Origin: an uncultured Bacteroidota bacterium
Lineage (GTDB): Bacteria > Bacteroidota > Bacteroidia > 2-12-FULL-35-15
Assembly: GCA_903926385.1 (NCBI GenBank)
Contig: CAIYIS010000059.1
Location: forward strand, 186,001-250,000
Direction of reading: 5' to 3'
DNA length: 64,000 bases
In this document: piece after piece, positions 1-64,000 of the stretch
Position numbering within the stretch: the stretch's first letter is position 1
Layout: each line of letters opens with the position of its first letter
Made by a program: the position numbers and the translations under genes
Notes under the pieces: model-generated
The model's input: only the letters and a program-made list of their open reading frames with translations
Told to the model about the DNA's origin: nothing
Database searches by the model: none

Positions 1-1
1 C

Positions 2-1231
2 GGTTCTACATTTAAGTTAGCATCATTGATTTCAGCAATGGAAGATGGATATGTAGATCTAAATGATATTGTAGATATTGAAGATGGCACACATCAATAT
101 TGTGACAGGATTATGAAAGACTCTCATCATCCTGAAGCTGGTCAAAATAAAATAACTGTACAACAATCTTTCGAGCTTTCTTCTAATGTTGGAGTTTCTA
201 AAATCATCACAAGGTATTATTCAAAGGATCCTCAAAAATTTGTTGATCATTTGCTGAAAATGAATCTGGGTACACCTTTCAATACATGCATTCCTGGCGA
301 AGCTTCACCATTTATTAAAAATACAAAAAATAAAAACTGGTCTTGTACTTCATTGCCTTGGATGAGTATTGGATATGAATTGACTTTATCTCCTCTGCAA
401 ACATTAACTTTTTATAGCGCAGTTGCTAATAATGGTAGGATGGTAAAACCAATGTTCGTTAAAGAAATTCGCAAACAGGGCAAGACGATAAGAACATTTC
501 AAACCGAAGTGCTTAATGAGGCAATATGTTCTCAATCTACAATTGTAAAGGCAAAAAAAATGATGGAAGGTGTTGTTCTGAATGGAACTGGAAAAGCTCT
601 AAAAGCTTCCAATTATCGAATAGCTGGAAAAACAGGTACTGCACAACAAGCTAAAAAAGGTGGATACAAGGGCGATTTCAAAGTAACTTATCAGGCATCC
701 TTTGTTGGATATTTCCCTGCTGAAAATCCAAAGTATTCATGTATTGTAGTTATAAGTGCACCGAGCGGTGATGCTTATTATGGTGGAGCAGTAGCTGGGC
801 CAGTGTTCAGAGATGTTGCAGACAAAGTTTATTCAACAAGTCTAGAGATTCATAAAGAAATTAATCCTGCTATTCCTTCTTATGCAACAAGAGTTCCATC
901 TGTGAAAAATGGATATCAATTCGAAATTGAAAATGTTTTGACAACGTTAAAGGTGAAGAATACGTCAAGTAATAATAAGGCTGAATGGGCTTCTGCGTCA
1001 ACAACCGATTCAACTTCTGTTTCACTTTCTTCAAAATGTATTGAAGAGAATTTAAAAAAAGGGATAATGCCAGATTTAAGAGGAATGACAGCTAAGGATG
1101 TGTTATATCTTTTAGAGAATAATAATTATTTGCGAGTGAAGTTAACCGGAAGTGGAGCTGTTTACTCACAATCATTATCTCCGGGAGAAGCATTTACGAA
1201 AGGTTCAAAAATAGAATTGACACTACTTTAA
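2..1231 (+). CDS. ftsI: Peptidoglycan transpeptidase FtsI/PBP3 with C-terminal PASTA domain, 5' partial
   Basis: The reading frame is open to the window edge, so the gene starts upstream and only the last 409 residues are seen. The first codons read GSTFK, the SxxK catalytic motif of penicillin-binding transpeptidases with its serine at bases 5-7. The SxN motif (SSN) is at 179-187 and KTGTAQ begins at 629. Together they give the complete transpeptidase active site. The last ~55 residues (from about 1066) form a PASTA domain, usual for Bacteroidota FtsI. The enzyme cross-links septal peptidoglycan together with FtsW. Its stop codon overlaps the murE start (TAATG), which suggests translational coupling. 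The missing part should contain the membrane anchor and pedestal domain. Confidence 0.95.
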   Translation, partial: GSTFKLASLISAMEDGYVDLNDIVDIEDGTHQYCDRIMKDSHHPEAGQNKITVQQSFELSSNVGVSKIITRYYSKDPQKFVDHLLKMNLGTPFNTCIPGEASPFIKNTKNKNWSCTSLPWMSIGYELTLSPLQTLTFYSAVANNGRMVKPMFVKEIRKQGKTIRTFQTEVLNEAICSQSTIVKAKKMMEGVVLNGTGKALKASNYRIAGKTGTAQQAKKGGYKGDFKVTYQASFVGYFPAENPKYSCIVVISAPSGDAYYGGAVAGPVFRDVADKVYSTSLEIHKEINPAIPSYATRVPSVKNGYQFEIENVLTTLKVKNTSSNNKAEWASASTTDSTSVSLSSKCIEENLKKGIMPDLRGMTAKDVLYLLENNNYLRVKLTGSGAVYSQSLSPGEAFTKGSKIELTLL

Positions 1232-2694
1232 TGAAGTTTTTAAAAGACATACTGTATAAAGTTAATTTAACTGAAGTTATTGGTTCGACCAATGTTGCAA
1301 TAACGGCTATTAGTTTCGATTCACGCAAAATTGAAAAGAATAGTTTGTTTATAGCCGTGAGAGGAACACAAAGCGATGGGCATAAATTTATCGAAATGAC
1401 GATAACTTCCGGTGTTAGTGCTGTTATTTGTGAAGAGTTTCCCAATGAAATAAACAAGAATATTACTTATATAAAAGTCAAAGACAGTTCATTTGCATTG
1501 GGAATTATTGCAAGTAATTTCTATGATAATCCTTCTGAAAAAATAAAACTTGTTGGTGTTACCGGAACAAACGGGAAAACAACAACTGTAACACTTCTAT
1601 TTAATCTGTTTCGAAAACTGGGTTACAATGTTGGTTTGTTGTCTACAGTAAAAAATCAAATCAACAATCAAGTTTTAGAGTCTGTTCATACAACTCCTGA
1701 TGCAATTCAACTTAATTATTTGCTTAGTGAGATGATCAAAAATAATTGCACTCATTGCTTTATGGAGGTTAGTTCTCATGCTGTGGTTCAAAACAGGATT
1801 GGGGGAGTACACTTTACGGGTGCTGTATTTACCAATATTACTCACGACCATCTTGACTATCACAAAACTTTTGCCGAGTACATTAAGGCAAAAAAAACAT
1901 TTTTTGATAATCTTAGTAATAATGCATTTGCCCTTACAAACAGGGACGATACAAACGGAAACTTGATGTTACAGAACTCAAAGGCAATTAGGAAAACATA
2001 TTCCTTGCGTTCGATTTCTGATTTTAAATGCAAGATTATCGAGAATCAAATTACAGGATTGCATCTGAATATGGACAATCAAGAAGTTTGGACAAAATTA
2101 ATCGGAAGTTTCAATGCTTATAATTTGCTTGCTGTGTACGGCACAGCAATGTTACTGAACGAAGATAAAACTAAAATATTAACTGCCCTAAGTTCTCTGA
2201 ACTCTGTAGAGGGTAGATTCCAATATATCAAAACCAATCAAGGTGTTTTGGGAATTGTGGATTATGCACACACACCGGATGCACTAACCAATGTATTAAA
2301 AACAATTGCTGACATCAGAACAGGAAATGAACAAGTCATAACAGTGGTTGGATGTGGGGGTGACAGAGATAAAGCAAAACGTCCTCTCATGGCGAAGATT
2401 GCGTGTGATTTAAGTAATAAAGTAATTCTCACTTCTGACAATCCAAGAAGCGAAGAACCAGATGCAATAATAAGAGACATGCAACAAGGGGTAGATGTGG
2501 TGAATAATAAAAAAACACTTTCCATAACGGATAGAAACGAAGCAATAAAAATAGCTTGTTCATATGCTAAACAAGGGGACATAATACTTGTAGCAGGTAA
2601 GGGGCATGAGAAGTACCAAGAGATAAAAGGGGTAAAGCATACGTTTGATGATATGCTGATATTGGAGAAAAACTTAAAACTTTTTGAAAAATAA
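1231..2694 (+). CDS. murE: UDP-MurNAc-L-Ala-D-Glu:meso-DAP ligase MurE
   Basis: 487 aa, normal length. This cytoplasmic Mur ligase adds the third amino acid of the peptidoglycan stem. The ATP-binding motif GTNGKTT is at residues 112-118. The motif DNPR at residues 403-406 is the established signature of meso-diaminopimelate-specific MurE, as opposed to lysine-specific enzymes, so this organism very probably has DAP-type peptidoglycan. The N-terminal domain binds the UDP-MurNAc substrate. The gene overlaps ftsI upstream and mraY downstream, each by one base in a TAATG, so the start is well fixed. Confidence 0.97.
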
Positions 2695-3950
2695 TGTTCT
2701 ACTACTTATTTGATTTTCTAGACAAAAGATTTGACCTGCCAGGAGCCGGAGTGTTTCATTACATTTCTTTTCGTGCTGCAATGGCGTTAATTGTTTCCTT
2801 GCTAATTACAATGGTTTTTGGAAAACGTATAATTAACTTATTACACAAAAAGCAAGTTGGAGAAACAGTTAGAGACCTTGGTTTGCAGGGCCAAATGGAG
2901 AAAAAGGGGACTCCCACAATGGGTGGATTAATTATCCTTTCTGCCATTGTTATACCAACCTTACTATTTGCCAAGTTACACAATGTCTATATTGTTTTAA
3001 TGTTGCTTTCCACGGTTTGGCTTGGTGCTATTGGTTTTCTTGATGATTATATAAAAGTATTTAAAAAAGACAAAAAGGGGTTACATGGGAAATTCAAGGT
3101 GCTTGGTCAAATAGGTATTGGACTAATTGTAGGTATTACCTTATATTGTAATGACAAAGTTGTGGTTAAAGAAAAACTTAGACCAAGTTCAACAATAGAA
3201 ATTGTGAATGGTTCCACACAAATTTCTCAGCTTCCTGTGTATTCTGCGAATGAGACCAAGTCAATGAAAACAACCATTCCTTTTGTGAAAAACAACGAAC
3301 TTGATTACTCTTCATTTCTTTCATTTCTTGGTCCTAATTACCGAAAATGGGCTTGGTTAATTTTCATACCGATTGTAATCATTATTGTAACTGCGGTTTC
3401 GAATGGGGCAAATATAACTGATGGTATCGATGGTCTGGCAACTGGAACTTCGGCCATAATAGGAGTTGTATTAGGGATATTAGCATATGTATCGGGTAAC
3501 ACTGTTTTTGCAGATTATCTTAACATAATGTACATCCCTAATTCAGGTGAGCTGGTAGTATTCATCGCTGCTTTCGTAGGTGCCTGTATAGGGTTTTTGT
3601 GGTACAATTCTTTTCCTGCTCAAGTATTCATGGGCGATACAGGTAGTTTAGCATTAGGTGGCATCATAGCAGTTTTTGCAATTGCGATTCGAAAAGAACT
3701 ATTGATACCAATACTATGTGGAATTTTTTTGGTGGAGAATGTTTCCGTGATGATGCAGGTGGCGTATTTCAAACGAATGAAGAAAAAATTCGGGATAGAA
3801 TATGCGAGAGAAAATCGACTGTTTAAAATGGCTCCATTACATCATCACTACCAAAAGTTGGGGATGCATGAATCAAAAATAGTGTTTCGGTTTTTGATTA
3901 TTGGAATTATGCTCGCAGCGCTAACGATAATTACTTTGAAACTACGATAA
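2694..3950 (+). CDS. mraY: Phospho-MurNAc-pentapeptide translocase MraY
   Basis: 418 aa, multi-spanning inner-membrane enzyme that moves phospho-MurNAc-pentapeptide onto undecaprenyl phosphate to make lipid I. Visible family motifs are the DDYIK/HGKFK region, [17 protein letters not shown] and the HHHYQKLG loop. It is about 55 residues longer than the ~360-aa proteobacterial enzyme. The extra, mostly polar stretch lies at roughly residues 150-220, before the segment that leads into [10 protein letters not shown]. Longer MraY proteins are normal in Bacteroidota as far as I know. The start overlaps the murE stop (TAATG), and murD begins immediately after the stop. Confidence 0.97.
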
Positions 3951-5291
3951 ATGAGTCGTCTAGTAATACTTGGTGGTGGTGAAAGTGGTGTTGGTGCAGC
4001 TGTTTTAGCGAAAAAGAAAGGATTTGATGTTTTCCTCAGTGATAAAGGGAAATTAAAAGATAATTATAAAAACGTTCTTTCAAATATTGGTGTGGAGTGG
4101 GAAGAAGGGACGCACTCAGAAGAATTAATTCTAAATGCAGCTGAAATTATAAAAAGTCCAGGAATTCCTGATCATTCCGAATTAATTGTGCGAATTCGTG
4201 CAAAAGGAATTAAAGTTATTTCTGAAATTGAATTTGCCGGAAGATTCACGAATGCGAAAAAAATATGCATCACAGGAAGTAATGGTAAAACCACCACCAC
4301 ATTATTAATTTATCATATGCTCAAAAAGGCAGGATATAATGTGGGGCTTGCTGGAAATGTTGGTCAGAGTTTCGCATGGCAGGTAGCCGAAAATAGCTTC
4401 GATTATTATGTTTTGGAGTTAAGCAGTTTTCAACTCGATGGCATGTTCGATTTTAAGGCAGATATAGCGTTGCTCTTAAATATTACTCCTGATCATCTTG
4501 ATAGGTATGAATACAAACTAGAAAAGTATGCGGAGTCGAAATTTAGGATAATACAGAACCAAACAGAAAATGATGCTTTTATATACTGTTTGGATGATAA
4601 AGTTACAATGCAAGTAATGTGTAATAAGAAAATAAAAGCAAAACAATACCCATTTTCAATTAAGCAAAAAGTTGAACAGGGTGCATTTATAGGAGAAAAC
4701 AATCAAATAATAATTAATACAAATAAACAAAACCAAACAATTATGACAATACAAGAACTCGCTTTGCAGGGCAAACACAATCTGTACAACTCAATGGCAG
4801 CAGGAGTAGCCGGAAAACTTGTGGAAATAAGAAAGGACACGATTCGTGAGAGCATGTCTGACTTCCACAATATTGATCATCGCCTGGAATTAGTAGGAGT
4901 TATACATGGTGTTGAATTTATCAATGATTCTAAAGCTACCAATGTGAATTCAACATGGTACGCCCTTGAAAGTATGGAGAACCCTGTAATCCTTATTTTG
5001 GGGGGTGTAGATAAGGGGAACGATTACTCCATGTTGAATGAGTTGGTGAAAGAAAAAGTGAAAGCCATTATTTGTTTGGGAGCGGACAATAAAAAAATTA
5101 TTAAAGCTTTTGGAGGAATGGTGGAAACTATTCTTGAGGCTAGATCGGCTTCAGAAGCTGTTGCTCAATCATACAAGTTGGGTAAAAAGGGGGATGTGGT
5201 TTTGTTATCTCCTGCATGTGCTAGTTTCGACTTGTTCGAGAACTATGAAGACAGAGGTACACAATTTAAACAAGCGGTGAGAGCTCTCTAA
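3951..5291 (+). CDS. murD: UDP-MurNAc-L-alanine:D-glutamate ligase MurD
   Basis: 446 aa. This Mur ligase adds D-glutamate to UDP-MurNAc-L-Ala in the cytoplasm. The N-terminus has a Rossmann-like UDP-binding start (LGGGESGVGAA), followed by the ATP-binding motif GSNGKTTTT and the conserved NDSKATN stretch of the C-terminal half. The ATG follows the mraY stop with no gap, so the genes are co-transcribed. Length and motifs are typical. Confidence 0.97.
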   Translation: MSRLVILGGGESGVGAAVLAKKKGFDVFLSDKGKLKDNYKNVLSNIGVEWEEGTHSEELILNAAEIIKSPGIPDHSELIVRIRAKGIKVISEIEFAGRFTNAKKICITGSNGKTTTTLLIYHMLKKAGYNVGLAGNVGQSFAWQVAENSFDYYVLELSSFQLDGMFDFKADIALLLNITPDHLDRYEYKLEKYAESKFRIIQNQTENDAFIYCLDDKVTMQVMCNKKIKAKQYPFSIKQKVEQGAFIGENNQIIINTNKQNQTIMTIQELALQGKHNLYNSMAAGVAGKLVEIRKDTIRESMSDFHNIDHRLELVGVIHGVEFINDSKATNVNSTWYALESMENPVILILGGVDKGNDYSMLNELVKEKVKAIICLGADNKKIIKAFGGMVETILEARSASEAVAQSYKLGKKGDVVLLSPACASFDLFENYEDRGTQFKQAVRAL

Positions 5292-5319
5292 AATACCTCA
5301 TAATAATTATTAATTAAAT

Positions 5320-6474
5320 ATGAATTTATCTAAATATATAAAAGGAGATATTGTAATCTGGACAGTGGTTTTGTTGCTCTCGCTTTTATCTGTTTTAGTT
5401 GTATACAGCTCTGTAGTGGCACTTGCATATCGTTACAAAGGTGGTGATACAGGCTCGTATTTAATTAAGCATATTTTTATCATTGGTTCCGGTATCTTTT
5501 TAATGTACTTAATTCACAAAGTAAAGTATTCATATTTCTCCAGAATATCGCAGATTGCGATATTTTTGGCAGCTCCATTACTACTTTATACCTTGTTAAA
5601 AGGAGTTAGTGCAGGAGAAGCTAGTCGTTGGTTAGCTATCCCAGGAACATCTTTAACTTTTCAGACTTCTGATTTTGCAAAACTTGTATTGATTGTTTAC
5701 GTTGCAAGAATGTTGTCTATTAAGCAAGATGTGATAAAAGATTTCAAACAAACTTTTTTGCCTGTAGTTGTTCCTGTTGTTATTATATGTGCACTCATTC
5801 TTCCAGCTAATTTTTCCACCGCAGCCTTGCTTTTTTTAACATGTCTTATTTTAATGTTTGTTGGAAGGATGAATACTAAGCACCTCCTTTTACTTATCGG
5901 CTCAGGAATTATTTTTGGAGCTTTTTTAATAATTACCATATTTAATTTTCCAACTATTTTTAAACGTGGAGAAACATGGAAGGCTCGTATAGAAAACTTC
6001 AGAAGTGGTGACAGTGAAACTAATTTTCAATCTGAACAAGCTAAAATCGCTATAGCTACCGGCAGAGTATTTGGGAAAGGTCCTGGGAACAGTACTCAAC
6101 GAAATTTTTTGCCTCAGGCTTCCTCTGATTTTATTTTTGCTATTGTAATTGAGGAGTGGGGTTTGCTTTCTGCCATCATTATTGTTTTTCTATATATAGT
6201 TTTGCTTTTTCGAGGAGTTAGAATTGCAAATAAAAGCGAGAAAACATTTGGCAGTTTACTTGCAATTGGTTTAACATTCAGTCTGGTTTTTCAGGCTATG
6301 ATAAATATGGCTGTAGCAGTTAATTTATTCCCTGTAACAGGACAACCTTTGCCATTAGTTAGTATGGGAGGAACCTCCATATGGTTTACCAGTATTTCAA
6401 TTGGAATCATCTTGAGTGTGAGCCGCGATATAGATAACCCTTTAGCACCAGCAGTAAATCTTGAAACAACTTAA
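5320..6474 (+). CDS. ftsW: Septal SEDS glycosyltransferase FtsW
   Basis: 384 aa with about ten hydrophobic segments. SEDS-family proteins polymerise lipid II at the septum and work with the FtsI transpeptidase. The C-terminal family region is clear (NLFPVTGQPLPLVSMGG, followed by the last membrane helix). RodA has the same fold, but the position inside the dcw cluster between murD and murG supports FtsW. A 28-base gap separates it from murD, and its 3' end overlaps murG by 14 bases. Confidence 0.94.
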   Translation: MNLSKYIKGDIVIWTVVLLLSLLSVLVVYSSVVALAYRYKGGDTGSYLIKHIFIIGSGIFLMYLIHKVKYSYFSRISQIAIFLAAPLLLYTLLKGVSAGEASRWLAIPGTSLTFQTSDFAKLVLIVYVARMLSIKQDVIKDFKQTFLPVVVPVVIICALILPANFSTAALLFLTCLILMFVGRMNTKHLLLLIGSGIIFGAFLIITIFNFPTIFKRGETWKARIENFRSGDSETNFQSEQAKIAIATGRVFGKGPGNSTQRNFLPQASSDFIFAIVIEEWGLLSAIIIVFLYIVLLFRGVRIANKSEKTFGSLLAIGLTFSLVFQAMINMAVAVNLFPVTGQPLPLVSMGGTSIWFTSISIGIILSVSRDIDNPLAPAVNLETT

Positions 6475-7573
6475 AATTATACTAAGCGGAGGAGGAACCG
6501 GGGGACATATCTTCCCCGCTATTGCTATTGCAAATGCAATCAAAGCCATTCACCCTGACACCGAATTCTTGTTTGTGGGCGCAGAAGGGAAAATGGAGAT
6601 GGAAAAGGTTCCGGCCTCAGGATACAAAATTGTGGGTTTGTGGATAAGCGGTTTTCAAAGAAGATTGACTACTGACAATCTAGCATTTCCATTTAAAGTA
6701 ATTAGTAGTCTATTAAAGGCAAAAAAAATATTTAAGTCTTTTCAGCCTGATGCGGTAATAGGCACTGGGGGCTTTGCAAGCGGACCAATGTTGAATGTGT
6801 CGGCACGATACGGTGCAGTTACCTTAATTCAAGAGCAGAATTCTTACCCTGGCATAACGAATAAAATATTATCAAAAAAGGTTGACAAAATTTGTGTTGC
6901 TTATAACAACATGGAAAAATATTTTCCGAAAGAAAAAATATTACTGACAGGAAATCCGGTGAGACAGGATATCTTAAAACTAGAAGGGAAACGTGAAATA
7001 GCATTAGAAGAATTCGGATTAATTGCAGGAAAGAAAACAATTCTTGTAATTGGCGGCAGTCTTGGAGCGCGTACACTAAATGAGAGTATATTGTCCTGCC
7101 TTCAAACTTTTGAAGAAAACAATATTCAGTTAATTTGGCAAACAGGTAAAACCTATTTCGAAACAGCCAAACAGGCGACTGCAGGCAAGGAGGATAAGGG
7201 TTTGTATGCATTTGACTTCATAAAAAAAATGGATTTTGCTTATGCGGCGGCAGATCTTATCATTTCAAGGGCAGGAGCAATTTCCATTTCTGAATTATGT
7301 TTGGTTAAAAAGCCGTGTATATTAATACCATCTCCAAACGTTGCTGAAGATCATCAAACCAAAAATGCAATGGCTCTGGTAACGAATAATGCTGCTATGA
7401 TAATAAAGGATGTGGAGGCCAAAGAAAAATTATGTCGTCAAACTATTCAATTGTTAAACGATGTTGACCGTTGTGCACAATTGTCAGAAAATATTGGAAA
7501 GCTTGCATTTCTAGACTCAGCTCATGTGATAGCCAATGAAATTTTGAATTTGATTAATAACAAAAAGAAATAA
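6461..7573 (+). CDS. murG: UDP-GlcNAc:lipid I N-acetylglucosaminyltransferase MurG
   Basis: 370 aa, peripheral membrane GT28 glycosyltransferase that converts lipid I to lipid II. The N-terminal glycine loop SGGGTGGHIFPA at about residues 9-20 is the family signature, and the C-terminal domain has GGSLGA and the SRAGAIS/E nucleotide-sugar site. The start is a TTG inside the end of ftsW. The next in-frame ATG would remove the glycine loop, so TTG is the only sensible choice. Co-transcribed with ftsW by overlap. Confidence 0.96.
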   Translation: MKQLKIILSGGGTGGHIFPAIAIANAIKAIHPDTEFLFVGAEGKMEMEKVPASGYKIVGLWISGFQRRLTTDNLAFPFKVISSLLKAKKIFKSFQPDAVIGTGGFASGPMLNVSARYGAVTLIQEQNSYPGITNKILSKKVDKICVAYNNMEKYFPKEKILLTGNPVRQDILKLEGKREIALEEFGLIAGKKTILVIGGSLGARTLNESILSCLQTFEENNIQLIWQTGKTYFETAKQATAGKEDKGLYAFDFIKKMDFAYAAADLIISRAGAISISELCLVKKPCILIPSPNVAEDHQTKNAMALVTNNAAMIIKDVEAKEKLCRQTIQLLNDVDRCAQLSENIGKLAFLDSAHVIANEILNLINNKKK

Positions 7574-7589
7574 CGATTAATTGTAAACT

Positions 7590-9005
7590 GTGAACCTAGA
7601 TTTTAAAAACATAAAACAAGTATATTTACTTGGAATAGGTGGAATAGGGATGAGTGCGCTAGCCCGTTACTTCCATAAAATGGGAAAGAGTGTGAGTGGT
7701 TATGATAAAACTCCCACTCCATTGACAGATGAATTAGTTGCTGAAGGTATAGAGATACATTTTTACGATAACATCCGGCTCATTCCGTTAAACATCAAAC
7801 AGCTTCCATATGCCCTCGATAGCATATTAGTAATATACACTCCGGCTATACCTAAAGATCATACCGAGTTCATTTATTTTAAGGAAAACGGCTTCACGTT
7901 AATGAAGCGCGCAGAGGTTTTGGGGTTGATTACCGAAAATTCAAATACGGTAGCGGTGGCAGGAACTCATGGAAAAACCACGACATCCTCTTTAATAGCT
8001 CATATTTTAAAAACAGCCAATCTTGACCCTTCTGCTTTCCTAGGAGGCATCACTCAAAATTATAACACTAATCTTCTAGTGGGTTCTGATGTTTCTCAAA
8101 GTAGCTTGGTAGTTGTCGAGGCAGATGAATACGACCGTTCGTTCCTTACACTTCATCCCGAAACAGGAATCATCACATCTGTAGATGCAGATCACTTGGA
8201 TATTTATGGAGATGAGAAATACATGCAGGAGTCGTATTCTATGTTTGCTAATCAAGTGAAATCGAAACTAATTTTAAAAATGAGTATTGTTTCTAAGATA
8301 AAAACGAACAAACCTGTTATTACTTATTCGGTGAGTGATGATGATGCTGATTATTTTGCACAGCATATCCGTATTGAAAACGGAATGTATCATTTTGAAA
8401 TAGTAACTCCAACTAATATTTATGCTAATATGACTGTTGGATTGCCTGGTTTGCATAATGTAGAAAATGCGGTGGCCGCAGTGGCGGCAACATGCGAAAT
8501 GAAAGTACCTGAAAAGTTTATTCGTGAGGCATTGCAATCATTCGGAGGGGTGAAACGCAGATTTGATTATCAAATAAAAACAGACAATCTGGTTTATATT
8601 GACGATTACGCTCATCATCCGAAAGAATTAGAAGCTATTATAAAATCTGCAAAGGAAATGTATCCGGATAAAAAGATAACCGGAATATTTCAGCCTCACT
8701 TGTTCACACGTACACGTGATTTTGCAGATGACTTTGCTCGTAGTCTTGATCTGCTTGATGAATGTATATTGATGGAAATTTATCCGGCACGCGAATTACC
8801 TATTGAGGGTGTAACATCTCAAATGTTGTTAAACAGAATGAAATCTTCGCACAAATCGATTTGCCAAAAGGATGTGTTGGTGGAAACAGTTGCTGAACGA
8901 AAATTAGAGGTGTTGTTGACATTGGGTGCCGGAGATATAGACACATTTGTAGAGCCGATTAAAATGGTGCTCTTGAAAAACATTTCAAATATATCCAATG
9001 GTTAA
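7590..9005 (+). CDS. murC: UDP-N-acetylmuramate:L-alanine ligase MurC
   Basis: 471 aa. It adds the first amino acid (L-alanine) to UDP-MurNAc. The N-terminal dinucleotide-like loop GIGGIGMSALA, the ATP motif AGTHGKTTTSS and the DYAHHPKE motif of MurC are all present. It starts at GTG: an upstream in-frame TTG is followed at once by a stop, so GTG 7590 is the start. The gap to murG is 16 bases and to ftsQ 7 bases. Confidence 0.97.
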   Translation: MNLDFKNIKQVYLLGIGGIGMSALARYFHKMGKSVSGYDKTPTPLTDELVAEGIEIHFYDNIRLIPLNIKQLPYALDSILVIYTPAIPKDHTEFIYFKENGFTLMKRAEVLGLITENSNTVAVAGTHGKTTTSSLIAHILKTANLDPSAFLGGITQNYNTNLLVGSDVSQSSLVVVEADEYDRSFLTLHPETGIITSVDADHLDIYGDEKYMQESYSMFANQVKSKLILKMSIVSKIKTNKPVITYSVSDDDADYFAQHIRIENGMYHFEIVTPTNIYANMTVGLPGLHNVENAVAAVAATCEMKVPEKFIREALQSFGGVKRRFDYQIKTDNLVYIDDYAHHPKELEAIIKSAKEMYPDKKITGIFQPHLFTRTRDFADDFARSLDLLDECILMEIYPARELPIEGVTSQMLLNRMKSSHKSICQKDVLVETVAERKLEVLLTLGAGDIDTFVEPIKMVLLKNISNISNG

Positions 9006-9012
9006 AGCATAA

Positions 9013-9819
9013 ATGAAGAAACTTAAAAAAATATTAATCATTTGTCTTTGGTGCGGTTTGATAGCTGGATTACTTGCCACAATGAGTTTTGTCAATAAGG
9101 AACAAGAAGCTCTGACCTGCAAAAGTCTTGATATAAAAATCAATCAGGATGATGATGTATATTTCTTAAACAAGATGGATATTGCCCAATTGATGAAGGA
9201 TAGAGGGGATTCTATAATTGGCCAACCAAAATCTGCAGTAAATGTAACTTCGATAGAGAATGCCTTGAATAGCCATGAGGATATTGCAAAATCGGAAGTA
9301 TATATGACAATAGATGGGGTAGTGAATGTAAAAGTGAAACAACGTAAACCTATAGTGAGAGTTATTAACTCTAATGATAACAGCTATTACATGGATGATG
9401 ACGGAAAATTAATGCCTCTCTCTGATAAATATACGGCTCGTGTATTAATCGTAAACGGTAATATTTTGGAGCCCTATTCAACCCATTATATGTATTCTGT
9501 GGAGGACTTAGCAAAGGATAGCACTTTAGGAGCAAACAGTATGTTGGACGATGTGTTTGCAATGGCAAAATACATCAATAAAGACGAATTCTGGAAAGCT
9601 CAAATTCAGCAAATCTATATTAACAAAGACAAAGATATGGAACTTGTGCCTCTTGCAGGTAATCAGAAAATAATTTTTGGCGATACCACAGCAATGGATG
9701 AAAAATTTAAAAAGCTAATGACATTTTATACACAAGCATTAAATACCACAGGATGGTGGGATAAATATTCAATAATAAATTTAAAGTTTAAAAATCAAAT
9801 CGTTTGTACTAAAAAATAA
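9013..9819 (+). CDS. ftsQ: Cell division protein FtsQ
   Basis: 268 aa. A short basic N-terminus (KKLKK) is followed by one membrane helix (about residues 7-27), then a POTRA-like periplasmic domain that includes the stretch EVYMTIDGVVNVKVKQRKP typical of FtsQ. FtsQ links early and late divisome proteins at the septum. The sequence is poorly conserved across phyla, so the call rests on architecture plus its place between murC and ftsA. Confidence 0.88.
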   Translation: MKKLKKILIICLWCGLIAGLLATMSFVNKEQEALTCKSLDIKINQDDDVYFLNKMDIAQLMKDRGDSIIGQPKSAVNVTSIENALNSHEDIAKSEVYMTIDGVVNVKVKQRKPIVRVINSNDNSYYMDDDGKLMPLSDKYTARVLIVNGNILEPYSTHYMYSVEDLAKDSTLGANSMLDDVFAMAKYINKDEFWKAQIQQIYINKDKDMELVPLAGNQKIIFGDTTAMDEKFKKLMTFYTQALNTTGWWDKYSIINLKFKNQIVCTKK

Positions 9820-9825
9820 TTCACT

Positions 9826-11115
9826 ATGGAACCATCAGAAATTGTAGTAGGTTTAGATATCGGAACCACTAAAATTGTTGCCATTGTTGGCCGCAGAAAT
9901 GAATTCGGAAAAATAGAAATTCTCGGTATGGGGAAATCCGAATCGTATGGAGTTGCCCGAGGGGTAGTTCAAAATATTGACAAGACAGTTGAAGCAATTA
10001 AAGTGGCGGTGGCTGAGGCTGAAACGAAATCTGGTGTTGAAATTAAAATTGTGAATGTGGGTATTGCCGGCCAACATATCAAAAGCAATCAACATCGAGG
10101 TATTAAAACCAGAGCAAGTGCGGAAGACGAAATATCGCAAAATGATATTGACGCTCTGATTGACGATATGTTTAAACTCGTGATGCAACCTGGCGAAGAA
10201 ATTATTCATGTAGTACCACAGGAATATATTATCGATAACGAATCGGGAATAAAAAATCCAATTGGAATGGCAGGCATTCGTTTGGAAGCTAATTTTCATA
10301 TCATCACCGGACAGATTGCTGCTGCGCGAAACATTTACAAATGTGTGCAAAAAGCAGGACTAGAAATACCAGACAAGACCGGATTAACTCTGGAGCCGCT
10401 TGCATCTTCTGATGCTGTATTGAGCGATGAAGAAAAAGAAGCAGGCGTGGTACTTGTAGATATTGGCGGAGGTACTACTGATATTGCCATTTTTCAAGAT
10501 GGTATTATTCGCCATACAGCAGTTATTCCATTTGGCGGAAACATCATTACAGAAGACATTAAGGAAGGTTGTACAATAATAAAAGGACAAGCCGAGTTAC
10601 TGAAAATTAAATTCGGTTCGGCATTGGCCAGCGAAAATCAGGAAAACGAAATAGTATCTATTCCCGGATTAAGAGGCCGTCCGCACAAAGAGATTTCTGT
10701 AAAAAACTTGTCGGCCATTATTCAGGCTCGTATGGAAGAAATAATCGAGCATGTGTATTACGAAATAAAAAATTCGGGATATGAGAAAAAGCTTATTGCA
10801 GGAATTGTGGTAACCGGTGGTGGTGCAATGTTGAAACATGTAACTCAACTGGTGGAGTACATAACAGGAATGGATACTCGCATTGGTTATCCAAACGAAC
10901 ATCTTGCAAAAGGAAGCGAAGCAGTAACCAGTCCTATGTTTGCTACCTCAGTTGGATTAGTGATGAAAGGCTTGGAAGCACTGGATAAACAAAATAAAAA
11001 AGTAGGACCCAAGAAGGAACCTGAAAAAATTTCGAATCACTCTCAGGAAGGAAAACGCGGTGGCTTTTTCGAAAAACTTAAAGGCTTTTTTGATGACGAA
11101 TCGGTACAACAATAA
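9826..11115 (+). CDS. ftsA: Divisome actin-like protein FtsA
   Basis: 429 aa. It has the actin/Hsp70 fold with a phosphate loop VGLDIGTTKI near residue 10, a second nucleotide loop VDIGGGTTDIAIF, and an adenosine-site glycine motif VVTGGGAML. A short C-terminal amphipathic helix (FFEKLKGFF) matches the membrane-targeting sequence that tethers FtsZ to the membrane. It lies six bases after ftsQ. A 146-base gap then precedes ftsZ, longer than any other gap in the cluster. Confidence 0.96.
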   Translation: MEPSEIVVGLDIGTTKIVAIVGRRNEFGKIEILGMGKSESYGVARGVVQNIDKTVEAIKVAVAEAETKSGVEIKIVNVGIAGQHIKSNQHRGIKTRASAEDEISQNDIDALIDDMFKLVMQPGEEIIHVVPQEYIIDNESGIKNPIGMAGIRLEANFHIITGQIAAARNIYKCVQKAGLEIPDKTGLTLEPLASSDAVLSDEEKEAGVVLVDIGGGTTDIAIFQDGIIRHTAVIPFGGNIITEDIKEGCTIIKGQAELLKIKFGSALASENQENEIVSIPGLRGRPHKEISVKNLSAIIQARMEEIIEHVYYEIKNSGYEKKLIAGIVVTGGGAMLKHVTQLVEYITGMDTRIGYPNEHLAKGSEAVTSPMFATSVGLVMKGLEALDKQNKKVGPKKEPEKISNHSQEGKRGGFFEKLKGFFDDESVQQ

Positions 11116-11199
11116 ATTTTGTCAGAGAAATTAACATTCGAAAGTTTATAACTAACCGAAGTTGGTATCATTCGACATTAAAAAATAAGGCAATTTTAA

Positions 11200-11229
11200 G
11201 CCGTTAAAAAATAACATCGCCTTAACGGC
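11200..11229 (+). promoter_or_regulatory. Inverted repeat in the ftsZ leader
   Basis: GCCGTTAA at 11200-11207 is matched by TTAACGGC at 11222-11229, an 8-bp perfect stem around a 14-base loop, 32 bases before the ftsZ start. A competing pairing is possible between AAGGC at 11187 and GCCTT at 11219. There is no T-run after the stem, so it is not a classical terminator. It could act in the ftsZ transcript or as a protein-binding dyad. Role inferred only. Confidence 0.35.
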
Positions 11230-11261
11230 AAAATAAATCATAGTTTAAAAAAAATACATAG

Positions 11262-12902
11262 ATGATGAAATTTGATTTACCTACAGACAACTCTTCAATT
11301 ATTAAAGTAATTGGTGTTGGTGGTGGCGGCAGTAATGCAGTTAATCACATGTACAAACAAGGTATTAAAGGTGTAGATTTTATAGTTTGCAACACCGATC
11401 AACAAGCTTTGGATATGAGTCCGGTACCAATGAAAATGGTATTGGGAGCTACATTGACCAAAGGTCGTGGTGCAGGTTCTTTGCCTGAGGTAGGCAGAAA
11501 TGCAGCCATCGAAACGATAGAAGAAATAAAAGAAATATTAGGTAATAATACCGAAATGCTTTTTATCACAGCTGGTTTGGGAGGTGGTACAGGTACAGGT
11601 GCTGCACCTATCATTGCACAAGCGGCAAAAGATATGGGAATTCTTACTGTTGGTATAGTTACCATTCCTTTCGGATTTGAAGGCAAAAAAAGAAAAGCTC
11701 AGGCTGATGCCGGTTTAGAAGCCTTGAAACAAAATGTGGATACATTACTTGTAATCAGTAATGATAAATTACGTGAGATTTACGGTAATCTGAAAGTGAC
11801 AGAAGCGTTCGGTCATGCAGATGATATTTTGACTACTGCAGCCAAAGGTATCGCAGATATCATCACCACTACTTTGCAAATAAACACCGACATCAATGAT
11901 GTGAAAACGGTAATGAAAGACAGTGGTGTTGCTATAATGGGATCTGCCATGGCAAGTGGTGAACACCGTGCTTTACGTGCAGTGGAGCAAGCTATGTCTT
12001 CTCCGTTGCTGAACGATAGCAATATTAAAGGAGCACGTTATGTGCTTGTCAACATCACTTGTGGGGAGGACGAAATAACCATGGACGAGTTAGGTGAGAT
12101 AACTGATTTTATTCAGGATGCTGCCGGAATGACTGCTGAAGTGATTAAAGGATATGGTGTAGATTTATCGCTTGGAGATAAAGTAAGTGTTACCATCATT
12201 GCTACCGGATTTAATTCGCAAAAAGATGCAGGAATTCATATGGAAGCAAAAGCTCCTGAACGCAAAGTTTTTGTTTTAGGGGAAGATATCAAAAAAGAAG
12301 AAGTTCAAGCAGAACCTGTGGTTGCTAAAGCTCCTGAAGCACCTGTAACTTTTGTAGAAGAAGAAATAACAATGACTTCTTACATAAAAACAGAAGATGT
12401 TGTTGAGCCAGTGGTAAACCAGGTGGTGAACGAAGAAGTGGAAGAAATAACTGAATCACCTGTTCAACCTTTCTTGTTTTTCGGAGAAGAAGAAGTGGTG
12501 AATCCAATTGCAGAAGAGAAAAAGGAAATAACTTTTGAATTCGAAATAACCAATACCAATTCTACAATCGAAGAGCCATTCATATTCTCTAATGCAGCAA
12601 ACGTAGATAATTCGGTAAAAGAAGAAGAACATTTAAATATTGCTAAATCGGAGAACGATGAGCAAATGAGAAAAGCACAGGAAAGAGTTTTAAAATTAAG
12701 AGCATTAAGTCATAAATTAAAAACTCCAAATGGATTATCAGAACTGGAAAACGAACCGGCTTACAAAAGAAGAAATGTAAACCTAGAAGCTACTCCGCAT
12801 TCGTCAGAATCGCAGGTGTCGCGTTATACGCTTTCGGAAGGTGAAGATAAAAACACAGAGATAAAACCTAATAACTCTTTTTTACACGATAATGTTGATT
12901 GA
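11262..12902 (+). CDS. ftsZ: Tubulin-like division GTPase FtsZ
   Basis: 546 aa. It forms the cytokinetic Z-ring. The GTPase domain is complete, with GGGGSN near residue 19 and the tubulin signature GGGTGTG at about residues 106-112. After about residue 320 comes a long acidic, low-complexity linker rich in E, V and P. It ends in a short tail, SFLHDNVD, that resembles other Bacteroidota FtsZ C-terminal peptides. The linker makes it some 150 residues longer than E. coli FtsZ. The start has two consecutive ATG codons (11262 and 11265), and either could be used. A strong terminator follows. Confidence 0.97.
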   Translation: MMKFDLPTDNSSIIKVIGVGGGGSNAVNHMYKQGIKGVDFIVCNTDQQALDMSPVPMKMVLGATLTKGRGAGSLPEVGRNAAIETIEEIKEILGNNTEMLFITAGLGGGTGTGAAPIIAQAAKDMGILTVGIVTIPFGFEGKKRKAQADAGLEALKQNVDTLLVISNDKLREIYGNLKVTEAFGHADDILTTAAKGIADIITTTLQINTDINDVKTVMKDSGVAIMGSAMASGEHRALRAVEQAMSSPLLNDSNIKGARYVLVNITCGEDEITMDELGEITDFIQDAAGMTAEVIKGYGVDLSLGDKVSVTIIATGFNSQKDAGIHMEAKAPERKVFVLGEDIKKEEVQAEPVVAKAPEAPVTFVEEEITMTSYIKTEDVVEPVVNQVVNEEVEEITESPVQPFLFFGEEEVVNPIAEEKKEITFEFEITNTNSTIEEPFIFSNAANVDNSVKEEEHLNIAKSENDEQMRKAQERVLKLRALSHKLKTPNGLSELENEPAYKRRNVNLEATPHSSESQVSRYTLSEGEDKNTEIKPNNSFLHDNVD

Positions 12903-12925
12903 TGGGTAGAGTAGTTGTTGTTAAG

Positions 12926-12957
12926 AAACCTGCCTCGTAATGACGGCAGGTTTTTTT
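12926..12957 (+). terminator. Intrinsic terminator after ftsZ
   Basis: AAACCTGCC (12926-12934) pairs with GGCAGGTTT (12945-12953) around a 10-base loop, and the run of seven T continues to 12957. This is the end of the dcw transcript. Confidence 0.85.
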
Positions 12958-13071
12958 GCGATTTATTTATCCATTTAGACGATTGAATGAGTCGAATAAA
13001 TGAATAAAATAGGTGCACACAAACGAATTGTTTGCTTTAGGGCAATCCTTCTCTCTGCAATAAAAAAGTAC

Positions 13072-13506
13072 CTACAATCGCTCTATTATTTGTTTAATGG
13101 TATTCAGAAATGCTTCCATTCCTGAACTTGTGTGATTATATCCTGCTTCGGTGGCAAATCCTATTTGAGTCCAGGTAAAGATGGAGCGAGAATCACTTAT
13201 CGCAGCGATGTTGTAAATAACCAAATTATAATTTTCGACTTTGTCTTCTAATCCTGAAAAGCCACTCCAATAGCGATAAGTAAGTAATCGGTTGGTTACA
13301 TTTTCTACTATCCAACCTTTGTCGCAATAGTTTGTTCCTTCCCATTGGCCATGAAAACGAATTTCACTACCTACTTTCCAGTCGGTAGTGGTTTCGGTGC
13401 CATGAAGATATTCTTTAATGATAGCAGGATTGGTAAGAGCTTCCCACACTTTGCTTGCATTCGCATTTACTTCTACTGATCGGGAGGTTACTAAATCGTG
13501 TCGCAT
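13072..13506 (-). CDS. SRPBCC/AHSA1-type START-like protein
   Basis: 144 aa. The pattern V-x-VNANASKVWEALTNPAIIKEY at the N-terminus, followed by WKVGSEIRFHGQW, matches the AHSA1 (activator of Hsp90 ATPase 1-like) branch of the SRPBCC ligand-binding fold. Members are small soluble proteins with a hydrophobic pocket; most are of unknown function and some help stress resistance. It lies 30 bases downstream of a DUF1697 gene on the same strand and is probably co-transcribed with it. No ligand can be deduced. Confidence 0.8.
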   Translation of the reverse strand: MRHDLVTSRSVEVNANASKVWEALTNPAIIKEYLHGTETTTDWKVGSEIRFHGQWEGTNYCDKGWIVENVTNRLLTYRYWSGFSGLEDKVENYNLVIYNIAAISDSRSIFTWTQIGFATEAGYNHTSSGMEAFLNTIKQIIERL

Positions 13507-13536
13507 ATTAATTCTGATGTATTGGTTTTATATGTA

Positions 13537-14082
13537 TTATTTCTGTTCGGCCATCGTTAGCAGTTCTGTCAGTGTTTTCCAGTTGCGTGTGGTGGCATTT
13601 AGTTTGAGTTTGTTTTCGAAGAAGTTATTGCTAAGCTTGGTGTTCCCATAACTTATAGGGCAAAAAAGATAGACCACTAATTCATCAAAATAATATTCAT
13701 CTGTTCCGTAATTTCCTTCTTTCAGTTTATCTATCAAAGTAGTGTTAGGTAGGGCAGACAGAAAAGTAACATAAAGCCGAGATATATCTTCGTTGCGTTT
13801 CTTTACAAACGGATTGTTATGCATCACTTGTTTTAGCTCTTCTGCATCTTTAACCATTACCGGCACATCAAACGTAAATACTTCTTTTATTTTTTTTGAA
13901 ATAAGTGTTTCTAGAGCCGCGTTGGTAGTTGGTTTGCTCTCAAAAACAATATTGCCACTCTGTATGTATGTTCTTACGTTTTTAAATTTCAAACTTTCGC
14001 ACATGGCTCGCAATGCATCCATTTTAATGGGTTTGCTGCCACTTACGTTAATTCCTCTCAAAATAGCAATATAGGTTTTCAT
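13537..14082 (-). CDS. DUF1697 family protein
   Basis: 181 aa with the start placed at MKTYIAILRGINV, which is where DUF1697 proteins usually begin. An in-frame ATG 31 codons upstream (14175) adds a stretch unlike the family and is less likely. The motif LRGINV-S-G-x-KPIKM and the following RTYIQSGNIVF are characteristic. The family is widespread, soluble and without an established biochemical role. The gene precedes the AHSA1-like gene in a likely two-gene transcript. Confidence 0.82.
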   Translation of the reverse strand: MKTYIAILRGINVSGSKPIKMDALRAMCESLKFKNVRTYIQSGNIVFESKPTTNAALETLISKKIKEVFTFDVPVMVKDAEELKQVMHNNPFVKKRNEDISRLYVTFLSALPNTTLIDKLKEGNYGTDEYYFDELVVYLFCPISYGNTKLSNNFFENKLKLNATTRNWKTLTELLTMAEQK

Positions 14083-14367
14083 TTTCTTTATTGGTTTCCG
14101 AATGCAATAATACTTAAATCTGATTAACCTTGTTTGTACTGTTAAAAGTATTTCTTTGAAGAATGAGTTTTCCAAAAAAGCGTTTGAGTTGACCTATGAT
14201 ATTATTCAACTTCTGAATAGTTTTATTTTATTGCTTATCCGGAGTTTTTTCCCAATTTTGCAACAATAAATCTTTCATCGTTCAATCGAAAAGGTAATTG
14301 TGCAAGTACAAGTTTCTAAAGCAACAAAAAAACACTGCGCAGTTTTTTCTAACTATTATTTTATCAA

Positions 14368-15105
14368 ATGAAAAAGAATACTACACCAAAACTAACATCC
14401 ACCGAAGTGCCCGATACCAGTGCTTCCTGGATATCTTATCAGGATGTGGCATTACGAGTGCTCGAAACCAGTTATGTTACGCATGATGTAAAACGATTTG
14501 TAATAGAAAAGCCTCCCGGATTTAAATTTATTCCCGGTCAGTCGGTATATGTTTCGATAAATATGCCCGAATGGAAAACCGAAAAACGTGCTTTTACCTT
14601 TACCAATTTGCCGGAAGATAATTTTCTCGAGTTTATGATAAAAATATATCGTACACGAAACGGGATGACCAAGAAACTGGAAAGCATAAATGCGGGAGAC
14701 GAATTGATATTGCACGATGTGTTTGGAAATATTCAGTACAAGGAAAACGGTGTGTTTATAGCTGCCGGAACGGGTATCACTCCGTTCTTATCTATCTTTC
14801 GTATGCTCGAAAAACAAAAGAAAGCGCGCAAAAACTTTTTGATTTATTCTAACAAAACTTCGGAAGATGTAATAATGGGCGATATGCTTCAGATTATGCT
14901 CAAAAAAAATCTGGTGCTGGTGTATACTCGCGAAAATGTAATAGGGTTTCTCGAAAAGCGCATTGACCGTGCATTTTTAATTGACCAGATAGATAATTTT
15001 AAACAACATTTTTACCTCTGCGGCCCCGAAGATTTTGTAAAATCATTATCCGAAATCTTAGTAAGCCTTGGTGCTACTATCGACACGCTTATATTTGAAC
15101 AGTAG
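14368..15105 (+). CDS. Ferredoxin/flavodoxin reductase-like FAD/NAD(P) oxidoreductase
   Basis: 245 aa. An FAD-binding beta-barrel (KFIPGQSVYVSI, then KRAFTFTNLP as the flavin-contacting R-x-[F/Y]-[S/T] type motif) is followed by an NAD(P)-binding domain (AAGTGITPFLSIFRML and the terminal YLCGPEDFV). There is no 2Fe-2S domain, so it is a stand-alone reductase of the ferredoxin-NADP reductase superfamily that passes electrons to an unknown partner. It is monocistronic: the neighbours are divergent or nearly 500 bases away. Confidence 0.85.
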   Translation: MKKNTTPKLTSTEVPDTSASWISYQDVALRVLETSYVTHDVKRFVIEKPPGFKFIPGQSVYVSINMPEWKTEKRAFTFTNLPEDNFLEFMIKIYRTRNGMTKKLESINAGDELILHDVFGNIQYKENGVFIAAGTGITPFLSIFRMLEKQKKARKNFLIYSNKTSEDVIMGDMLQIMLKKNLVLVYTRENVIGFLEKRIDRAFLIDQIDNFKQHFYLCGPEDFVKSLSEILVSLGATIDTLIFEQ

Positions 15106-15601
15106 AAAACTGACGATTTGTCAACTATTTATTTGAAAAAAAGCACCAACAAAGGCTTCGTTTGCGACTATATTCTAATGCCATACATCCACCAAACGTA
15201 AAACTATACCTTACAAAGAATAATAAACTAGATTCAAAGTTGTTCCTTTTTTTTATTTACTCAAGATAACGATGGACGGTTGGCTGAATAAGTGCAGCCG
15301 ACCCTTAATGAAATTGCAAATTGCACAAAAGATATGCAATAACACATCAATATATGTGTAAGAGGCTAAAAAAACATAAACTTCTAGGGTGCATTCTCTT
15401 GGGCGTTAGAAAGGATTCGAAAGATGATAAGCATGACTGCCAAAATTTTAGTAAGAATTTAAAATTAGAATTCACGATTGAGAATAAAGAATATTAACAT
15501 CTGCTATTTCATATAATCTTTACTTTGTTGGCGTAAAGCTTAAAGTTTTTAGTAATATTTGCAGTTGAATTAAAATAAGTTTGTAGACTGATAATAAATA
15601 C
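15106..15601. other. Long non-coding gap before the polysaccharide operon
   Basis: I see no gene in these 496 bases. There is an imperfect stem at 15278-15303 (GGTTGGCTG pairs with CAGCCGACC with one G-T wobble, 8-base loop) with no T-run behind it, and a short inverted repeat ACACAT/ATGTGT at 15342-15359. The last ~30 bases hold a promoter -7 candidate. The space could be a regulatory region for the operon. Confidence 0.4.
15576..15583 (+). promoter_or_regulatory. Candidate -7 promoter element of the polysaccharide operon
   Basis: TAAGTTTG fits the Bacteroidota primary-sigma -7 consensus TAnnTTTG exactly and lies 18 bases before the first gene's ATG. No well-spaced -33 TTTG is present, so the call rests on the -7 element and its position. 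Confidence 0.4.
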
Positions 15602-16351
15602 ATGTGCGAGTTATCGATTATTACTGTTAATTATAATAACAAAGCTGGTTTGGAAAAAACCATCAATAGTGTGGTTGGTCAAACGTATGCGGGAGTGGAG
15701 TATATTATCATTGATGGTGGTTCTGTTGACGGAAGTGTGGATGTGATAAAGGAGCATGGTGATAAAATTAAATATTGGGTTTCGGAAAAGGATACGGGTA
15801 TTTACAACGCAATGAATAAAGGGATAGAGAGGGCTTCGGGAAAGTATTGTTTATTTCTTAACTCAGGCGATACGTTGTATGATAAAGATGTGACAAAGGA
15901 TGTGATGGGGCTAAAATCGATGGCAGATATTGTTTACGGCAATCTGATATTTGAATACCCAAACGGTGCCAGACGTAAAGGTGTGATGCCATCCAAACTT
16001 ACATTCCGACACATGATTCAGGATACATTGTGGCATCCAGTTTCGTTTATTAAACGGGAACTGTTTACTACCATCGGGAAGTACGATGAGAGTTTTCCTA
16101 TCATTTCGGATTATGATTTTTTTTTAAAAGCAGTATTGGTGGCAGGAGTGAGTACTCAAAAAGTGAATATTGTAATTACTTTGTTCACTCAGGATGGTGT
16201 GAGTGCCTCGGCTGCAAACAAACAAAAGATATTGGAGGAAAGAATTAAAGTGCAATTAAAATATTTCAGTAAAAGTCAAGTTGATGAGGCTATGAAATCA
16301 AGCACTGCAGCCAAATATGTGAAGCGGATAAAAAGACGTTTAGGCATTTAA
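15602..16351 (+). CDS. Family 2 glycosyltransferase
   Basis: 249 aa, GT-A fold, first gene of the operon. The N-terminal segment LSIITVNYNNKAGLEKTI, the IIDGGSVDGS nucleotide-sugar site and the stretch SEKDTGIYNAMNKGI with LNSGDTLYD in place of a plain DxD are typical of cell-wall and exopolysaccharide GT2 enzymes. No membrane helix, so it is probably peripheral at the inner membrane. The donor sugar cannot be predicted. The next gene starts ten bases on. Confidence 0.88.
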   Translation: MCELSIITVNYNNKAGLEKTINSVVGQTYAGVEYIIIDGGSVDGSVDVIKEHGDKIKYWVSEKDTGIYNAMNKGIERASGKYCLFLNSGDTLYDKDVTKDVMGLKSMADIVYGNLIFEYPNGARRKGVMPSKLTFRHMIQDTLWHPVSFIKRELFTTIGKYDESFPIISDYDFFLKAVLVAGVSTQKVNIVITLFTQDGVSASAANKQKILEERIKVQLKYFSKSQVDEAMKSSTAAKYVKRIKRRLGI

Positions 16352-16361
16352 CGAAACAAGA

Positions 16362-17501
16362 ATGGACAGGAAACAAGCAACTAAAGCTATTACATTTATT
16401 ACACCTACCCTCGACCGAAAAGGTTCTGAGATAGCTTTGGTTAACTTGCTGCAACAAATAAATACAAGTTTCCAAATTAAATTAATAGCAAAGTACAAAG
16501 GAGTGCTGTTTGATTTGGTATTGAAAAGCGTAAATAAAGCATTTCTGTTTGATGGCAAACCAAAGCGAACATATTACCACCGGATAAAAGCCCGCCTTGC
16601 AATAAAAGCTCGTATGCGATTATTGTTAGGCGCAGAGGCTGATTCTGTTTTTTATATCAACACGATAATCTTACCGGATGTGCTTGCATTTGCACAGCAA
16701 AAGAAAATCAAAACGATAGTGCACATACATGAATTGGAACAAATGTACACTCAGCTTAATCTTTTGCAAATTCAGCGTTTGGTGGCGTATCCCGATTTGA
16801 TTATTGCCAATTCGAAAGCGAGTGCCGCAGTTATTGACAATTACGGACGAAGAGAGAATGTTGAAATTTGTTATCCGAGTTTGAATACTGAAAACATCAA
16901 ACCTGACAAAAAGAGTCGTGATACTTACAGAAAGAAATTAAATATTGCAGATAATGCGTTTTTGTGGGTTATGAGTGGTTCACTGGATAAGAATAAAAAT
17001 CCGTTTTTGTTTATTGACATAGCTGGAGAAATATTGAAAACAAAAAGCAATGTGAAGTTTATGTGGATAGGCGGAACTGTTGACACGAGTTTTGAAAAAC
17101 TATGTAAAGACAAAACTGTGGAAGGAAAGCTGAGCGATTCAGTTATATGGCTAGGCGATGTGGCAGAAGAATATTATGGTTATATGAATTGTGCAGATGG
17201 CTTTGTACTCACCTCCGAGAAAGAATCATTTTCATTGGTTACGGTAGAAGCGTTGTTGCTGGGTTTGCCAGTGGTTACTCAAAACTGCGGGGGTGTGAAA
17301 GAAATACTGCAAAACGACATTGGCAAGATAGTGGAAGAAAAAAATGATGTCGTACGAATGGCAGTGGAGATGATGAAGTTTATGGGTGGGGAGTATAAAG
17401 TGGATAAGGAAAAGCAAACCGAAAGAGCTAAGCAGTTTGATTCTGTTGCCATAGGTAAGCATTGGAATGATATTCTGGAACGATATTTTAACAAGGGGTA
17501 A
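16362..17501 (+). CDS. Family 4 (GT-B) glycosyltransferase
   Basis: 379 aa. The C-terminal half has the GT4 donor-binding pattern: SGSLDKNKNP, then VIWLGDV, and the E-x7-E motif in EKESFSLVTVEALLLG followed by LPVVTQNCGGVKE. The N-terminal half (VHIHELEQM) is the acceptor domain. It is a retaining enzyme of glycan assembly; sugar unknown. Its stop overlaps the next start (TAATG), so the two are translationally coupled. Confidence 0.88.
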   Translation: MDRKQATKAITFITPTLDRKGSEIALVNLLQQINTSFQIKLIAKYKGVLFDLVLKSVNKAFLFDGKPKRTYYHRIKARLAIKARMRLLLGAEADSVFYINTIILPDVLAFAQQKKIKTIVHIHELEQMYTQLNLLQIQRLVAYPDLIIANSKASAAVIDNYGRRENVEICYPSLNTENIKPDKKSRDTYRKKLNIADNAFLWVMSGSLDKNKNPFLFIDIAGEILKTKSNVKFMWIGGTVDTSFEKLCKDKTVEGKLSDSVIWLGDVAEEYYGYMNCADGFVLTSEKESFSLVTVEALLLGLPVVTQNCGGVKEILQNDIGKIVEEKNDVVRMAVEMMKFMGGEYKVDKEKQTERAKQFDSVAIGKHWNDILERYFNKG

Positions 17502-18418
17502 TGAAATCAATTTGTTTTTTCAGTAGTTATTTTACCGGTGAGCGTATTCCGTATTATGTAAAATTTTATCTCCAAGAACTGAATAAGTATTTTGCGGAGG
17601 TGGTTTTACTGACTAATAGAAAGGATCTGCTCACTGCTGAATCAGATTTTTTAAAAGAACAAAATATACAGCTTCGATTATACGAAAACGAAGGAATGGA
17701 TTTTGGAATGTGGCAAAAAGCCCTTGCAGAGTTTGATGGCGCAAAGTATAACAAAATTGGGCTCATCAACGACTCATGTATTCTGTTTAAAAGTTTAAAG
17801 CCTTTTTTTGAATGGGAGAGAAATGCCAACATTGATTATGCCGGAATGACTGCAACAGGTAAAATCACTTTTCACATTCAGTCCTACTTTCTGGTGATTA
17901 ATAAAAAAGCAATTCCTTTGGTTACAATTTTTTTTAAGGAGAAAGGAATAAAGCAAACGTACAAAGGGGTTATTACCAACTATGAAATAGGCCTTAGTGA
18001 ACATTTGATCCAAAACGGAATGACTATAGGTGGTTTTTATGATTACAAAGCCAACATAGATATCAATCCCACATTTATTCTGGCGGATGAATTAATAAAA
18101 AAGGGATGCCCGTTAATTAAGAAAAAAATATTTTCGCATAATTATTACCTTGGTGATTACCTAACTTGGTTTCGCAACGACTTTAATATTGATACCCGAT
18201 ATTATGTGGATGCGATTCGGAATTCGAATAAGGGTGAAGCCTTGATTGATTTGGAAAAGGTGATGGATGAAGTTAGTATAGATAAATCAGATTGGTATAT
18301 CAGAAAATATAAAATGGGCCTGGCAGTGTATAAGTTTTTACGAAGCATTTCTTTTTTGCGATTTTTGTTTCATCAGTTTATTTTGCTTCGCAGGAAGCTG
18401 AGAACAGAAGAAAAATAA
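17501..18418 (+). CDS. Rhamnan-synthesis RgpF-like protein
   Basis: 305 aa. The pattern FFSSYFTGERIPYYVKFYLQEL, then ENEGMDFGMW, then KIGLINDSCILF matches the RgpF/rhamnan synthesis F domain. There the motif order is a YY-LxxL helix, an N-x-G-x-DFG-W site and an LLNDS strand. RgpF-type proteins are glycosyltransferases first defined in streptococcal rhamnose-glucose polysaccharide synthesis. The strict family member has a further N-terminal region that is missing here, so it is a short form. Starts inside the previous stop. Confidence 0.72.
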   Translation: MKSICFFSSYFTGERIPYYVKFYLQELNKYFAEVVLLTNRKDLLTAESDFLKEQNIQLRLYENEGMDFGMWQKALAEFDGAKYNKIGLINDSCILFKSLKPFFEWERNANIDYAGMTATGKITFHIQSYFLVINKKAIPLVTIFFKEKGIKQTYKGVITNYEIGLSEHLIQNGMTIGGFYDYKANIDINPTFILADELIKKGCPLIKKKIFSHNYYLGDYLTWFRNDFNIDTRYYVDAIRNSNKGEALIDLEKVMDEVSIDKSDWYIRKYKMGLAVYKFLRSISFLRFLFHQFILLRRKLRTEEK

Positions 18419-18424
18419 TATAGA

Positions 18425-19264
18425 ATGATGAAGGATAAGCGAATTTTGTTTTTACTTATTAATTACTTCAATGAGTTTGAGGTGGCCGAATTTGTTTCGG
18501 CTCAATTGGCAAAGTACCTGAGTGCGGATGTTTATATTACAATAGTTGATAACGGCAGCAAAGATACAAGCTTGTTGAACAAAGTTGTGATGAAATACAA
18601 TAATGTTTCTATTTTTACACCTGAAGCCAATGCTGGTTATTTTGGCGGAGCTTACCAAGGGTTGCAATACTATCTGTCGGCCAATACACACCCGAATGCA
18701 GTGATTATCTGCAACACGGATATCACCTTAGAGAGTGAGAATTTTGTACCCCAACTTCAAGCGATGTTAGACAATTCTGATTTCGATATAATGGGGCCAG
18801 ATGTGTATTCAACGTTTCTCAAGTATCATCAGAATCCATACATTTTAAAACGGATTACTTCCAATCGGATTAAACTTTATAAATTCGTCACCTCTAACAG
18901 CTTTTTTTATGCTGTATTCACACTGTTACATTTATTAAAAAGCAAACTTGTGAAATCAAACACACAGACAGCAATTCATCATACCATCGACACCTATGCT
19001 ATTCATGGTTCATTTGTGATATTCAATAAATCGTATTTTGACAAAGGCGGAAGTATAAAGTATCCTTCGTTTTTGTTTGGGGAAGAACTTTTTGTTGCCG
19101 AAACAGCTATAAAATTAGGGCTAAAAACTATTTATTGTCCGGCTTTAAAAATAAACCACTTTCAAAATACTACAACAGGAACTTTCAAATCAGGCAGAGC
19201 GGTTAGGTTATTGCATCAGTCGTATTCGTACTTATTAGATTCATTCTTTACCGATAAAAAATAA
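18425..19264 (+). CDS. Family 2 glycosyltransferase, rhamnosyltransferase-like
   Basis: 279 aa. Motifs are LLINYFNEFEVAEFV at the N-terminus, VDNGSKD, ANAGYFGGAYQGL and CNTDITLE, in the order seen in GT2 proteins of the rhamnosyltransferase type (NxGxxGG and a D-containing metal site). Cytoplasmic or peripheral. Six bases after the RgpF-like gene and three before the next, in one operon. Confidence 0.85.
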   Translation: MMKDKRILFLLINYFNEFEVAEFVSAQLAKYLSADVYITIVDNGSKDTSLLNKVVMKYNNVSIFTPEANAGYFGGAYQGLQYYLSANTHPNAVIICNTDITLESENFVPQLQAMLDNSDFDIMGPDVYSTFLKYHQNPYILKRITSNRIKLYKFVTSNSFFYAVFTLLHLLKSKLVKSNTQTAIHHTIDTYAIHGSFVIFNKSYFDKGGSIKYPSFLFGEELFVAETAIKLGLKTIYCPALKINHFQNTTTGTFKSGRAVRLLHQSYSYLLDSFFTDKK

Positions 19265-19267
19265 GCG

Positions 19268-20233
19268 ATGAGTCAAGCCCCCGAAATAACTGCACTTTGC
19301 CCTGTATATAATGAAGAAAATTATATTGAAAATGTATTGCAGTTTTTTGTTGAAAGCAAACCTGCCAATAAGGAATTGTACATTATTGACGGAGGTTCGA
19401 AAGACCGTACGGTGACTATTATCGAAAAGTGGGCAAAGCAGTATCCTGAAATTCATCTGTTGCATAATCCACATAAATATGTACCCCAGGCATTGAACAT
19501 GGGATTGAAATCTGCACGGGGTAAATTTGTTGTAAGGCTGGATGCACATACCATTTACGCAAGTAATTATTTCGAAAAAATTGTTGAAACATTTGCAACC
19601 ACCGGAGCTGATATAGTAGGTGGCCCTATGCATCCTGTTGGTAAAACACCAGTTCAAATGGCCGTGGCTCACGCAACATCAGGTTGGTTTGGTATTGGCA
19701 ACAGCAAGTTTCATGATGTCAATTATTCCGGATTTGTTGACAGTGTTTATCTCGGTGCCTGGAAAAAGGAGTTGTTTTCGGAAGTAGGATATTTTGACGA
19801 TCAGATGGTGCGCAATCAAGATGATGAATTTCATTACAGGGCAAAAAGCAAAGGCAAAACAATTTATCTTAACTCAGAAATTAAGTCTACTTATTTTCCT
19901 CGCTCCACCTACAAGTCGTTATTCAGTCAGTACTTTCAATATGGCTTATACAAACCTTTGGTGGTAAAAAAAATAAAGTCAGAAGTTAAATTGCGTCACC
20001 TTATTCCATTGTTTTTTGTTCTTTACCTCTTCTGTTCGGTAGCTGCAGTTAAGTTCCCCATTATTTTGATCCCAATGGCTCTCTATATGCTCATTGATAT
20101 TTATAATTCCTTTGTGAACTATCAGACTGTGGCAGTTAAATTTGCATTAATCTTAGTTTATCCCATGTTGCATTTGTCCTATGGTTTGGGCTTTTTGGCA
20201 GGGTTATTTAAAAGTCCAGATAAAAAGAATTAG
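19268..20233 (+). CDS. ExoA-like family 2 glycosyltransferase with C-terminal membrane segments
   Basis: 321 aa. The N-terminus (ITALCPVYNEENYIENVLQ, IIDGGSKDRT) and the acceptor region RLDAHTIYASNYF, then RNQDDEFHYRAKSKG, closely follow the succinoglycan ExoA type of GT2. Two or three hydrophobic helices lie between about residues 240 and 312, anchoring it in the inner membrane. The next gene starts one base after the stop. Confidence 0.85.
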   Translation: MSQAPEITALCPVYNEENYIENVLQFFVESKPANKELYIIDGGSKDRTVTIIEKWAKQYPEIHLLHNPHKYVPQALNMGLKSARGKFVVRLDAHTIYASNYFEKIVETFATTGADIVGGPMHPVGKTPVQMAVAHATSGWFGIGNSKFHDVNYSGFVDSVYLGAWKKELFSEVGYFDDQMVRNQDDEFHYRAKSKGKTIYLNSEIKSTYFPRSTYKSLFSQYFQYGLYKPLVVKKIKSEVKLRHLIPLFFVLYLFCSVAAVKFPIILIPMALYMLIDIYNSFVNYQTVAVKFALILVYPMLHLSYGLGFLAGLFKSPDKKN

Positions 20234-20234
20234 C

Positions 20235-21470
20235 ATGGCAATTAGTAGACAAAATATACACGAACGGATTCATCTTGTAGCCAGTTTATGCATTGCTCTG
20301 TTTTTGCCTGTGGCCCGTTTGGTTCCGATATTCATTATTATATTACTTCTGAATTGGATAATAGAAGGAGACTTTCGAAAGAAATGGTATCGTTTAAAAC
20401 AAAACAATTTCGCCTTGCTTTTTATTTCTTTTTACCTTATTCATCTCATCGGTCTAACTTACACAACTAATCTCGAGTCCGGTTGGTTTGATGTGCAGGT
20501 TAAATTATCGCTTTTGTTTTTTCCGCTCATCCTTGCCACTCGACCATTTCAAGTTTCGGACAAGCAAAAGATATTTCGAGCCTTCATAATCGGATGCTCG
20601 GCATCGCTCGCCATCATGCTATCTCATGCCTCCTACATATATTTCACAACAGGACAAAATGACTTCTTTTACGAATCGTTTTCTTCTTTTCTTATTCATC
20701 CGAGTTACATTTCTATGTACCTCAATCTTGCTGTGGCATGGTTAATTTTAAATCTGCAACGAATTAAATTTTCAGATAAACCACTCTCTTTTATCCTGAA
20801 CTTATTTTTGATTTTATTTTTTTCGGTTTCTATTTTTCTGTTGTCATCCAAACTTGGCATCGTAACATTGGTTCTTATATTTATAGGTTTTATTGTTGTT
20901 TCCATCATTACCAAACGAAAATACTTAATTGGATTTTCGGCTCTTGCCGTCATCGTATTATCTGTGTTTATAGTTATGAAATTTGTTCCCGAAATTTCAG
21001 GCAGAATCAACAGGGCAATAGATGCATTAACTGATACTAATGTAAATGAAGCCGAAGTAGAAAGTTCAGCGGTTCGTCTGTTGGTGTGGAGTGCCTCCAA
21101 CGAATTGGTGGCTGATAATCTGCTAACAGGGGTTGGAACCGGTGATGCAAAAGATGAGCTGATGAAAGTATATCTAGACAGAGGAATGACAGGAGCATAT
21201 AAGCACGAACTCAATGCTCATAACGAATATTATCAGGTTTTTATTTCGCTGGGCATTATCGGATTTATTCTATTGCTTTCCAATTTGTATTTCCCATTGG
21301 TGGCATCTTTCCGAAACGGGAACATCATATATTTATTATTTTTGTGTATTATCATTTTAAACTTTTTGACTGAGTCTATGTTCGAAACACAAGCAGGGGT
21401 TATGTTTTATGCTTTTTTTAATGCATTACTCTGTTTCAATTCGTCCAAAGAATCGGGCTCTGCTAACTAA
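20235..21470 (+). CDS. O-antigen ligase/polymerase family membrane protein
   Basis: 411 aa with about ten membrane helices and one large outside loop. The loop ends in ELNAHNEYYQVFISLGIIG, the H-N-x-Y plus GxxG pattern of the WaaL/O-antigen ligase-polymerase family. It could polymerise the glycan units (Wzy role) or ligate glycan to lipid A-core or another acceptor (WaaL role); sequence alone does not decide. The start at ATG 20235 sits one base after the upstream stop. An upstream in-frame ATG (20181) would overlap the previous gene by 53 bases and is rejected. Confidence 0.85.
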   Translation: MAISRQNIHERIHLVASLCIALFLPVARLVPIFIIILLLNWIIEGDFRKKWYRLKQNNFALLFISFYLIHLIGLTYTTNLESGWFDVQVKLSLLFFPLILATRPFQVSDKQKIFRAFIIGCSASLAIMLSHASYIYFTTGQNDFFYESFSSFLIHPSYISMYLNLAVAWLILNLQRIKFSDKPLSFILNLFLILFFSVSIFLLSSKLGIVTLVLIFIGFIVVSIITKRKYLIGFSALAVIVLSVFIVMKFVPEISGRINRAIDALTDTNVNEAEVESSAVRLLVWSASNELVADNLLTGVGTGDAKDELMKVYLDRGMTGAYKHELNAHNEYYQVFISLGIIGFILLLSNLYFPLVASFRNGNIIYLLFLCIIILNFLTESMFETQAGVMFYAFFNALLCFNSSKESGSAN

Positions 21471-21494
21471 TAACGATTAACAAACAACTAATTT

Positions 21495-22718
21495 ATGATT
21501 CCTTTTTCTCCGCCTCATATCGACCAGAAAATAATTGACGAAGTAACCAAAGTACTACAATCCGGCTGGATTACCACCGGCCCCCGAACCAAACAGTTTG
21601 AAAAAAAACTGTCGCTCTATTGCGGCAACAAAGCAACCTTGTGTGTTAACAGCGCTACAGCCGGCCTCGAAATTATGCTGCGATGGTTTGGTGTGAAAGA
21701 AGGAGATGAAGTTATTCTTCCGGCTTACACGTATTCTGCCACAGCTAATGTGGTTATTCATTGCGGTGCCACTCCTGTTTTTGTGGATGTGAATCCTGAT
21801 GATTTTAATATTTCGATTTCGGAAATTGAAAAAGCAATTACTGCTAAAACAAAAGTAATAATGCCTGTAGATTTTGCCGGTTATCCATGTAATTACGATG
21901 AGTTGAATGCACTTGTTGTTCGAAACAAAAATAAATTTGCTCCACAAACAGAAGAACAAAAAACGCTAGGTCGCATTATGGTTTTGTCCGATTCGGCACA
22001 TTCTATTGGAGCTTGGTACAAGGGTCGCAGAGCTGGGTCGCTTACCGATGTTTCTGTTTTTTCATTTCATGCCGTTAAAAATCTAACTACTGCCGAAGGT
22101 GGTTCTATAGCGCTTAATCTGCCTGCACCATTTGATAATGAACAAGTATATAAAAATTTATGCATCAAAACTCTTCACGGGCAGGACAAAGATGCATTGG
22201 CAAAAACTCAAAAGGGAAATTGGCGCTACGACATTGTGGAAGCCGGTTATAAATGCAATATGACTGATATAATGGCCGCAATCGGTATCATTGAGTTGGA
22301 ACGATACGATAACGATACATTGCCCAAACGAAAAAATATTTGTCAGAAATATTCTGCTTCATTTTCAAAATTTGCCTGGGCTCAATTGCCTGTTCAGTAT
22401 TTAAACTCTGATGAGCAATCATCTATTGAATCGTGTTATCACCTTTATCCGTTGCGTATAAAAGGTATCACAGAAGCACAACGCGATGCTATCATCAAAG
22501 AGATTTTCGATTGCGATGTGTCTGTTAACGTACATTTTATTCCAGTACCCATGATGAGCTTTTACAAAGGACTGGGTTATGACATCCACACCTATCCTGT
22601 AACATTTAATAATTATTCTCGCGAAATTTCGTTACCGGTATTTTACGATTTAACCGATGATATGATTCAAAAGGTAATAGATTCAGTGGTTTCGTCCGTA
22701 GCTAAAGTGCTCGGCTAA
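21495..22718 (+). CDS. DegT/DnrJ/EryC1/StrS sugar aminotransferase
   Basis: 407 aa PLP-dependent enzyme of nucleotide-sugar modification: it transfers an amino group to a keto-sugar nucleotide to give an amino sugar for the glycan. The PLP lysine is K195 in FSFHAVKNLTTAEGG, with the upstream PLP aspartate in LSDSAHSIGA and the substrate loop SGWITTGP. It ends in a TAATG shared with the initiating sugar transferase gene. That suggests the amino sugar made here is the first sugar placed on the lipid carrier (inference). Confidence 0.92.
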   Translation: MIPFSPPHIDQKIIDEVTKVLQSGWITTGPRTKQFEKKLSLYCGNKATLCVNSATAGLEIMLRWFGVKEGDEVILPAYTYSATANVVIHCGATPVFVDVNPDDFNISISEIEKAITAKTKVIMPVDFAGYPCNYDELNALVVRNKNKFAPQTEEQKTLGRIMVLSDSAHSIGAWYKGRRAGSLTDVSVFSFHAVKNLTTAEGGSIALNLPAPFDNEQVYKNLCIKTLHGQDKDALAKTQKGNWRYDIVEAGYKCNMTDIMAAIGIIELERYDNDTLPKRKNICQKYSASFSKFAWAQLPVQYLNSDEQSSIESCYHLYPLRIKGITEAQRDAIIKEIFDCDVSVNVHFIPVPMMSFYKGLGYDIHTYPVTFNNYSREISLPVFYDLTDDMIQKVIDSVVSSVAKVLG

Positions 22719-23314
22719 TGTTCATGAAACGTCTGTTCGACATATTTTTTTCAATCATCGGATTAGTTATACTTCTTCCTTTCTTTATCATCATTGCCCT
22801 GATAATTGTTATCAATTCGCGCGGGCCAGTGTTTTACCGACAAGTGAGAGTGGGACTGAATGGACGCGATTTCAAACTTTTCAAGTTTCGCTCCATGCGT
22901 GTTGACTCCGACAAAGGCAGTTTGCTCACTATTGGCGGGCGAGATAATCGCATCACCTCAGTAGGTTATTTTATTCGTAAATATAAAATAGATGAATTGC
23001 CTCAACTCATCAACGTCTTGCTAGGTAACATGAGTTTGGTGGGGCCTCGGCCGGAAGTGCGCAAATATGTAAATCTTTATTCTCCCGAACAACTAAAGGT
23101 ACTTTCTGTAAAGCCCGGTATAACTGATTATGCCAGCATTCAATACAGCAACGAAAACGAATTGCTTGGCAACGCAAGCGACCCCGAACATACTTATATT
23201 AGCGAAATAATGCCCGCCAAACTTGCGCTAAACCTTGTTTATATTGAGCAAAAGAGCGTTCTCACCGATTTTATAATCATATTTAACACCATAGGTAAAA
23301 TCATTTCTCATTAA
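22718..23314 (+). CDS. Initiating undecaprenyl-phosphate sugar phosphotransferase
   Basis: 198 aa, PglC-like small form of the bacterial sugar transferase family (PF02397). An N-terminal re-entrant or membrane helix (FFSIIGLVILLPFFIIIALI) is followed by RVGLNGRDFKLFKFRSM and the catalytic region IDELPQLINVLLGNMSLVGPRPE. It transfers sugar-1-phosphate to undecaprenyl phosphate to begin repeat-unit synthesis. ATG 22718 overlaps the previous stop; ATG 22724 is an alternative. Last gene of the operon. Confidence 0.92.
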   Translation: MFMKRLFDIFFSIIGLVILLPFFIIIALIIVINSRGPVFYRQVRVGLNGRDFKLFKFRSMRVDSDKGSLLTIGGRDNRITSVGYFIRKYKIDELPQLINVLLGNMSLVGPRPEVRKYVNLYSPEQLKVLSVKPGITDYASIQYSNENELLGNASDPEHTYISEIMPAKLALNLVYIEQKSVLTDFIIIFNTIGKIISH

Positions 23315-23484
23315 TTGTTTAACCTTTTCCTCCCCCCCCTTTCGTTCATTATTAACAAAACTATGAATCTCAAACAAGCAGTATGTTATAGTCAATAATT
23401 GACACAACTATCCTTTTTTTTAATGTTTTAGGTTAATGTGCACTGAGTTTATTTATTCTATACAGTTGTTTTTAGCCTCATTTT

Positions 23485-23525
23485 CCACCAAAAGGTGGCA
23501 CTTTGGTTCCGCGAAGCTTTATGAT
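23485..23525 (+). repeat. Left inverted flank of array 1
   Basis: 41 bases that match the reverse complement of 23782-23822 at 34 of 41 positions by my hand alignment. The outer part holds its own small hairpin (CCACC-AAAA-GGTGG, 23485-23498). The inner part, GAAGCTTTATGAT, runs into the first repeat unit. Confidence 0.75.
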
Positions 23526-23808
23526 TGTATTGAAAAGTTTCGCGATTGCATCATAAAGTTTCGCAATTGCATCATAAAGTTTCACGATTGCATCATAAAG
23601 GTTCGTGATAGTATCATTAAGTTTCGCAATAGCATCACCTAAGTTTCGTGATTGAATCATTAAGTTTCGTGATTGTATCATTAAGTTTCACGATTGCATC
23701 ATAAAAGTTCACGATAGTATCATAAAGTTTCACAATAGTATCATAAAGGTTCGTGATGGTATCATTAAGTTTCACAATAGTATCATAAAGCTTCACGGAA
23801 CAATACTG
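23514..23808. repeat. Array 1: fourteen 21-bp tandem units
   Basis: Units begin at 23514, 23535, 23556, 23577, 23598, 23619, 23641, 23662, 23683, 23704, 23725, 23746, 23767 and 23788. Spacing is 21 bases every time except one step of 22 at 23619-23641. Each unit starts AAGTTTC (or a one-base variant), ends ATCAT plus A or T, and has a variable middle that changes mostly by transitions. On the minus strand the unit translates as a heptad of the form Y-D-A-I-V-K-L. The changes fall on first and second codon positions as often as on third, which argues against protein selection. Confidence 0.93.
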
Positions 23809-23822
23809 GCACCTTTTTGTTG
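23782..23822 (-). repeat. Right inverted flank of array 1
   Basis: Inverted counterpart of 23485-23525, 34 of 41 positions paired. It contains ATCATAAAGCTTCACGGAAC, the inverse of the left flank's inner end. No clear target-site duplication is visible outside: both sides are just T-runs. Confidence 0.75.
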
Positions 23823-23989
23823 TTTTTTGACTTTCTTTTAACATTTATTAAAAAAATGAGATAAAAGAAGAATGACTAAAAACCATGGTTTCTGCTTCAA
23901 TCCTAAGGTTAATGGGTAAGAATGACAAAGAACGAAACAACCTCATGAATAGCAATATATCTATTACTTTTTTGAAAAAGAAACACCTT

Positions 23990-24200
23990 GTTTCACCAAA
24001 AAAGAAGGCAATGTCGACACAAAACATCCCCTTTTCATGTCGAAACATCCATGTTTCGTGTTGAAACGTCCTCGTTTCGTGTTGAAACATCCTCGTTTCG
24101 TGTTGAAACATCCTCGTTTCGTGTTGAAACGTCCTCGTTTCATGTCGAAACGTCCTCGTTTCGTGTCGAAACATCCATGTTTCGCGTCAACATTGCCTGC
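23990..24200. repeat. Array 2: about ten 21-bp units with a GTTTC/GAAAC dyad
   Basis: Units at 24032, 24053, 24074, 24095, 24116, 24137, 24158 and 24179 are clear; 23990 and 24011 are degenerate but in exact phase. A unit reads GTTTC, five bases (GTGTT type), GAAAC, then six bases (ATCCTC type). The GTTTC and GAAAC arms are constant from 24053 to 24158 while loop and spacer vary. The ends are inverted repeats: 24004-24027 matches the reverse complement of 24177-24200 at 20 of 24 positions. It shares GTTTCGTG with some array 1 units. There are no unique spacers, so it is not CRISPR. Confidence 0.92.
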
Positions 24201-24343
24201 TTATTTTCATAAATCCTGATGAAATGTGGTATCATTTCTACTTTCCTATTTCTCATTATGCCTTTTGGTTTCGAATCCTAATCAAACGATTAAATTTTGA
24301 TTATGATAAACAATAAATAAGCAATCGATTATTTGATTAGAGG

Positions 24344-24376
24344 CCTCACCCAACCTTTATGTGAGGTTTTTGTTTT
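24344..24376 (+). terminator. Intrinsic terminator downstream of array 2
   Basis: CCTCAC (24344-24349) pairs with GTGAGG (24361-24366) around an 11-base loop, followed by TTTTTGTTTT. It lies 1 kb beyond the last polysaccharide gene and just before a new promoter. Any transcript that crosses the arrays would therefore end here. Confidence 0.7.
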
Positions 24377-24402
24377 ACACATATAAAATCGTGGTATATT
24401 TG
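24369..24402 (+). promoter_or_regulatory. Candidate promoter of the lipoprotein gene at 24491
   Basis: A -7 element TATATTTG at 24395-24402 matches TAnnTTTG. A -33-like TTTG is at 24369-24372, with a 22-base spacer, close to the Bacteroidota optimum. The start codon follows about 85 bases later, which leaves room for a leader. Confidence 0.5.
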
Positions 24403-24490
24403 TGGGAGGAAAAATGATGTGTTGTGACGGGACACCTCAGAATAGGAAATAGGAGCGAAATAGGCTCGTGTCTGCGAAAAAATAACCTAA

Positions 24491-25108
24491 ATGAAAAAAA
24501 TATTATTACTCTTGATTTTTGTTCCACTTTTGTTTTCTTGTACGAAATCAAATACAAGAGTGTATGGAAAAGTAACAGAAGGATGTAGTGGAGCCCCTGT
24601 TGGAGGCTGGAATGTTGAACTCTGGACAGGTGAGAAAAACAGTTCAAAAAATAGTGCATTAAAAAACTCAATGAAAACTTATTCAGATGGTTCCTTTGAT
24701 TTTAGTTTTCATGCATTACTGACCGACAACCATTACTTTGTGCGGTGCAATGGTTATCAGTCAGACTATATTTCTAAAAAGACAAGTCAAGAACTTAATG
24801 TTCAATTGTCGAGTAATATTCAAACATCAAACTTGTTATTATCAACAAAAAACATTTCACCATACGATAACAATGATAGTATCTACATTGATTTTGTGAG
24901 ACCGAACACAAATTATCCGACCTTTCATATGCAATTTATTTATAAAGGTTCATCAGTTGAAACCACCAACAGCATTATTGTTAACGGTTGTCCACCGAAA
25001 CTAGTTAATTTAAGTTGGGCGGTAACAAAGAACCATATAACAACGAACTTTACTTCTACGGTTACTTGCACAAATGGAGGGAACTCTACATTTCAAATTA
25101 ACTATTAA
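24491..25108 (+). CDS. Putative lipoprotein with carboxypeptidase-regulatory-like N-terminal segment
   Basis: 205 aa. The signal peptide ends in a lipobox (LLFSC, Cys 17), so the mature protein should be a lipid-anchored envelope protein. The following VYGKVTEGCSGAPVGGWNVEL resembles the start of a CarboxypepD_reg-like beta-sandwich (V-x-G-x-V, then G-x-P-V-x-G-x-x-V). The rest is Ser/Asn/Thr-rich and unrecognised. It has its own promoter and is not close enough to the next gene to imply an operon. Confidence 0.75.
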   Translation: MKKILLLLIFVPLLFSCTKSNTRVYGKVTEGCSGAPVGGWNVELWTGEKNSSKNSALKNSMKTYSDGSFDFSFHALLTDNHYFVRCNGYQSDYISKKTSQELNVQLSSNIQTSNLLLSTKNISPYDNNDSIYIDFVRPNTNYPTFHMQFIYKGSSVETTNSIIVNGCPPKLVNLSWAVTKNHITTNFTSTVTCTNGGNSTFQINY

Positions 25109-25188
25109 GTATTACTTATATCCAATATTTCTAGCATCCACCCTCGGTTTGCAAAAATTCCAATTCCACCTGCCTTATAAATTATGTT

Positions 25189-25196
25189 TACTTTTG
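25189..25196 (+). promoter_or_regulatory. Candidate -7 element before the lipoprotein gene at 25228
   Basis: TACTTTTG matches TAnnTTTG and is 31 bases before the ATG. No properly spaced -33 element is visible. Confidence 0.4.
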
Positions 25197-25227
25197 CCGA
25201 AGTAATTAAACTCATAAAACCAGCACC

Positions 25228-25806
25228 ATGAAAAACCATTCCTTATCCATTTTACTCCTTTCCCTGCTTCCTTTCGTTTCGTGCGGGCCCGGTGCTAACC
25301 CCAAAGCCATGGAGGAAAGGCATAAATCAGATAGCATGAGCATGAGGCGACAAAGCATGGAAACCACACTTGCCATGCAGGCTTCGGCTAATCAGCCCGG
25401 AATGTCGAGCAATAGCGGGTGGTATTGTCCGGATAATGTAAAAGGTTTTCCTCCGGTTGATGTTAAATTATGGAATAAGGTGCGTGTGGTTAACGGACGA
25501 CTGCCTACATTCGAAGAAAGTCAAGACGGCACTTCGCTAATTTATTGCGACACCACCAAAACTCCGGATGCCAAACCCTATGCTATGACTATGCCCAAAC
25601 TGGCTTCGTTTTACTGCAAACCAACAGGAAAGCGGGAAACGGTTATCGTTATTCAGATAGTGCAAACAGCAAGAGACACTGTGGCCGGTTACCGTTTTTT
25701 GACAGGAGGCAACGGCACTTCGGAGTTTCGGGACATGCATTTTTTGACAGATACCGAAATAAAAAACTTAACTGGAAACTCAATGTGGTATCCACCTGCT
25801 CAATAA
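25228..25806 (+). CDS. Putative lipoprotein of unknown function
   Basis: 192 aa. The signal peptide LSILLLSLLPFVSC gives a lipobox with Cys 20. The next ~45 residues are rich in M, S and Q and look unstructured. The remainder (from GWYCPDNVKGFPP) is a compact domain with three further cysteines that I do not recognise; it does not look enzymatic. The start is well supported by the signal peptide. It carries its own -7 element. Confidence 0.72.
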   Translation: MKNHSLSILLLSLLPFVSCGPGANPKAMEERHKSDSMSMRRQSMETTLAMQASANQPGMSSNSGWYCPDNVKGFPPVDVKLWNKVRVVNGRLPTFEESQDGTSLIYCDTTKTPDAKPYAMTMPKLASFYCKPTGKRETVIVIQIVQTARDTVAGYRFLTGGNGTSEFRDMHFLTDTEIKNLTGNSMWYPPAQ

Positions 25807-25907
25807 TGCTTATCTTTGCAACGTGAAAAAACACCGGTGAAACAGAATGAGGAAAACCGGAATAAGTGAATTAAAAATAATAATAACCAATTCTAAATTA
25901 TTGTAAA

Positions 25908-26099
25908 ATGAAAAAGCAGATGAAACCACTTTATTACTTGGCTTTCGCTTTGTTTATGTATTCCTGCTCAGCAGAAAACAAAACAGTGATGCCTTCAGAA
26001 AATTCAGAAACACCTGTAAGCCGCTCGCGAAGCGAAACATTAAACAGTATTCCCTGGATAGATCAGGGTGTGTTGCCGGCTAACACAGCAAACTGTTAA
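25908..26099 (+). CDS. Small lipoprotein
   Basis: 63 aa. A basic start and hydrophobic stretch end in MYSC (Cys 20), a credible lipobox. The ~43-residue mature peptide is polar and Ser/Glu-rich with no known domain. It follows the 192-aa lipoprotein by about 100 bases. The clear lipobox argues for a real gene in spite of its size. Confidence 0.6.
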   Translation: MKKQMKPLYYLAFALFMYSCSAENKTVMPSENSETPVSRSRSETLNSIPWIDQGVLPANTANC

Positions 26100-26187
26100 T
26101 ACATATATTTGAAACCATATCTCTCTTGCGTTTGGCATAGCCTCGCAAGGGGTTGATTTTATTAGTAAAGTTGGGTGCTATGTGCGC

Positions 26188-26230
26188 CAACAAAAAACTC
26201 CGAACAGAATTTGTTGGGAGTTTTTTGTTG
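26188..26230. terminator. Bidirectional terminator between the small lipoprotein and rocD
   Basis: CAACAAAAAACTC (26188-26200) pairs perfectly with GAGTTTTTTGTTG (26218-26230), a 13-bp stem with an A-run on one side and a T-run on the other. It can serve both converging transcripts. Confidence 0.75.
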
Positions 26231-26265
26231 TAAATTGTATAGTTCGCCCTGTGTTTACAGGCAAA

Positions 26266-27510
26266 TTAAAAATCTTTTAAAACCTTACGAATAATAGAAA
26301 CACATTCCATCAGCTGTGCCTCGTTAATAATAAGAGGAGGGGCAAAACGAATAATATCGCCATGAGTAGGCTTAGCAAGCAATCCGTTTTTCATCAATTC
26401 CACACAAACCTCCCACGCTGATTTTCCGTTTTGTTCGGTAATAATCATAGCGCAGAACAAACCTTTTCCTCTTACATGCTTTACCTTTTCAGGAAATTCG
26501 GCTTGAATTGCTTTTAGTTCTTTTAAAAGTAAAGTGCCTAATCGAGCAGAGTTTTCGGATAGTTGTTCATCGCGCAATACACTAAGGGCAGCTATACCCG
26601 CCTTGCAAGCCATAGGATTTCCACCATACGTACTTCCATGCTGACCGGGTTTGATGCAAAGCATAATATCATCATTGGCAAGCACAGCGCTTACCGGATA
26701 AGTTCCGCCCGAAAGAGCTTTGCCCAAAATTAAAATATCAGGATGCACACCTTCGTGGTCGCAAGCCAAACGTTTGCCTGTGCGCCCAAGTCCCGATTGA
26801 ATTTCGTCTGCAATAAAAAGCACGTTATGCTGTTTACAAAGGTCGTAGCATTTTTTAAGATAGCCATCATCAGGCACCACCACTCCTGCTTCGCCCTGTA
26901 TAGGCTCAATAAGGAAACCGGCTATGGTTTTATCTTTGAGTGCTTCGGCAAGTGCATCACTGTTGTTGTATTCCACTGCAATAATTCCGGGAGTGAAAGG
27001 GCCAAAGTTAGCACGTGCATCAGGGTCGTTGCTGGCAGAAACAATAGTGATAGTACGACCATGAAAATTATTTTTACATACAATAATCTTGGCTTCATTT
27101 TCGGCTACACCTTTTACTTCATAAGCCCATTTACGAGCAAGCTTAAGAGCAGTTTCCACTCCTTCGGCCCCGGTATTCATGGGTAATACTTTATCGAAAC
27201 CAAAATATTCAGTAACAAATTTTTCGTATTCACCCAGGCAATCATTATAAAAAGCACGAGAAGTAAGAGTCAACTTCTGCGCCTGCTCCACCAGTGCTTT
27301 TACTATTTTAGGGTGACAATGCCCTTGATTAACGGCACTGTAAGCCGAAAGAAAATCGAAATATTGTTTGCCGTTAACATCCCATACATATACACCTTCG
27401 CCACGCTCAAGCACCACCGGCAAAGGATGGTAATTGTGTGCTCCGTATTTATCTTCCAAATCCATTGCCTGTTTAGCGGCATTACTGTTCGTCATAATCG
27501 CGTTCATCAT
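26266..27510 (-). CDS. rocD: Ornithine aminotransferase
   Basis: 414 aa class III PLP aminotransferase. It converts ornithine and 2-oxoglutarate to glutamate semialdehyde and glutamate. Motifs: [17 protein letters not shown], the PLP aspartate in [13 protein letters not shown] and the lysine in [10 protein letters not shown]. The sequence ([21 protein letters not shown]) is of the ornithine type rather than acetylornithine or GABA. The first three possible starts (27510, 27507, 27495) are within 15 bases and cannot be separated. A -7 element lies just upstream, and the gene is divergent from rlmD. Confidence 0.93.
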
Positions 27511-27525
27511 ATTTTATTTAATATA

Positions 27526-27533
27526 CAAAATTA
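27526..27533 (-). promoter_or_regulatory. Candidate -7 element of rocD
   Basis: Read on the minus strand the bases are TAATTTTG, a full match to TAnnTTTG, 15 bases before the first rocD start. No -33 with proper spacing is seen. Confidence 0.4.
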
Positions 27534-27581
27534 AGCAAATTTATTGAACTGAATAAGTAAAGTAACCAATAGAAACTTTAC

Positions 27582-27589
27582 TACTTTTG
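27582..27589 (+). promoter_or_regulatory. Candidate -7 element of rlmD, giving a near-leaderless transcript
   Basis: TACTTTTG matches TAnnTTTG and ends only seven bases before the rlmD ATG at 27597. If transcription begins the usual few bases after the element, the mRNA has essentially no leader. No -33 TTTG is visible. Confidence 0.45.
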
Positions 27590-27596
27590 CCCCGCA

Positions 27597-29027
27597 ATGA
27601 GAAACAATAAAAAAGTATTACCCATATTAGAAAACATTTCGGTGATTGATGCCAGTTCAGATGGGCAGGCAGTTGGAAGAATGGATGATGTTGTGGTATT
27701 TATAAAAGATGCTGTACCCGGAGATGTGGTGGATGTGCAGGTTACCCGAAAGAAAAATAAATTCAGAGAAGGTAAAGCTATTAAAATACACTCGTATTCC
27801 GAAAAGCGAACCGCACCTGTTTGCAGTCATTTCGGAGTGTGCGGAGGATGCAAATGGCAAAGCATGGATTATCAATGGCAATTATTTTATAAACAAAAGC
27901 AGGTTTCGGATGCGCTTACTCGCATTGCCAAGATTGATCTTCCGGAAATTCAGAAAATAATTCCTTCCGAAAAAGTATATCATTATAGAAACAAACTGGA
28001 GTTTACTTTCTCTAATAAAAAGTGGCTTACACTGGAGCAAGTGAATGACAAAAGCATTGCGTTTGGCGATGGTAGTGATGAAATAACCCGCAATGCACTT
28101 GGGTTTCACATTCCGGGGATGTTTGACAAAATACTCGACATCGATACTTGTTATTTGCAGGAAGAACCATCTAACGCAATTCGAAATGAAATAAGAACCT
28201 TTGCTCTGGCCAATCAATTTACTTTTTTTGATTTGCGCGAACAGATAGGCTTCCTCCGAAATATCATTATCCGCAGCACTTCGTCAGGCGAGTGGATGTT
28301 AATTGTAGTGTTTCATTACGAAGATATGAGTCTTATTGAAAAATTATTGAATCATCTTTCCGAAAAATTTCCTCAGATAACATCTCTGCAATATGTTATC
28401 AACAGTAAGAAAAACGATACGATAAGCGATTTGGATATAAAAGTATTTAAAGGAAACGACAGTATTTACGAAAACATGGAAGGACTTAAATTTAAAATAG
28501 GCCCTAAAAGTTTTTATCAAACCAACTCCGAACAAGCCTATCAGCTCTACAAAGTAACAAGAGAATTTGCAGGCATTAGTCCTTCGGATGTAGTGTATGA
28601 TTTATACACCGGTACGGGTACAATAGCTAATTTTGTAGCTCATCAGGCCAAAAAAGTTGTGGGAGTAGAGTATGTACCCGCTGCTATTGATGATGCAAAA
28701 ATAAATTCACAGCTCAACAACATTACAAACACTTCGTTTTATGCAGGCGATATGAAAGATGTATTGAATAATGATTTTGTGAATGAAAATGGCAAGCCGG
28801 ATATCATCATCACCGATCCTCCTCGAGCCGGTATGCATGATGATGTAACTAATAAAATTCTGGAAATTGAACCTCGCAAAATAGTTTATGTAAGTTGCAA
28901 TCCGGCAACACAAGCAAGAGATTTACAACTGCTCGATGCTAAATACAAAGTAACAAAAGTGCAACCGGTGGATATGTTTCCGCAAACCCATCACGTAGAA
29001 AATGTGGTGTTGCTGGAATTAAGATAA
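27597..29027 (+). CDS. rlmD: 23S rRNA (uracil-C5)-methyltransferase RlmD/RumA-type
   Basis: 476 aa. It methylates a uridine of 23S rRNA at C5 using S-adenosylmethionine. An N-terminal TRAM domain is followed by an iron-sulfur cysteine set (C76, C82 and C85 in CSHFGVCGGC, with a later Cys about residue 183). Then come the methyltransferase domain (DLYTGTGTIANF, DPPRAGMH) and the catalytic cysteine in SCNPATQARDL. The family also includes TrmA and RlmC, but the cluster cysteines and TRAM domain favour RlmD. Bacteroidota often annotate it only as a TrmA-family enzyme. Confidence 0.88.
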   Translation: MRNNKKVLPILENISVIDASSDGQAVGRMDDVVVFIKDAVPGDVVDVQVTRKKNKFREGKAIKIHSYSEKRTAPVCSHFGVCGGCKWQSMDYQWQLFYKQKQVSDALTRIAKIDLPEIQKIIPSEKVYHYRNKLEFTFSNKKWLTLEQVNDKSIAFGDGSDEITRNALGFHIPGMFDKILDIDTCYLQEEPSNAIRNEIRTFALANQFTFFDLREQIGFLRNIIIRSTSSGEWMLIVVFHYEDMSLIEKLLNHLSEKFPQITSLQYVINSKKNDTISDLDIKVFKGNDSIYENMEGLKFKIGPKSFYQTNSEQAYQLYKVTREFAGISPSDVVYDLYTGTGTIANFVAHQAKKVVGVEYVPAAIDDAKINSQLNNITNTSFYAGDMKDVLNNDFVNENGKPDIIITDPPRAGMHDDVTNKILEIEPRKIVYVSCNPATQARDLQLLDAKYKVTKVQPVDMFPQTHHVENVVLLELR

Positions 29028-29043
29028 AACTTCTGATAATGAA

Positions 29044-29078
29044 AAACCCCTGTTATATTTAAGCTATAACAGGGGTTT
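29044..29078. terminator. Bidirectional terminator between rlmD and ilvE
   Basis: AAACCCCTGTTAT pairs with ATAACAGGGGTTT, a perfect 13-bp stem with a 9-base loop, located between two converging genes. The T-run is short, so strength is uncertain. Confidence 0.7.
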
Positions 29079-29099
29079 GATATTTAGATCTTGTATACT

Positions 29100-30170
29100 T
29101 TATATTTTATATGTCCAGTTATGAACGTCTTCGATTTTGCCTTTGCGGATATTGTCTAATTCCTTAGCAACACGGTGAGAGAATATTCTCTCTTCTACAG
29201 GCGGCAATTCGTAATCTTTACCTTCAAATCCTATTAATGAAATATGTGCAATGGTTGCTGCAGTTCCGGTTCCGAAAGCTTCCTGAAGTGTACCGCGTTT
29301 GTGAGCATCTATCACTTCATCAATACTTATCTTTCTTTCCTGTACTTTCATTCTCCAGTCGCGAGCTAGTGTAAGCACACTATCACGAGTAATACCCGCT
29401 AAAATAGTATCACCTAAAGGAGCTGTTATCAAGACATCATCAATTACAAACATCAGATTCATTGTTCCCGATTCTTCCAGATATCTGTGGTTACGAGCAT
29501 CTGTCCAAATAATTTGATGATATCCTCTTTGCTGTGCAAGCTTAGTTGGATATAGCGAACGCCCGTAATTTCCAGATGCTTTTACAAACCCTACACCTCC
29601 TTCAACAGCACGAATAAAATTAGTTTCAACTAAAACCTTTACAGGTTCGTTATAATACGCACCACCTGGAGCAGTAATAATATAAAAACGATATTCATCT
29701 GAAGGTTTAACACCGATATACTCATCAGTACCAATTAAGAATGGACGAATATAAAGCGAAGCGCCTTCCGTTGTAGGCACCCATTTACTATCCAAATTTA
29801 CAAGTTGTTTCAAACCTTCCATAAATATATCCTGAGGGATGGTAGGCATAGCCATACGATCAGCAGAAATATTGATTCGTTTGTAATTTTCTAAAGGACG
29901 AAATAAAAGTATTTCACCTTTATCATTTTTGTAAGCTTTCATTCCTTCAAAAATAGACTGACCATAATGAAGCGCTGAAGTGGCCGGACTCATTGGAATT
30001 TGCCCGTAAGGAACAATTTTCGAATCAGTCCATTCACCGTTTTTAAAATCTGCCATAAACATATGATCTGAAAAAACTTTTCCAAATTGCAGATTATTAA
30101 AATCGATTTCACCGATTCGAGATTGTGCAGTCTTTTGTATCTGCACATTGTGGGACTTTGTAGTGTACAT
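29100..30170 (-). CDS. ilvE: Branched-chain amino acid aminotransferase
   Basis: 356 aa, class IV PLP enzyme that performs the last step of valine, leucine and isoleucine synthesis and the first of their breakdown. Motifs: HYGQSIFEGMKAY near residue 90, the PLP lysine in GFVKASGNYGRSL, EESGTMNLMFV and the phosphate-binding GTGTAATIAHI. The length fits the large BCAT-II type. Stands alone between converging rlmD and a minus-strand neighbour 95 bases upstream. Confidence 0.94.
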   Translation of the reverse strand: MYTTKSHNVQIQKTAQSRIGEIDFNNLQFGKVFSDHMFMADFKNGEWTDSKIVPYGQIPMSPATSALHYGQSIFEGMKAYKNDKGEILLFRPLENYKRINISADRMAMPTIPQDIFMEGLKQLVNLDSKWVPTTEGASLYIRPFLIGTDEYIGVKPSDEYRFYIITAPGGAYYNEPVKVLVETNFIRAVEGGVGFVKASGNYGRSLYPTKLAQQRGYHQIIWTDARNHRYLEESGTMNLMFVIDDVLITAPLGDTILAGITRDSVLTLARDWRMKVQERKISIDEVIDAHKRGTLQEAFGTGTAATIAHISLIGFEGKDYELPPVEERIFSHRVAKELDNIRKGKIEDVHNWTYKI

Positions 30171-30265
30171 AAAATTAAATATTTGCTATGCGATAAAAAT
30201 AGGTATTTTTTTCATGTTGATAAGGAATGTTAAAATATATTTAGCTTAAAAGTGCTGTTTTTACA

Positions 30266-32341
30266 CTAATTCGAGCCATTTCTTTTCCTGAAAAACCATT
30301 CAAAACTCAACAACGAAAGGAGAAAGAAGAATATCCACTTCATATTTATGATATCCGTCAGTTTTTTTTCAGAGTAGGAAACAGACTTAATATCCTCCCT
30401 GTTATTAAGGTCTTTTACCAATTTTTGAATATCATTCGGATACACCATTTCTCCTGCATGTTTCTTTGCAAGACTATAAAGCAACTGATGATCAGCCACT
30501 GTATTTACCATTTCCATTTTCAAAGCACTTACACTAAAAGTTCCGCGCTGGGTGTACATTTTCTCTCCAGCTTTAACCTTCGCTTCGTATTTGTAGTCGC
30601 CTACAGGCATCATACCTGCATTCAACCGATAGGCATTTACGGTTTTGCTGAATGTAAAAGGAAAAGTTTTGTTATCGGAATTCGTAATGATGATATTCAC
30701 TTCAGGTTGATTAATCAATTCATAACTTTCGTTATAAACTTCCGATTCCATTTCTATGGATTCATTTTCGGGAAAATTATTTTTGCAAGTGACTTTGAAA
30801 AAACTCTTATCTACTTTCACCGAAAGATACTGAACTGTTTTCGAAATGAGTTCATCAAAAAGGTTGTGGTTTTCGTGAATGGCATAATCTTGCAAACGCC
30901 AGCGCCAGATGCCCTCGCCTTCAACTATAGCCATTTTATTATCTCCAACAGTATTAAAATACATAAATGGAGTTTTGGTGTCCACTATCCCGATTCGCTG
31001 GTATATCAACACATTTGAACTGTTCTCACTACCATAACTGCCGAACGGGCATGACACAGCCGGAAAGTTTTTAATTGATTTCCTGAGTTCATCACTGATG
31101 GTAAATAAAGGAAAATTGGCATCAATTGAAGTTTCGCACTCGTTCGACTTTTGATTGACATGAATGAAACTCAAATTATTTTTGAGAATTGTATTCGCGC
31201 CCGAAAAGGCCCAAACAGGGATGTTGGCAGCATTAATTTCGCTCAGAAGTTTGGCTGCCGGATTACGCGTATTAGGGATTTGATACAAAATAATAAGATT
31301 ATATGACTTTAAGGGCTTAGTAAAATTATCTGCAGTATAACTTTCTACTTCATAATTCTGATTCGACTCAATTGATTCTTTCAATGCGGCCACATCCGGA
31401 TGTGGCGCATCAGCCAAGATTAGTACTTTTTGTCTAGCATCGAGTACATCTATAAAAACGTCCTGCTCATTATTTGAAAGTGTCATTTCTTCAGGCAGCC
31501 CAGAAAGCTTAACTTTATAATGCTGTAAGCCTACTTCCTTTGCATCTAGCAGAACAGCAATGCTTGTGTTAAAAGCATCCGAGGTCAAGTCAACTGTCTG
31601 AGAAAACAAAGTTGCATTGCCTTTCGTAACGGTTAATTCAGAAGATTTTCCTTTAAAACGTTTAGCATTGACAATAATCTCTAATGGAAATTTATTTCCT
31701 AAATATGCCAATCTGTTTGTGTTTACCTTAGCAAGAATCAAATCCTTTTTAACTGTTGTATCTCCCAAAGCAATAGTATACATCGGAGCTTTGATTCGCT
31801 CTGATGAATAAGCAGGATTTGTTCCCTTATTGTATAAGCCATCGGTAGCAAGAATTACTGCTCCAACATTTCTGTTACTGAAACGCGTATCTATTTCATC
31901 AAAGAGTGCTGAAATATCAGTTTGTTTTTCTTTAAAAAATAATGAATCTGTCGACTTCATCTCTCTTACTTTATCCGCAAACGAATATGTCCTGACCTCA
32001 TATTTATCGCTGAGTTCTTCTATTAATTTCTGTAAACTTAGCTTATAATCCTTACGGTAATAATTTGAATCTTTACCTGCAGTAACGGATTCGGAGTTAT
32101 CCTGTGCAACTATTATCACAGGTTTCTCAACATTCCTATTGACTGTTTTAATAAAAGGGGAAAAAAGAAAAAAGGAAAGAAAAGAAATAACTAAGAAACG
32201 AAACAAAACCATCAGGCGAAGGAGCCAAATATTAATTTCGTTTAACGAAGCATCTTTACGATACAACACAAACGAATAGGCAAATCCTGCTAAAACGCAG
32301 AATATGATTAGCCAAAATGGATATTCAGTAAGTATGTTCAT
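30266..32341 (-). CDS. Membrane protein with von Willebrand A-like domain
   Basis: 691 aa. Two N-terminal helices (about residues 8-27 and 40-62) are followed by a large periplasmic part and a final helix (FFFLLSLLSFEWFF). A VWA-like domain starts near residue 74 with a DxSxS metal-site motif (DNSES, 81-85) and continues to ILATDGLYN. The middle has Ig-like strands. This architecture is common in Bacteroidota and related to Bat/aerotolerance-type membrane proteins, but no function is established. It lies 35 bases downstream of fabG on the same strand and is probably co-transcribed with it. Confidence 0.75.
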   Translation of the reverse strand: MNILTEYPFWLIIFCVLAGFAYSFVLYRKDASLNEINIWLLRLMVLFRFLVISFLSFFLFSPFIKTVNRNVEKPVIIVAQDNSESVTAGKDSNYYRKDYKLSLQKLIEELSDKYEVRTYSFADKVREMKSTDSLFFKEKQTDISALFDEIDTRFSNRNVGAVILATDGLYNKGTNPAYSSERIKAPMYTIALGDTTVKKDLILAKVNTNRLAYLGNKFPLEIIVNAKRFKGKSSELTVTKGNATLFSQTVDLTSDAFNTSIAVLLDAKEVGLQHYKVKLSGLPEEMTLSNNEQDVFIDVLDARQKVLILADAPHPDVAALKESIESNQNYEVESYTADNFTKPLKSYNLIILYQIPNTRNPAAKLLSEINAANIPVWAFSGANTILKNNLSFIHVNQKSNECETSIDANFPLFTISDELRKSIKNFPAVSCPFGSYGSENSSNVLIYQRIGIVDTKTPFMYFNTVGDNKMAIVEGEGIWRWRLQDYAIHENHNLFDELISKTVQYLSVKVDKSFFKVTCKNNFPENESIEMESEVYNESYELINQPEVNIIITNSDNKTFPFTFSKTVNAYRLNAGMMPVGDYKYEAKVKAGEKMYTQRGTFSVSALKMEMVNTVADHQLLYSLAKKHAGEMVYPNDIQKLVKDLNNREDIKSVSYSEKKLTDIINMKWIFFFLLSLLSFEWFFRKRNGSN

Positions 32342-32376
32342 TGTTTCAACGAAAGGAATCCGTTATTCGTTGAATT

Positions 32377-33129
32377 TTAGGTTAGCATTCCTCCGCAAAC
32401 ATTAAGTACTTGTCCGGTGATATAAGCACTCATATCAGAAGCCAAAAAAGCGACTGCATTCGCAACATCTTCAGAAGTTCCTCCTCGTTTCAAAGGAACA
32501 TTTTCTCTCCATCCTTCCACTACTTTCGCATCTAAAGCAGCAGTCATTTCTGTTTCTATAAATCCGGGAGCTATTGCATTGCAGCGAATATTTCGTGAAC
32601 CTAATTCTAATGCAATCGACTTGGTGAAACCGATTATTCCAGCTTTCGAGGCAGCGTAATTAGACTGACCTGCATTGCCCTGAATTCCGACAACCGAACT
32701 AATATTGATAATAGAACCTTTGCGTTGTTTCAGCATTGGTTTTTGCACAGCCTTTGTAAAATTAAAAACAGATTTCAAATTCGAATTGATAACTTCATCC
32801 CACTGCTGCTCACTCATGCGCATAAGTAAGGCATCTCTTGTAATACCAGCATTGTTTACCAAAACATCTATAGTCCCGAAATCAGCGATTACCATATTAA
32901 CCAATTCTTCTGAAGCTTTGAAGTCGGCAGCATCAGCTCTGTATCCCTTGGCTCTTACCCCAAAAGCCTGTAACTCTTTTTCCAATTCCATCCCCTTTTC
33001 TACCGAGGACAAATAACTAAACGCAATATTTGCTCCTTGTTCAGCAAATTTCAAAGCTATACCTCTTCCTATTCCTCTCGAAGCTCCTGTAATCAAAGCA
33101 ATTTTCCCGTCTAATAATTTCATAGTCAT
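32377..33129 (-). CDS. fabG: 3-oxoacyl-[acyl-carrier-protein] reductase FabG
   Basis: 250 aa (248 if the second ATG is used) short-chain dehydrogenase. It reduces 3-ketoacyl-ACP with NADPH in fatty acid synthesis. The cofactor loop TGASRGIGRGIA, the NNAGITRD strand, the catalytic Ser (ISSVVG) and the Tyr-x3-Lys in SNYAASKAG are present, and the ending ITGQVLNVCGG is characteristic of FabG. A -7 element lies about 40 bases upstream. The ATG at 33123 (MKLLDG) may be the true start. Confidence 0.93.
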   Translation of the reverse strand: MTMKLLDGKIALITGASRGIGRGIALKFAEQGANIAFSYLSSVEKGMELEKELQAFGVRAKGYRADAADFKASEELVNMVIADFGTIDVLVNNAGITRDALLMRMSEQQWDEVINSNLKSVFNFTKAVQKPMLKQRKGSIINISSVVGIQGNAGQSNYAASKAGIIGFTKSIALELGSRNIRCNAIAPGFIETEMTAALDAKVVEGWRENVPLKRGGTSEDVANAVAFLASDMSAYITGQVLNVCGGMLT

Positions 33130-33167
33130 TATAGTTAATGGTTATTCAGATAGTTTTTTATGAGTTT

Positions 33168-33175
33168 CAAAGGTA
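33168..33175 (-). promoter_or_regulatory. Candidate -7 element of fabG
   Basis: On the minus strand TACCTTTG matches TAnnTTTG, 38 bases before the fabG start. A TTTG lies upstream but at a 15-base spacing, shorter than usual. Confidence 0.45.
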
Positions 33176-33245
33176 AAATAAAATCAGAAACAAAAAGAAC
33201 AAATTATTTATCTGAACTTTTTTGTTAGATATTTCATACAGATTA

Positions 33246-34082
33246 TTAAAAACGATACCCTAAATTGAAATCAAATTGCAAAGTTGGAAGGGTATAATCT
33301 TGTAGGTTTGTTTCCTCCCGCTTAAAACCAATTCCAAGTTTTGTTCCGAACAAAAAATTATCTGACAACCTGATATTACCGCCCAAATGCACCATGCCGG
33401 AATAATGGGCTCCTGTATTTTTATTATGAACGATGACAGGGACGTAATTATTGTAGGCATTCATGACATAAGTTGTAGAATCTCTGAAATAATTAAAACT
33501 TCCAACCATACCCGATAATCCTAAGTAAAATGTTTGACGAGTTTGTCCGAATGGATAAATATTTAATTCTAATCCTCCTGCCCAGTTTCTATTTTGAAGA
33601 AATTGAGTCTGTCCGAATTCTGAAGTGTAATCTTGTGTGTTTGGTTTGCCTTGCAAACCCAAAGAAACAGGGACTTTTAAAGAGATATTGCCGGAATTAA
33701 ATATGCGTTCGTAAGAAAATGAAGCATTGGTAAAAAACATATCAAAGCAATTTAAAGCAATTATGTTCTTCAGAAATTTCTTGTTACTTCCCTTTTCAAC
33801 CGGTGTTTCATGAGGAACTTCCACCACCACAGATTTTGAACTTGTATTGTAAAATTCTTTTACCCCATTTTCATATTGTATGTAACGTACCGAATTTTTC
33901 GGAATTTCGAACACGGTCTCATTCGTTTTGTTAAACAACTTGTATTTTACAGAAGTTGCGTTTATTTCCAGAACCTTAGCCGAAATAGATGTTTCATCCG
34001 TTTTGTAAATCATGTCTTGTGAAAATAATCTAGGAGAAATAAGAAGGGTAATGAGAATGCAAAAGTTTCTTAAATTTTTCAT
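33246..34082 (-). CDS. Predicted exported protein with C-terminal outer-membrane barrel
   Basis: 278 aa. It has a signal peptide (cleavage after LFSQ, about residue 22), then a short beta-rich segment (KTDETSISAKVLEINATSVKY) found in many Bacteroidota envelope proteins. From about residue 110 there are alternating beta strands ending in FDFNLGYRF, an aromatic C-terminus typical of outer-membrane barrels. No enzymatic motif; function unknown. It sits behind the sucD terminator, so it is likely a separate transcript. Confidence 0.7.
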   Translation of the reverse strand: MKNLRNFCILITLLISPRLFSQDMIYKTDETSISAKVLEINATSVKYKLFNKTNETVFEIPKNSVRYIQYENGVKEFYNTSSKSVVVEVPHETPVEKGSNKKFLKNIIALNCFDMFFTNASFSYERIFNSGNISLKVPVSLGLQGKPNTQDYTSEFGQTQFLQNRNWAGGLELNIYPFGQTRQTFYLGLSGMVGSFNYFRDSTTYVMNAYNNYVPVIVHNKNTGAHYSGMVHLGGNIRLSDNFLFGTKLGIGFKREETNLQDYTLPTLQFDFNLGYRF

Positions 34083-34100
34083 ACCGATATAAAATTAAAA

Positions 34101-34124
34101 TGGCTGTGCAATATTGCACAGCCA
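34101..34124 (-). terminator. Terminator of sucD
   Basis: TGGCTGTGCAAT followed by ATTGCACAGCCA is a perfect 24-base palindrome. In the sucD direction it is followed by TTTTAATTTTATAT, giving a good intrinsic terminator. Confidence 0.75.
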
Positions 34125-34190
34125 AATTTACTTATTTATTTTTAATTAGAGATTGATTAATATCAAATCAATAATTTCCCTTCAGAATAA

Positions 34191-35072
34191 TTATGCATTA
34201 ACTGAAAGCGCTTTTGCCATCGCAACACCAATGTCTGCAGGCGAATCAACAACAATAATTCCACATTCACGCATAATTTTCTTTTTCGCTTCGGCTGTAT
34301 CATCAGCACCGCCCACTATGGCTCCTGCATGTCCCATTGTACGCCCTTTCGGAGCTGTTTCTCCTGCAATAAAGCCAACCACCGGTTTACGATTTCCATC
34401 TGCTTTAATCCAACGTGCAGCTTCTGCTTCCAAACCTCCACCAATTTCACCGATAATAATGATAGCATGTGTTTCATCGTCATTCATCAATAATTCTACG
34501 GCTTCTTTAGTAGTTGTTCCAATAATAGGGTCGCCTCCGATTCCTATTGCTGTAGTCACTCCTAAACCAGCTTTCACTGTTTGATCAGATGCTTCATAGG
34601 TTAATGTTCCCGATTTTGAAACGATACCAACATGTCCTTTCTTAAATACAAATCCAGGCATGATACCCACTTTTGCTTCTTCAGCAGAAATAATTCCCGG
34701 ACAGTTTGGACCAATCAGACGACAATCTTTTCCTTTTAAATATTCTTTTACCAGAATCATGTCTTTCACAGGAATTCCTTCTGTGATACAAACAATAACT
34801 TTTATTCCTGCTTCAGCGGCTTCCATTATGGCGTCAGCGGCAAAAGCCGGTGGAACAAAAATGATAGACGTGTCAGCTCCTGCTTTTACAACAGCATCCT
34901 GAACTGTATTGAACACCGGGCGATCGAGGTGAGTGGTTCCTCCTTTTCCAGGAGTAACTCCGCCTACCACATTGGTGCCGTATTCTATCATTTGTGTTGC
35001 ATGAAATGTCCCTTCAGTTCCTGTGAACCCCTGAACAATAATCTTTGAATTTTTATTAACTAATACACTCAT
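34191..35072 (-). CDS. sucD: Succinyl-CoA synthetase alpha subunit
   Basis: 293 aa. With SucC it interconverts succinyl-CoA and succinate in the citric acid cycle, conserving energy as ATP or GTP. The CoA-binding Rossmann part begins KIIVQGFTGTEGTFH. The RLIGPNCPGII motif and the phosphohistidine region GHAGAIVGG are clear. sucC is not adjacent, which is common in Bacteroidota. Divergent from mnmE. Confidence 0.96.
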   Translation of the reverse strand: MSVLVNKNSKIIVQGFTGTEGTFHATQMIEYGTNVVGGVTPGKGGTTHLDRPVFNTVQDAVVKAGADTSIIFVPPAFAADAIMEAAEAGIKVIVCITEGIPVKDMILVKEYLKGKDCRLIGPNCPGIISAEEAKVGIMPGFVFKKGHVGIVSKSGTLTYEASDQTVKAGLGVTTAIGIGGDPIIGTTTKEAVELLMNDDETHAIIIIGEIGGGLEAEAARWIKADGNRKPVVGFIAGETAPKGRTMGHAGAIVGGADDTAEAKKKIMRECGIIVVDSPADIGVAMAKALSVNA

Positions 35073-35196
35073 ATTTATTATTTTTATTTGTTTTATTTTT
35101 CAGACTTTTATTTTGATTTAGGAATCAAATTGTATGGATGTGAGTTTTTCGGTCGGCTAAATTATAGATTTGCAACGTTATTGCAAAGCAAATAAT

Positions 35197-35204
35197 TACT
35201 TTTG
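35197..35204 (+). promoter_or_regulatory. Candidate -7 element of mnmE
   Basis: TACTTTTG matches TAnnTTTG, 22 bases before the preferred mnmE start. TTTG at 35169 could be a -33 element, though its 24-base spacer is long. Confidence 0.45.
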
Positions 35205-35226
35205 TCGAAAAATAAGTTATTTACAA

Positions 35227-36627
35227 TTGAAAACTACCCTTTTAAATCAAGACACAATTGTTGCACTTGCAACCCCTCAGGGACATGGAGCAATTGGGCT
35301 TATCAGAATTTCAGGAAATGAAACATTTACTGTTTGCAGTAATATAGCATTTTCGAAGAGTGGAAAAAAAATAGACTTATCGGCTAAAGCTGCAAACTCA
35401 GTTGTTTTCTGCCTGATTATGGATGGAGAGACAGTAATAGACGAAGTTCTGATTTCCATTTTCAAAACTCCTGCATCATATACCGGTCAGGATATTATTG
35501 AGATTTCCTGCCACGGCTCACTTTATATTCAACAAAAAATTATTCATCTTTTATTGAAGCAAGGAGCAAGACTTGCTCAGCAAGGCGAATTTACGATGAG
35601 GGCTTTTCTTAATGGTAAATTTGATTTATCTCAAGCCGAAGCTGTGGCCGATTTGATTTCGTCTAATTCTGCAGCCTCGCACAAATTGGCTATGCAGCAA
35701 ATGAGGGGAGGTTTTTCTGATAAAATAAAATCACTTCGCCAAAAACTTATCGATTTTGCTTCTTTAATAGAATTAGAATTAGACTTTGCTGAAGAAGATG
35801 TGGAATTTGCAAACCGGTCTGATTTAAAGGCACTCGTTAACGCTATTCAGGAAGTGGTAAGAAATCTTATCGACTCTTTTGAAGTTGGAAACGTTATTAA
35901 AAACGGAATTCCTGTAGCTATTGTTGGTAAGCCTAACGCAGGAAAATCGACTTTGCTCAATGTATTATTGGAGGAAAACAGAGCCATTGTTTCCGAAATT
36001 CCCGGAACAACAAGAGATATAATAGAAGACCAAATTATTATTGATGGAGTGCTTTTCCGATTTATAGATACGGCAGGCATTAGGCAAACGAACGATTTGA
36101 TTGAAACGATGGGTGTAGAAAAAACCTTTGAGCAAATAAAACTTGCCTCCATTGTAATTTATCTGTTTGACGTGAACGACACCTCAGCCGAACAGTTGAA
36201 ACAAAATATTGATGAGATTAATTCGCATCTTAACTCATCGCATTTGCTTGTCGTGGCCAACAAAACGGATAACAAGGATATTTCTGTATTAAAAAACAAA
36301 TTCAAAGACTTTACTGAATCGATTTACATTTCTGCAAAAGAACAAAGCAACATCGATGATTTGAAAAAACAATTAATAAAAATATTTGCAGATAAAACCA
36401 CTCGAATTACCGATACCATTGTTTCAAACGCTCGTCATGCTGATGCGCTAGAAAAAACAAATGAAGCACTGACCAGAGTTTTGGATGGCCTTAATAACAA
36501 CATAACCGGGGATTTTCTGGCAATGGACATAAGGCAAGCTCTGTATTATCTTGGAAGTATAACGGGTGAAATTTCGTCTGATGACTTACTATCGAACATT
36601 TTCAGCCGCTTTTGTATCGGAAAGTAG
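35227..36627 (+). CDS. mnmE: tRNA modification GTPase MnmE
   Basis: 466 aa. With MnmG it makes the carboxymethylaminomethyl group on U34 of certain tRNAs. It has an N-terminal tetrahydrofolate-binding domain (QDTIVALATPQGHGAIGLIRISG), a helical domain, an inserted G domain (GKPNAGKSTLLN as G1, DTAG as G3, NKTD as G4) and the C-terminal CIGK with the catalytic cysteine. The TTG at 35227 is preferred because it puts the start where the family begins and lies behind the -7 element. A longer frame from TTG 35170 would begin upstream of that element. Confidence 0.93.
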   Translation: MKTTLLNQDTIVALATPQGHGAIGLIRISGNETFTVCSNIAFSKSGKKIDLSAKAANSVVFCLIMDGETVIDEVLISIFKTPASYTGQDIIEISCHGSLYIQQKIIHLLLKQGARLAQQGEFTMRAFLNGKFDLSQAEAVADLISSNSAASHKLAMQQMRGGFSDKIKSLRQKLIDFASLIELELDFAEEDVEFANRSDLKALVNAIQEVVRNLIDSFEVGNVIKNGIPVAIVGKPNAGKSTLLNVLLEENRAIVSEIPGTTRDIIEDQIIIDGVLFRFIDTAGIRQTNDLIETMGVEKTFEQIKLASIVIYLFDVNDTSAEQLKQNIDEINSHLNSSHLLVVANKTDNKDISVLKNKFKDFTESIYISAKEQSNIDDLKKQLIKIFADKTTRITDTIVSNARHADALEKTNEALTRVLDGLNNNITGDFLAMDIRQALYYLGSITGEISSDDLLSNIFSRFCIGK

Positions 36628-36739
36628 GATATTTCAATTAAACATCCCTAACTGAATCAGATTTTTATTAGGATGTCATTATATCCTGTCCTCTTTTTGA
36701 AGAAAAATAAACACATCCATATTTTGGATGAAAAATCTT

Positions 36740-39700
36740 TCAAAAATTGATACGCAAAATTTCTTTTTGTAATTCTGTCATTGTTTTTTCACAAATAGAG
36801 ATGATTCTGTTTATCTGTTCTGTTCTGATTGTCATCTTTTTTCGCTTCTTTACGCTATCTTCAAGCAAAAGAATAGATTCATTAACACTGGTCATACCTA
36901 AAATCCCAACAGAAGTTTTCAGTTTGTGAACCTGTGACATAATTTCTTTCCAGTTTTTTTTCTCTTGATGCAATTTTACAACCTTTAGAATCATGGAAGT
37001 TTCAGACATAAATGTTTCCAAAACATTTAACACAAATTGATTGTTCCCTTCAGAAAGCTTATTAACGTATGATAAATCAAAAAGGTCGTCCATCTGATTG
37101 TTCATTTTGGACACTTCCACATCGTCTATTCCGAAATGACCCTCGCCTATGAAAGCTAAATTAAGTATTTTTTCGCACAATATTTGTTGATTGAAAGGTT
37201 TAGAGATATAATCATTCATACCAAGTGAAATACACCTCTCAGCCTCTCCAACCAAAGCGTGAGCCGTCATGGCAATAATTGGGATCTCTGATTTTGGCGG
37301 CAATAACTGTTGACGAATGAACTTGGTAGTTTCATAACCATCCATTTCGGGCATTTGAATGTCCATCAAAATAAGGTCGTAATTGTTTTGGCCAATTTTA
37401 TCAATGGCAATTTGTCCGTTCTCGGCAATATCGAGATTGGTTTGCCATTTTTTGAATATTTTTTTAGCTACCAACTGATTCATGGTATTGTCTTCAGCAA
37501 GCAATATGTTGAGTCCTTTTAGTTGGAGTTGTTCGGTAGAAGTGTTTTCGGTGTTGGTGGCGATTTGTTTTGTATCGGCTTCTTCGAAAGATAAAAGGAA
37601 AGAGAACGTAGTGCCTACATTTAGTTCGCTGTTCACAAAAATGCTTCCTCCTTGCAATTCCACCAGTTGTTTGGCAATAGTAAGGCCTAAACCTGTACCA
37701 CCAAACTTACGTGTAGTTTCGTTGCTCGCCTGACTGAATCGGTCGAATATACTTGCGAGTTTTTCGGGTGGTATTCCAACACCCGTATCGCTTATTTTGA
37801 ACAAAAGTGTGTAGAGATTGGTTGACTTGCTTTTGAGCGAAACATCAATAACTACCTTACCGTTTTCGGTAAATTTAATAGCATTGGCAGTGAGGTTTAT
37901 TAATACTTGGCGAAGCCTAATGCTGTCGCCAAGAACGATGGAAGGCACTTTTTTGTCTATTTTAAATGACAGAGCAATGTCTTTTGAAACGGCTGTAAGG
38001 AATAGGGTTCGAGTGAGGTCTTCTAAAAGTCCTTTTAAATTGAAAGGTTGGTTTTCGAAAGAAATTTTACCCGATTCTATTTTTGAAAAGTCGAGAATAT
38101 CATTGATAATGGTCAATAGTTTTTCGGCCGAAACATTGATGGTATCAACCGATTCGCGTATATCGGGAGTAAGGTTTTCGGAAGATAATATTTCGGACAT
38201 ACCAATGATTGCATTCATAGGAGTACGGATTTCGTGCGACATGTTGGCAAGAAACAAACTTTTAGCACGATTGGCTTCTTCGGCCTGTATGGTCATTTCG
38301 TGAGCTTTCAAGTTAGCTGCCTCGAGATACATATTGGTCTCAATTAGATCATTTTCAGCATTGATTCTGTTCTTAACATTCACCATCAGTTGAGTGAAAA
38401 GTTGAAGAATATAATTGTATTCATCGGTATCGAAATGGTTAATTTCGTTAGAAGAAAAAGTAACAAGACCAAGGCAATCGGTGCCAGCCATCATGGGAAT
38501 GATGAGGGTGCTTTTGATTCCGATGTTGCTTAAATGATTGCGCAATGGCACAGAAGGAAGTTGTAAAACATCAGGAAAATAAACAGTTTGGCCATGTTCA
38601 TGCAATTTTATAAATTCGTTGATGTCGGAGAATGAAAAGATTTTTGATTCGTAATCTTTGTGTTCAAACGAGGAGCTTCGCCATTCGTATTCGCTTTTTG
38701 CAGAAGCATTAGTATGGTTGTATTTAATGACATTACAAATATCTGCCTTTACAAATTCGCCAATCGTTCCAAGCGCATTTGTAATGGTTTCGAGAACATG
38801 CGAAATAGGAATGTTAATGAATTGAGTAGCCACCTCGAGCATTATCTTTCGCATCTGCGTTTGCTTAAACAATGTACTTTCGGCTTCTTTCTGATGCGTG
38901 AAATCCCAATTGGTTCCAATCATTTTAATAGGATTACCGGCATTGTCTCGGTTTACAATACCAAGGGCGCGAATGTAACGGATGGAACCATCATGTAATT
39001 TGATTCGAAATTCGGTATCGAAATCTTTTTCACCTATAAGTGCCATTTGTATTTCATTCACTGCTCTTTCTCTATCTTCATCAACTACAGAGTTAGCCCA
39101 AGTTTCGAAGTGAGGAATAAAACTATCGCTGTTTTGTTTATAAAGCGCAAACATCTGCTCGTCCCAATAAAGATGATTGTTCGCTACAACATATTCCCAA
39201 ACCCCTACTCTACCGGCTCTGGTGGCGAGTTCAAGTCTTTCAGAAATAAGTTTTAGATTATCCTCTGCTTGTTTTCGTTCAGTAATATCAGTTAGCGATG
39301 TAACCCTTACATCCTTGCCTTTGTAGTGCATCATTTTTCCATTCAACACACAAGGGAAAGTAGAGCCATCTTTACGTATAGCAACAGCTTCGTAAGGTTT
39401 TTGATAGCCACTAATCATTTTCTGCATCACCATATCTCGGTATTCAGGAGCTATCCAATCAGTTCCATACCTACCAAGTGCTTCTTCGGTGGTGTATCCA
39501 AAAATTTCTTCGGCAGCATTATTTTGCTCTATACAAATTCCTTTTTCGGAAAAGAATATAGCTTCGAAAGAAGCTTCGGATAATCCTTTGTATTTTTCCG
39601 TACTTTCTTCCAGTTCATCTTCTGCTCGTTTCCGCTCACTAATATCTCTTATGATGGTAAGAATTCTTTCTTTTTCGTAATAAACTATTCTTGCTTCAAA

Positions 39701-40816
39701 ATAATAATCAACATCAGCAATGCGCAATGAATATTCAATAACCTCTAAAGCTTTTGAATAAATTACTCTTGTAGCTGCCGCTTTGAATTTATCAGCTATG
39801 TCGACAGGCAGAATATCAATCAAACTTTTTCCAAGAAAGTTATCGGGAGTGGTATATAAGAGAGAAGGTTCGGAAACATTATAGTCAATAAAAGTGTAGT
39901 TAATGGTTTCGATAACAAACATGATATCGGGTATAGCTCCAAGTATTGCCTTGTTATGTGCTTCACTCTTTTGTAAGTCTGAAACAGATTTTTTTTGTTC
40001 AGTTATATCTCTTCCATAAATATTAACATATGTTTCGTTTTCGACAGGTGTAAACAAAAATGAATACACCTTTATATCGACTACAAGTTCTTTTTCAATA
40101 GGTTGATTTCCGGCTAAGACCGCTTCAACACCTTGCATAAAATCCAAAGAAACAGGAGAGCCTTCCGACAATCCATATCGTTTCAAAACCTCAACACTTG
40201 CCCTATTGGCGTATAATAATATTTTATCAAAACTGACTCTAAGTATCGGATCAGGGCTTTCAGCTGGAATCCTTGAGAGATTTAGAATTTGTTCGTTGGC
40301 TCTGTGCAATAAATTTTTATTGAGAACATTAACATAAAATGCTCCGGCCATATTGCAAATAAAGGAAAGTAGAAGAATGTCATCTTCGGTATAGACATTA
40401 GGTTCGGCATCAACAATACCAAATGCCCCTACTATTTCATCACCGTTTTTTACAGGAAGATACAATCTACATCGAACATCGAAAGAACGTTTACTTGATA
40501 TGGTAAGGTGTTTAGTATCTAACAAAACATCAGGGACATATATCATTTCACCGGACTTGTATACCAAACCAGGATGTCGGTTCATTGCAGTAGTGTCGGC
40601 ATCAATAAATTCTGCTTGATTAAAACCCTTTGCGAAAAGTAATCGTAATCGTGATTCGATTGGATCAAAAAGGTAAAGTCCAGTGTGATCGCATTTAAAG
40701 TTGTCTTCAAGAATTTTCTCAACCCAATCAACTAGTTCTTCAAGTGTACTAATACGTGAAGAAACAGTAGAAAACTTGTCGAGACTTTTTATAAAACTTT
40801 TATAAGAACTCTTCAT
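36740..40816 (-). CDS. Large soluble hybrid histidine kinase (GAF-PAS-GAF-HisKA-HATPase-REC-HPt)
   Basis: 1358 aa with no membrane segment, so a cytoplasmic sensor. Order: GAF (about 20-172), four PAS or PAS-like domains (about 180-650, three with the closing DITE/DISE-RK type linker), a second GAF (about 660-830), HisKA with phospho-acceptor H861 (MSHEIRTPMN), HATPase (DTGVGI and GGTGLGL), a receiver with D1152 (LMDIQMPEMDG) and an HPt domain with H1297 (VHKLKTSVG). All phosphorelay residues are present, so phosphate can run His-Asp-His and needs a separate output regulator, which is not next to it. It begins directly after the stop of a GlcG/HbpS-like gene, which suggests a shared signal. 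Confidence 0.9.
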   Translation of the reverse strand: MKSSYKSFIKSLDKFSTVSSRISTLEELVDWVEKILEDNFKCDHTGLYLFDPIESRLRLLFAKGFNQAEFIDADTTAMNRHPGLVYKSGEMIYVPDVLLDTKHLTISSKRSFDVRCRLYLPVKNGDEIVGAFGIVDAEPNVYTEDDILLLSFICNMAGAFYVNVLNKNLLHRANEQILNLSRIPAESPDPILRVSFDKILLYANRASVEVLKRYGLSEGSPVSLDFMQGVEAVLAGNQPIEKELVVDIKVYSFLFTPVENETYVNIYGRDITEQKKSVSDLQKSEAHNKAILGAIPDIMFVIETINYTFIDYNVSEPSLLYTTPDNFLGKSLIDILPVDIADKFKAAATRVIYSKALEVIEYSLRIADVDYYFEARIVYYEKERILTIIRDISERKRAEDELEESTEKYKGLSEASFEAIFFSEKGICIEQNNAAEEIFGYTTEEALGRYGTDWIAPEYRDMVMQKMISGYQKPYEAVAIRKDGSTFPCVLNGKMMHYKGKDVRVTSLTDITERKQAEDNLKLISERLELATRAGRVGVWEYVVANNHLYWDEQMFALYKQNSDSFIPHFETWANSVVDEDRERAVNEIQMALIGEKDFDTEFRIKLHDGSIRYIRALGIVNRDNAGNPIKMIGTNWDFTHQKEAESTLFKQTQMRKIMLEVATQFINIPISHVLETITNALGTIGEFVKADICNVIKYNHTNASAKSEYEWRSSSFEHKDYESKIFSFSDINEFIKLHEHGQTVYFPDVLQLPSVPLRNHLSNIGIKSTLIIPMMAGTDCLGLVTFSSNEINHFDTDEYNYILQLFTQLMVNVKNRINAENDLIETNMYLEAANLKAHEMTIQAEEANRAKSLFLANMSHEIRTPMNAIIGMSEILSSENLTPDIRESVDTINVSAEKLLTIINDILDFSKIESGKISFENQPFNLKGLLEDLTRTLFLTAVSKDIALSFKIDKKVPSIVLGDSIRLRQVLINLTANAIKFTENGKVVIDVSLKSKSTNLYTLLFKISDTGVGIPPEKLASIFDRFSQASNETTRKFGGTGLGLTIAKQLVELQGGSIFVNSELNVGTTFSFLLSFEEADTKQIATNTENTSTEQLQLKGLNILLAEDNTMNQLVAKKIFKKWQTNLDIAENGQIAIDKIGQNNYDLILMDIQMPEMDGYETTKFIRQQLLPPKSEIPIIAMTAHALVGEAERCISLGMNDYISKPFNQQILCEKILNLAFIGEGHFGIDDVEVSKMNNQMDDLFDLSYVNKLSEGNNQFVLNVLETFMSETSMILKVVKLHQEKKNWKEIMSQVHKLKTSVGILGMTSVNESILLLEDSVKKRKKMTIRTEQINRIISICEKTMTELQKEILRINF

Positions 40817-41248
40817 TTAATTGTTCAACGAATTGTAAGCAACAATTGCCGCGTTAACACATTCTTCATCTTGTTTGTAATGACCACCACTTATTCCGAT
40901 TGCTCCAATGGTTTCTTCTTCATCCTTAATCGGAGAACCTCCTCCCAAAAGAATAAAATCTTTGAATTGTTGAACTCCATGAAATAAAATTGGATCTTCT
41001 TTAATAAAGGAATACCAACTCTCCCCGCTAGGTATACCGTATCCAACAGCTGTAATAGCTTTTTTACGCGAAGCGTCAACAGTAACCAAAGGAGAATGAT
41101 CCATTCTGTAAAATGCTTTTAAAATTCCACTCTCATCAACAAAAGTGATTGATATCTTTATGTTCAAGTCAACTGCTTTTTTCATTGCAGCTTCTGCCAT
41201 AGTTAAACATGCGTTTATGCTTAAGCTTTTTTTAATAATTGGTTTCAT
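40817..41248 (-). CDS. GlcG/HbpS-family (DUF336) protein
   Basis: 143 aa, complete. Family signature: ALxMAEAAMKKAVDLNIKISITFVDESG near the start, RMDHSPLVTVDASRKKA, then FxLLGGGSPI and GAIGISGGHYKQDEECVNAA. Family members include the heme-binding HbpS of Streptomyces, which works with the SenS-SenR two-component system, and GlcG. No signal peptide is present, unlike secreted HbpS. Its stop is directly followed by the start of the hybrid kinase, so the two are almost certainly co-expressed. A role as accessory sensor or ligand carrier is inference. Confidence 0.85.
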   Translation of the reverse strand: MKPIIKKSLSINACLTMAEAAMKKAVDLNIKISITFVDESGILKAFYRMDHSPLVTVDASRKKAITAVGYGIPSGESWYSFIKEDPILFHGVQQFKDFILLGGGSPIKDEEETIGAIGISGGHYKQDEECVNAAIVAYNSLNN

Positions 41249-41507
41249 ATTGATTTATATTATTAGTTAAATGCTATCCAAAATCAGAAATCATGACGTC
41301 TTAACTTCAATAAAAATTTAGTTTTTCATAATTGCAATAAATTAACAGGAGTTTGTTTTTAGGATTGTCCAAAAATAGTAATTTTTTCTCTCTTAAAAAT
41401 CCTTTGTATTTATTCGTACAACAATTAGCTATTAAAATATTAGAACTATTAGTCAAACACTGATTCAATCTTATTCACAAACTGTGTAATGTTAATCAAA
41501 ACAATCG

Positions 41508-42128
41508 TCATTTATAATCCTCCACCACCAATTGTTTGTTGCAAAATGGGTATTCGTATTCAATCTGATTAGAAGCTACAATAATTAATCGGTTAGAGGA
41601 GTAATTACCGATTAGTTTTTGATACCAGTCGATAGCATTTTTGTCAAGATTTGAAGTAGGTTCGTCAAGCATAAGCAAGGGAGTGTTCGCCAATACAGCC
41701 ATTGCCAAACGAACTCGCTGTTTCATACCGGAGGAAAAATATTTAAGTTGTTTGTTTTTTGCTTTCTCAAGTCCGGTTATTGCAATGATGCCTTCGGTGT
41801 TGAGTGAGGGGAAAAAAGGTTTGAATTTCCCCTGAAACTCTATCGTTTCGACAAGTGTAAATTCTTCGAACAATTCGAGATAAGGAGAAGCAAAACTCAG
41901 GTGCCTGAAAATACCTTCTTCCTGTATGGTACTGATTTCGTTTTTGTACACTATGTTTCCTTCAGACGGAATCATACTGCCGGCAATGGTTTGGAGAAGA
42001 GTAGATTTTCCGGAACCATTAGCACCCAAAATAACATAGTTGTTCTCATCAGTAAATTCGAAATTTACTTTTCTGAAAATCCATTCAAAATTATAACGCT
42101 TACCTATATTGTCTAAAACAATGTTCAT
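41508..42128 (-). CDS. ABC transporter ATP-binding protein
   Basis: 206 aa from ATG 42128 (MNIVLDNIGKRYNF), which is where ABC ATPases begin; 11 upstream codons are unlikely. Walker A GANGSGKST is at residues 35-43, followed by the signature SSGMKQRV and Walker B LLMLDEPTSN. It is a short, single-domain form similar in size to CcmA-type ATPases. No permease gene is adjacent, so the partner and substrate are unknown. It follows lpxA by 86 bases on the same strand and could share its transcript. Confidence 0.88.
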   Translation of the reverse strand: MNIVLDNIGKRYNFEWIFRKVNFEFTDENNYVILGANGSGKSTLLQTIAGSMIPSEGNIVYKNEISTIQEEGIFRHLSFASPYLELFEEFTLVETIEFQGKFKPFFPSLNTEGIIAITGLEKAKNKQLKYFSSGMKQRVRLAMAVLANTPLLMLDEPTSNLDKNAIDWYQKLIGNYSSNRLIIVASNQIEYEYPFCNKQLVVEDYK

Positions 42129-42214
42129 TTGTGTAAATAACAATAGTGTGTTGATGTACACACTTTTGTTTTTTCTAATCTTTTAATCAGCCTTCTGTTT
42201 GTACTTAAAATAGA

Positions 42215-42988
42215 TTATGACAATCCCCTCATTATACCATCTTTTGAGTCGCGAATAAAACTAAGAATCTGTTCCTTTTCGTCCGATGCCGGTGCTTCGT
42301 GCTCTATTATGGCCAATGCATTGGTTACATTGTGGCCTTTAATATATAGTGTGCGGTAAATATCTTCTACTTCCAAAATACGTTCATTGGTGAATCCTCT
42401 TCTGCGCATACCAACCGAATTAATACCGATGTATTGCAATGGTTCGCGAGCGGCTTTGGTAAAAGGCGGCACATTTTTTCTTACCAGCGAACCTCCTGTA
42501 ATAAATGTATGTGCACCGATTCTTACAAACTGCTGAACAGCTACTAGTCCTTCGAGAATGCTATGGTCTTCGATGGTTACGTGGCCTGCAAGGTTAACGC
42601 TATTTGCAATAATTACATTATTACCTATGATGCAATCGTGAGCTACGTGAACATAAGCCATCAGCAAACAGTTACTTCCCAGAGAAGTTTTCATTCTGTC
42701 GGTGGTGCCTCTGTTAATTGTTACACACTCGCGTATGGTAGTGTTATCGCCTATTTCAACAGTGGTGTCTTCTCCATTAAATTTTAAATCCTGAGGAATG
42801 GCTGCAATGACAGCACCTGGAAAAATGCGGCAGTTTTTGCCGATACGAGCACCCGGAAATATAGTAACATTGGGGCCTATCCAAGTTCCATCTCCGATAA
42901 CCGTGTTTTCATACACAGTTGAGAATGGTTCAATCTTTACATTGCTGCCTATTTTGGCCTCAGGATGTATGTACGAGAGTTGGTTCAT
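42215..42988 (-). CDS. lpxA: UDP-N-acetylglucosamine acyltransferase LpxA
   Basis: 257 aa. First committed acylation of lipid A: it transfers a 3-hydroxyacyl chain from ACP to UDP-GlcNAc. The N-terminal two thirds is a left-handed beta-helix of hexapeptide repeats (IGSNVKIEPF, IGNNVIIANSVNLAGHV), with the catalytic histidine in YVHVAHDC. The start ATG lies inside the end of lpxC-fabZ (29-base overlap), so the genes are translationally coupled. Confidence 0.95.
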   Translation of the reverse strand: MNQLSYIHPEAKIGSNVKIEPFSTVYENTVIGDGTWIGPNVTIFPGARIGKNCRIFPGAVIAAIPQDLKFNGEDTTVEIGDNTTIRECVTINRGTTDRMKTSLGSNCLLMAYVHVAHDCIIGNNVIIANSVNLAGHVTIEDHSILEGLVAVQQFVRIGAHTFITGGSLVRKNVPPFTKAAREPLQYIGINSVGMRRRGFTNERILEVEDIYRTLYIKGHNVTNALAIIEHEAPASDEKEQILSFIRDSKDGIMRGLS

Positions 42989-44381
42989 TGTTTTTTACTT
43001 TAACTATTTGGGCCATCATTTCTGCTTCCATCACCGGTTTGTTATTCACATAAGCTATTCCTTTCATGTGGCAAATTCCTCTGCGAATGGGGGTGATGAG
43101 TTTTAAGTCGAATACTACTGTATCGCCCGGAATTACTTGGTTTCTGAACTTTACACCATCTATCTTCATAAAGAAAGTAAGATAATTTTCAGGGTCGGGA
43201 ACAGTTTTTAATATCAATACACCACCGGTTTGTGCCATAGCCTCTACCAATAAAACACCTGGCATAACGGGGTTTTCAGGAAAATGTCCTCTGAAGAAAT
43301 CTTCGTTCATGGTTACATTTTTTACTCCAATAACCGATTCGGGAGTAACCTCCATTATTTTATCTATTAATAAAAATGGAGGACGATGCGGAAGTAATTT
43401 CTGAATGTCGATAACATTAAGAACAGGAGGTTTACTCAAATCAAATGTAGGCGCTGCTGTTTTCTTTTTAGCTTTAATAAGCTCTTTAATTTTTTTAGCA
43501 AAGGCCACATTGCCGGCATGTCCGGGACGTGCTGCCAATACGTGCATTTTTAAAGGTGTTCCTACCAGTGCCAAATCTCCAACAATATCCAACAGTTTAT
43601 GACGTGCAGGCTCGTTAAAATGATGAAGTACGGTATTGTTGAGTACTCCTTTTCCTTTTATTTCTACATCTTCGCGATGAAACACTTTTTGTAAATGAGC
43701 AATCTGTTCTTTCGAAATTTCTTTATCTACCAACACAATTGCATTGTTCAAATCACCACCTTTAATAAGATTGTTTGCAAGCAATGCTTCGAGTTCGTGC
43801 AAGAACACAAAGGTTCTGCACATGGCTATTTCGGTGTTAAACTCTCCTACGTTATAAATGTGAGCATGCTGAGTTCCTAATACGTCTGAATTGTAATCTA
43901 CCATTACAGTAACTCTGAATTCGTCTTGAGGTACAGCGAGCATCTCCACATTCTTAATTTTATCCTCAAACGTAAGGTTTTCGGTAAGTTCGAAATAAAT
44001 ACGTTCAGCATCTTGCTCCACCAGTTCGGCTTGTTGCAACACTTTTACAAAAGGCATTGAGCTGCCATCCATAATCGGCATTTCGGGAGCATCTATCTGA
44101 ATAAGGCAATTGTCTATTTCCATACCCACTAAGGCAGCAAGTACATGCTCGGTGGTGTGAACTCGCGCTCCGTTTTGTTCCAAAGTAGTACCTCTGGAGG
44201 TATCCACCACATTATCCACATCGGCATCGATAATAGGATTGTCAGGTAAATCTACTCTTTGAAATTTGTAACCGTGGTTTTCGGGTGCGGGTACAAAAGT
44301 AAGGCTAACTTGTTTTCCGGTGTGCAACCCTACACCACATATCGAAACCGGGTTTTTGATGGTCTGTTGTTTAACGGTCAT
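42960..44381 (-). CDS. lpxC/fabZ: LpxC-FabZ fusion: UDP-3-O-acyl-GlcNAc deacetylase / 3-hydroxyacyl-ACP dehydratase
   Basis: 473 aa. Residues 1 to about 290 are LpxC, the zinc deacetylase of lipid A synthesis, with zinc ligands in TTEHVLAALVG and HKLLDIVGD and the HAG motif ARPGHAGNV. After a short linker, residues about 320-473 are FabZ, with LPHRPPFLLID and the active site GHFPENPVMPG. This fusion is an established trait of Bacteroidota and some other phyla. It supplies both the deacetylase and the dehydratase that competes for 3-hydroxyacyl-ACP. It overlaps lpxA by 29 bases. Confidence 0.96.
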   Translation of the reverse strand: MTVKQQTIKNPVSICGVGLHTGKQVSLTFVPAPENHGYKFQRVDLPDNPIIDADVDNVVDTSRGTTLEQNGARVHTTEHVLAALVGMEIDNCLIQIDAPEMPIMDGSSMPFVKVLQQAELVEQDAERIYFELTENLTFEDKIKNVEMLAVPQDEFRVTVMVDYNSDVLGTQHAHIYNVGEFNTEIAMCRTFVFLHELEALLANNLIKGGDLNNAIVLVDKEISKEQIAHLQKVFHREDVEIKGKGVLNNTVLHHFNEPARHKLLDIVGDLALVGTPLKMHVLAARPGHAGNVAFAKKIKELIKAKKKTAAPTFDLSKPPVLNVIDIQKLLPHRPPFLLIDKIMEVTPESVIGVKNVTMNEDFFRGHFPENPVMPGVLLVEAMAQTGGVLILKTVPDPENYLTFFMKIDGVKFRNQVIPGDTVVFDLKLITPIRRGICHMKGIAYVNNKPVMEAEMMAQIVKVKNNEPTLVHTS

Positions 44382-44448
44382 TATCTTTTTTAATTCTTTT
44401 TCTAATTACTAAACTCAATTTGGTTGATGGTTTTCAATTTTGAAGTTC

Positions 44449-44456
44449 CAAATTTA
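44449..44456 (-). promoter_or_regulatory. Candidate -7 element of lpxC-fabZ
   Basis: Minus-strand TAAATTTG matches TAnnTTTG, 67 bases before the start codon. No clear -33 element. Confidence 0.35.
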
Positions 44457-44524
44457 TACATTTTATTTACCGTACCACGATTTAACCACTTATTTTATTT
44501 CTTTAAACTTTTTTTAACAGAATA

Positions 44525-45754
44525 CTATTTAGGATAACAAAGGAAATATTTTTTCACTGTTTTGGTTAGTGCATCAATATTCAATTGGTCCGAAGCATCT
44601 GTAATATCTGTTATTTTGCCGTCCTTGGACAGAATATTAATTCGGATTTTATTTGCATTGTACGCATCGTTTGTAACATCATCGGTAAAAACAAAGTACT
44701 TTACTTCTTTTTCTGTAAAGCCGTAGAGCTTTTTTACAGCATCCTTTTTCTCTTTGATTATTGCGGGTAAGAATGGTTTGTTCTGCAATTCCACCTTAAA
44801 CAGTTTTCGATTTACCAATTGTTTGCAAAGCATAGAAAGAACTTTGTCCTCATGGTTAGTCCATACTTTAACTGAAGTAGTGATGTCGTTATCGTCAAGC
44901 TGAGCAAACGAGTCGAGCAGACCGGGATTGGTGAGAAAATCCTTTTTGCTGTATTTGTTATAGAGAAAAATTCTCAATGCGGGTGTACAGAACAGTTCAA
45001 CTTTCTTTTCAGCAAGTTCTTTTGCCCTGGTCAGAATGTTTACCAATAATCGTTCGGCACTCAAAACTGTTTTGTGAAGATACACCTGCCAGTACATAAG
45101 TCTGCGGGCAATGATAAACTTTTCGATAGAATAAATCCCTTTGGCCTCTACCGCCAACTCATCATTCACCACGTTAAGCATTTTGATTATACGGTCGGAA
45201 CTAACCACACCTTCGGACACTCCAGTGAAAAAACTATCACGCATCAGGTAATCCAGACGATCCATATCGAGCTGACTTGAGACCAACTGATGTAAAAACC
45301 GCTTTGGGTACTTGTTTTGAAAAATCTTTATGGCAAGCGACAACTGTCCGTTAAAATCCTGATTAAGGCGATTCATAAACAATTCGGACAATGCCTCGTG
45401 ATGAATGTTGCTGACAATGCTATTTTCGAGAGCATGAGAAAAAGGCCCATGCCCGATATCGTGCAACAGAATGGCAATGGTAACACCGCGCGCTTCCTCA
45501 TCTGTAATTTCATTTCCTTTTGAACGCAGCACTTCTATTGCTTGTCCCATCAAATGCATCGCTCCCATGGCATGATGAAAGCGAGTGTGAAGCGCTCCGG
45601 GATATACCAGATTGGTTAATCCAAGTTGTTTGATTCTGCGCAGCCGTTGGAAATATGGATGATCAATGAGGTCGAAAATGATTTCGTATGGAATGGAAAC
45701 AAACCCGTAAACCGGGTCGTTGAATATTTTTAATTTGTTCAGATTAATGGCCAT
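44525..45754 (-). CDS. HD-domain phosphohydrolase (dNTPase-like)
   Basis: 409 aa. HD superfamily metal site: TRFHHAMGAMHLM (H60/H61), then LLHDIGHGPFSHALE (HD at 98-99) and a later DMDRLDYLMRDS. This is the COG1078-type arrangement related to SAMHD1 and dGTPases, which cleave dNTPs to nucleosides and triphosphate; activity here is inferred. The N-terminus INLNKLKIFNDPVYGFVSIP is common to Bacteroidota members. Its start overlaps the upstream ParE-type toxin gene by 11 bases. Confidence 0.88.
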   Translation of the reverse strand: MAINLNKLKIFNDPVYGFVSIPYEIIFDLIDHPYFQRLRRIKQLGLTNLVYPGALHTRFHHAMGAMHLMGQAIEVLRSKGNEITDEEARGVTIAILLHDIGHGPFSHALENSIVSNIHHEALSELFMNRLNQDFNGQLSLAIKIFQNKYPKRFLHQLVSSQLDMDRLDYLMRDSFFTGVSEGVVSSDRIIKMLNVVNDELAVEAKGIYSIEKFIIARRLMYWQVYLHKTVLSAERLLVNILTRAKELAEKKVELFCTPALRIFLYNKYSKKDFLTNPGLLDSFAQLDDNDITTSVKVWTNHEDKVLSMLCKQLVNRKLFKVELQNKPFLPAIIKEKKDAVKKLYGFTEKEVKYFVFTDDVTNDAYNANKIRINILSKDGKITDITDASDQLNIDALTKTVKKYFLCYPK

Positions 45755-46073
45755 GTTTGTATTTGCTTATTTCTTCTGGGTTTCGACTGGTATGAAAAAT
45801 ATCGAGAATGATTATTTCAGTTGATGTAATTTGATAAATGATTTTGTAACTGTAAATCGGCACATATCGAATACTACCATCGTTTGAAATATAATAAAGT
45901 TCTTTAGAATACTTTTCAGGAAATTTGATGAGTGTTTTTGCTAATGTCAGAATTTCTTTTTTTACTTTTTTTGCTGATTGAGGTGAATCTTTTTTAATAA
46001 AATAGTAGATGTTCTTTAATGAAACTTTTGCCTGTTCTTTCCATTGTAAGTCTACCTTTCTTTTCAATCCCAT
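45744..46073 (-). CDS. RelE/ParE-family toxin
   Basis: 109 aa. The pattern LQWKEQAKVSLKNIYYFIKKDSPQSA, then IKFPEKYSKEL, then RYVPIYSYKIIYQI and the ending IFHTSRNPEEI is the ParE/RelE toxin fold. ParE-like toxins inhibit gyrase and RelE-like ones cleave mRNA; the lack of clear RelE catalytic residues favours ParE. It overlaps the antitoxin gene upstream by 10 bases and the HD gene downstream by 11. Confidence 0.85.
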   Translation of the reverse strand: MGLKRKVDLQWKEQAKVSLKNIYYFIKKDSPQSAKKVKKEILTLAKTLIKFPEKYSKELYYISNDGSIRYVPIYSYKIIYQITSTEIIILDIFHTSRNPEEISKYKHGH

Positions 46074-46309
46074 GACTCCATTTCCTTTAAAAAATCTATG
46101 TGACTGGTTGATTTTCCTGCTAAGGCGTTATCAATATGCTTTTGAAACTCCCCCATACTCATCGGTTTTCCGGGCAAAGTATAATCTTCGCTTGTCGGTT
46201 TGGTGTCCTTGGATTTTTTTGAAAGACTGTTTTTAATAGGTTGCTTATCCGCTGAAGAGTAGGTTGCCGCTGGGTCGTTTACTTGTTTTGTTTTTCTCGG
46301 ACGTTTCAT
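46064..46309 (-). CDS. Putative antitoxin of the ParE-type toxin
   Basis: 81 aa from ATG 46309 (MKRPRK). An ATG at 46330 is possible but falls on a -7 element. The N-terminal half is Lys/Ser-rich and looks disordered. The C-terminal part KPMSMGEFQKHIDNALAGKST resembles the toxin-binding tail of ParD-like antitoxins. I see no ribbon-helix-helix or other DNA-binding domain, so autoregulation is uncertain. The overlap with the toxin gene is the usual antitoxin-first order. Confidence 0.65.
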   Translation of the reverse strand: MKRPRKTKQVNDPAATYSSADKQPIKNSLSKKSKDTKPTSEDYTLPGKPMSMGEFQKHIDNALAGKSTSHIDFLKEMESWD

Positions 46310-46327
46310 ATTCAAAATTATTTTCAA

Positions 46328-46335
46328 CAAATTTA
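46328..46335 (-). promoter_or_regulatory. Candidate -7 element of the toxin-antitoxin operon
   Basis: Minus-strand TAAATTTG matches TAnnTTTG, 18 bases before ATG 46309. A second match, TAATTTTG (46313-46320), is too close to that start. An inverted repeat GCAATA-AA-TATTGC at 46357-46370 lies just upstream, between this operon and porX, and is a possible operator. Confidence 0.4.
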
Positions 46336-46423
46336 AGGAATTTTAACTTTACCAGCGCAATAAATATTGCACTTCTGTTGTTATATATGTTGTACTTTTA
46401 TAACCTAAAATAAAACTGAACGT

Positions 46424-47977
46424 ATGGAAAGAATTCAAATTTTGTGGGCGGACGATGAGATAGATTTATTGAAACCGCATTTATTATTTTTGCAGGACAA
46501 GGGTTACGACCTGTGTACGGCCACCAGCGGAGACGAAGCCCTCGAGCAAATTGATAAGCGCGATTTTGATGTGGTGCTGCTGGACGAAAACATGCCGGGC
46601 CTTTCGGGATTGGAAACGCTGAACAGGCTCAAAGCAAAGCGACCCAACCTGCCGGTGATTATGATTACCAAAAGCGAAGAAGAGTATTTGATGGAAGATG
46701 CCATTGGTTCTAAAATTTCGGATTACCTTATAAAGCCCGTTAATCCTAATCAAATATTACTTTCGCTAAAGAAAACATTAGACAACAAACGACTGATAAG
46801 CGAAAAAACTACTTCTAATTATCAACAGGAATTTCGTCAGATAGGAATGACCATGGGCGACAGACTGAACTGGGCCGAATGGTCGGAGGTGTACAAAAAA
46901 CTTGTTTACTGGGAGCTGGAGCTCGACAAGAGCAAGGACGAAAGCATGATGGAAATTCTGAAAGACCAAAAAGCAGAAGCCAATAAATTATTTTCGAAGT
47001 TTATTGAAAACAATTATCTGGGCTGGCTCAATGGCAAAGGCATGAATCCTCCTTTGTTTTCTCATACTTTATTCAGAGCAAAGGTAGCGCCATGGCTGGA
47101 TACACAAGATACTACTTTTATTATTCTGATTGACAACCTGCGTTACGACCAATGGAAAATGATTCAGCCTATAGTGGCAGAATATTTTAAAATAGAAAAC
47201 GAAGAAGTGTACAGCAGCATTTTGCCAAGTGTTACACAATACGCTCGTAATGCCTTTTTCGCGGGGTTGATGCCTTCTGAAATAGAAAAAAAATATCCGA
47301 ATTACTGGGTGAATGAAGAAGAGGATGAAAGTAAAAATAATTTTGAAGAACCGCTGCTTGCCGAGCAACTCAAGCGTTTGGGCAAGGATGTAAAAATGAG
47401 TTATAACAAAATAACTCAAAACGCGCAAGGCAAAAAGCTGGCCGATAATATTGCCAATTTGATGCAAAATAAACTAAATGTGATTGTCTATAATTTTGTG
47501 GATATGCTGTCGCATGCACGTACGGAGATGGAAGTAATTCGCGAATTGGCCAATGACGAAAAGGCTTACAGAAGCATTACTTTATCCTGGTTCGAAAACT
47601 CTCCATTGCTCGATATTCTGAAACAAGTGGCAGCACGCAAGTGCAAGGTTATCATCACCACCGACCATGGAACCATTAAAGTTACCGAGCCTTCCAAAAT
47701 AGTTGGCGATAAAAACCTGACCACAAATTTGCGTTACAAATTCGGGCGAGGCATGAATTATCAGGGCAAAGATGTTTTCGAAATTAAAAATCCTGCCGAA
47801 GGGTTTTTGCCAAAAGGTAATCTGAGTTCGTCTTATGTGTTTGTGAAAGGAGACAAGTTTTTTGCCTATCCAAACAACTTTAATTATTACGCAAGTTATT
47901 ACCGCAACACATTTCAGCATGGAGGTTTGTCTATGGAAGAAATGATAATTCCGGTAATCACCATGAGTTCTAAATAA
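46424..47977 (+). CDS. porX: Type IX secretion response regulator PorX (receiver-PglZ)
   Basis: 517 aa. A CheY-like receiver (residues 1-120, acidic pocket D10/D11, phospho-acceptor D54, conserved K104 in YLIKP) is followed by a helical linker and a PglZ domain of the alkaline-phosphatase superfamily (about 225-517). There the metal-site residues include D237 (LIDNLRYD), T271 (PSVTQYARN) and DHGT. This is the architecture of PorX, which with the kinase PorY controls type IX secretion genes; its PglZ domain is reported to hydrolyse oligonucleotides. porY is not adjacent. A 7-of-8 -7 element (TACTTTTA) lies at 46393. Confidence 0.94.
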   Translation: MERIQILWADDEIDLLKPHLLFLQDKGYDLCTATSGDEALEQIDKRDFDVVLLDENMPGLSGLETLNRLKAKRPNLPVIMITKSEEEYLMEDAIGSKISDYLIKPVNPNQILLSLKKTLDNKRLISEKTTSNYQQEFRQIGMTMGDRLNWAEWSEVYKKLVYWELELDKSKDESMMEILKDQKAEANKLFSKFIENNYLGWLNGKGMNPPLFSHTLFRAKVAPWLDTQDTTFIILIDNLRYDQWKMIQPIVAEYFKIENEEVYSSILPSVTQYARNAFFAGLMPSEIEKKYPNYWVNEEEDESKNNFEEPLLAEQLKRLGKDVKMSYNKITQNAQGKKLADNIANLMQNKLNVIVYNFVDMLSHARTEMEVIRELANDEKAYRSITLSWFENSPLLDILKQVAARKCKVIITTDHGTIKVTEPSKIVGDKNLTTNLRYKFGRGMNYQGKDVFEIKNPAEGFLPKGNLSSSYVFVKGDKFFAYPNNFNYYASYYRNTFQHGGLSMEEMIIPVITMSSK

Positions 47978-48058
47978 ACGCCCTGCTCTTCATTCACCCG
48001 AAGGGGAAAGGAAAAGAAGGCGAATAAAACACATCACTAATAAAAAAGAAAACTGTTC

Positions 48059-48098
48059 TTGCTTCCCTCTCTTTCATAACAAAAGAGAGGGCAAGCAA
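48059..48098 (+). other. Long stem-loop in the tsaE leader
   Basis: TTGCTTCCCTCTCTTT (48059-48074) pairs with AAAGAGAGGGCAAGCAA (48082-48098) apart from one bulged base, with a 7-base loop. There is no T-run, so it is not a standard terminator. It lies between porX and tsaE and may affect transcript processing or stability. Confidence 0.4.
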
Positions 48099-48112
48099 AC
48101 TTAACATAAACC

Positions 48113-48529
48113 ATGCAACACAGCATTAACATTACTACACTGGCCGACTTGCCCGCAGCTGCACAAGAATTAGTACGGCTGTTTCCCGATAAAAAAATAT
48201 TTGCATTTTACGGAGAGATGGGAGCCGGCAAAACCACTTTTATTACTGCCCTCTGCAAACACATGGGTGTGGCGGATTCTATCAGTTCGCCTACATTTTC
48301 GATAGTAAATGAATACGAAAGCGAGCAGGGCGATACCATTTATCATTTTGATTTTTATCGTATCAAAACCTTGAGCGAAGCCTACGACCTGGGTTACGAA
48401 GATTATTTTTACTCACAAGCATTTTGCTTTATCGAATGGCCCGAGAAGATAGAAGAACTTTTGCCGGAAGATTGTGTAAAAGTAACATTCAGCAAAGACG
48501 GGGATAAGCGGACGTTAACGGCAGAATAA
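48113..48529 (+). CDS. tsaE: tRNA threonylcarbamoyladenosine biosynthesis ATPase TsaE
   Basis: 138 aa. It works with TsaB and TsaD to form t6A37 on ANN-decoding tRNAs. The P-loop GEMGAGKTT is at residues 34-42, followed by SSPTFSIVNEYE and HFDFYRI, then FCFIEWPEKIEELLP, all family hallmarks. Normal length. Preceded by the stem-loop at 48059 and followed by a terminator. Confidence 0.94.
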   Translation: MQHSINITTLADLPAAAQELVRLFPDKKIFAFYGEMGAGKTTFITALCKHMGVADSISSPTFSIVNEYESEQGDTIYHFDFYRIKTLSEAYDLGYEDYFYSQAFCFIEWPEKIEELLPEDCVKVTFSKDGDKRTLTAE

Positions 48530-48550
48530 ATTTCATTACATTGTGTAAAC

Positions 48551-48585
48551 AAAAAAAGCTTCGCAGCAATGCGAAGCTTTTTTTT
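48551..48585. terminator. Bidirectional terminator after tsaE
   Basis: AAAGCTTCGCA pairs with TGCGAAGCTTT around GCAA, with runs of A before and T after, so it works for both tsaE (+) and the converging gene at 48613 (-). Confidence 0.9.
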
Positions 48586-48612
48586 GTCTTGTTTTTAAAA
48601 TTCTATTCTTGC

Positions 48613-49545
48613 TTAAACAGGCACCAACATTACGGTTACGCTGTACAACACTTGTCCGGGCACAAAATTAACCACCGTAGTGTTTTGCACAAATCCGGGT
48701 TTATTAGTAATCAACGTTACCAAATCTGCAACTGTTGTTTTAAATTGTAACATACCTGCTGAGTTGGCCACACGAGTAGTGTCGCTTTCTGCCAAATTGG
48801 TAGAAGCCCCGTCAACAGGCGCAGTGGTGCCATCTTTTAGTATTTCAACATTAATGGTTACTTCCACATCGCTTATGTAAACTATACCCCACGGGCGGCA
48901 TTTGTCGCGTTTCGTTTCGGCCGGAAGCTCGTTGTAGAAGGTTTCTGTTTCGTCCCATATTTTTAAAATCACCGCATCGGCATCTTCTCTTAAATTAGTT
49001 CTCACCAGTAGTTTTGCTTTATAATCAGCCGTTTTCACTTCCTGGTCTATGTTTGCCGTATTAAAATTTCCAAAAGCTGTGCCCACTTCGGCAGCAGTAG
49101 GATTGGACATAGCTGCCCCTCCGGCAGCCACTCTCAGCGCATCTCCGTCAATAATTCTATTGCCCCACAAAGTAATATCTGCCTCCGAAACAATAGCAGG
49201 CAATGCATCGTTGGCCACATCGAGATAAAAGAAAGTTCGCTGTTCGGCTGTGTACACACCCCGTTCAACTCCCATATTAAAAACCATGATAAAATGACGA
49301 ATAAACATAGCTGCTGTTTCTTTAGTGCTTTCAACCAAAGCAGTGGCAGTGGTTTTGGCAAATTCGGCAATCTGAATATTGTCGTTTGCTCCTTTCCAAG
49401 CCAAGTACATGGCCAGCAACCTCACTTTGGTGGCGTTGGTAACTGTTATTTCGGCAGGTATCACCGTGCCCAATTCTTGTTTTGCTTTGTTTATTGCTAC
49501 AGTACGTTCTTCGTCTGCTCTTGGCAATCTTCTCGAAATTCCCAT
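48613..49545 (-). CDS. Unrecognised protein with helical N-terminal half and C-terminal beta domain
   Basis: 310 aa, no signal peptide. The N-terminal half (residues about 1-150) is rich in Ala and Thr and predicted helical. The C-terminal ~85 residues (from DVEVTINVEIL) look like a carboxypeptidase-regulatory-type beta-sandwich (DGTTAPVDGAS, then NKPGFVQNTTVVNFVPG). I have the impression that similar proteins beginning with a Gly/Ser-x-RLPRAD motif occur in other Bacteroidota, but I cannot name a family. Convergent with tsaE; array 3 lies upstream. Confidence 0.7.
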   Translation of the reverse strand: MGISRRLPRADEERTVAINKAKQELGTVIPAEITVTNATKVRLLAMYLAWKGANDNIQIAEFAKTTATALVESTKETAAMFIRHFIMVFNMGVERGVYTAEQRTFFYLDVANDALPAIVSEADITLWGNRIIDGDALRVAAGGAAMSNPTAAEVGTAFGNFNTANIDQEVKTADYKAKLLVRTNLREDADAVILKIWDETETFYNELPAETKRDKCRPWGIVYISDVEVTINVEILKDGTTAPVDGASTNLAESDTTRVANSAGMLQFKTTVADLVTLITNKPGFVQNTTVVNFVPGQVLYSVTVMLVPV

Positions 49546-50252
49546 TTTGATTTTGTTTTAGTGATTACTTGTTTTTTTACTTATAGTTTTAATTTAAATT
49601 ATTTGTTTACTTGAATTTTTATTCCTGCTTTTTTTCGTTTTTCTCTCTCTTATATTTCTTCCAATTCTATTTTTTATGACAAATGATGAATTGTTTTTTC
49701 TCCCCGTTTCTATCTTTTTCTGTCAATGAAGATTCAACTTCCGTCATTTTGTCAAAATTTATCTAATTTGCTGGTTACTAACATTGCCATTCGACCTATT
49801 TTTTTTCAGTCGTCAATCGGCAGACCTGCCAACACAACTATTTTTTTTCAGTCGCCAATCGGCAGAACTGACAACCCACCTATTTTTTTCCAGCCTTAAC
49901 TTGACAGACCTGTCAACCTACCTATTTTTTTTCAGAGGTAACCTGACAGACCTGTCAACCCACCTATTTTTTTTCAGAGGCAACTTGACAGACCTGTCAA
50001 CCCACCTATTTTTTTTCAGAGGTAACCTGACAGACCTGTCAACCTACCTATTTTTTTTCAGAGGTAACCTGACAGAACTGTCAACCCTCGACTGAAAAAA
50101 AATACATTACTTGTTCCTGCTGTCGAAAACTAAATTGACAGAAAAATAAAAGGCACTTATTGCTGTATCTATATTTTATTTATTCAAAGAGCTGTCGAAA
50201 CAAACTTCAACAGAAGTATTATTTCGGCAACAAAGGTAGGGAGCTGAAGTAC
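49546..50252. other. Intergenic region holding array 3
   Basis: 707 bases without a convincing gene. The central 310 bases are the 42-bp array. An open frame of 103 codons on the plus strand (49784-50095) is simply the array read in a frame that its period keeps open. The outer parts are A+T-rich, with no terminator or clear promoter. Confidence 0.65.
49796..50104. repeat. Array 3: seven 42-bp units with T-tract and internal dyad
   Basis: Units start at 49796, 49838, 49880, 49922, 49964, 50006 and 50048, exactly 42 bases apart. Each has CTA, a tract of seven or eight T, CAG, a variable stretch and a dyad: TGACAG-AC-CTGTCA in units 3-6 (one base pair longer in units 3 and 5) and GACAG-AA-CTGTC in unit 7. 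Unit 1 has GGCAG-AC-CTGCC, in which both arms changed together. Unit 2 has one mismatch. The array closes with CGACTGAAAAAAAATA (50089-50104), the exact inverse of TATTTTTTTTCAGTCG in unit 1 (49797-49812). Confidence 0.94.
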
Positions 50253-50660
50253 TCACAAAAGGAGGTTGGGGGTCGTATGTTGAAAACTTGCCTTTGTTTC
50301 GAATATAAAAACAGGGTCGATGAGGTTAAACTGATGGTCGAAATAATCGAGTGCTTTTGCCATTTGATATAAGGTAAAGTGATGGCTGTTTTCCTTTATG
50401 TTTTTAACTATTTTGGCCTGTTCGGCATTGAGGTGAAGAAAGGAAGAAACAAGGTGGAGTTTTTCTTTAAAATTTCGCTTAATAAAGTTTGGAAGTAAAT
50501 CATCGCAAAAAATATTATTCAAACCTCTCATGGTATTACATTGCAAAATAATTTTAGTCCATTTGTCTTCCGATTTAAACATGTTGATAATCGCATTTTC
50601 AGCGCCTGTAGCTTGATTCAGACCTGTTATTAAGTCTTTTATTCCATTTACACTTCTCAT
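50253..50660 (-). CDS. Unrecognised small protein
   Basis: 135 aa, predicted mostly helical, with no signal peptide, membrane segment or known motif. Amino-acid composition is ordinary (charged and hydrophobic residues mixed), which favours a real gene. There is no partner gene: array 3 is downstream and a divergent gene upstream. I cannot suggest a function. Confidence 0.45.
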   Translation of the reverse strand: MRSVNGIKDLITGLNQATGAENAIINMFKSEDKWTKIILQCNTMRGLNNIFCDDLLPNFIKRNFKEKLHLVSSFLHLNAEQAKIVKNIKENSHHFTLYQMAKALDYFDHQFNLIDPVFIFETKASFQHTTPNLLL

Positions 50661-50896
50661 GATAATTGAATTATTTGGTTAATAAAGGGGGTATGTGTTC
50701 GAATTGTTAATAACTCAAATCGGTGAAAATGGTAGTATTTCTTACTCTTTTGCGACATTTAGTCTAAAATTACAGCCCACAAAACGATAAAAAAACAATG
50801 GAGGAAACTTGCATTATTTTTTATCTCAAATCATATAACAAAGATATACAATTATTTTCTATATCTTTACAACTCCAAACAACTATTTTTTTAATC

Positions 50897-53287
50897 ATGA
50901 AACTAAAATTATTCCTCATCTCGGTGCTCGCCATCATAGGCTGGAGCGCAAATGCCCAATGTGTGGCTACGTTTTCATATCCCAGCAGTACATACTGCAA
51001 CTCATTACCCAACCCTGCGCCAGTTTTCAGCGGAGGCGGTGTGGCCGGAACATTTACAGCTACTCCTGCGGGGCTATCGATAAATGCCTCAACCGGTGTA
51101 ATAAGTTTGGCTGTGAGTGCTGCCGGTACATATACTGTTACCAATACAGTAGCCACTAATGGCGGATGTAGCGCTACAGCAACTGTTTCAATTTATGCTT
51201 CGCCTGATATATCAACTGCCGGACCTAGCCAAACAGTTTGCGGAACTACCGCTACACTAGCTGCTAACATACCTGCAACAGGAACAGGAATATGGACATT
51301 ATTAAGTGGTAGTGGAAACATTTCGAACCCAGCTTCTGCAACATCAGGAATTACGGGATTAGGAGTGGGAGCAAATGTTTTTCAATGGACGATAAGTAAT
51401 CCGCCTTGTGCGGCTTCCTCAAGTATGGTAGTTATAACAGTTGGTCCGGCAACGACAGTTGCAAATGCAGGGCCTAATCAAGCGTTTTGCGGAACAACCG
51501 CTACAATGGCAGGTAATACGCCTATTGTAGGAACAGGAGTATGGTCATTAGTAAGTGGTAGTGGAACCATTACAACTCCTACATCACCAACATCAGGAGT
51601 TACAGGATTAACACCGGGTGCCAACGTTTTTCAATGGACCATTAGTAATCCTCCTTGCGCATCTTCTACTTCACAAGTAACCCTAACCGCCATGGCAGCA
51701 ACTACAGTGTCGAATGCCGGCCCAATGCAAGCCATTTGTGGAAATACTTGCACCATGGCTGCCAACGCAGCAAGTGTAGGAATCGGACAGTGGACATTAA
51801 TAAGCGGTTCGGGACTTATAGCTAATACCAACTCGCCAACAACTACCATTACCGGATTAGGAGTTGGAGCAAATGTATTTCAATGGACCATTACAAACCC
51901 GCCTTGCATGGCTTCTTCCAGTCAAGTAGTTATCACAGTCGACCAAACACCGTCCGTTACAAATGCCATTTTAACTCAATCTTTATGTGGAAATGGTATG
52001 GCAATCTTTGTCCCAACATCAAATGTAGGAAATACGGATTTTTCTGACTCTGCATCTGCTTCCTCAACCACTGTTACAGGATATTCTCCATTTTGGACCG
52101 GACAAATAGTTGACATGATTTATAACAATGGTAATACCACAGAAACGGTAACCTACATAATAACACCTGTGGGTCCTCCACCAACTTATTGCGTAGGCAC
52201 TCCTGTTAATTTTGTTGTTACTATAAACCCTGCTCCTACTGCCGCTTATGCCGGAGCAGATCAAATAGTGTGCGGACCTAACACCACTTTGTCGGGAAAT
52301 GCACCAACATCGGGCACCGGTTTGTGGACACTGTTAAGCGGTTCGGGAACCATTACTACTCCAACTTCGCCAACAACAACTGTTACCGGGCTAGGCACCG
52401 GAAATAATGTATTTCAATGGACCATCAGCAGCATGAGTTGCGGAAGCTCGTCCAGTCAGGTTACGGTATCGCCAACACCTGTAGGTTTGCCTATTTGCGA
52501 GGTTACGGTCGATTCGCTTTCTACACATAATATAGTGGTTTGGGAAAAAACAGGATTAGCCATCCCTCCTCTCTACTTTAAAATTTACAGAGAAGATATA
52601 ACCAATGTTTATACTTTTTTAAATTCAGTAATGTTCGATTCCCTGAGTGTTTATAATGATTACGGAGTTAATCCGAATGTAACCGGCAAGCGTTACAAAA
52701 TATCGTTGGTGGACACCTGCTATAATGAAAGTGCGCTAAGCCCATACCACAACACCATGTGGCTAAATTATGCCGGCAACGGAATATTAAGCTGGACACC
52801 TTATTCGATAGAAGGACTAAGTAATCCGGTAACTCAATATCAAATATACAGAGACGATTTAGGAAACGGAGTATGGGCTGTGATAGGCACTACTGCAGGA
52901 ACTCAGCTGGGTTACACCGACATTAATTTCGCTTCGTACCCCGCTGCCAATTATAAAGTAAAGGTGTTGTGGTCGCTTACATGCACTCCTACTCGCTCTG
53001 CTTTGAGTTCGCCTTGGTCTAATGCAACTCAGCATGGAGTGGGCATAAACGAAGCAACTGCTGTAAACTCTATTATTATTTCACCGAATCCATTTACTTC
53101 TCAAACCATCATTTCTTTTGACAGAGAAAAGAGAAACGAAACACTTGTAATCAGAAATGTGTTGGGTAATGTGGTAAGAACTTACATTGTAAATGGTCGT
53201 GAACTTGCCATAGAAAGAGGAGAACTGGCAAGCGGCATTTATTTTATTACTACCGGAAATGTAAACCGAAAGATAGTGATAGAATAA
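50897..53287 (+). CDS. Secreted repeat protein with type IX secretion C-terminal sorting domain
   Basis: 796 aa from ATG 50897, which opens a clear signal peptide (MKLKLFLISVLAIIGWSANA). A longer frame from 50798 has no signal and is rejected. Four ~83-residue PKD/Ig-like repeats follow, at about 109-191, 192-274, 275-357 and 453-535. Each has a cysteine pair, W-T-L-x-SGSG and the block GANVFQWTISNPPC; a divergent stretch separates the third and fourth. Fibronectin-like segments come next. The last ~75 residues (ISPNPF, then LASGIYFI and a basic end) are a type IX sorting domain, so it should be secreted and attached at the cell surface. Possibly an adhesin. Confidence 0.88.
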   Translation: MKLKLFLISVLAIIGWSANAQCVATFSYPSSTYCNSLPNPAPVFSGGGVAGTFTATPAGLSINASTGVISLAVSAAGTYTVTNTVATNGGCSATATVSIYASPDISTAGPSQTVCGTTATLAANIPATGTGIWTLLSGSGNISNPASATSGITGLGVGANVFQWTISNPPCAASSSMVVITVGPATTVANAGPNQAFCGTTATMAGNTPIVGTGVWSLVSGSGTITTPTSPTSGVTGLTPGANVFQWTISNPPCASSTSQVTLTAMAATTVSNAGPMQAICGNTCTMAANAASVGIGQWTLISGSGLIANTNSPTTTITGLGVGANVFQWTITNPPCMASSSQVVITVDQTPSVTNAILTQSLCGNGMAIFVPTSNVGNTDFSDSASASSTTVTGYSPFWTGQIVDMIYNNGNTTETVTYIITPVGPPPTYCVGTPVNFVVTINPAPTAAYAGADQIVCGPNTTLSGNAPTSGTGLWTLLSGSGTITTPTSPTTTVTGLGTGNNVFQWTISSMSCGSSSSQVTVSPTPVGLPICEVTVDSLSTHNIVVWEKTGLAIPPLYFKIYREDITNVYTFLNSVMFDSLSVYNDYGVNPNVTGKRYKISLVDTCYNESALSPYHNTMWLNYAGNGILSWTPYSIEGLSNPVTQYQIYRDDLGNGVWAVIGTTAGTQLGYTDINFASYPAANYKVKVLWSLTCTPTRSALSSPWSNATQHGVGINEATAVNSIIISPNPFTSQTIISFDREKRNETLVIRNVLGNVVRTYIVNGRELAIERGELASGIYFITTGNVNRKIVIE

Positions 53288-53309
53288 GCGAGAGAAAGGA
53301 TATCTGAAT

Positions 53310-55343
53310 TTAATTCGGCTCCCATTCTATGTTTCCGCCTTTGCCAAAGAATCTCAGGGCAAGCTCGGCTCCTGTGCCTTTAGCATCTTTAAACACCATT
53401 TGCTGACGGTTGACAATTATTTTTCCGGAAGGACTGATGACATGAATACGTGCTTCGTATAGTTTTCCCTTCTTGGAAAACTGAACTTGCACTTCTGTTG
53501 CATCGGCAGCCGCTGCATCTGCCCACTGAATGTGGCATCTGCGAATATCATCCATCACTTTAGTGGTTACTTCATCTGTCACACCTTCGGTGGAAAGATG
53601 CATCTTTAGCGGAACATCACTGAAAGGAAGCAACTGCGGATACTGGTCGAAAAACAGATTGGTTGTGATGATTTGTCGGGAAGTGTTGTCCTGCTTACCG
53701 TAACTATTTGCCAGCACTTCGTAAAGGCGGGCAAGAAAAAGTTTTTCGGTGGCCGTGTCCACTATATTAGGATTGGAGTCATCACCCGAATTAGAGCCTA
53801 TTGATTGACCTAAGAGTTTTTCGCCTGCCTTTGTGGCTTCAGCATAATCACCATTCTCGAAACTGAGCTTGGTGCAAAACAATTTGAAATAGCGTTGTAT
53901 CTTCAGGCGTTTGTCTTTTTGCTGATAATCGTTGTATTTATTTTGAAAATAAGAGTTGCTGAAATCTTTGAGCAAACACATCGACTCATCAAAGGAAACG
54001 GTAGACTCGTTGCAGAACAAATCGTACACAATGCGTTTACGCTCGGGGTTATTGGCCATCTGATTTACCACCACATAAGCATTAAGATACTTTTCGATTT
54101 TAAGTGCCACAAAATTATACAGGTCTTTTAAGTTATACCACCAGCCTCGATTGACGAATTTTAGCTGTGCCGTTTTTTTATCAATGAGCTGCACTTTGAG
54201 CAGATTAATGGTAAACTCATATTGAGATTGAGTAAGTGTGGTACCGATGTGAAGCTCTTTAAAATTGGCTGCTTTGGTAAGATAAAACTCACAACTGTCG
54301 AGTTGCCCATCGTACAGATAGCTTCGGGCAAGGGCAATGGAATACCAACCAAAACCAGGAGTGGAGCCACTTTGAGTAATTTGTTTGTTTTCCATTTGAA
54401 TGGCTGCTTTGGGATTTCCTTTCAGCACTAATAAAGTGGGTACATAATAAAACTTCTCGTCAAGGCCATGTTCACGGAATATTTGTCTTTTGTCAAAGTA
54501 CTGAATTGCCAAATCGAAATTACCAATCTCAGTTTGAAGCTCAGCGTAGTTGCCCCAGGATATGCGTCCGCCTGCTTCCAGCTGTTTGTAATAATATTCT
54601 GCACTATCGTAACTTTGTTTGTATGCATGAAGTATCGCAAGGTTATGATCAATCATCATCCGATCGTCATCGCTCTGATGAGGGCCAAACCAATAATCGT
54701 TTACCCCCTGATTCTTTTGTATGCGCTCAAAACCTTTGTAACACCAGCGAAATGCCATCTTCTCGTTTTCTTCAATAGAGTTTTTCAGAAAATCAAATTT
54801 ATCGGATGTAAAGAAACGATTGCGGTGATAGAGCCAAGCGCGTTCTGTACACGTCCCAAAAAAATCTTTCTGTAAGTTATAACTGTCTATGATATCGAGC
54901 AAGGCCATAGATGAATCGGGCATTTCAATATTGTTATAACAAAGTTGGAGGGCGCTTTCTATCTCATACAAATCGCCCAATCTACTTTGATTATCCATAT
55001 AGTTTTGAGGTGTTGCAAACAAACGCTTGAAAGCTTTTCCATAATCTTTGGTAATTAAATTGAAAGCTTTTCGCAATGGTCGTATGGCATTTTTGTAACC
55101 TAGATAATCGGAACTACGGTCGTACTTATAAATACCTTCATACATCCACCCCACATAATAAGTGCTATCAAGTCGAATAAACTCACGACCGCGAGGCAGA
55201 GCATCTTTATCTACCGGAGATACACCGATACGTTTGGCATCGATTTCGTAACGAGCAGCAGCATTCTTTTGCGCTGAAACATCACTGAAATCGATAACAA
55301 AACAAACAGAAAGAAGTATAAATAGTATTTTATTCATCATCAT
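53310..55343 (-). CDS. Exported TPR-like protein of unknown function
   Basis: 677 aa. A signal peptide (ILFILLSVCFVIDFSDVSAQ) is followed by a long helical region with TPR-like pairs (for example HAYKQSYDSAEYYYKQLEAGG and EIGNFDLAIQYFDKRQ). The last ~90 residues are beta-rich. Probably periplasmic. It lies 53 bases after moxR on the same strand and seems to be the third gene of the transglutaminase-MoxR operon. Starts at 55343, 55340 and 55337 (MMM) are equivalent. Confidence 0.7.
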   Translation of the reverse strand: MMMNKILFILLSVCFVIDFSDVSAQKNAAARYEIDAKRIGVSPVDKDALPRGREFIRLDSTYYVGWMYEGIYKYDRSSDYLGYKNAIRPLRKAFNLITKDYGKAFKRLFATPQNYMDNQSRLGDLYEIESALQLCYNNIEMPDSSMALLDIIDSYNLQKDFFGTCTERAWLYHRNRFFTSDKFDFLKNSIEENEKMAFRWCYKGFERIQKNQGVNDYWFGPHQSDDDRMMIDHNLAILHAYKQSYDSAEYYYKQLEAGGRISWGNYAELQTEIGNFDLAIQYFDKRQIFREHGLDEKFYYVPTLLVLKGNPKAAIQMENKQITQSGSTPGFGWYSIALARSYLYDGQLDSCEFYLTKAANFKELHIGTTLTQSQYEFTINLLKVQLIDKKTAQLKFVNRGWWYNLKDLYNFVALKIEKYLNAYVVVNQMANNPERKRIVYDLFCNESTVSFDESMCLLKDFSNSYFQNKYNDYQQKDKRLKIQRYFKLFCTKLSFENGDYAEATKAGEKLLGQSIGSNSGDDSNPNIVDTATEKLFLARLYEVLANSYGKQDNTSRQIITTNLFFDQYPQLLPFSDVPLKMHLSTEGVTDEVTTKVMDDIRRCHIQWADAAAADATEVQVQFSKKGKLYEARIHVISPSGKIIVNRQQMVFKDAKGTGAELALRFFGKGGNIEWEPN

Positions 55344-55396
55344 ATTTCTCCCTCCTCCCCTATCTCAAATGGAAAGGGTATAGAGAGAGGGTTTAA

Positions 55397-56410
55397 TTAT
55401 AAAGGGCTCTGAGCATAAGTGTTTGCATTGGTTGTAATCTTGAGTCGGCTCAATCGGTCTAACTCTTTCGATAAAATTCCGGCTAGTGCTTTCTGTTTTG
55501 CTTCCTTGTTTCTAAAAATCATCCGATGTTCGAGCACAGCAGATGTAAGCTGATTCAAATCGTCTTCGGTAACAAAGGTTCTGCCATTAACAAGAGCAAA
55601 TGCTTTCAGACATTTCAGAAAAGTAATTCCACTTCGGGTAGATGCCCCCAACACTATATCCGGGTGTTTTCGGGTATCTCTCACAATGTTTCGCACACCT
55701 GTTATTATCTCATCATGAATAAAAACCTTTTCGGTTTGCTGTTGAAGAAATAAAATTTCATTCATGGTTAGCACCTGCTTTATGGTGTCCAGATTATTTT
55801 GAATACCCAGATAATCCTTATAGATGTTGAGTTCTGTATCTTCGTCAACATAGCCAAAATAAATTTTAATAAAGAAACGGTCGAGCTGAGCGGCAGGAAG
55901 CGGATAAGTTCCTTCCATTTCAACCGGATTTTGTGTTGCAATGGTGAAAAACAATTTCTCCAAAGGATAAGTCGTCTCGCCCATCGTAATCTGATGTTCG
56001 GCCATACACTCAAGTAATGCCGATTGTACCTTAGGCGAAGCACGGTTTATTTCATCTGCTAATAGAAGATTGCAAAACAAAGGGCCTTTTTTGAAAACAA
56101 ATTCTTTTTTTACATCATCAAAAATATGAGAACCGATTAAATCCATTGGAAGTAAATCGGGTGTAAACTGAATACGTTTGAAACTAGCTTCACCACCCTG
56201 AATACCGGCAATACTTTTAGCAAGTGTTTTTGCCATCACGGTTTTTCCTGTGCCCGGATTGTCTTCCATTAGTATATGTCCTTTGGCAAGCAAAGCCGTA
56301 AGCACATATTGAATCTGCATACGTTTGCCTCTGATAACGGTTTCAACATTGTCAACAAGTTTTTGAATGTTGCCTAATGTTTGCTCTAACTGTACATTTT
56401 GTTCTTCCAT
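55397..56410 (-). CDS. MoxR-family AAA+ ATPase
   Basis: 337 aa. Walker A (DNPGTGKT, about residues 51-58), Walker B LLLADEINRASPK, the sensor region FFTIATQNPVEMEGTYPLPAAQLDRFF and the C-terminal lid (GASTRSGITFLKCLKA) define MoxR. These ATPases act as chaperone-like factors for neighbouring envelope or VWA proteins. The gene is one base from the transglutaminase gene. The usual third partner, a DUF58 protein, is not in the operon. Confidence 0.92.
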   Translation of the reverse strand: MEEQNVQLEQTLGNIQKLVDNVETVIRGKRMQIQYVLTALLAKGHILMEDNPGTGKTVMAKTLAKSIAGIQGGEASFKRIQFTPDLLPMDLIGSHIFDDVKKEFVFKKGPLFCNLLLADEINRASPKVQSALLECMAEHQITMGETTYPLEKLFFTIATQNPVEMEGTYPLPAAQLDRFFIKIYFGYVDEDTELNIYKDYLGIQNNLDTIKQVLTMNEILFLQQQTEKVFIHDEIITGVRNIVRDTRKHPDIVLGASTRSGITFLKCLKAFALVNGRTFVTEDDLNQLTSAVLEHRMIFRNKEAKQKALAGILSKELDRLSRLKITTNANTYAQSPL

Positions 56411-56411
56411 T

Positions 56412-59033
56412 TTACGAATTGAGTTTAGGATGTGAAAAATAATGAATGGTGTTATATATGTTTAAAAATTTGCTGAATCGTATTGTCCATTTGGTCTTAC
56501 CTCGCACCAGTTTTATAAAAGGCTTGTAAAACTCATTGATGGTGCTTATATCACTTTCTGATAAAGGCTGAGAACTGTATTTCACTTTCTGATAAAGAGA
56601 ACTGAACTGACTGAATTCGCTTCCGAATTTTAAATCGATTGAATACGCATATTCTTGCGGCCCCTTATTATCGCGCGAATAACCTAGCTGATTTAAATAG
56701 TACAATGAGGCGCGATAACTGTTGTATGCTTTTTGAGAATTCACGCTACCTGCTTTGGCATTCAGAAATTGCCAGATAAACCATGGAGATAAAAACAACA
56801 ACACTACCAACATTGCAATAACAAGTAATACCACCCACCCTGCTTTTATCCAGTCGATGGGCTCTCCGACCGCTTCTTCCTTTTTCTTATTACGTTTTTG
56901 CAGTTCTTCTTTCGACATTACTTTTACTTCGTCAATAGGAACAGGCAGCGGAAGCCTATTTACAACAGCTTCCAAATTATCCTTTTTATCAGGGAGTATG
57001 TTTTTTAAAATCTCTGCAAACGAAACGGCAGTGATGTGCATCCCTTTTTTCAGAGAAGATAATTTAACAGCACCCGTATCGGCTGTAATTGTTGCAATCG
57101 AAACATCGGTGAGTATTTCCCTTTTTCCCGAAGGGAGAAAATCTTTATCGTGATACAATAATTTCTCAACACTCATCTGTATCTGTTTCTTGGTCGTATC
57201 AACATTTATTACTTCTCCATCAGCCACCAGATACGTTTGAGGCATATTAGAAGGAGGAGTGCCATCAGGCTGAGTAGCCTGCTGAGTGTTTACATCCGGC
57301 ACAGTCGTATCAAAATCTATCCATCCATAATCCTGAAAATATACTTGCACCCATGCATGCGCCTGATTAGCATAAAACCAATACCACCCAGGATTTTTAC
57401 TGCTCCGGTCAACTGTTAAGTATCCCGCCACCACACGGCTTGGGATACCCAGAGAACGAAGCATAAACAAAGTAGCACCTGCAAAATAAGCACAATAACC
57501 TTTTCTATTTTCGAATAAAAAATAAGTAAGCTTGTTGGCACTTGGCAAACCGGGTATTCCCGGGTTATCGGAATATTTAAACAGAGGCTGCTTATACTCG
57601 TCTTTGCTTAAGAAATAATCTCGAATGGCAATCATTTTATCAATTGGCAAAGGAGAGTTTGCGGTAACCTTTCGGGCAAGTTCTGTAATTTTTTTATACT
57701 CTGCATTACGAGGCATAAAAGTATAATAGTCCATGAACTTTTTATCAGGCCCTGCTATTTTTTTTACTTCACGCAATTTCTGAAACCGCAACTCCTGAAA
57801 CTTTTCGAGTTGTACATTTCCGGCTGGGTTATATACAAAGTAAGCGCTGTTGAGTTCGCTTACCCACATTTTGGCACGATACGAACTTTTGTACTGCTCT
57901 TTATATTCCCTAGGCACACTCATAGGCTGACAAAAGAAACCTGTACTAGGTGCCATATATTTACTTGGTGGTAATATCACTTTGTACACATCAGCAATAA
58001 CTACTTTTCTATTCTTAGTCGCGAATGTATTTTTAATCACCACAGAATCAGACTTGGCAAAATAAAGAGGGATGCGTGAAACATCAGGCTCAAACAAATC
58101 GTTGTAGGGCATCAAACTGTCGCGTTCGAAAGTTTGAGTGAGAGTGTCGAACTTGGTATAATAACAAGAAGTGAAATAAAGAGGATTGGGAGTTTTGCCA
58201 TCATCAAAATAGTTATCAAGCTTAGCTACGAACACCAGTTGCTTGTCTTTGCTCAACGAACCCGACAATTTAGTCTGATCTTTATTCGACATATTGCCGT
58301 GAGCATCGGTTTGATTCATGTTTTCTTTCTTATCATTTCCTTTGTCGTAATTAGCTTGTGCATTACCCCACTCTTTTTCTATTGCTTTAAAGTCACTTTT
58401 AAAAAAGTTAAAAATAACCAGAAACATCACCAGCATTACAAGCAAAAACCCTGTGATTCGCTTGATGATAAAACAGGAAAAACGAGTTTCGTCCTCATTC
58501 ATATTACGAATGAGTTCGGCTGTATAAATAATGTAAAATGAATATGCCAGAACCGGAGCGAATGCTGAAATCAAAGCGTTTACTTTAATGTCTGAGGTTT
58601 TACTAACCACTACAATCTGCACTGTGAGCAACAATACACTCCAAAAAATGGTAAAGTACTTACTTCGGCTAAAACCAAAGCCGGCTAACCAACCTGCAGA
58701 GAAGAGAAATATAAAAACAATAAACTGAACAGAAAGATAAAAGGCATCAAACTCGCCAACGGTGATGCTGCCCACATAATGATAGATACCGAAATAGATC
58801 AGAACCAGCAACGCCACTGTGGTGATGAACCGAAAACGCCATGCATAAAACACAGTCGCAATAACTATCCCAACCATGAAATAGCAACCTTGCTTTAGCC
58901 ATTCATTTTCGAGAATGGTATAGAACCGATTCAAATTCCATAACAAATAAAAAAATAAAATAACAGTAGGTAGTGCCAGCAACAATAACTGTGCAAGCAC
59001 TTTTTTCCAACTATGTACCCTTCCTATTTTCAT
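56412..59033 (-). CDS. Multi-spanning transglutaminase-like protein (TgpA-type)
   Basis: 873 aa. About six N-terminal membrane helices (to residue ~225) precede a large periplasmic part. It contains a transglutaminase/protease-like core with the triad C514 (GYCAYFAG), H559 (NQAHAWV) and D573 (GWIDFD). A further helix follows near residue 730 and then a cytoplasmic tail. The family works with MoxR and DUF58 proteins; P. aeruginosa TgpA has in-vitro transglutaminase activity. Substrate unknown. A promoter candidate lies right upstream, so it is the first gene of the operon. Confidence 0.87.
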   Translation of the reverse strand: MKIGRVHSWKKVLAQLLLLALPTVILFFYLLWNLNRFYTILENEWLKQGCYFMVGIVIATVFYAWRFRFITTVALLVLIYFGIYHYVGSITVGEFDAFYLSVQFIVFIFLFSAGWLAGFGFSRSKYFTIFWSVLLLTVQIVVVSKTSDIKVNALISAFAPVLAYSFYIIYTAELIRNMNEDETRFSCFIIKRITGFLLVMLVMFLVIFNFFKSDFKAIEKEWGNAQANYDKGNDKKENMNQTDAHGNMSNKDQTKLSGSLSKDKQLVFVAKLDNYFDDGKTPNPLYFTSCYYTKFDTLTQTFERDSLMPYNDLFEPDVSRIPLYFAKSDSVVIKNTFATKNRKVVIADVYKVILPPSKYMAPSTGFFCQPMSVPREYKEQYKSSYRAKMWVSELNSAYFVYNPAGNVQLEKFQELRFQKLREVKKIAGPDKKFMDYYTFMPRNAEYKKITELARKVTANSPLPIDKMIAIRDYFLSKDEYKQPLFKYSDNPGIPGLPSANKLTYFLFENRKGYCAYFAGATLFMLRSLGIPSRVVAGYLTVDRSSKNPGWYWFYANQAHAWVQVYFQDYGWIDFDTTVPDVNTQQATQPDGTPPSNMPQTYLVADGEVINVDTTKKQIQMSVEKLLYHDKDFLPSGKREILTDVSIATITADTGAVKLSSLKKGMHITAVSFAEILKNILPDKKDNLEAVVNRLPLPVPIDEVKVMSKEELQKRNKKKEEAVGEPIDWIKAGWVVLLVIAMLVVLLFLSPWFIWQFLNAKAGSVNSQKAYNSYRASLYYLNQLGYSRDNKGPQEYAYSIDLKFGSEFSQFSSLYQKVKYSSQPLSESDISTINEFYKPFIKLVRGKTKWTIRFSKFLNIYNTIHYFSHPKLNS

Positions 59034-59052
59034 TTTCTATTATTGAAGAGTG

Positions 59053-59082
59053 CAAATATAGTCAAATATGAAATTTATTCAA
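59053..59082 (-). promoter_or_regulatory. Candidate promoter of the transglutaminase-moxR operon
   Basis: On the minus strand TTG (59082-59080), a 19-base spacer and TATATTTG (59060-59053) fit the Bacteroidota -33/-7 pattern. The start codon is 20 bases below the -7 element. Confidence 0.55.
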
Positions 59083-59175
59083 TTAGTAATTATTTCGTTT
59101 TATGAGAGACGAAATGATATAAATGCAAAAAACACAATTGTATGTATTGTATTCGGGTAATTACATTTGATAAGT

Positions 59176-61221
59176 TTAGTACCCCTTTAAATCGGTATTT
59201 GTGGTATCCGAAATAATTATTCTATCAATTATTAATGAATCGTTGTCTGAAAGAATTTTTACGAGAGATACAATATCTTTCATTAACACTTCACGAGGAA
59301 TTTCTAATTTAATCCACTCCGATTCCCCCATAGTATTGTTTTCAGAAAGTTTATTAATCAAACTAAACTCCTTTTTCCAATCATTTATAATCACCTCGCC
59401 TTGCACATCTTTTCTACCATTCGAATTAATCATAATGTAGACTTTAGAACCAAGGTGAGAGATATCTCGAGAATACACTGAGAATCCGATCCACTGTTTA
59501 CTGTGCAGTGCCACAAAAGTAGGTGCAGAGGTAAAATCGCTTTTATCATAAATGGTTTTGTAATCTGTCTGAAAATTCACTGAAGAAGAACAAGTATCAA
59601 AATTTTCTGCCTCATATATCAGTTCTTTTCTCCATCGCGAAGGATGTTCGTATTGATGCCACTTATCCAACTGATAAAATACATAAGGTGTTTGAGATTT
59701 ATCAAAAAAATAAACACTTCCTTGTCTGCGTGCATTTATAAGAATCCATTCGTCATCAATTTTAATTTCGATATTTTTATCAAGAGGAAACCTTTCCGTA
59801 TTTGAATTTGGTTGAACGGTAGCAGCAATAATATATTGCTTTTTCTGTTCATGCTTTCGAACAGTCACAATCACATCATCATCACTTACAGGATATGTAA
59901 TAACAGGTTTGGAATTCCCGTCATACAACACATTTCCATTTCTAAAAATATCGGCATAATGCGTTGTTAGCGCTTGGGTATAGGCCGGCATAGCGGCCTG
60001 CCAAATATAATTTTCCGGTTTAGTATAAGGCTGCTTCAAATTAAAATAACTTGTGTAATAAAATTCTGCCCCTACTACAGAAAGGCATTTTAAAAGACCA
60101 AGCCACTGTGCCGGACGCATATCGTCTTCCGGATTAAACGACCATCCGGCAGCTACATAAGGTGAGAAAAATTTATCCCCTGCTGCAATCTCTACTTTTC
60201 GTCCGTCATTAATCCATTTCCATCCATGCCAGGCACCTTTTCTGGTTTTCCAGTTATCCGGTGTTTTGGGATAAAAATCAGGAGTTGAATAATAATTTCC
60301 ATTTATTCTTGAACATGTCGATTTGGACGTATTCCATTCGTAACGGTCTATCGGTCCACCTTCCACCTGATAAACGGTGAACCATGTATTTTTTAATTGC
60401 GGTATTCCCTCCATGAACTGCGAAGAATACAAATGCCGTATTCCTCTTTTCTTTTTTGCGATGTACACCTCCCACGACTCCAGATGCAATTTATTCTTAT
60501 CCGCAATCAATAAATCATCATTTTCCAAAATGGACTTTTTATAAGCCTTTGGAGGTTCTTCTCCATTTTCATTGATAATGTTTATCGAACGAGTCAAATG
60601 CTTAATTAAGTTTTCAAGTTGTCTTTTCTGTACCTGTCCGTCCTGTATAAAAACTGAATCAGGAGCCACATAACTAAGCACCCTCTTGGTTTTATTAATT
60701 CTGGCATCTTTGAGATAAAACGATTCGGGATAATCAGACCTCATAATATTGGGCTCGTAATGAGCACCACCAAAAGCCTTAGGAGTTATCTGAGTCCAGA
60801 ATATGGTAACACTTAATGGAATTTCAGGATGCTTATTGGCAAGTTTAATAAACGAGGAATAAGGAGAATTTACATCATTCAATATATATTCTCCGGGAGC
60901 AAATCGAGGATTGGAAATAACCAGGTAATAATTCCAATTCAGGGCTAATTCTTCCTGAATATCTGTTCCTGTTTTTATTGCATCCGATACAGTGATTCCC
61001 TCTTGTCCTGCTCCACCTGCATAATAGGGACTCATCCAGTTATACAATCTCAGAAAATGATTATCCGGAACATATCTAGGCGATGGGTAGTTCTTCAACT
61101 GAGAGAGCGCATCATACTTTTTAGATGGATACCCTTTCTGAAATTCCAAAGTATCGATTTGAGAAAAGCAAGAAATAGAGAAAGAGAAACAAATAATAAA
61201 CGACAAAACTTTGTTTATCAT
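59176..61221 (-). CDS. Exported glycosidase-like protein of unknown function
   Basis: 681 aa from ATG 61221 (MINKVLSFIICFSFSISCFSQ), which opens a signal peptide; a longer frame adds 23 codons before it and is rejected. ATG 61221 overlaps the stop of the upstream gene (ATGA). The body has the feel of a TIM-barrel carbohydrate enzyme (aromatic and Asp/Glu-rich stretches such as RPAQWLGLLKCLSVVGAEF), with a beta-sandwich at the C-terminus that could bind sugar (from YEAENFD). I cannot identify catalytic residues or a family with confidence. Confidence 0.65.
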   Translation of the reverse strand: MINKVLSFIICFSFSISCFSQIDTLEFQKGYPSKKYDALSQLKNYPSPRYVPDNHFLRLYNWMSPYYAGGAGQEGITVSDAIKTGTDIQEELALNWNYYLVISNPRFAPGEYILNDVNSPYSSFIKLANKHPEIPLSVTIFWTQITPKAFGGAHYEPNIMRSDYPESFYLKDARINKTKRVLSYVAPDSVFIQDGQVQKRQLENLIKHLTRSINIINENGEEPPKAYKKSILENDDLLIADKNKLHLESWEVYIAKKKRGIRHLYSSQFMEGIPQLKNTWFTVYQVEGGPIDRYEWNTSKSTCSRINGNYYSTPDFYPKTPDNWKTRKGAWHGWKWINDGRKVEIAAGDKFFSPYVAAGWSFNPEDDMRPAQWLGLLKCLSVVGAEFYYTSYFNLKQPYTKPENYIWQAAMPAYTQALTTHYADIFRNGNVLYDGNSKPVITYPVSDDDVIVTVRKHEQKKQYIIAATVQPNSNTERFPLDKNIEIKIDDEWILINARRQGSVYFFDKSQTPYVFYQLDKWHQYEHPSRWRKELIYEAENFDTCSSSVNFQTDYKTIYDKSDFTSAPTFVALHSKQWIGFSVYSRDISHLGSKVYIMINSNGRKDVQGEVIINDWKKEFSLINKLSENNTMGESEWIKLEIPREVLMKDIVSLVKILSDNDSLIIDRIIISDTTNTDLKGY

Positions 61222-61787
61222 GTTCCGATTCTTTTTTGGACAAAATATTCTACTTTTTCGAAAAGTTGCTGCGGAGTGGAAGTGCGCCAAGCCAGGTCAT
61301 TCAAATGTCCTCCTGAAACAATATAATAATCAATGTTGGCCTTTTGAAATTCATCAAGCACATGTTTGCGGAAATTAAGAAACGCTATCCAGCCATCTTC
61401 TATTTCATCAAACCACTCTTCGTAATAACAATCGTCAGAAGCATGGAAATTGAGTACATTCTCACCAATAAGAATAAACTTGTTGACCCTATATTGCATG
61501 ATCAGTTCTAAAATATCACGCTTCAAAGTCATAATATCATTGTTTAAGCAGTCGTTCCATTCACCAAACATTTCAATGATGGCAACCCCTTGGTCGTAAT
61601 CAACAAAAAGAATTTTTATATAAAGAGTAGGAGAATTAATATCGTCCCATTGAGGGTGGATAAAATAATTGTAAATGGTGTTGGTGTATTCAAACTCGCT
61701 GTATTCTCTTTCCCAAAAGGGGGAACGCTCGTCTTCTGAAGCAACATAGAAATGTCTCCAGTTATAAAAAGGTTCGATGTCCTGCAT
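61218..61787 (-). CDS. Conserved-looking cytoplasmic protein of unknown function
   Basis: 189 aa, acidic, rich in Tyr, Trp, Asp and Glu, no signal peptide. The stretch GENVLNFHASDDCYYEEWFDE and the ending VSGGHLNDLAWRTSTPQQLFEKVEYF look strongly constrained. I do not recognise the family. It overlaps the exported protein gene downstream (ATGA) and follows the 92-aa gene by 60 bases, so it belongs to the murQ operon. Confidence 0.7.
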   Translation of the reverse strand: MQDIEPFYNWRHFYVASEDERSPFWEREYSEFEYTNTIYNYFIHPQWDDINSPTLYIKILFVDYDQGVAIIEMFGEWNDCLNNDIMTLKRDILELIMQYRVNKFILIGENVLNFHASDDCYYEEWFDEIEDGWIAFLNFRKHVLDEFQKANIDYYIVSGGHLNDLAWRTSTPQQLFEKVEYFVQKRIGT

Positions 61788-61847
61788 TTTGTGAAATATT
61801 TATTATTACTTTTCTAGAAAGGAAGTGATAGAAAATTAAACACCATA

Positions 61848-62126
61848 CTACAACTCCAATTTATTATCATGAGCAAAACCTTCGAGATACTTTTTAATAT
61901 TTTTAACTACTTTCAGACATTCTATTTCAGTTGGATTTTTTTCAAGATCGATGCAGGAATTATGAATATCTCTTGCCAGTTCGATTAATTCCTGGTGCAC
62001 TTTATTTTTTTCTTTGAGTCTTAATTCTGAATCAAAAATAGTTTCCCGAAGCTCCTCAATAATATCTTCGAGTTCTTCGGAAGTATGTTTATTTCGCCCT
62101 TTGTATAACATGTTTCCCAAAATCAA
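61848..62126 (-). CDS. Small coiled-coil protein
   Basis: 92 aa. Residues about 14-50 (SEELEDIIEELRETIFDSEL and the following KEKNKVHQELIELA) are a charged helix with heptad-like spacing, probably a coiled coil. No signal peptide or known domain. The start is 62126, or 62111 (MLYKGRN). It lies 15 bases after murQ and is co-transcribed. Confidence 0.6.
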   Translation of the reverse strand: MILGNMLYKGRNKHTSEELEDIIEELRETIFDSELRLKEKNKVHQELIELARDIHNSCIDLEKNPTEIECLKVVKNIKKYLEGFAHDNKLEL

Positions 62127-62141
62127 TTCTTGAAGGTGAAT

Positions 62142-62951
62142 TTACTTTAAAACCGAATCGACTGCTTTACGTACACTTCCGTATTTTAGCAAAAGAGCAT
62201 TTGCTTTTTTGTAAGAAACACTCAATTCTTCTGCAATCATTTTAGAACCTCTATCCACAAGTTTATTATTGCTAAGCTGCATATCCACCATCTTATTCCC
62301 CTTCACCTTACCCAGCTTAATCATCACAGAAGTAGAAATCATATTCAACACAAGTTTCTGTGCCGTTCCCGATTTCATACGCGTACTACCCGTTACAAAT
62401 TCAGGACCTACCACCACTTCAATTTTATATTTTGCCACTTTAGCAACATTGCTTCCTTTATTACAAACAATACAACCTGTGGCAATACTATTGTCATTGC
62501 ACTGCGCTAAAGCACCCACAACATAAGGTGTAGAACCGGATGCTGCAATGCCGATAACAAAATCTTTCGAGTTAATCTTATATTCACATAAATCTTTCCA
62601 GCCTTGTTTGGTATCGTCTTCGGCAAATTCCACAGCCTTTCTGATGGCTCTGTCGCCTCCTGCAATTAAGCCAATCACCATTCCTTGCGGAACACCATAA
62701 GTTGGCGGACATTCACTGGCATCCACTATTCCAAGTCTTCCGCTTGTTCCAGCTCCAATATAAAACAACCTGCCACCATCCTTCATCTTTACAACTAAGG
62801 CATCAATAAGTTTTTTAATTTGAGGAAACGCTTTCTCAATGGCCTTCGGCACCATACTGTCTTCCTTGTTTATATTTTGTAGCAGCTGCAAAACACTCAT
62901 CTTTTCGAGCGATTTGTATCTGGAGGAAGTTTCTGTAGTCGGTTTTTTCAT
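62142..62951 (-). CDS. murQ: N-acetylmuramic acid 6-phosphate etherase MurQ
   Basis: 269 aa. It cleaves the lactyl ether of MurNAc-6-P to give GlcNAc-6-P and lactate, recycling the cell wall. The SIS-domain motif GAGTSGRLGIVDASECPPTYG is diagnostic, and the GPEFVTGSTRMKSGTAQK signature follows. Somewhat shorter than the ~298-aa E. coli enzyme but complete. It is nine bases after the E1 gene and 15 before the next, inside one operon. Confidence 0.94.
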   Translation of the reverse strand: MKKPTTETSSRYKSLEKMSVLQLLQNINKEDSMVPKAIEKAFPQIKKLIDALVVKMKDGGRLFYIGAGTSGRLGIVDASECPPTYGVPQGMVIGLIAGGDRAIRKAVEFAEDDTKQGWKDLCEYKINSKDFVIGIAASGSTPYVVGALAQCNDNSIATGCIVCNKGSNVAKVAKYKIEVVVGPEFVTGSTRMKSGTAQKLVLNMISTSVMIKLGKVKGNKMVDMQLSNNKLVDRGSKMIAEELSVSYKKANALLLKYGSVRKAVDSVLK

Positions 62952-62960
62952 TAAAATATG

Positions 62961-63998
62961 CTAATAAATATCAGGATACTTAGCCGGAAAACACTCCTGC
63001 ATTAATTGATAAACCGAATCGAACACATCATCAGCACTAGGTTTTGAGAAATAATCACCATCACTTCCATAAGCCGGGCGATGAGCTTTTGCGGTAATGG
63101 TTACAGGTTCTGAATCGAGGTAATTAAAAGCTCTTTGCTCCACCAATGCTTTCTGTAGTATATATGCACTTGCACCTCCCGGTACATCTTCGTCTAACAC
63201 TACCAAACGATTGGTACGTTGAACAGATTCTGCAATAGCATGGTTTAAGTCGAATGGAAGTAAAGTCTGAACATCTATCACCTCAACAGAAATTCCAGTT
63301 TCTGCAAGCAATTTAACCGCCTCCAAGGCAATTCGACAACATGAACCATAAGTAACCAAGGTAACATCTGTGCCTGCATGAATAGTTTCTGTAACTCCCA
63401 ATGGTATCCTGAATTCGCCAATATTAGAAGGCATTTGCTCTTTCAAACGGTATCCGTTGAGAGGCTCAATAATTATAGCGGGTTCGTCAGCTGCCAGCAA
63501 GGTATTATAAAATCCGGAAGCCTGAAGCAAATTACGAGGCACACAAACGTGAATGCCTCGAAGTGCATTAATAATTAGCCCGAGCGGAGAACCACTGTGC
63601 CAGATACCTTCCAAACGATGTCCTCGCGTACGGACAATAACCGGAGCCTTTTGCGCTCCCTTGGTTCTGTATTGCAATGTAGCCAAATCATCACTCATAA
63701 TTTGCAAAGCATACAAAAGATAATCGAGGTATTGAATTTCGGCTATCGGGCGCATACCGCGCAAAGCTAAGCCTATTGCCTGACCCATGATGGTGGCTTC
63801 TCGAATTCCGGTATCGAATACTCTTACCTCACCATACTTAGACTGCAAACGAACCAACCCTTGATTAACACCACCAATTTTCCCGGAATCTTCTCCAAAC
63901 ACAATTACTTCTGGATATTTGCCCAAAAGGCTATCAAAATTTTCGCGCAACAATTCTCTTCCGTCCACCCATTTTTCTTCCCCTTCAAACAAAGGTTT
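62961..63998 (-). CDS. 2-oxoacid dehydrogenase E1, beta-type half, 5' partial
   Basis: The frame is open to the window edge ([13 protein letters not shown] at the start), so the N-terminal part lies outside. The visible ~345 residues are a transketolase-like E1 beta module: [54 protein letters not shown], then the C-terminal [16 protein letters not shown]. Bacteroidota often carry a fused alpha-beta E1 for pyruvate or branched-chain 2-oxoacids; whether this is the fused form cannot be told. First visible gene of the murQ operon. Confidence 0.88.
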
Positions 63999-64000
63999 TA

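Follow-up and report, generated by a model that had tools for sequence, protein, structure and literature searches.

Intergenic tandem arrays with periods in multiples of 21 bp and differing units form a family linked to orphan genes in Bacteroidia

The iterons of plasmid replication origins are direct repeats spaced at about two helical turns, along which protein binds to a single face of the helix, and they constitute a few near-identical sites for a single Rep protein at the origin. In the type III toxin-antitoxin systems (toxIN), tandem RNA-type repeats lie directly 5′ of one small gene, and each locus has its private repeat. Within the class to which the present arrays belong, the BrickBuilt MITE of Porphyromonas gingivalis, which is accompanied by the 464/PgRS elements of 41-nt repeats, is likewise an intergenic tandem minisatellite with a leader and a tail that end in inverted repeats, and it is present in many copies (PMC4596501). 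A boxA element precedes long untranslated RNAs, CRISPR arrays included (PMC7862264 and its reference to Stringer et al.), and CRISPR arrays of this kind resemble the layout found here, with a promoter, a boxA ~50-130 nt before the array and transcription of the array as a non-coding RNA. Among open-licence papers we found no description of the array-gene pairing presented below, the nearest being that of BrickBuilt.

The window, by which we mean the whole 64-kb stretch analysed (64,000 nucleotides of an uncultured Bacteroidota bacterium), contains three strong arrays as judged by TRF, arrays 1, 2 and 3, and only these, all of them intergenic (Table 1). A first-pass annotation of the sequence had described them as non-coding arrays with periods of 21, 21 and 42 bp closed by inverted repeats, and these properties are borne out by TRF and by the end repeats visible in the sequence, as is the occurrence of GTTTCGTG in both array 1 and array 2. 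A shorter copy of array 2 is found at C59:113695 (L022) with flanks ~87-90% identical, and the end repeat of array 2 recurs at C45 (L023) together with a different 42-bp unit, while the end inverted repeats of array 3 are largely an inverted part of its unit. Such end repeats stand out in arrays 1-3 and in several others. In the wider set they are enriched (KS p = 4e-6), the two flanks of an array being more complementary to each other than mismatched pairs are, but they are not universal, and just 10 of 38 arrays reach rank 0.1 or better.

Table 1 Features of the three arrays and their surroundings (window coordinates), with the sites of a dispersed repeat at other loci.
Feature	Position	Strand	Basis and remarks
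Array 1	23523..23794	− (by homology to modules C16/C68)	TRF, homology; 21 bp × 12.9, solo
Array 1 left end inverted repeat, GGTGGCACTTTGGTTCCGCGAAGCTTT	23494..23520	+	Sequence; homology hits
Array 1 right end inverted repeat	23787..23813	−	Sequence
Remnant of module gene-side flank beside array 1	23442..23512	−	Homology
Array 2	24022..24184	.	TRF; 21 bp × 7.8 units
Array 2 left end inverted repeat, AGGCAATGTCGACACAAAAC	24006..24025	+	Sequence
Array 2 right end inverted repeat	24179..24198	−	Sequence
310-aa orphan ORF (P0001)	48613..49545	−	ATG at 49545; no Pfam match
Array 3	49794..50087	−	TRF; 42 bp × 7.0, leader of the 310-aa gene
Array 3 end inverted repeat, gene side	49796..49812	+	Sequence
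Array 3 end inverted repeat, promoter side	50089..50104	−	Sequence
boxA-like element GCTCTTTG(AA), promoter-array 3 interval	50185..50192	−	Pattern scan; motif type as in 16S leaders
Candidate Bacteroidota promoter, array 3 module	50231..50258	−	Pattern scan and sequence; TTG-N17-TACCTTTG
CCCTCTCCGAAGGAGAGGGGGAGG-type repeat sites	L022:7002-7055, L033:11715-11770, L038:11370-11427, L039:8719-8874, L041:15468-15521 and 17432-17499		

The three arrays belong to an intergenic family with one period and different units that reaches far beyond the window. In a census of non-coding tandem arrays of at least 60 bp, covering 513 kb or about 12% of the window's genome, the period is a multiple of 21 (21, 42, 63 or 84 bp) in 21 of 26 arrays, the exceptions having periods of 44, 49, 58, 103 and 106 bp; the counts cover arrays from about 60 bp and 70% identity upwards. 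Chance is excluded as an explanation, because multiples of 21 make up only ~5% of the possible periods, and the units are plainly unlike one another when set side by side. Array density is about 4 per 100 kb, a value slightly inflated since the sampled loci were partly chosen for their arrays (L009, L010, L022, L023 and the window), and most arrays are 150-250 bp long with a maximum of 405 bp (70 arrays from several genomes). A family of this kind had been anticipated in the first-pass annotation, and the genome-wide tandem-repeat check suggested there, run on the sample, yielded further arrays of the same plan in the genome, in its relatives and in other bacterial families, with no drift of the period in the relatives to values such as 20 or 22 bp. 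Membership among the BrickBuilt elements fails on the shared 23-nt unit, as the present units differ between copies. BrickBuilt has a period of 23 (and 41), keeps one unit family per element in one species and is not described as a gene-family leader, nor does it have a boxA (PMC4596501), whereas the present arrays have periods of 21 or its multiples, private units and a linkage to orphan genes in many families.

This gene link, which the earlier annotation had missed, is present in the window at array 3, where a promoter-like element, a boxA-like element, the 42-bp array and the 310-aa orphan ORF follow one another on the minus strand. The protein (P0001) is predicted, at pLDDT 92.6, to combine a long helical bundle and a CnaB-like domain. 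Its homologues are confined to 6 of 36 genus genomes, and in 9 of the ~15 assessable copies a 42-bp array, each with its own unit, lies just 5′ of the start. Another family, of 220 aa, was found via the arrays at C16, C68 and C7 and has 4-16 copies in 8 genomes; its predicted model (pLDDT 87) has an fn3 domain beside a helical bundle. A 21-bp-period array lies upstream in 23 of the 26 loci of this family whose upstream sequence extends for at least 500 bp; when the three array-found loci are excluded, 20 of the 23 copies in the genus have an array no more than 600 bp 5′ of their start codon, compared with 6% of genes in array-rich genomes (p about 5e-22). A class-wide search of 395 genomes extended the family, through distant members, to seven further bacterial families, and there an array lies 5′ of the ORF in 15 of 16 assessable loci, the true ORF start being uncertain at L287 and L293, where the open frame crosses the array; even the 12 of 16 loci with an array of TRF score at least 100 far exceed the background of 10% (p = 2e-9). 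The same array-gene layout is seen in a third family, which has an fn3 domain; the layout of array 3 is thus shared by two orphan families besides that of the 310-aa protein, ORFs being called by a simple longest-ORF rule. The module, consisting of a promoter, often a boxA, 7-14 units with a period of 21 bp or a multiple of it, often an end inverted repeat, and a small orphan gene (a helical bundle with an fn3 or CnaB-like domain), is conserved over the class. At L293:877-1310 and L287:955-1310 (coding orientation, family f4) the orphan-gene frame is open through the array, and the 8-mer GTTCTTTG lies just 5′.

The array-linked proteins have no match in Pfam or PADLOC and none in NCBIfam above cut-off, apart from fn3 in one family, and the single PHROG match is to a tail protein in the fn3 region. 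Three known kinds of locus were considered and rejected. First, plasmid iterons differ from the present arrays, which are chromosomal, occur many times per genome (up to about 4-6 per 100 kb) and have unrelated units, with no Rep gene seen and no Rep match among the orphan ORFs. Next, a CRISPR array would have spacers, whereas here the units adjoin head to tail and each array has its own repeat; no cas genes are found among the array-adjacent genes listed, and the array-linked proteins have no defence-system match. Finally, in comparison with toxIN the present repeats are more numerous and shorter, and closely related proteins can have unrelated repeats; the protein is predicted to be a helical bundle with an fn3 or CnaB domain instead of a ToxN-like RNase, no ToxN/AbiQ-like fold being predicted and no Pfam or PADLOC match obtained.

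The distribution of the arrays is patchy. Among 36 species of the genus sampled, all represented by MAGs, they are abundant in G000, G012, G023, G032 and G034 (2.5 to 6.3 per 100 kb) and rare or absent in the remaining ones, many of which are represented by just 20 kb; four relatives thus match the window genome in array abundance and most others have none. Named relatives are uncultured Bacteroidetes, several of them from freshwater. Beyond the genus, arrays are also present in G299, G120 and G219. Arrays are scarce or lacking in genomes that do not have the gene family, and none were found in five control genomes of that kind (100 kb in all). Within genomes, arrays are found between divergent, convergent and tandem genes alike, about as often as the intergenic length of each class would predict, and a large fraction lie in the 5′ leaders of particular orphan genes, behind a promoter and boxA; the suggestion that they insulate operons from one another is not supported by this placement, and a terminator or inter-operon boundary element was rejected on the same ground.

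In a motif search of the 220 bp preceding each of 38 gene-linked arrays, the 8-mer GTTCTTTG came out on top, found at 10 loci against 0.2 expected (p = 6e-15), exclusively in the gene sense and never between the array and the ATG. As it is present in the leaders of all six 16S genes recovered from genus relatives, the motif is read as boxA; the assembly of the window's own genome contains no 16S leader. The 513-kb sample has just four intergenic copies of it, three of which are followed by an array. A looser boxA pattern is found 5′ of 15 of the 38 arrays in sense and of none of the 38 in antisense, and the Bacteroidota promoter pattern alone is weakly enriched at the same place (7 of 38 compared with about 4 expected). 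The fact that boxA is found in less than half of the loci counts against the cis-regulatory reading favoured below.

The gene-sense-only boxA and several promoters suggest that array 3 and some others are transcribed, and the tight linkage of an array with one gene likewise agrees with a role for the RNA itself, in which a boxA-protected untranslated leader of repeated hairpins would bind one protein, either the downstream-encoded one or another, per 21-nt unit, after the pattern of type III toxin-antitoxin RNAs or CRISPR precursors. Compared with column-permuted controls, the array RNA of either strand has the better fold (mean z −1.76, p = 8e-9), and in the stems of the units G-U pairs outnumber A-C pairs (86 to 65). 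However, the strand asymmetry expected of an RNA is not significant, neither in folding of sense versus antisense (p = 0.32) nor in the 86:65 ratio of the unit stems, and the end repeats have 18 G-U and 19 A-C pairs. None of these tests separated RNA from DNA. An Rfam search of the window also gave zero matches, and 82% identical proteins can be preceded by unrelated units. An RNA scaffold is in our view rather improbable but still a serious rival. The arrays were also considered as coding repeats, which was rejected, as the frame is open in 22 of 38 arrays in sense and 24 in antisense with 18.5 expected. A coding repeat, with periods of 75/150 bp, is found at L033:15084-15786 and probably belongs to a leucine-rich or BspA-like surface protein.

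DNA is preferred over RNA as the acting form mainly because of the series 21, 42, 63 and 84, exact multiples for which an RNA gives no reason, while 21 bp corresponds to exactly two helical turns. The reading that we tentatively favour, at a likelihood somewhat short of even, is that of a helically phased, sequence-flexible cis-regulatory array in a transcribed leader. The array would act as regulatory DNA in cis, and units of two or four turns with some dyad symmetry (5.9 pairs in the consensus unit compared with 5.0 in shuffled ones, p = 1e-4, a modest excess) would all be presented on the same face of the helix, which could allow a dimeric protein to assemble cooperatively along the array. 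Spacing would then matter most, and the recognized sequence could drift together with its partner. The boxA might allow the RNA polymerase to cross the untranslated leader without Rho termination, and solo arrays would be derivatives of the array-gene modules. In favour of this reading are the one period over many dissimilar units, the linkage of arrays to the 220-aa family in and beyond the genus, the scarcity of arrays where that family is lacking, the dyad excess, the sense-only boxA and its counterpart in the 16S leaders, the missing coding signal and the solo array 1.

Helical phasing had been proposed in the first-pass annotation, and it does provide a good reason for periods of 21 and 42 bp. 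Selection for phase is nevertheless not proved, because indels in the arrays are not significantly depleted relative to the flanks: the ratio of indels to substitutions is 1:14.5 in the arrays, and a small sample of flanking sequence gave 1:12.4 (p = 0.62). Inheritance of the period through unit turnover could also suffice. As regards the units themselves, the orthologues L241, L242 and L236 form a trio in which the 42-bp unit retains 67-79% identity, whereas the sequence separating the array from the ATG cannot be aligned; at L225 and L233, on the other hand, flank and ORF are ~81% identical and the units are unrelated. Units can thus be either kept or replaced, and the period is kept across paralogues and bacterial families. 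The conserved unit of the trio supports the favoured reading; that just one trio has such conservation, with differing units at L225/L233, speaks against it. In the trio, a conserved AAATTTATAAARCAATAA element is also seen ~100-120 bp upstream of the arrays, past diverged sequence.

The same period for dissimilar units, within and between genomes, might alternatively reflect an enzymatic ruler, a copying or repair reaction that adds 21-nt steps and amplifies any sequence beside a start signal. No candidate enzyme was found, and many arrays have a distant unit similarity to one another, falling into a GATTGNATC group and a AGTACTTT group, which fits descent; at L037, moreover, there is no full unit to amplify. 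We regard such a ruler as very improbable.

Solo arrays bear on the origin of the family. The left end repeat of array 1 is common to two gene-linked arrays elsewhere in its own genome, at C16 (L009) and C68 (L010), the two other places where a DNA search found it, and at each of them the end repeats enclose a 21-bp array of another unit. The flank beside array 1 is in addition 86% identical to the array-ORF interval at C68 (L010 4790-4861), so that array 1 shares with these modules its ends as well as 72 bp of flank on the gene side, with no ORF at its own location. Array 1 is a solo relative of a gene-linked array, repeating the end of a module. The locus L037 is a copy of the leader of the L034 module in which 11 bp replaces the array and the ORF is missing. 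The two comparisons therefore indicate that solo arrays can be derivatives of modules, and many further arrays stand alone without one. Set against the stand-alone BrickBuilt element, it is the solo arrays such as array 1 that are without an ORF, whereas the copies of modules include it.

Non-autonomous mobile repeats, one of the roles suggested for the arrays at the outset, receive some support from array 1 and from the deletion derivative at L037. In the fuller form of this idea the arrays would be selfish MITE-like cassettes with an internal minisatellite, the period being inherited through slippage and unequal exchange, with no function for the host. The enrichment of terminal inverted repeats, the resemblance of the higher-order periods of 42, 63 and 84 bp to satellite evolution, the patchy distribution in the genus and the precedent of BrickBuilt in the same class (PMC4596501) are all compatible with it. 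Yet neither a transposase-like gene nor a target-site duplication was found, plasmid and phage collections searched by tblastn with one protein hold no copies, and in one trio the units are conserved against diverged flanks. The order and distance of array and ORF are also kept across other families of the class, with boxA in the gene-sense direction, and a selfish cassette seems rather improbable on balance, though it too is a serious rival.

A more far-reaching possibility is that the array and the orphan protein constitute a single dedicated nucleoprotein system whose pitch is 21 bp (or 21 nt), in which the protein or a partner would polymerise on its own array and read spacing and not sequence. 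Such a system would be conserved across Bacteroidia and distinct from CRISPR, iterons and type III toxin-antitoxin loci. We consider this possible, if rather doubtful. A period kept over a whole class together with a freely changing sequence is hard to explain by known bacterial repeats, and its link to a multi-copy orphan family behind an rRNA-type boxA offers a testable system of one promoter, one array and one protein, which could reveal a protein that reads the spacing of DNA instead of its sequence, or leader RNA of a new type. Hundreds of intergenic features that lack annotation could also be named as members of the family, which would account for some assembly breaks as well.

In three array-rich genomes, contigs start inside a 21-bp-period array (L197:1-94, L200:1-206 and L312:1-327), and arrays probably break assemblies and so are undercounted. 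Some genomes without 21-bp arrays carry arrays of 7 or 14 bp instead (L064:19511-19598, L317:7475-7625 and 12524-12625). Just past the array 3 module, the window (50798-53287) encodes an 829-aa protein that has PKD-like domains and, at its C terminus, a sorting domain of type IX secretion. A dispersed REP-like palindromic repeat of the CCCTCTCCGAAGGAGAGGGGGAGG type is likewise intergenic and often adjoins a 21-bp array.

Follow-up and report, generated by a model that had tools for sequence, protein, structure and literature searches.

An array of seven 42-bp tandem units lies upstream of an orphan gene in the window, i.e. the stretch of 64,000 nucleotides from an uncultured Bacteroidota bacterium analysed here. 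Such arrays are linked to this and to further orphan gene families, the linkage recurs in other genera, the repeat period is specific for the gene family, and a sister species has a different unit sequence at the orthologous site, where the flanking genes are conserved. Our tentative reading is that this array (array 3) acts in cis through its helically phased spacing, which would be read as DNA, perhaps by the encoded protein. We infer the DNA-level reading, together with the reader and the function, from the strict length of two or four helical turns, the free sequence, the family-specific period and the fixed upstream place, which point to DNA geometry being read in cis.

Array 3 spans positions 49796-50089 and is assigned to the minus strand, that of the linked gene (48613-49545, minus strand, 310 aa, F310 family). 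All six unit-to-unit steps measure 42 bp (42, 42, 42, 42, 42, 42), and TRF, with a score limit of 40 or 50 depending on the scan, returned a period of 42 and 7.0 copies at 49794-50087. The T7-8 tracts at exact 42-bp steps described in the initial annotation are present in the seven units counted, unit 3 having T7 and the other six T8. Equally confirmed was the exact 16-base inverted repeat that closes the array; its left arm TATTTTTTTTCAGTCG (49797-49812, plus strand) lies within unit 1 and its right arm CGACTGAAAAAAAATA (50089-50104, minus strand) is the exact complement. With a lag-21 identity of 0.24 the array exhibits a 42-bp period without a 21-bp sub-period. An A-rich leader (49546-49795, minus strand) extends from the start codon to the array. 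On the distal side a promoter-like site TTTG-N17-TACCTTTG (50231-50259, minus strand) is predicted from the Bacteroidota consensus, followed by a gene for a small protein of 135 aa (50253-50660, minus strand) with equally placed relatives at three other loci. Plasmid and phage collections gave no match to array 3, and Rfam gave three matches, all under the gathering scores and judged as chance. The gene linkage of array 3 was absent from the initial annotation.

Within the genus F310 was found at 17 loci in 6 of 36 genomes, and a 42-bp array precedes the start in nine of the 15 loci with enough upstream DNA. Clustering of array neighbours revealed further orphan families with an upstream array, namely F230, F300 and F317. 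F230 was found in 8 of 36 genomes, at 7 to 19 copies per genome, and 25 of its 27 testable genus loci carry an array among the matches listed (30 of about 100). In other genera arrays were found, again among the matches listed, at 16 of 22 F230 loci and at 10 of 24 F310 loci, the latter including one congener (G032) that matches by the C-terminal domain only. Compared with other ORFs of at least 120 aa in the sample, an upstream array with a period of 21n within 500 bp accompanies 15/15 family genes versus 36/607, a count that is partly circular because all four families were first noticed beside sampled arrays; downstream arrays accompany 0/15 versus 41/607. After removal of the discovery loci, upstream arrays remain in the genus at 19/21 F230 and 6/12 F310 loci. 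One-sided binomial tests against 36/607 gave p = 9e-22 for 19/21, 3e-5 for 6/12, 1e-15 for 16/22 and 5e-7 for 10/24, values that overstate the significance since related loci are not fully independent. Five loci that are cut off (L168, L171, L186, L191, L209) are uncounted. F310 genes without an array, six of 15 in the genus and seven of nine in genus g4, count against the proposed cis reading; among the array-free loci are the short relatives, about 235 aa in length (g32, g33, g113, g129, g138). Plasmids gave no match for one F230 protein and phages none for the F310 protein, and IMG/VR scans with one F230 and the F310 protein gave none that was confirmed.

The period follows the family. In the first set of arrays a lag-21 identity of at least 0.5 was reached by 30/30 F230/F300 arrays versus 0/11 F310/F317 arrays (p = 3e-10), and in other genera by 12/16 F230 versus 0/10 F310 arrays (p = 2e-4), the four F230 exceptions there showing identities of 0.36 to 0.48. 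Combined, a 21-bp period is present in 42 of 46 F230/F300 arrays and all 21 F310/F317 arrays are of 42 bp without a 21-bp sub-period, in tests that cover only loci with arrays. Array 3 falls on the 42-bp side. The period is not a matter of protein size alone, since F300 proteins equal F310 in length and have 21-bp arrays.

The genome-wide class of such arrays was sampled in 435 kb of the genome of the window (G000) and 420 kb of a congener (G026). In G000, 1905 self-matching 60-bp windows (at least 75%) were found at lag 21 and none at lags 10-20 and 22-30; with lag 21 full while the neighbouring lags are empty, the array periodicity is beyond chance. Among arrays of at least 80 bp, the period is 21 in 18/28 and 42 in 3/28 in G000, and 21 in 11/35 and 42 in 10/35 in G026. 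The unit sequence is private to nearly every array, and the period is what stays constant. As an exception to the 21n rule, G026 contains two related 41-bp arrays (L051 2536-2782, L052 12410-12577). Although the coding share of the sample is 83%, 37 of 43 arrays lie outside other ORFs. Many 21n arrays are near other genes, and most sampled arrays do not lie beside the known linked families. Sampling of 321 kb from 20 other congeners yielded one such array, and 340 kb from 20 other genera yielded two. We rejected a coding array because the sense frame is open in only 20 of 35 gene-linked arrays; since the other multiples of 3 (lags 15, 18, 24, 27 and 30) are empty in G000 as well, the keeping of a reading frame does not explain the period. 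Inverted repeats at the array ends reach at least the 95th percentile of the null in 22/43 arrays and at least the 99th in 14/43.

The replacement of unit sequences can be followed at the locus itself. In G026 the gene order is conserved as PglZ-type regulator, TsaE, 310-aa gene (70% identity to that of the window), array slot, small gene and PKD-type secreted protein, and the slot holds 2.1 copies of a different 42-bp unit. The regulator in the window (46424-47977) is a response-regulator receiver fused to a PglZ domain, and its relative stands beside TsaE and the 310-aa gene in G026. An array related in sequence to array 3 was found among the 36 genus genomes (own included) only in G026, with 71% identity and at another locus. 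A public exact-pattern scan of genome contigs gave five stretches, of which only that of G026 is tandem. In G034, a relative of the 135-aa small gene lies at a locus whose 42-bp array again differs in sequence and adjoins an F317 gene; as this gene belongs to a different family, it is not the ortholog of the 310-aa gene. The fast-changing small-protein gene lies distal to the array at four loci (50253-50660 in the window, L013 3445-3867, L008 1396-1782 and L197 459-842) that involve three different linked families. It is possibly a third component of the locus; as a general third part it was rejected, since only four distinct loci were found.

Two further arrays of the window are bracketed by arms. 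Array 1 (23523-23797) is a 21-bp repeat between the arms of an imperfect 46-bp inverted repeat. Its arm motif occurs seven times in G000 (at most 3 mismatches), always at the ends of 21-bp arrays, and the arms are present at five loci (array 1 and four others) whose enclosed units differ. At least two of the five, C68 and C16, lie upstream of F230 duplicates; mobility is unneeded at these, and a reading of the arms as a MITE was rejected. Array 2 (24022-24184) has a 21-bp unit and is likewise bracketed by arms. Its contig carries another copy with that unit (L036 13741-13840), and at a third locus, L091, the same arm accompanies a different unit.

The initial annotation ascribed to each unit of array 3 a dyad whose symmetry is preserved by a paired change and which would suit a dimeric DNA-binding protein better than an RNA hairpin. 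Intact 5-bp arms around a 2-bp centre are indeed present in units 1 and 3-7; unit 2, on which the annotation was silent, reads GGCAG-AA-CTGAC and is broken. The paired change between unit 1 and units 3-7 exists and amounts to one event. Tested as a mixed consensus against dinucleotide shuffles, the dyad of array 3 is within chance (p = 0.14). Symmetry-breaking substitutions had been set beforehand as the refutation of the dyad, and they predominate: dyad-bearing arrays show 232 one-sided versus 20 double changes, nine of the latter being compensatory with 4.6 expected, and in the sister array of G026 the dyad is broken in 8/8 units (judged by eye). A search of the 4.27-Mb genome for TGACAG-N2-CTGTCA as a specific operator gave five matches, all inside array 3, and a sequence-specific regulon was rejected because the exact dyad is confined to this array. 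Over 41 gene-linked arrays dyads are weakly enriched (sum 192 versus 164.4 ± 5.9).

As regards the expected net curvature, a computation with wedge parameters puts array 3 at the 99.8th percentile of genomic 294-bp windows, but its curvature is not distinguished from that of block-permuted units (p = 0.17; p = 0.57 for the G026 relative). Curvature is significant in only 3/43 arrays, and neither curvature nor a 10.5-bp composition signal gave anything convincing as a class-wide property. The reading as curved DNA bound by a dimeric protein that recognizes the TGACAG dyad is highly improbable, despite a dyad in 6/7 units and the high curvature percentile, with the sister array broken, the motif found only in array 3 and one-sided changes dominating. 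The initial reading from the sequence thereby fails for the most part. A specific TGACAG-N2-CTGTCA operator finds no support, while the helical phasing looks meaningful: a class-wide period of exactly 21 or 42 bp, i.e. two or four turns, fits a DNA-level reader better than RNA.

F310 consists of a long-helix bundle (about residues 1-219) and a TTR/CarboxypepD_reg-like domain (about 223-307). In the AlphaFold model (pLDDT 93.1) the bundle includes helices 58 and 53 residues long, and the beta domain at the C-terminus has structural matches to TTR/CnaB folds and to an N-terminal extension of SusC. For F230 a shorter bundle with an FnIII-like domain is predicted (pLDDT 89.9). For the proteins tried, nothing in Pfam, NCBIfam, PHROGs or PADLOC exceeded the cut-offs. 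Among the matches listed only the beta domains matched convincingly, with no structural relative of the helical domains. No DNA-binding fold was found among these matches, which counts against the cis reading.

In the proposed mechanism the locus would have two parts, an array of fixed period and free sequence upstream and the orphan F310 gene downstream. Units of two or four helical turns would bring all repeats to the same side of the helix, and a protein, either the linked gene's own product or a partner, could align along the array via the spacing and the weak local symmetry. A fixed unit sequence would not be needed by such a protein, and the gain or loss of whole units would preserve the phase. 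The complex of array and protein might then control the linked gene in cis, e.g. as a nucleoprotein barrier or switch that separates the gene from a distal promoter, in keeping with the promoter-like sites found beyond the array in the genus. Beyond this locus, it is possible, though doubtful, that an orphan superfamily with a helical bundle and a beta-sandwich forms a Bacteroidota module, each gene paired with a private array whose period is set by the family via DNA geometry.

Among the alternatives, a role at the RNA level is rather unlikely but survives best. In this case transcription would run through the array as part of a long 5' leader, and the repeat RNA, intact or cut into units, would bind or regulate the downstream protein, much like the antitoxin RNA repeats of type III toxin-antitoxin loci. 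In line with this, most genes have their own repeat, the repeat length tracks the protein family, and in the genus the likely order is promoter, tandem repeats, ORF: TAnnTTTG occurs in the 200 bp beyond the array on the gene's strand at 18/39 loci versus 4/39 on the other strand, compared to 5 sense versus 7 antisense between array and gene. The contrast is weaker for the complete two-part site, scanned at 9 of 10 matches (12 sense versus 8 antisense). These scans use the Bacteroidota promoter consensus and covered 37 loci in one case (without L201 and L164) and 39 in the other, L194 and L067 being left out of the leader, promoter, folding and terminator scans. A promoter distal to the array is likely in the genus, judging from these motif counts. 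In other genera, however, the distal signal is lacking (2 versus 1 of 26). The arrays fold better as RNA than column-permuted ones (mean z -2.1), but the antisense strand shows an equal bias (-1.9). A terminator-like hairpin in the gap between array and gene was found at just 1/39 loci in sense and 2/39 in antisense direction, no ToxN-like fold is present among the matches listed, and an exact 21n length would be unexpected for RNA. In the leaders of three F230 loci (L180, L190, L197) the stretch from array to start codon contains a common block near GGCTAATGACCAATACCC.

It is improbable that the array acts as a phase-neutral length tuner, a contingency locus in which copy number changes spacing and expression while 21n steps keep the phase of flanking sites. 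Copy numbers do span 2.1 to 13.7 and indels within arrays are rare (38 in 6802 bp). Additionally, two F230 loci from two species of one genus (L214, L230) carry a near-identical 21-bp unit in 5.5 and 8.5 copies, which suggests that a unit sequence lasts for short times while the copy number shifts. This explanation leaves a 42-bp family next to a 21-bp family unaccounted for. Similarly low is the probability that the arrays are a by-product of lineage-specific slippage or repair in two-turn steps, which would build intergenic arrays that the gene families tolerate. The position of most sampled arrays away from the known families, their scarcity in the 321-kb sample of 20 other congeners and the common bracketing inverted repeats (14/43 at or above the 99th percentile) agree with such an origin; a strong one-sided gene linkage that recurs in other genera with a family-specific period does not.

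Among known systems, type III toxin-antitoxin loci (ToxIN; PMC8860590) have locus-specific tandem repeats immediately ahead of a protein-coding gene and in its orientation. The loci described here share this arrangement, with repeats that are locus-specific as well. They differ in the missing terminator before the gene, in a unit sequence that is not conserved within the family, and in that no ToxN-like endoribonuclease family or fold was found among the matches listed. BOX- and MITE-like elements resemble the arrays in having inverted arms around a variable number of repeats, as with the exact 16-bp arms of array 3 and the recurrence of the array-1 arms at five G000 loci. In BOX, the repeat core is conserved, whereas in the present arrays it is the core that varies and the period that is kept. 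Plasmid centromeres of the ParR/parC type carry helically phased iterons upstream of the gene for the binding protein; in contrast, the genes linked here reach up to 19 copies per genome and lack a recognized DNA-binding fold. Array and linked gene point to a module that is undescribed in the literature searched, with preprints and most subscription papers outside its scope.

The closest class is that of constant-size, variable-sequence tandem repeats in Bacillus and other bacteria (Subirana and Messeguer 2021, PMC8161180). In the part of that article consulted, a non-coding class of 20-21 nt is plentiful in certain species but scarce elsewhere; its two helical turns are noted, and roles for nucleoid proteins and small RNA are proposed. 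Similar to these repeats, the arrays here keep their unit length across unrelated sequences, as seen from lag 21 in G000, and are largely non-coding. The 21-bp arrays of G000 agree with the unit lengths of 20-21 or 52 nt given there. Array 3, with 42 bp and no 21-bp sub-period, does not and is a variant of the class rather than a plain member. Neither a gene-family linkage nor a family-specific 21/42 rule is reported in the part consulted, and a keyword search of the main text gave no words beginning with "upstream" or "Bacteroid". Why such repeats keep their length and not their sequence is an open puzzle, which becomes concretely testable with a gene partner, a rule connecting period and family, and replication in several genera. 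If the DNA-geometry reading is true, recognition would proceed via spacing rather than sequence, which would be unusual, and if the family sets the period by DNA geometry, the sequence of an array would be free to change with its function kept.
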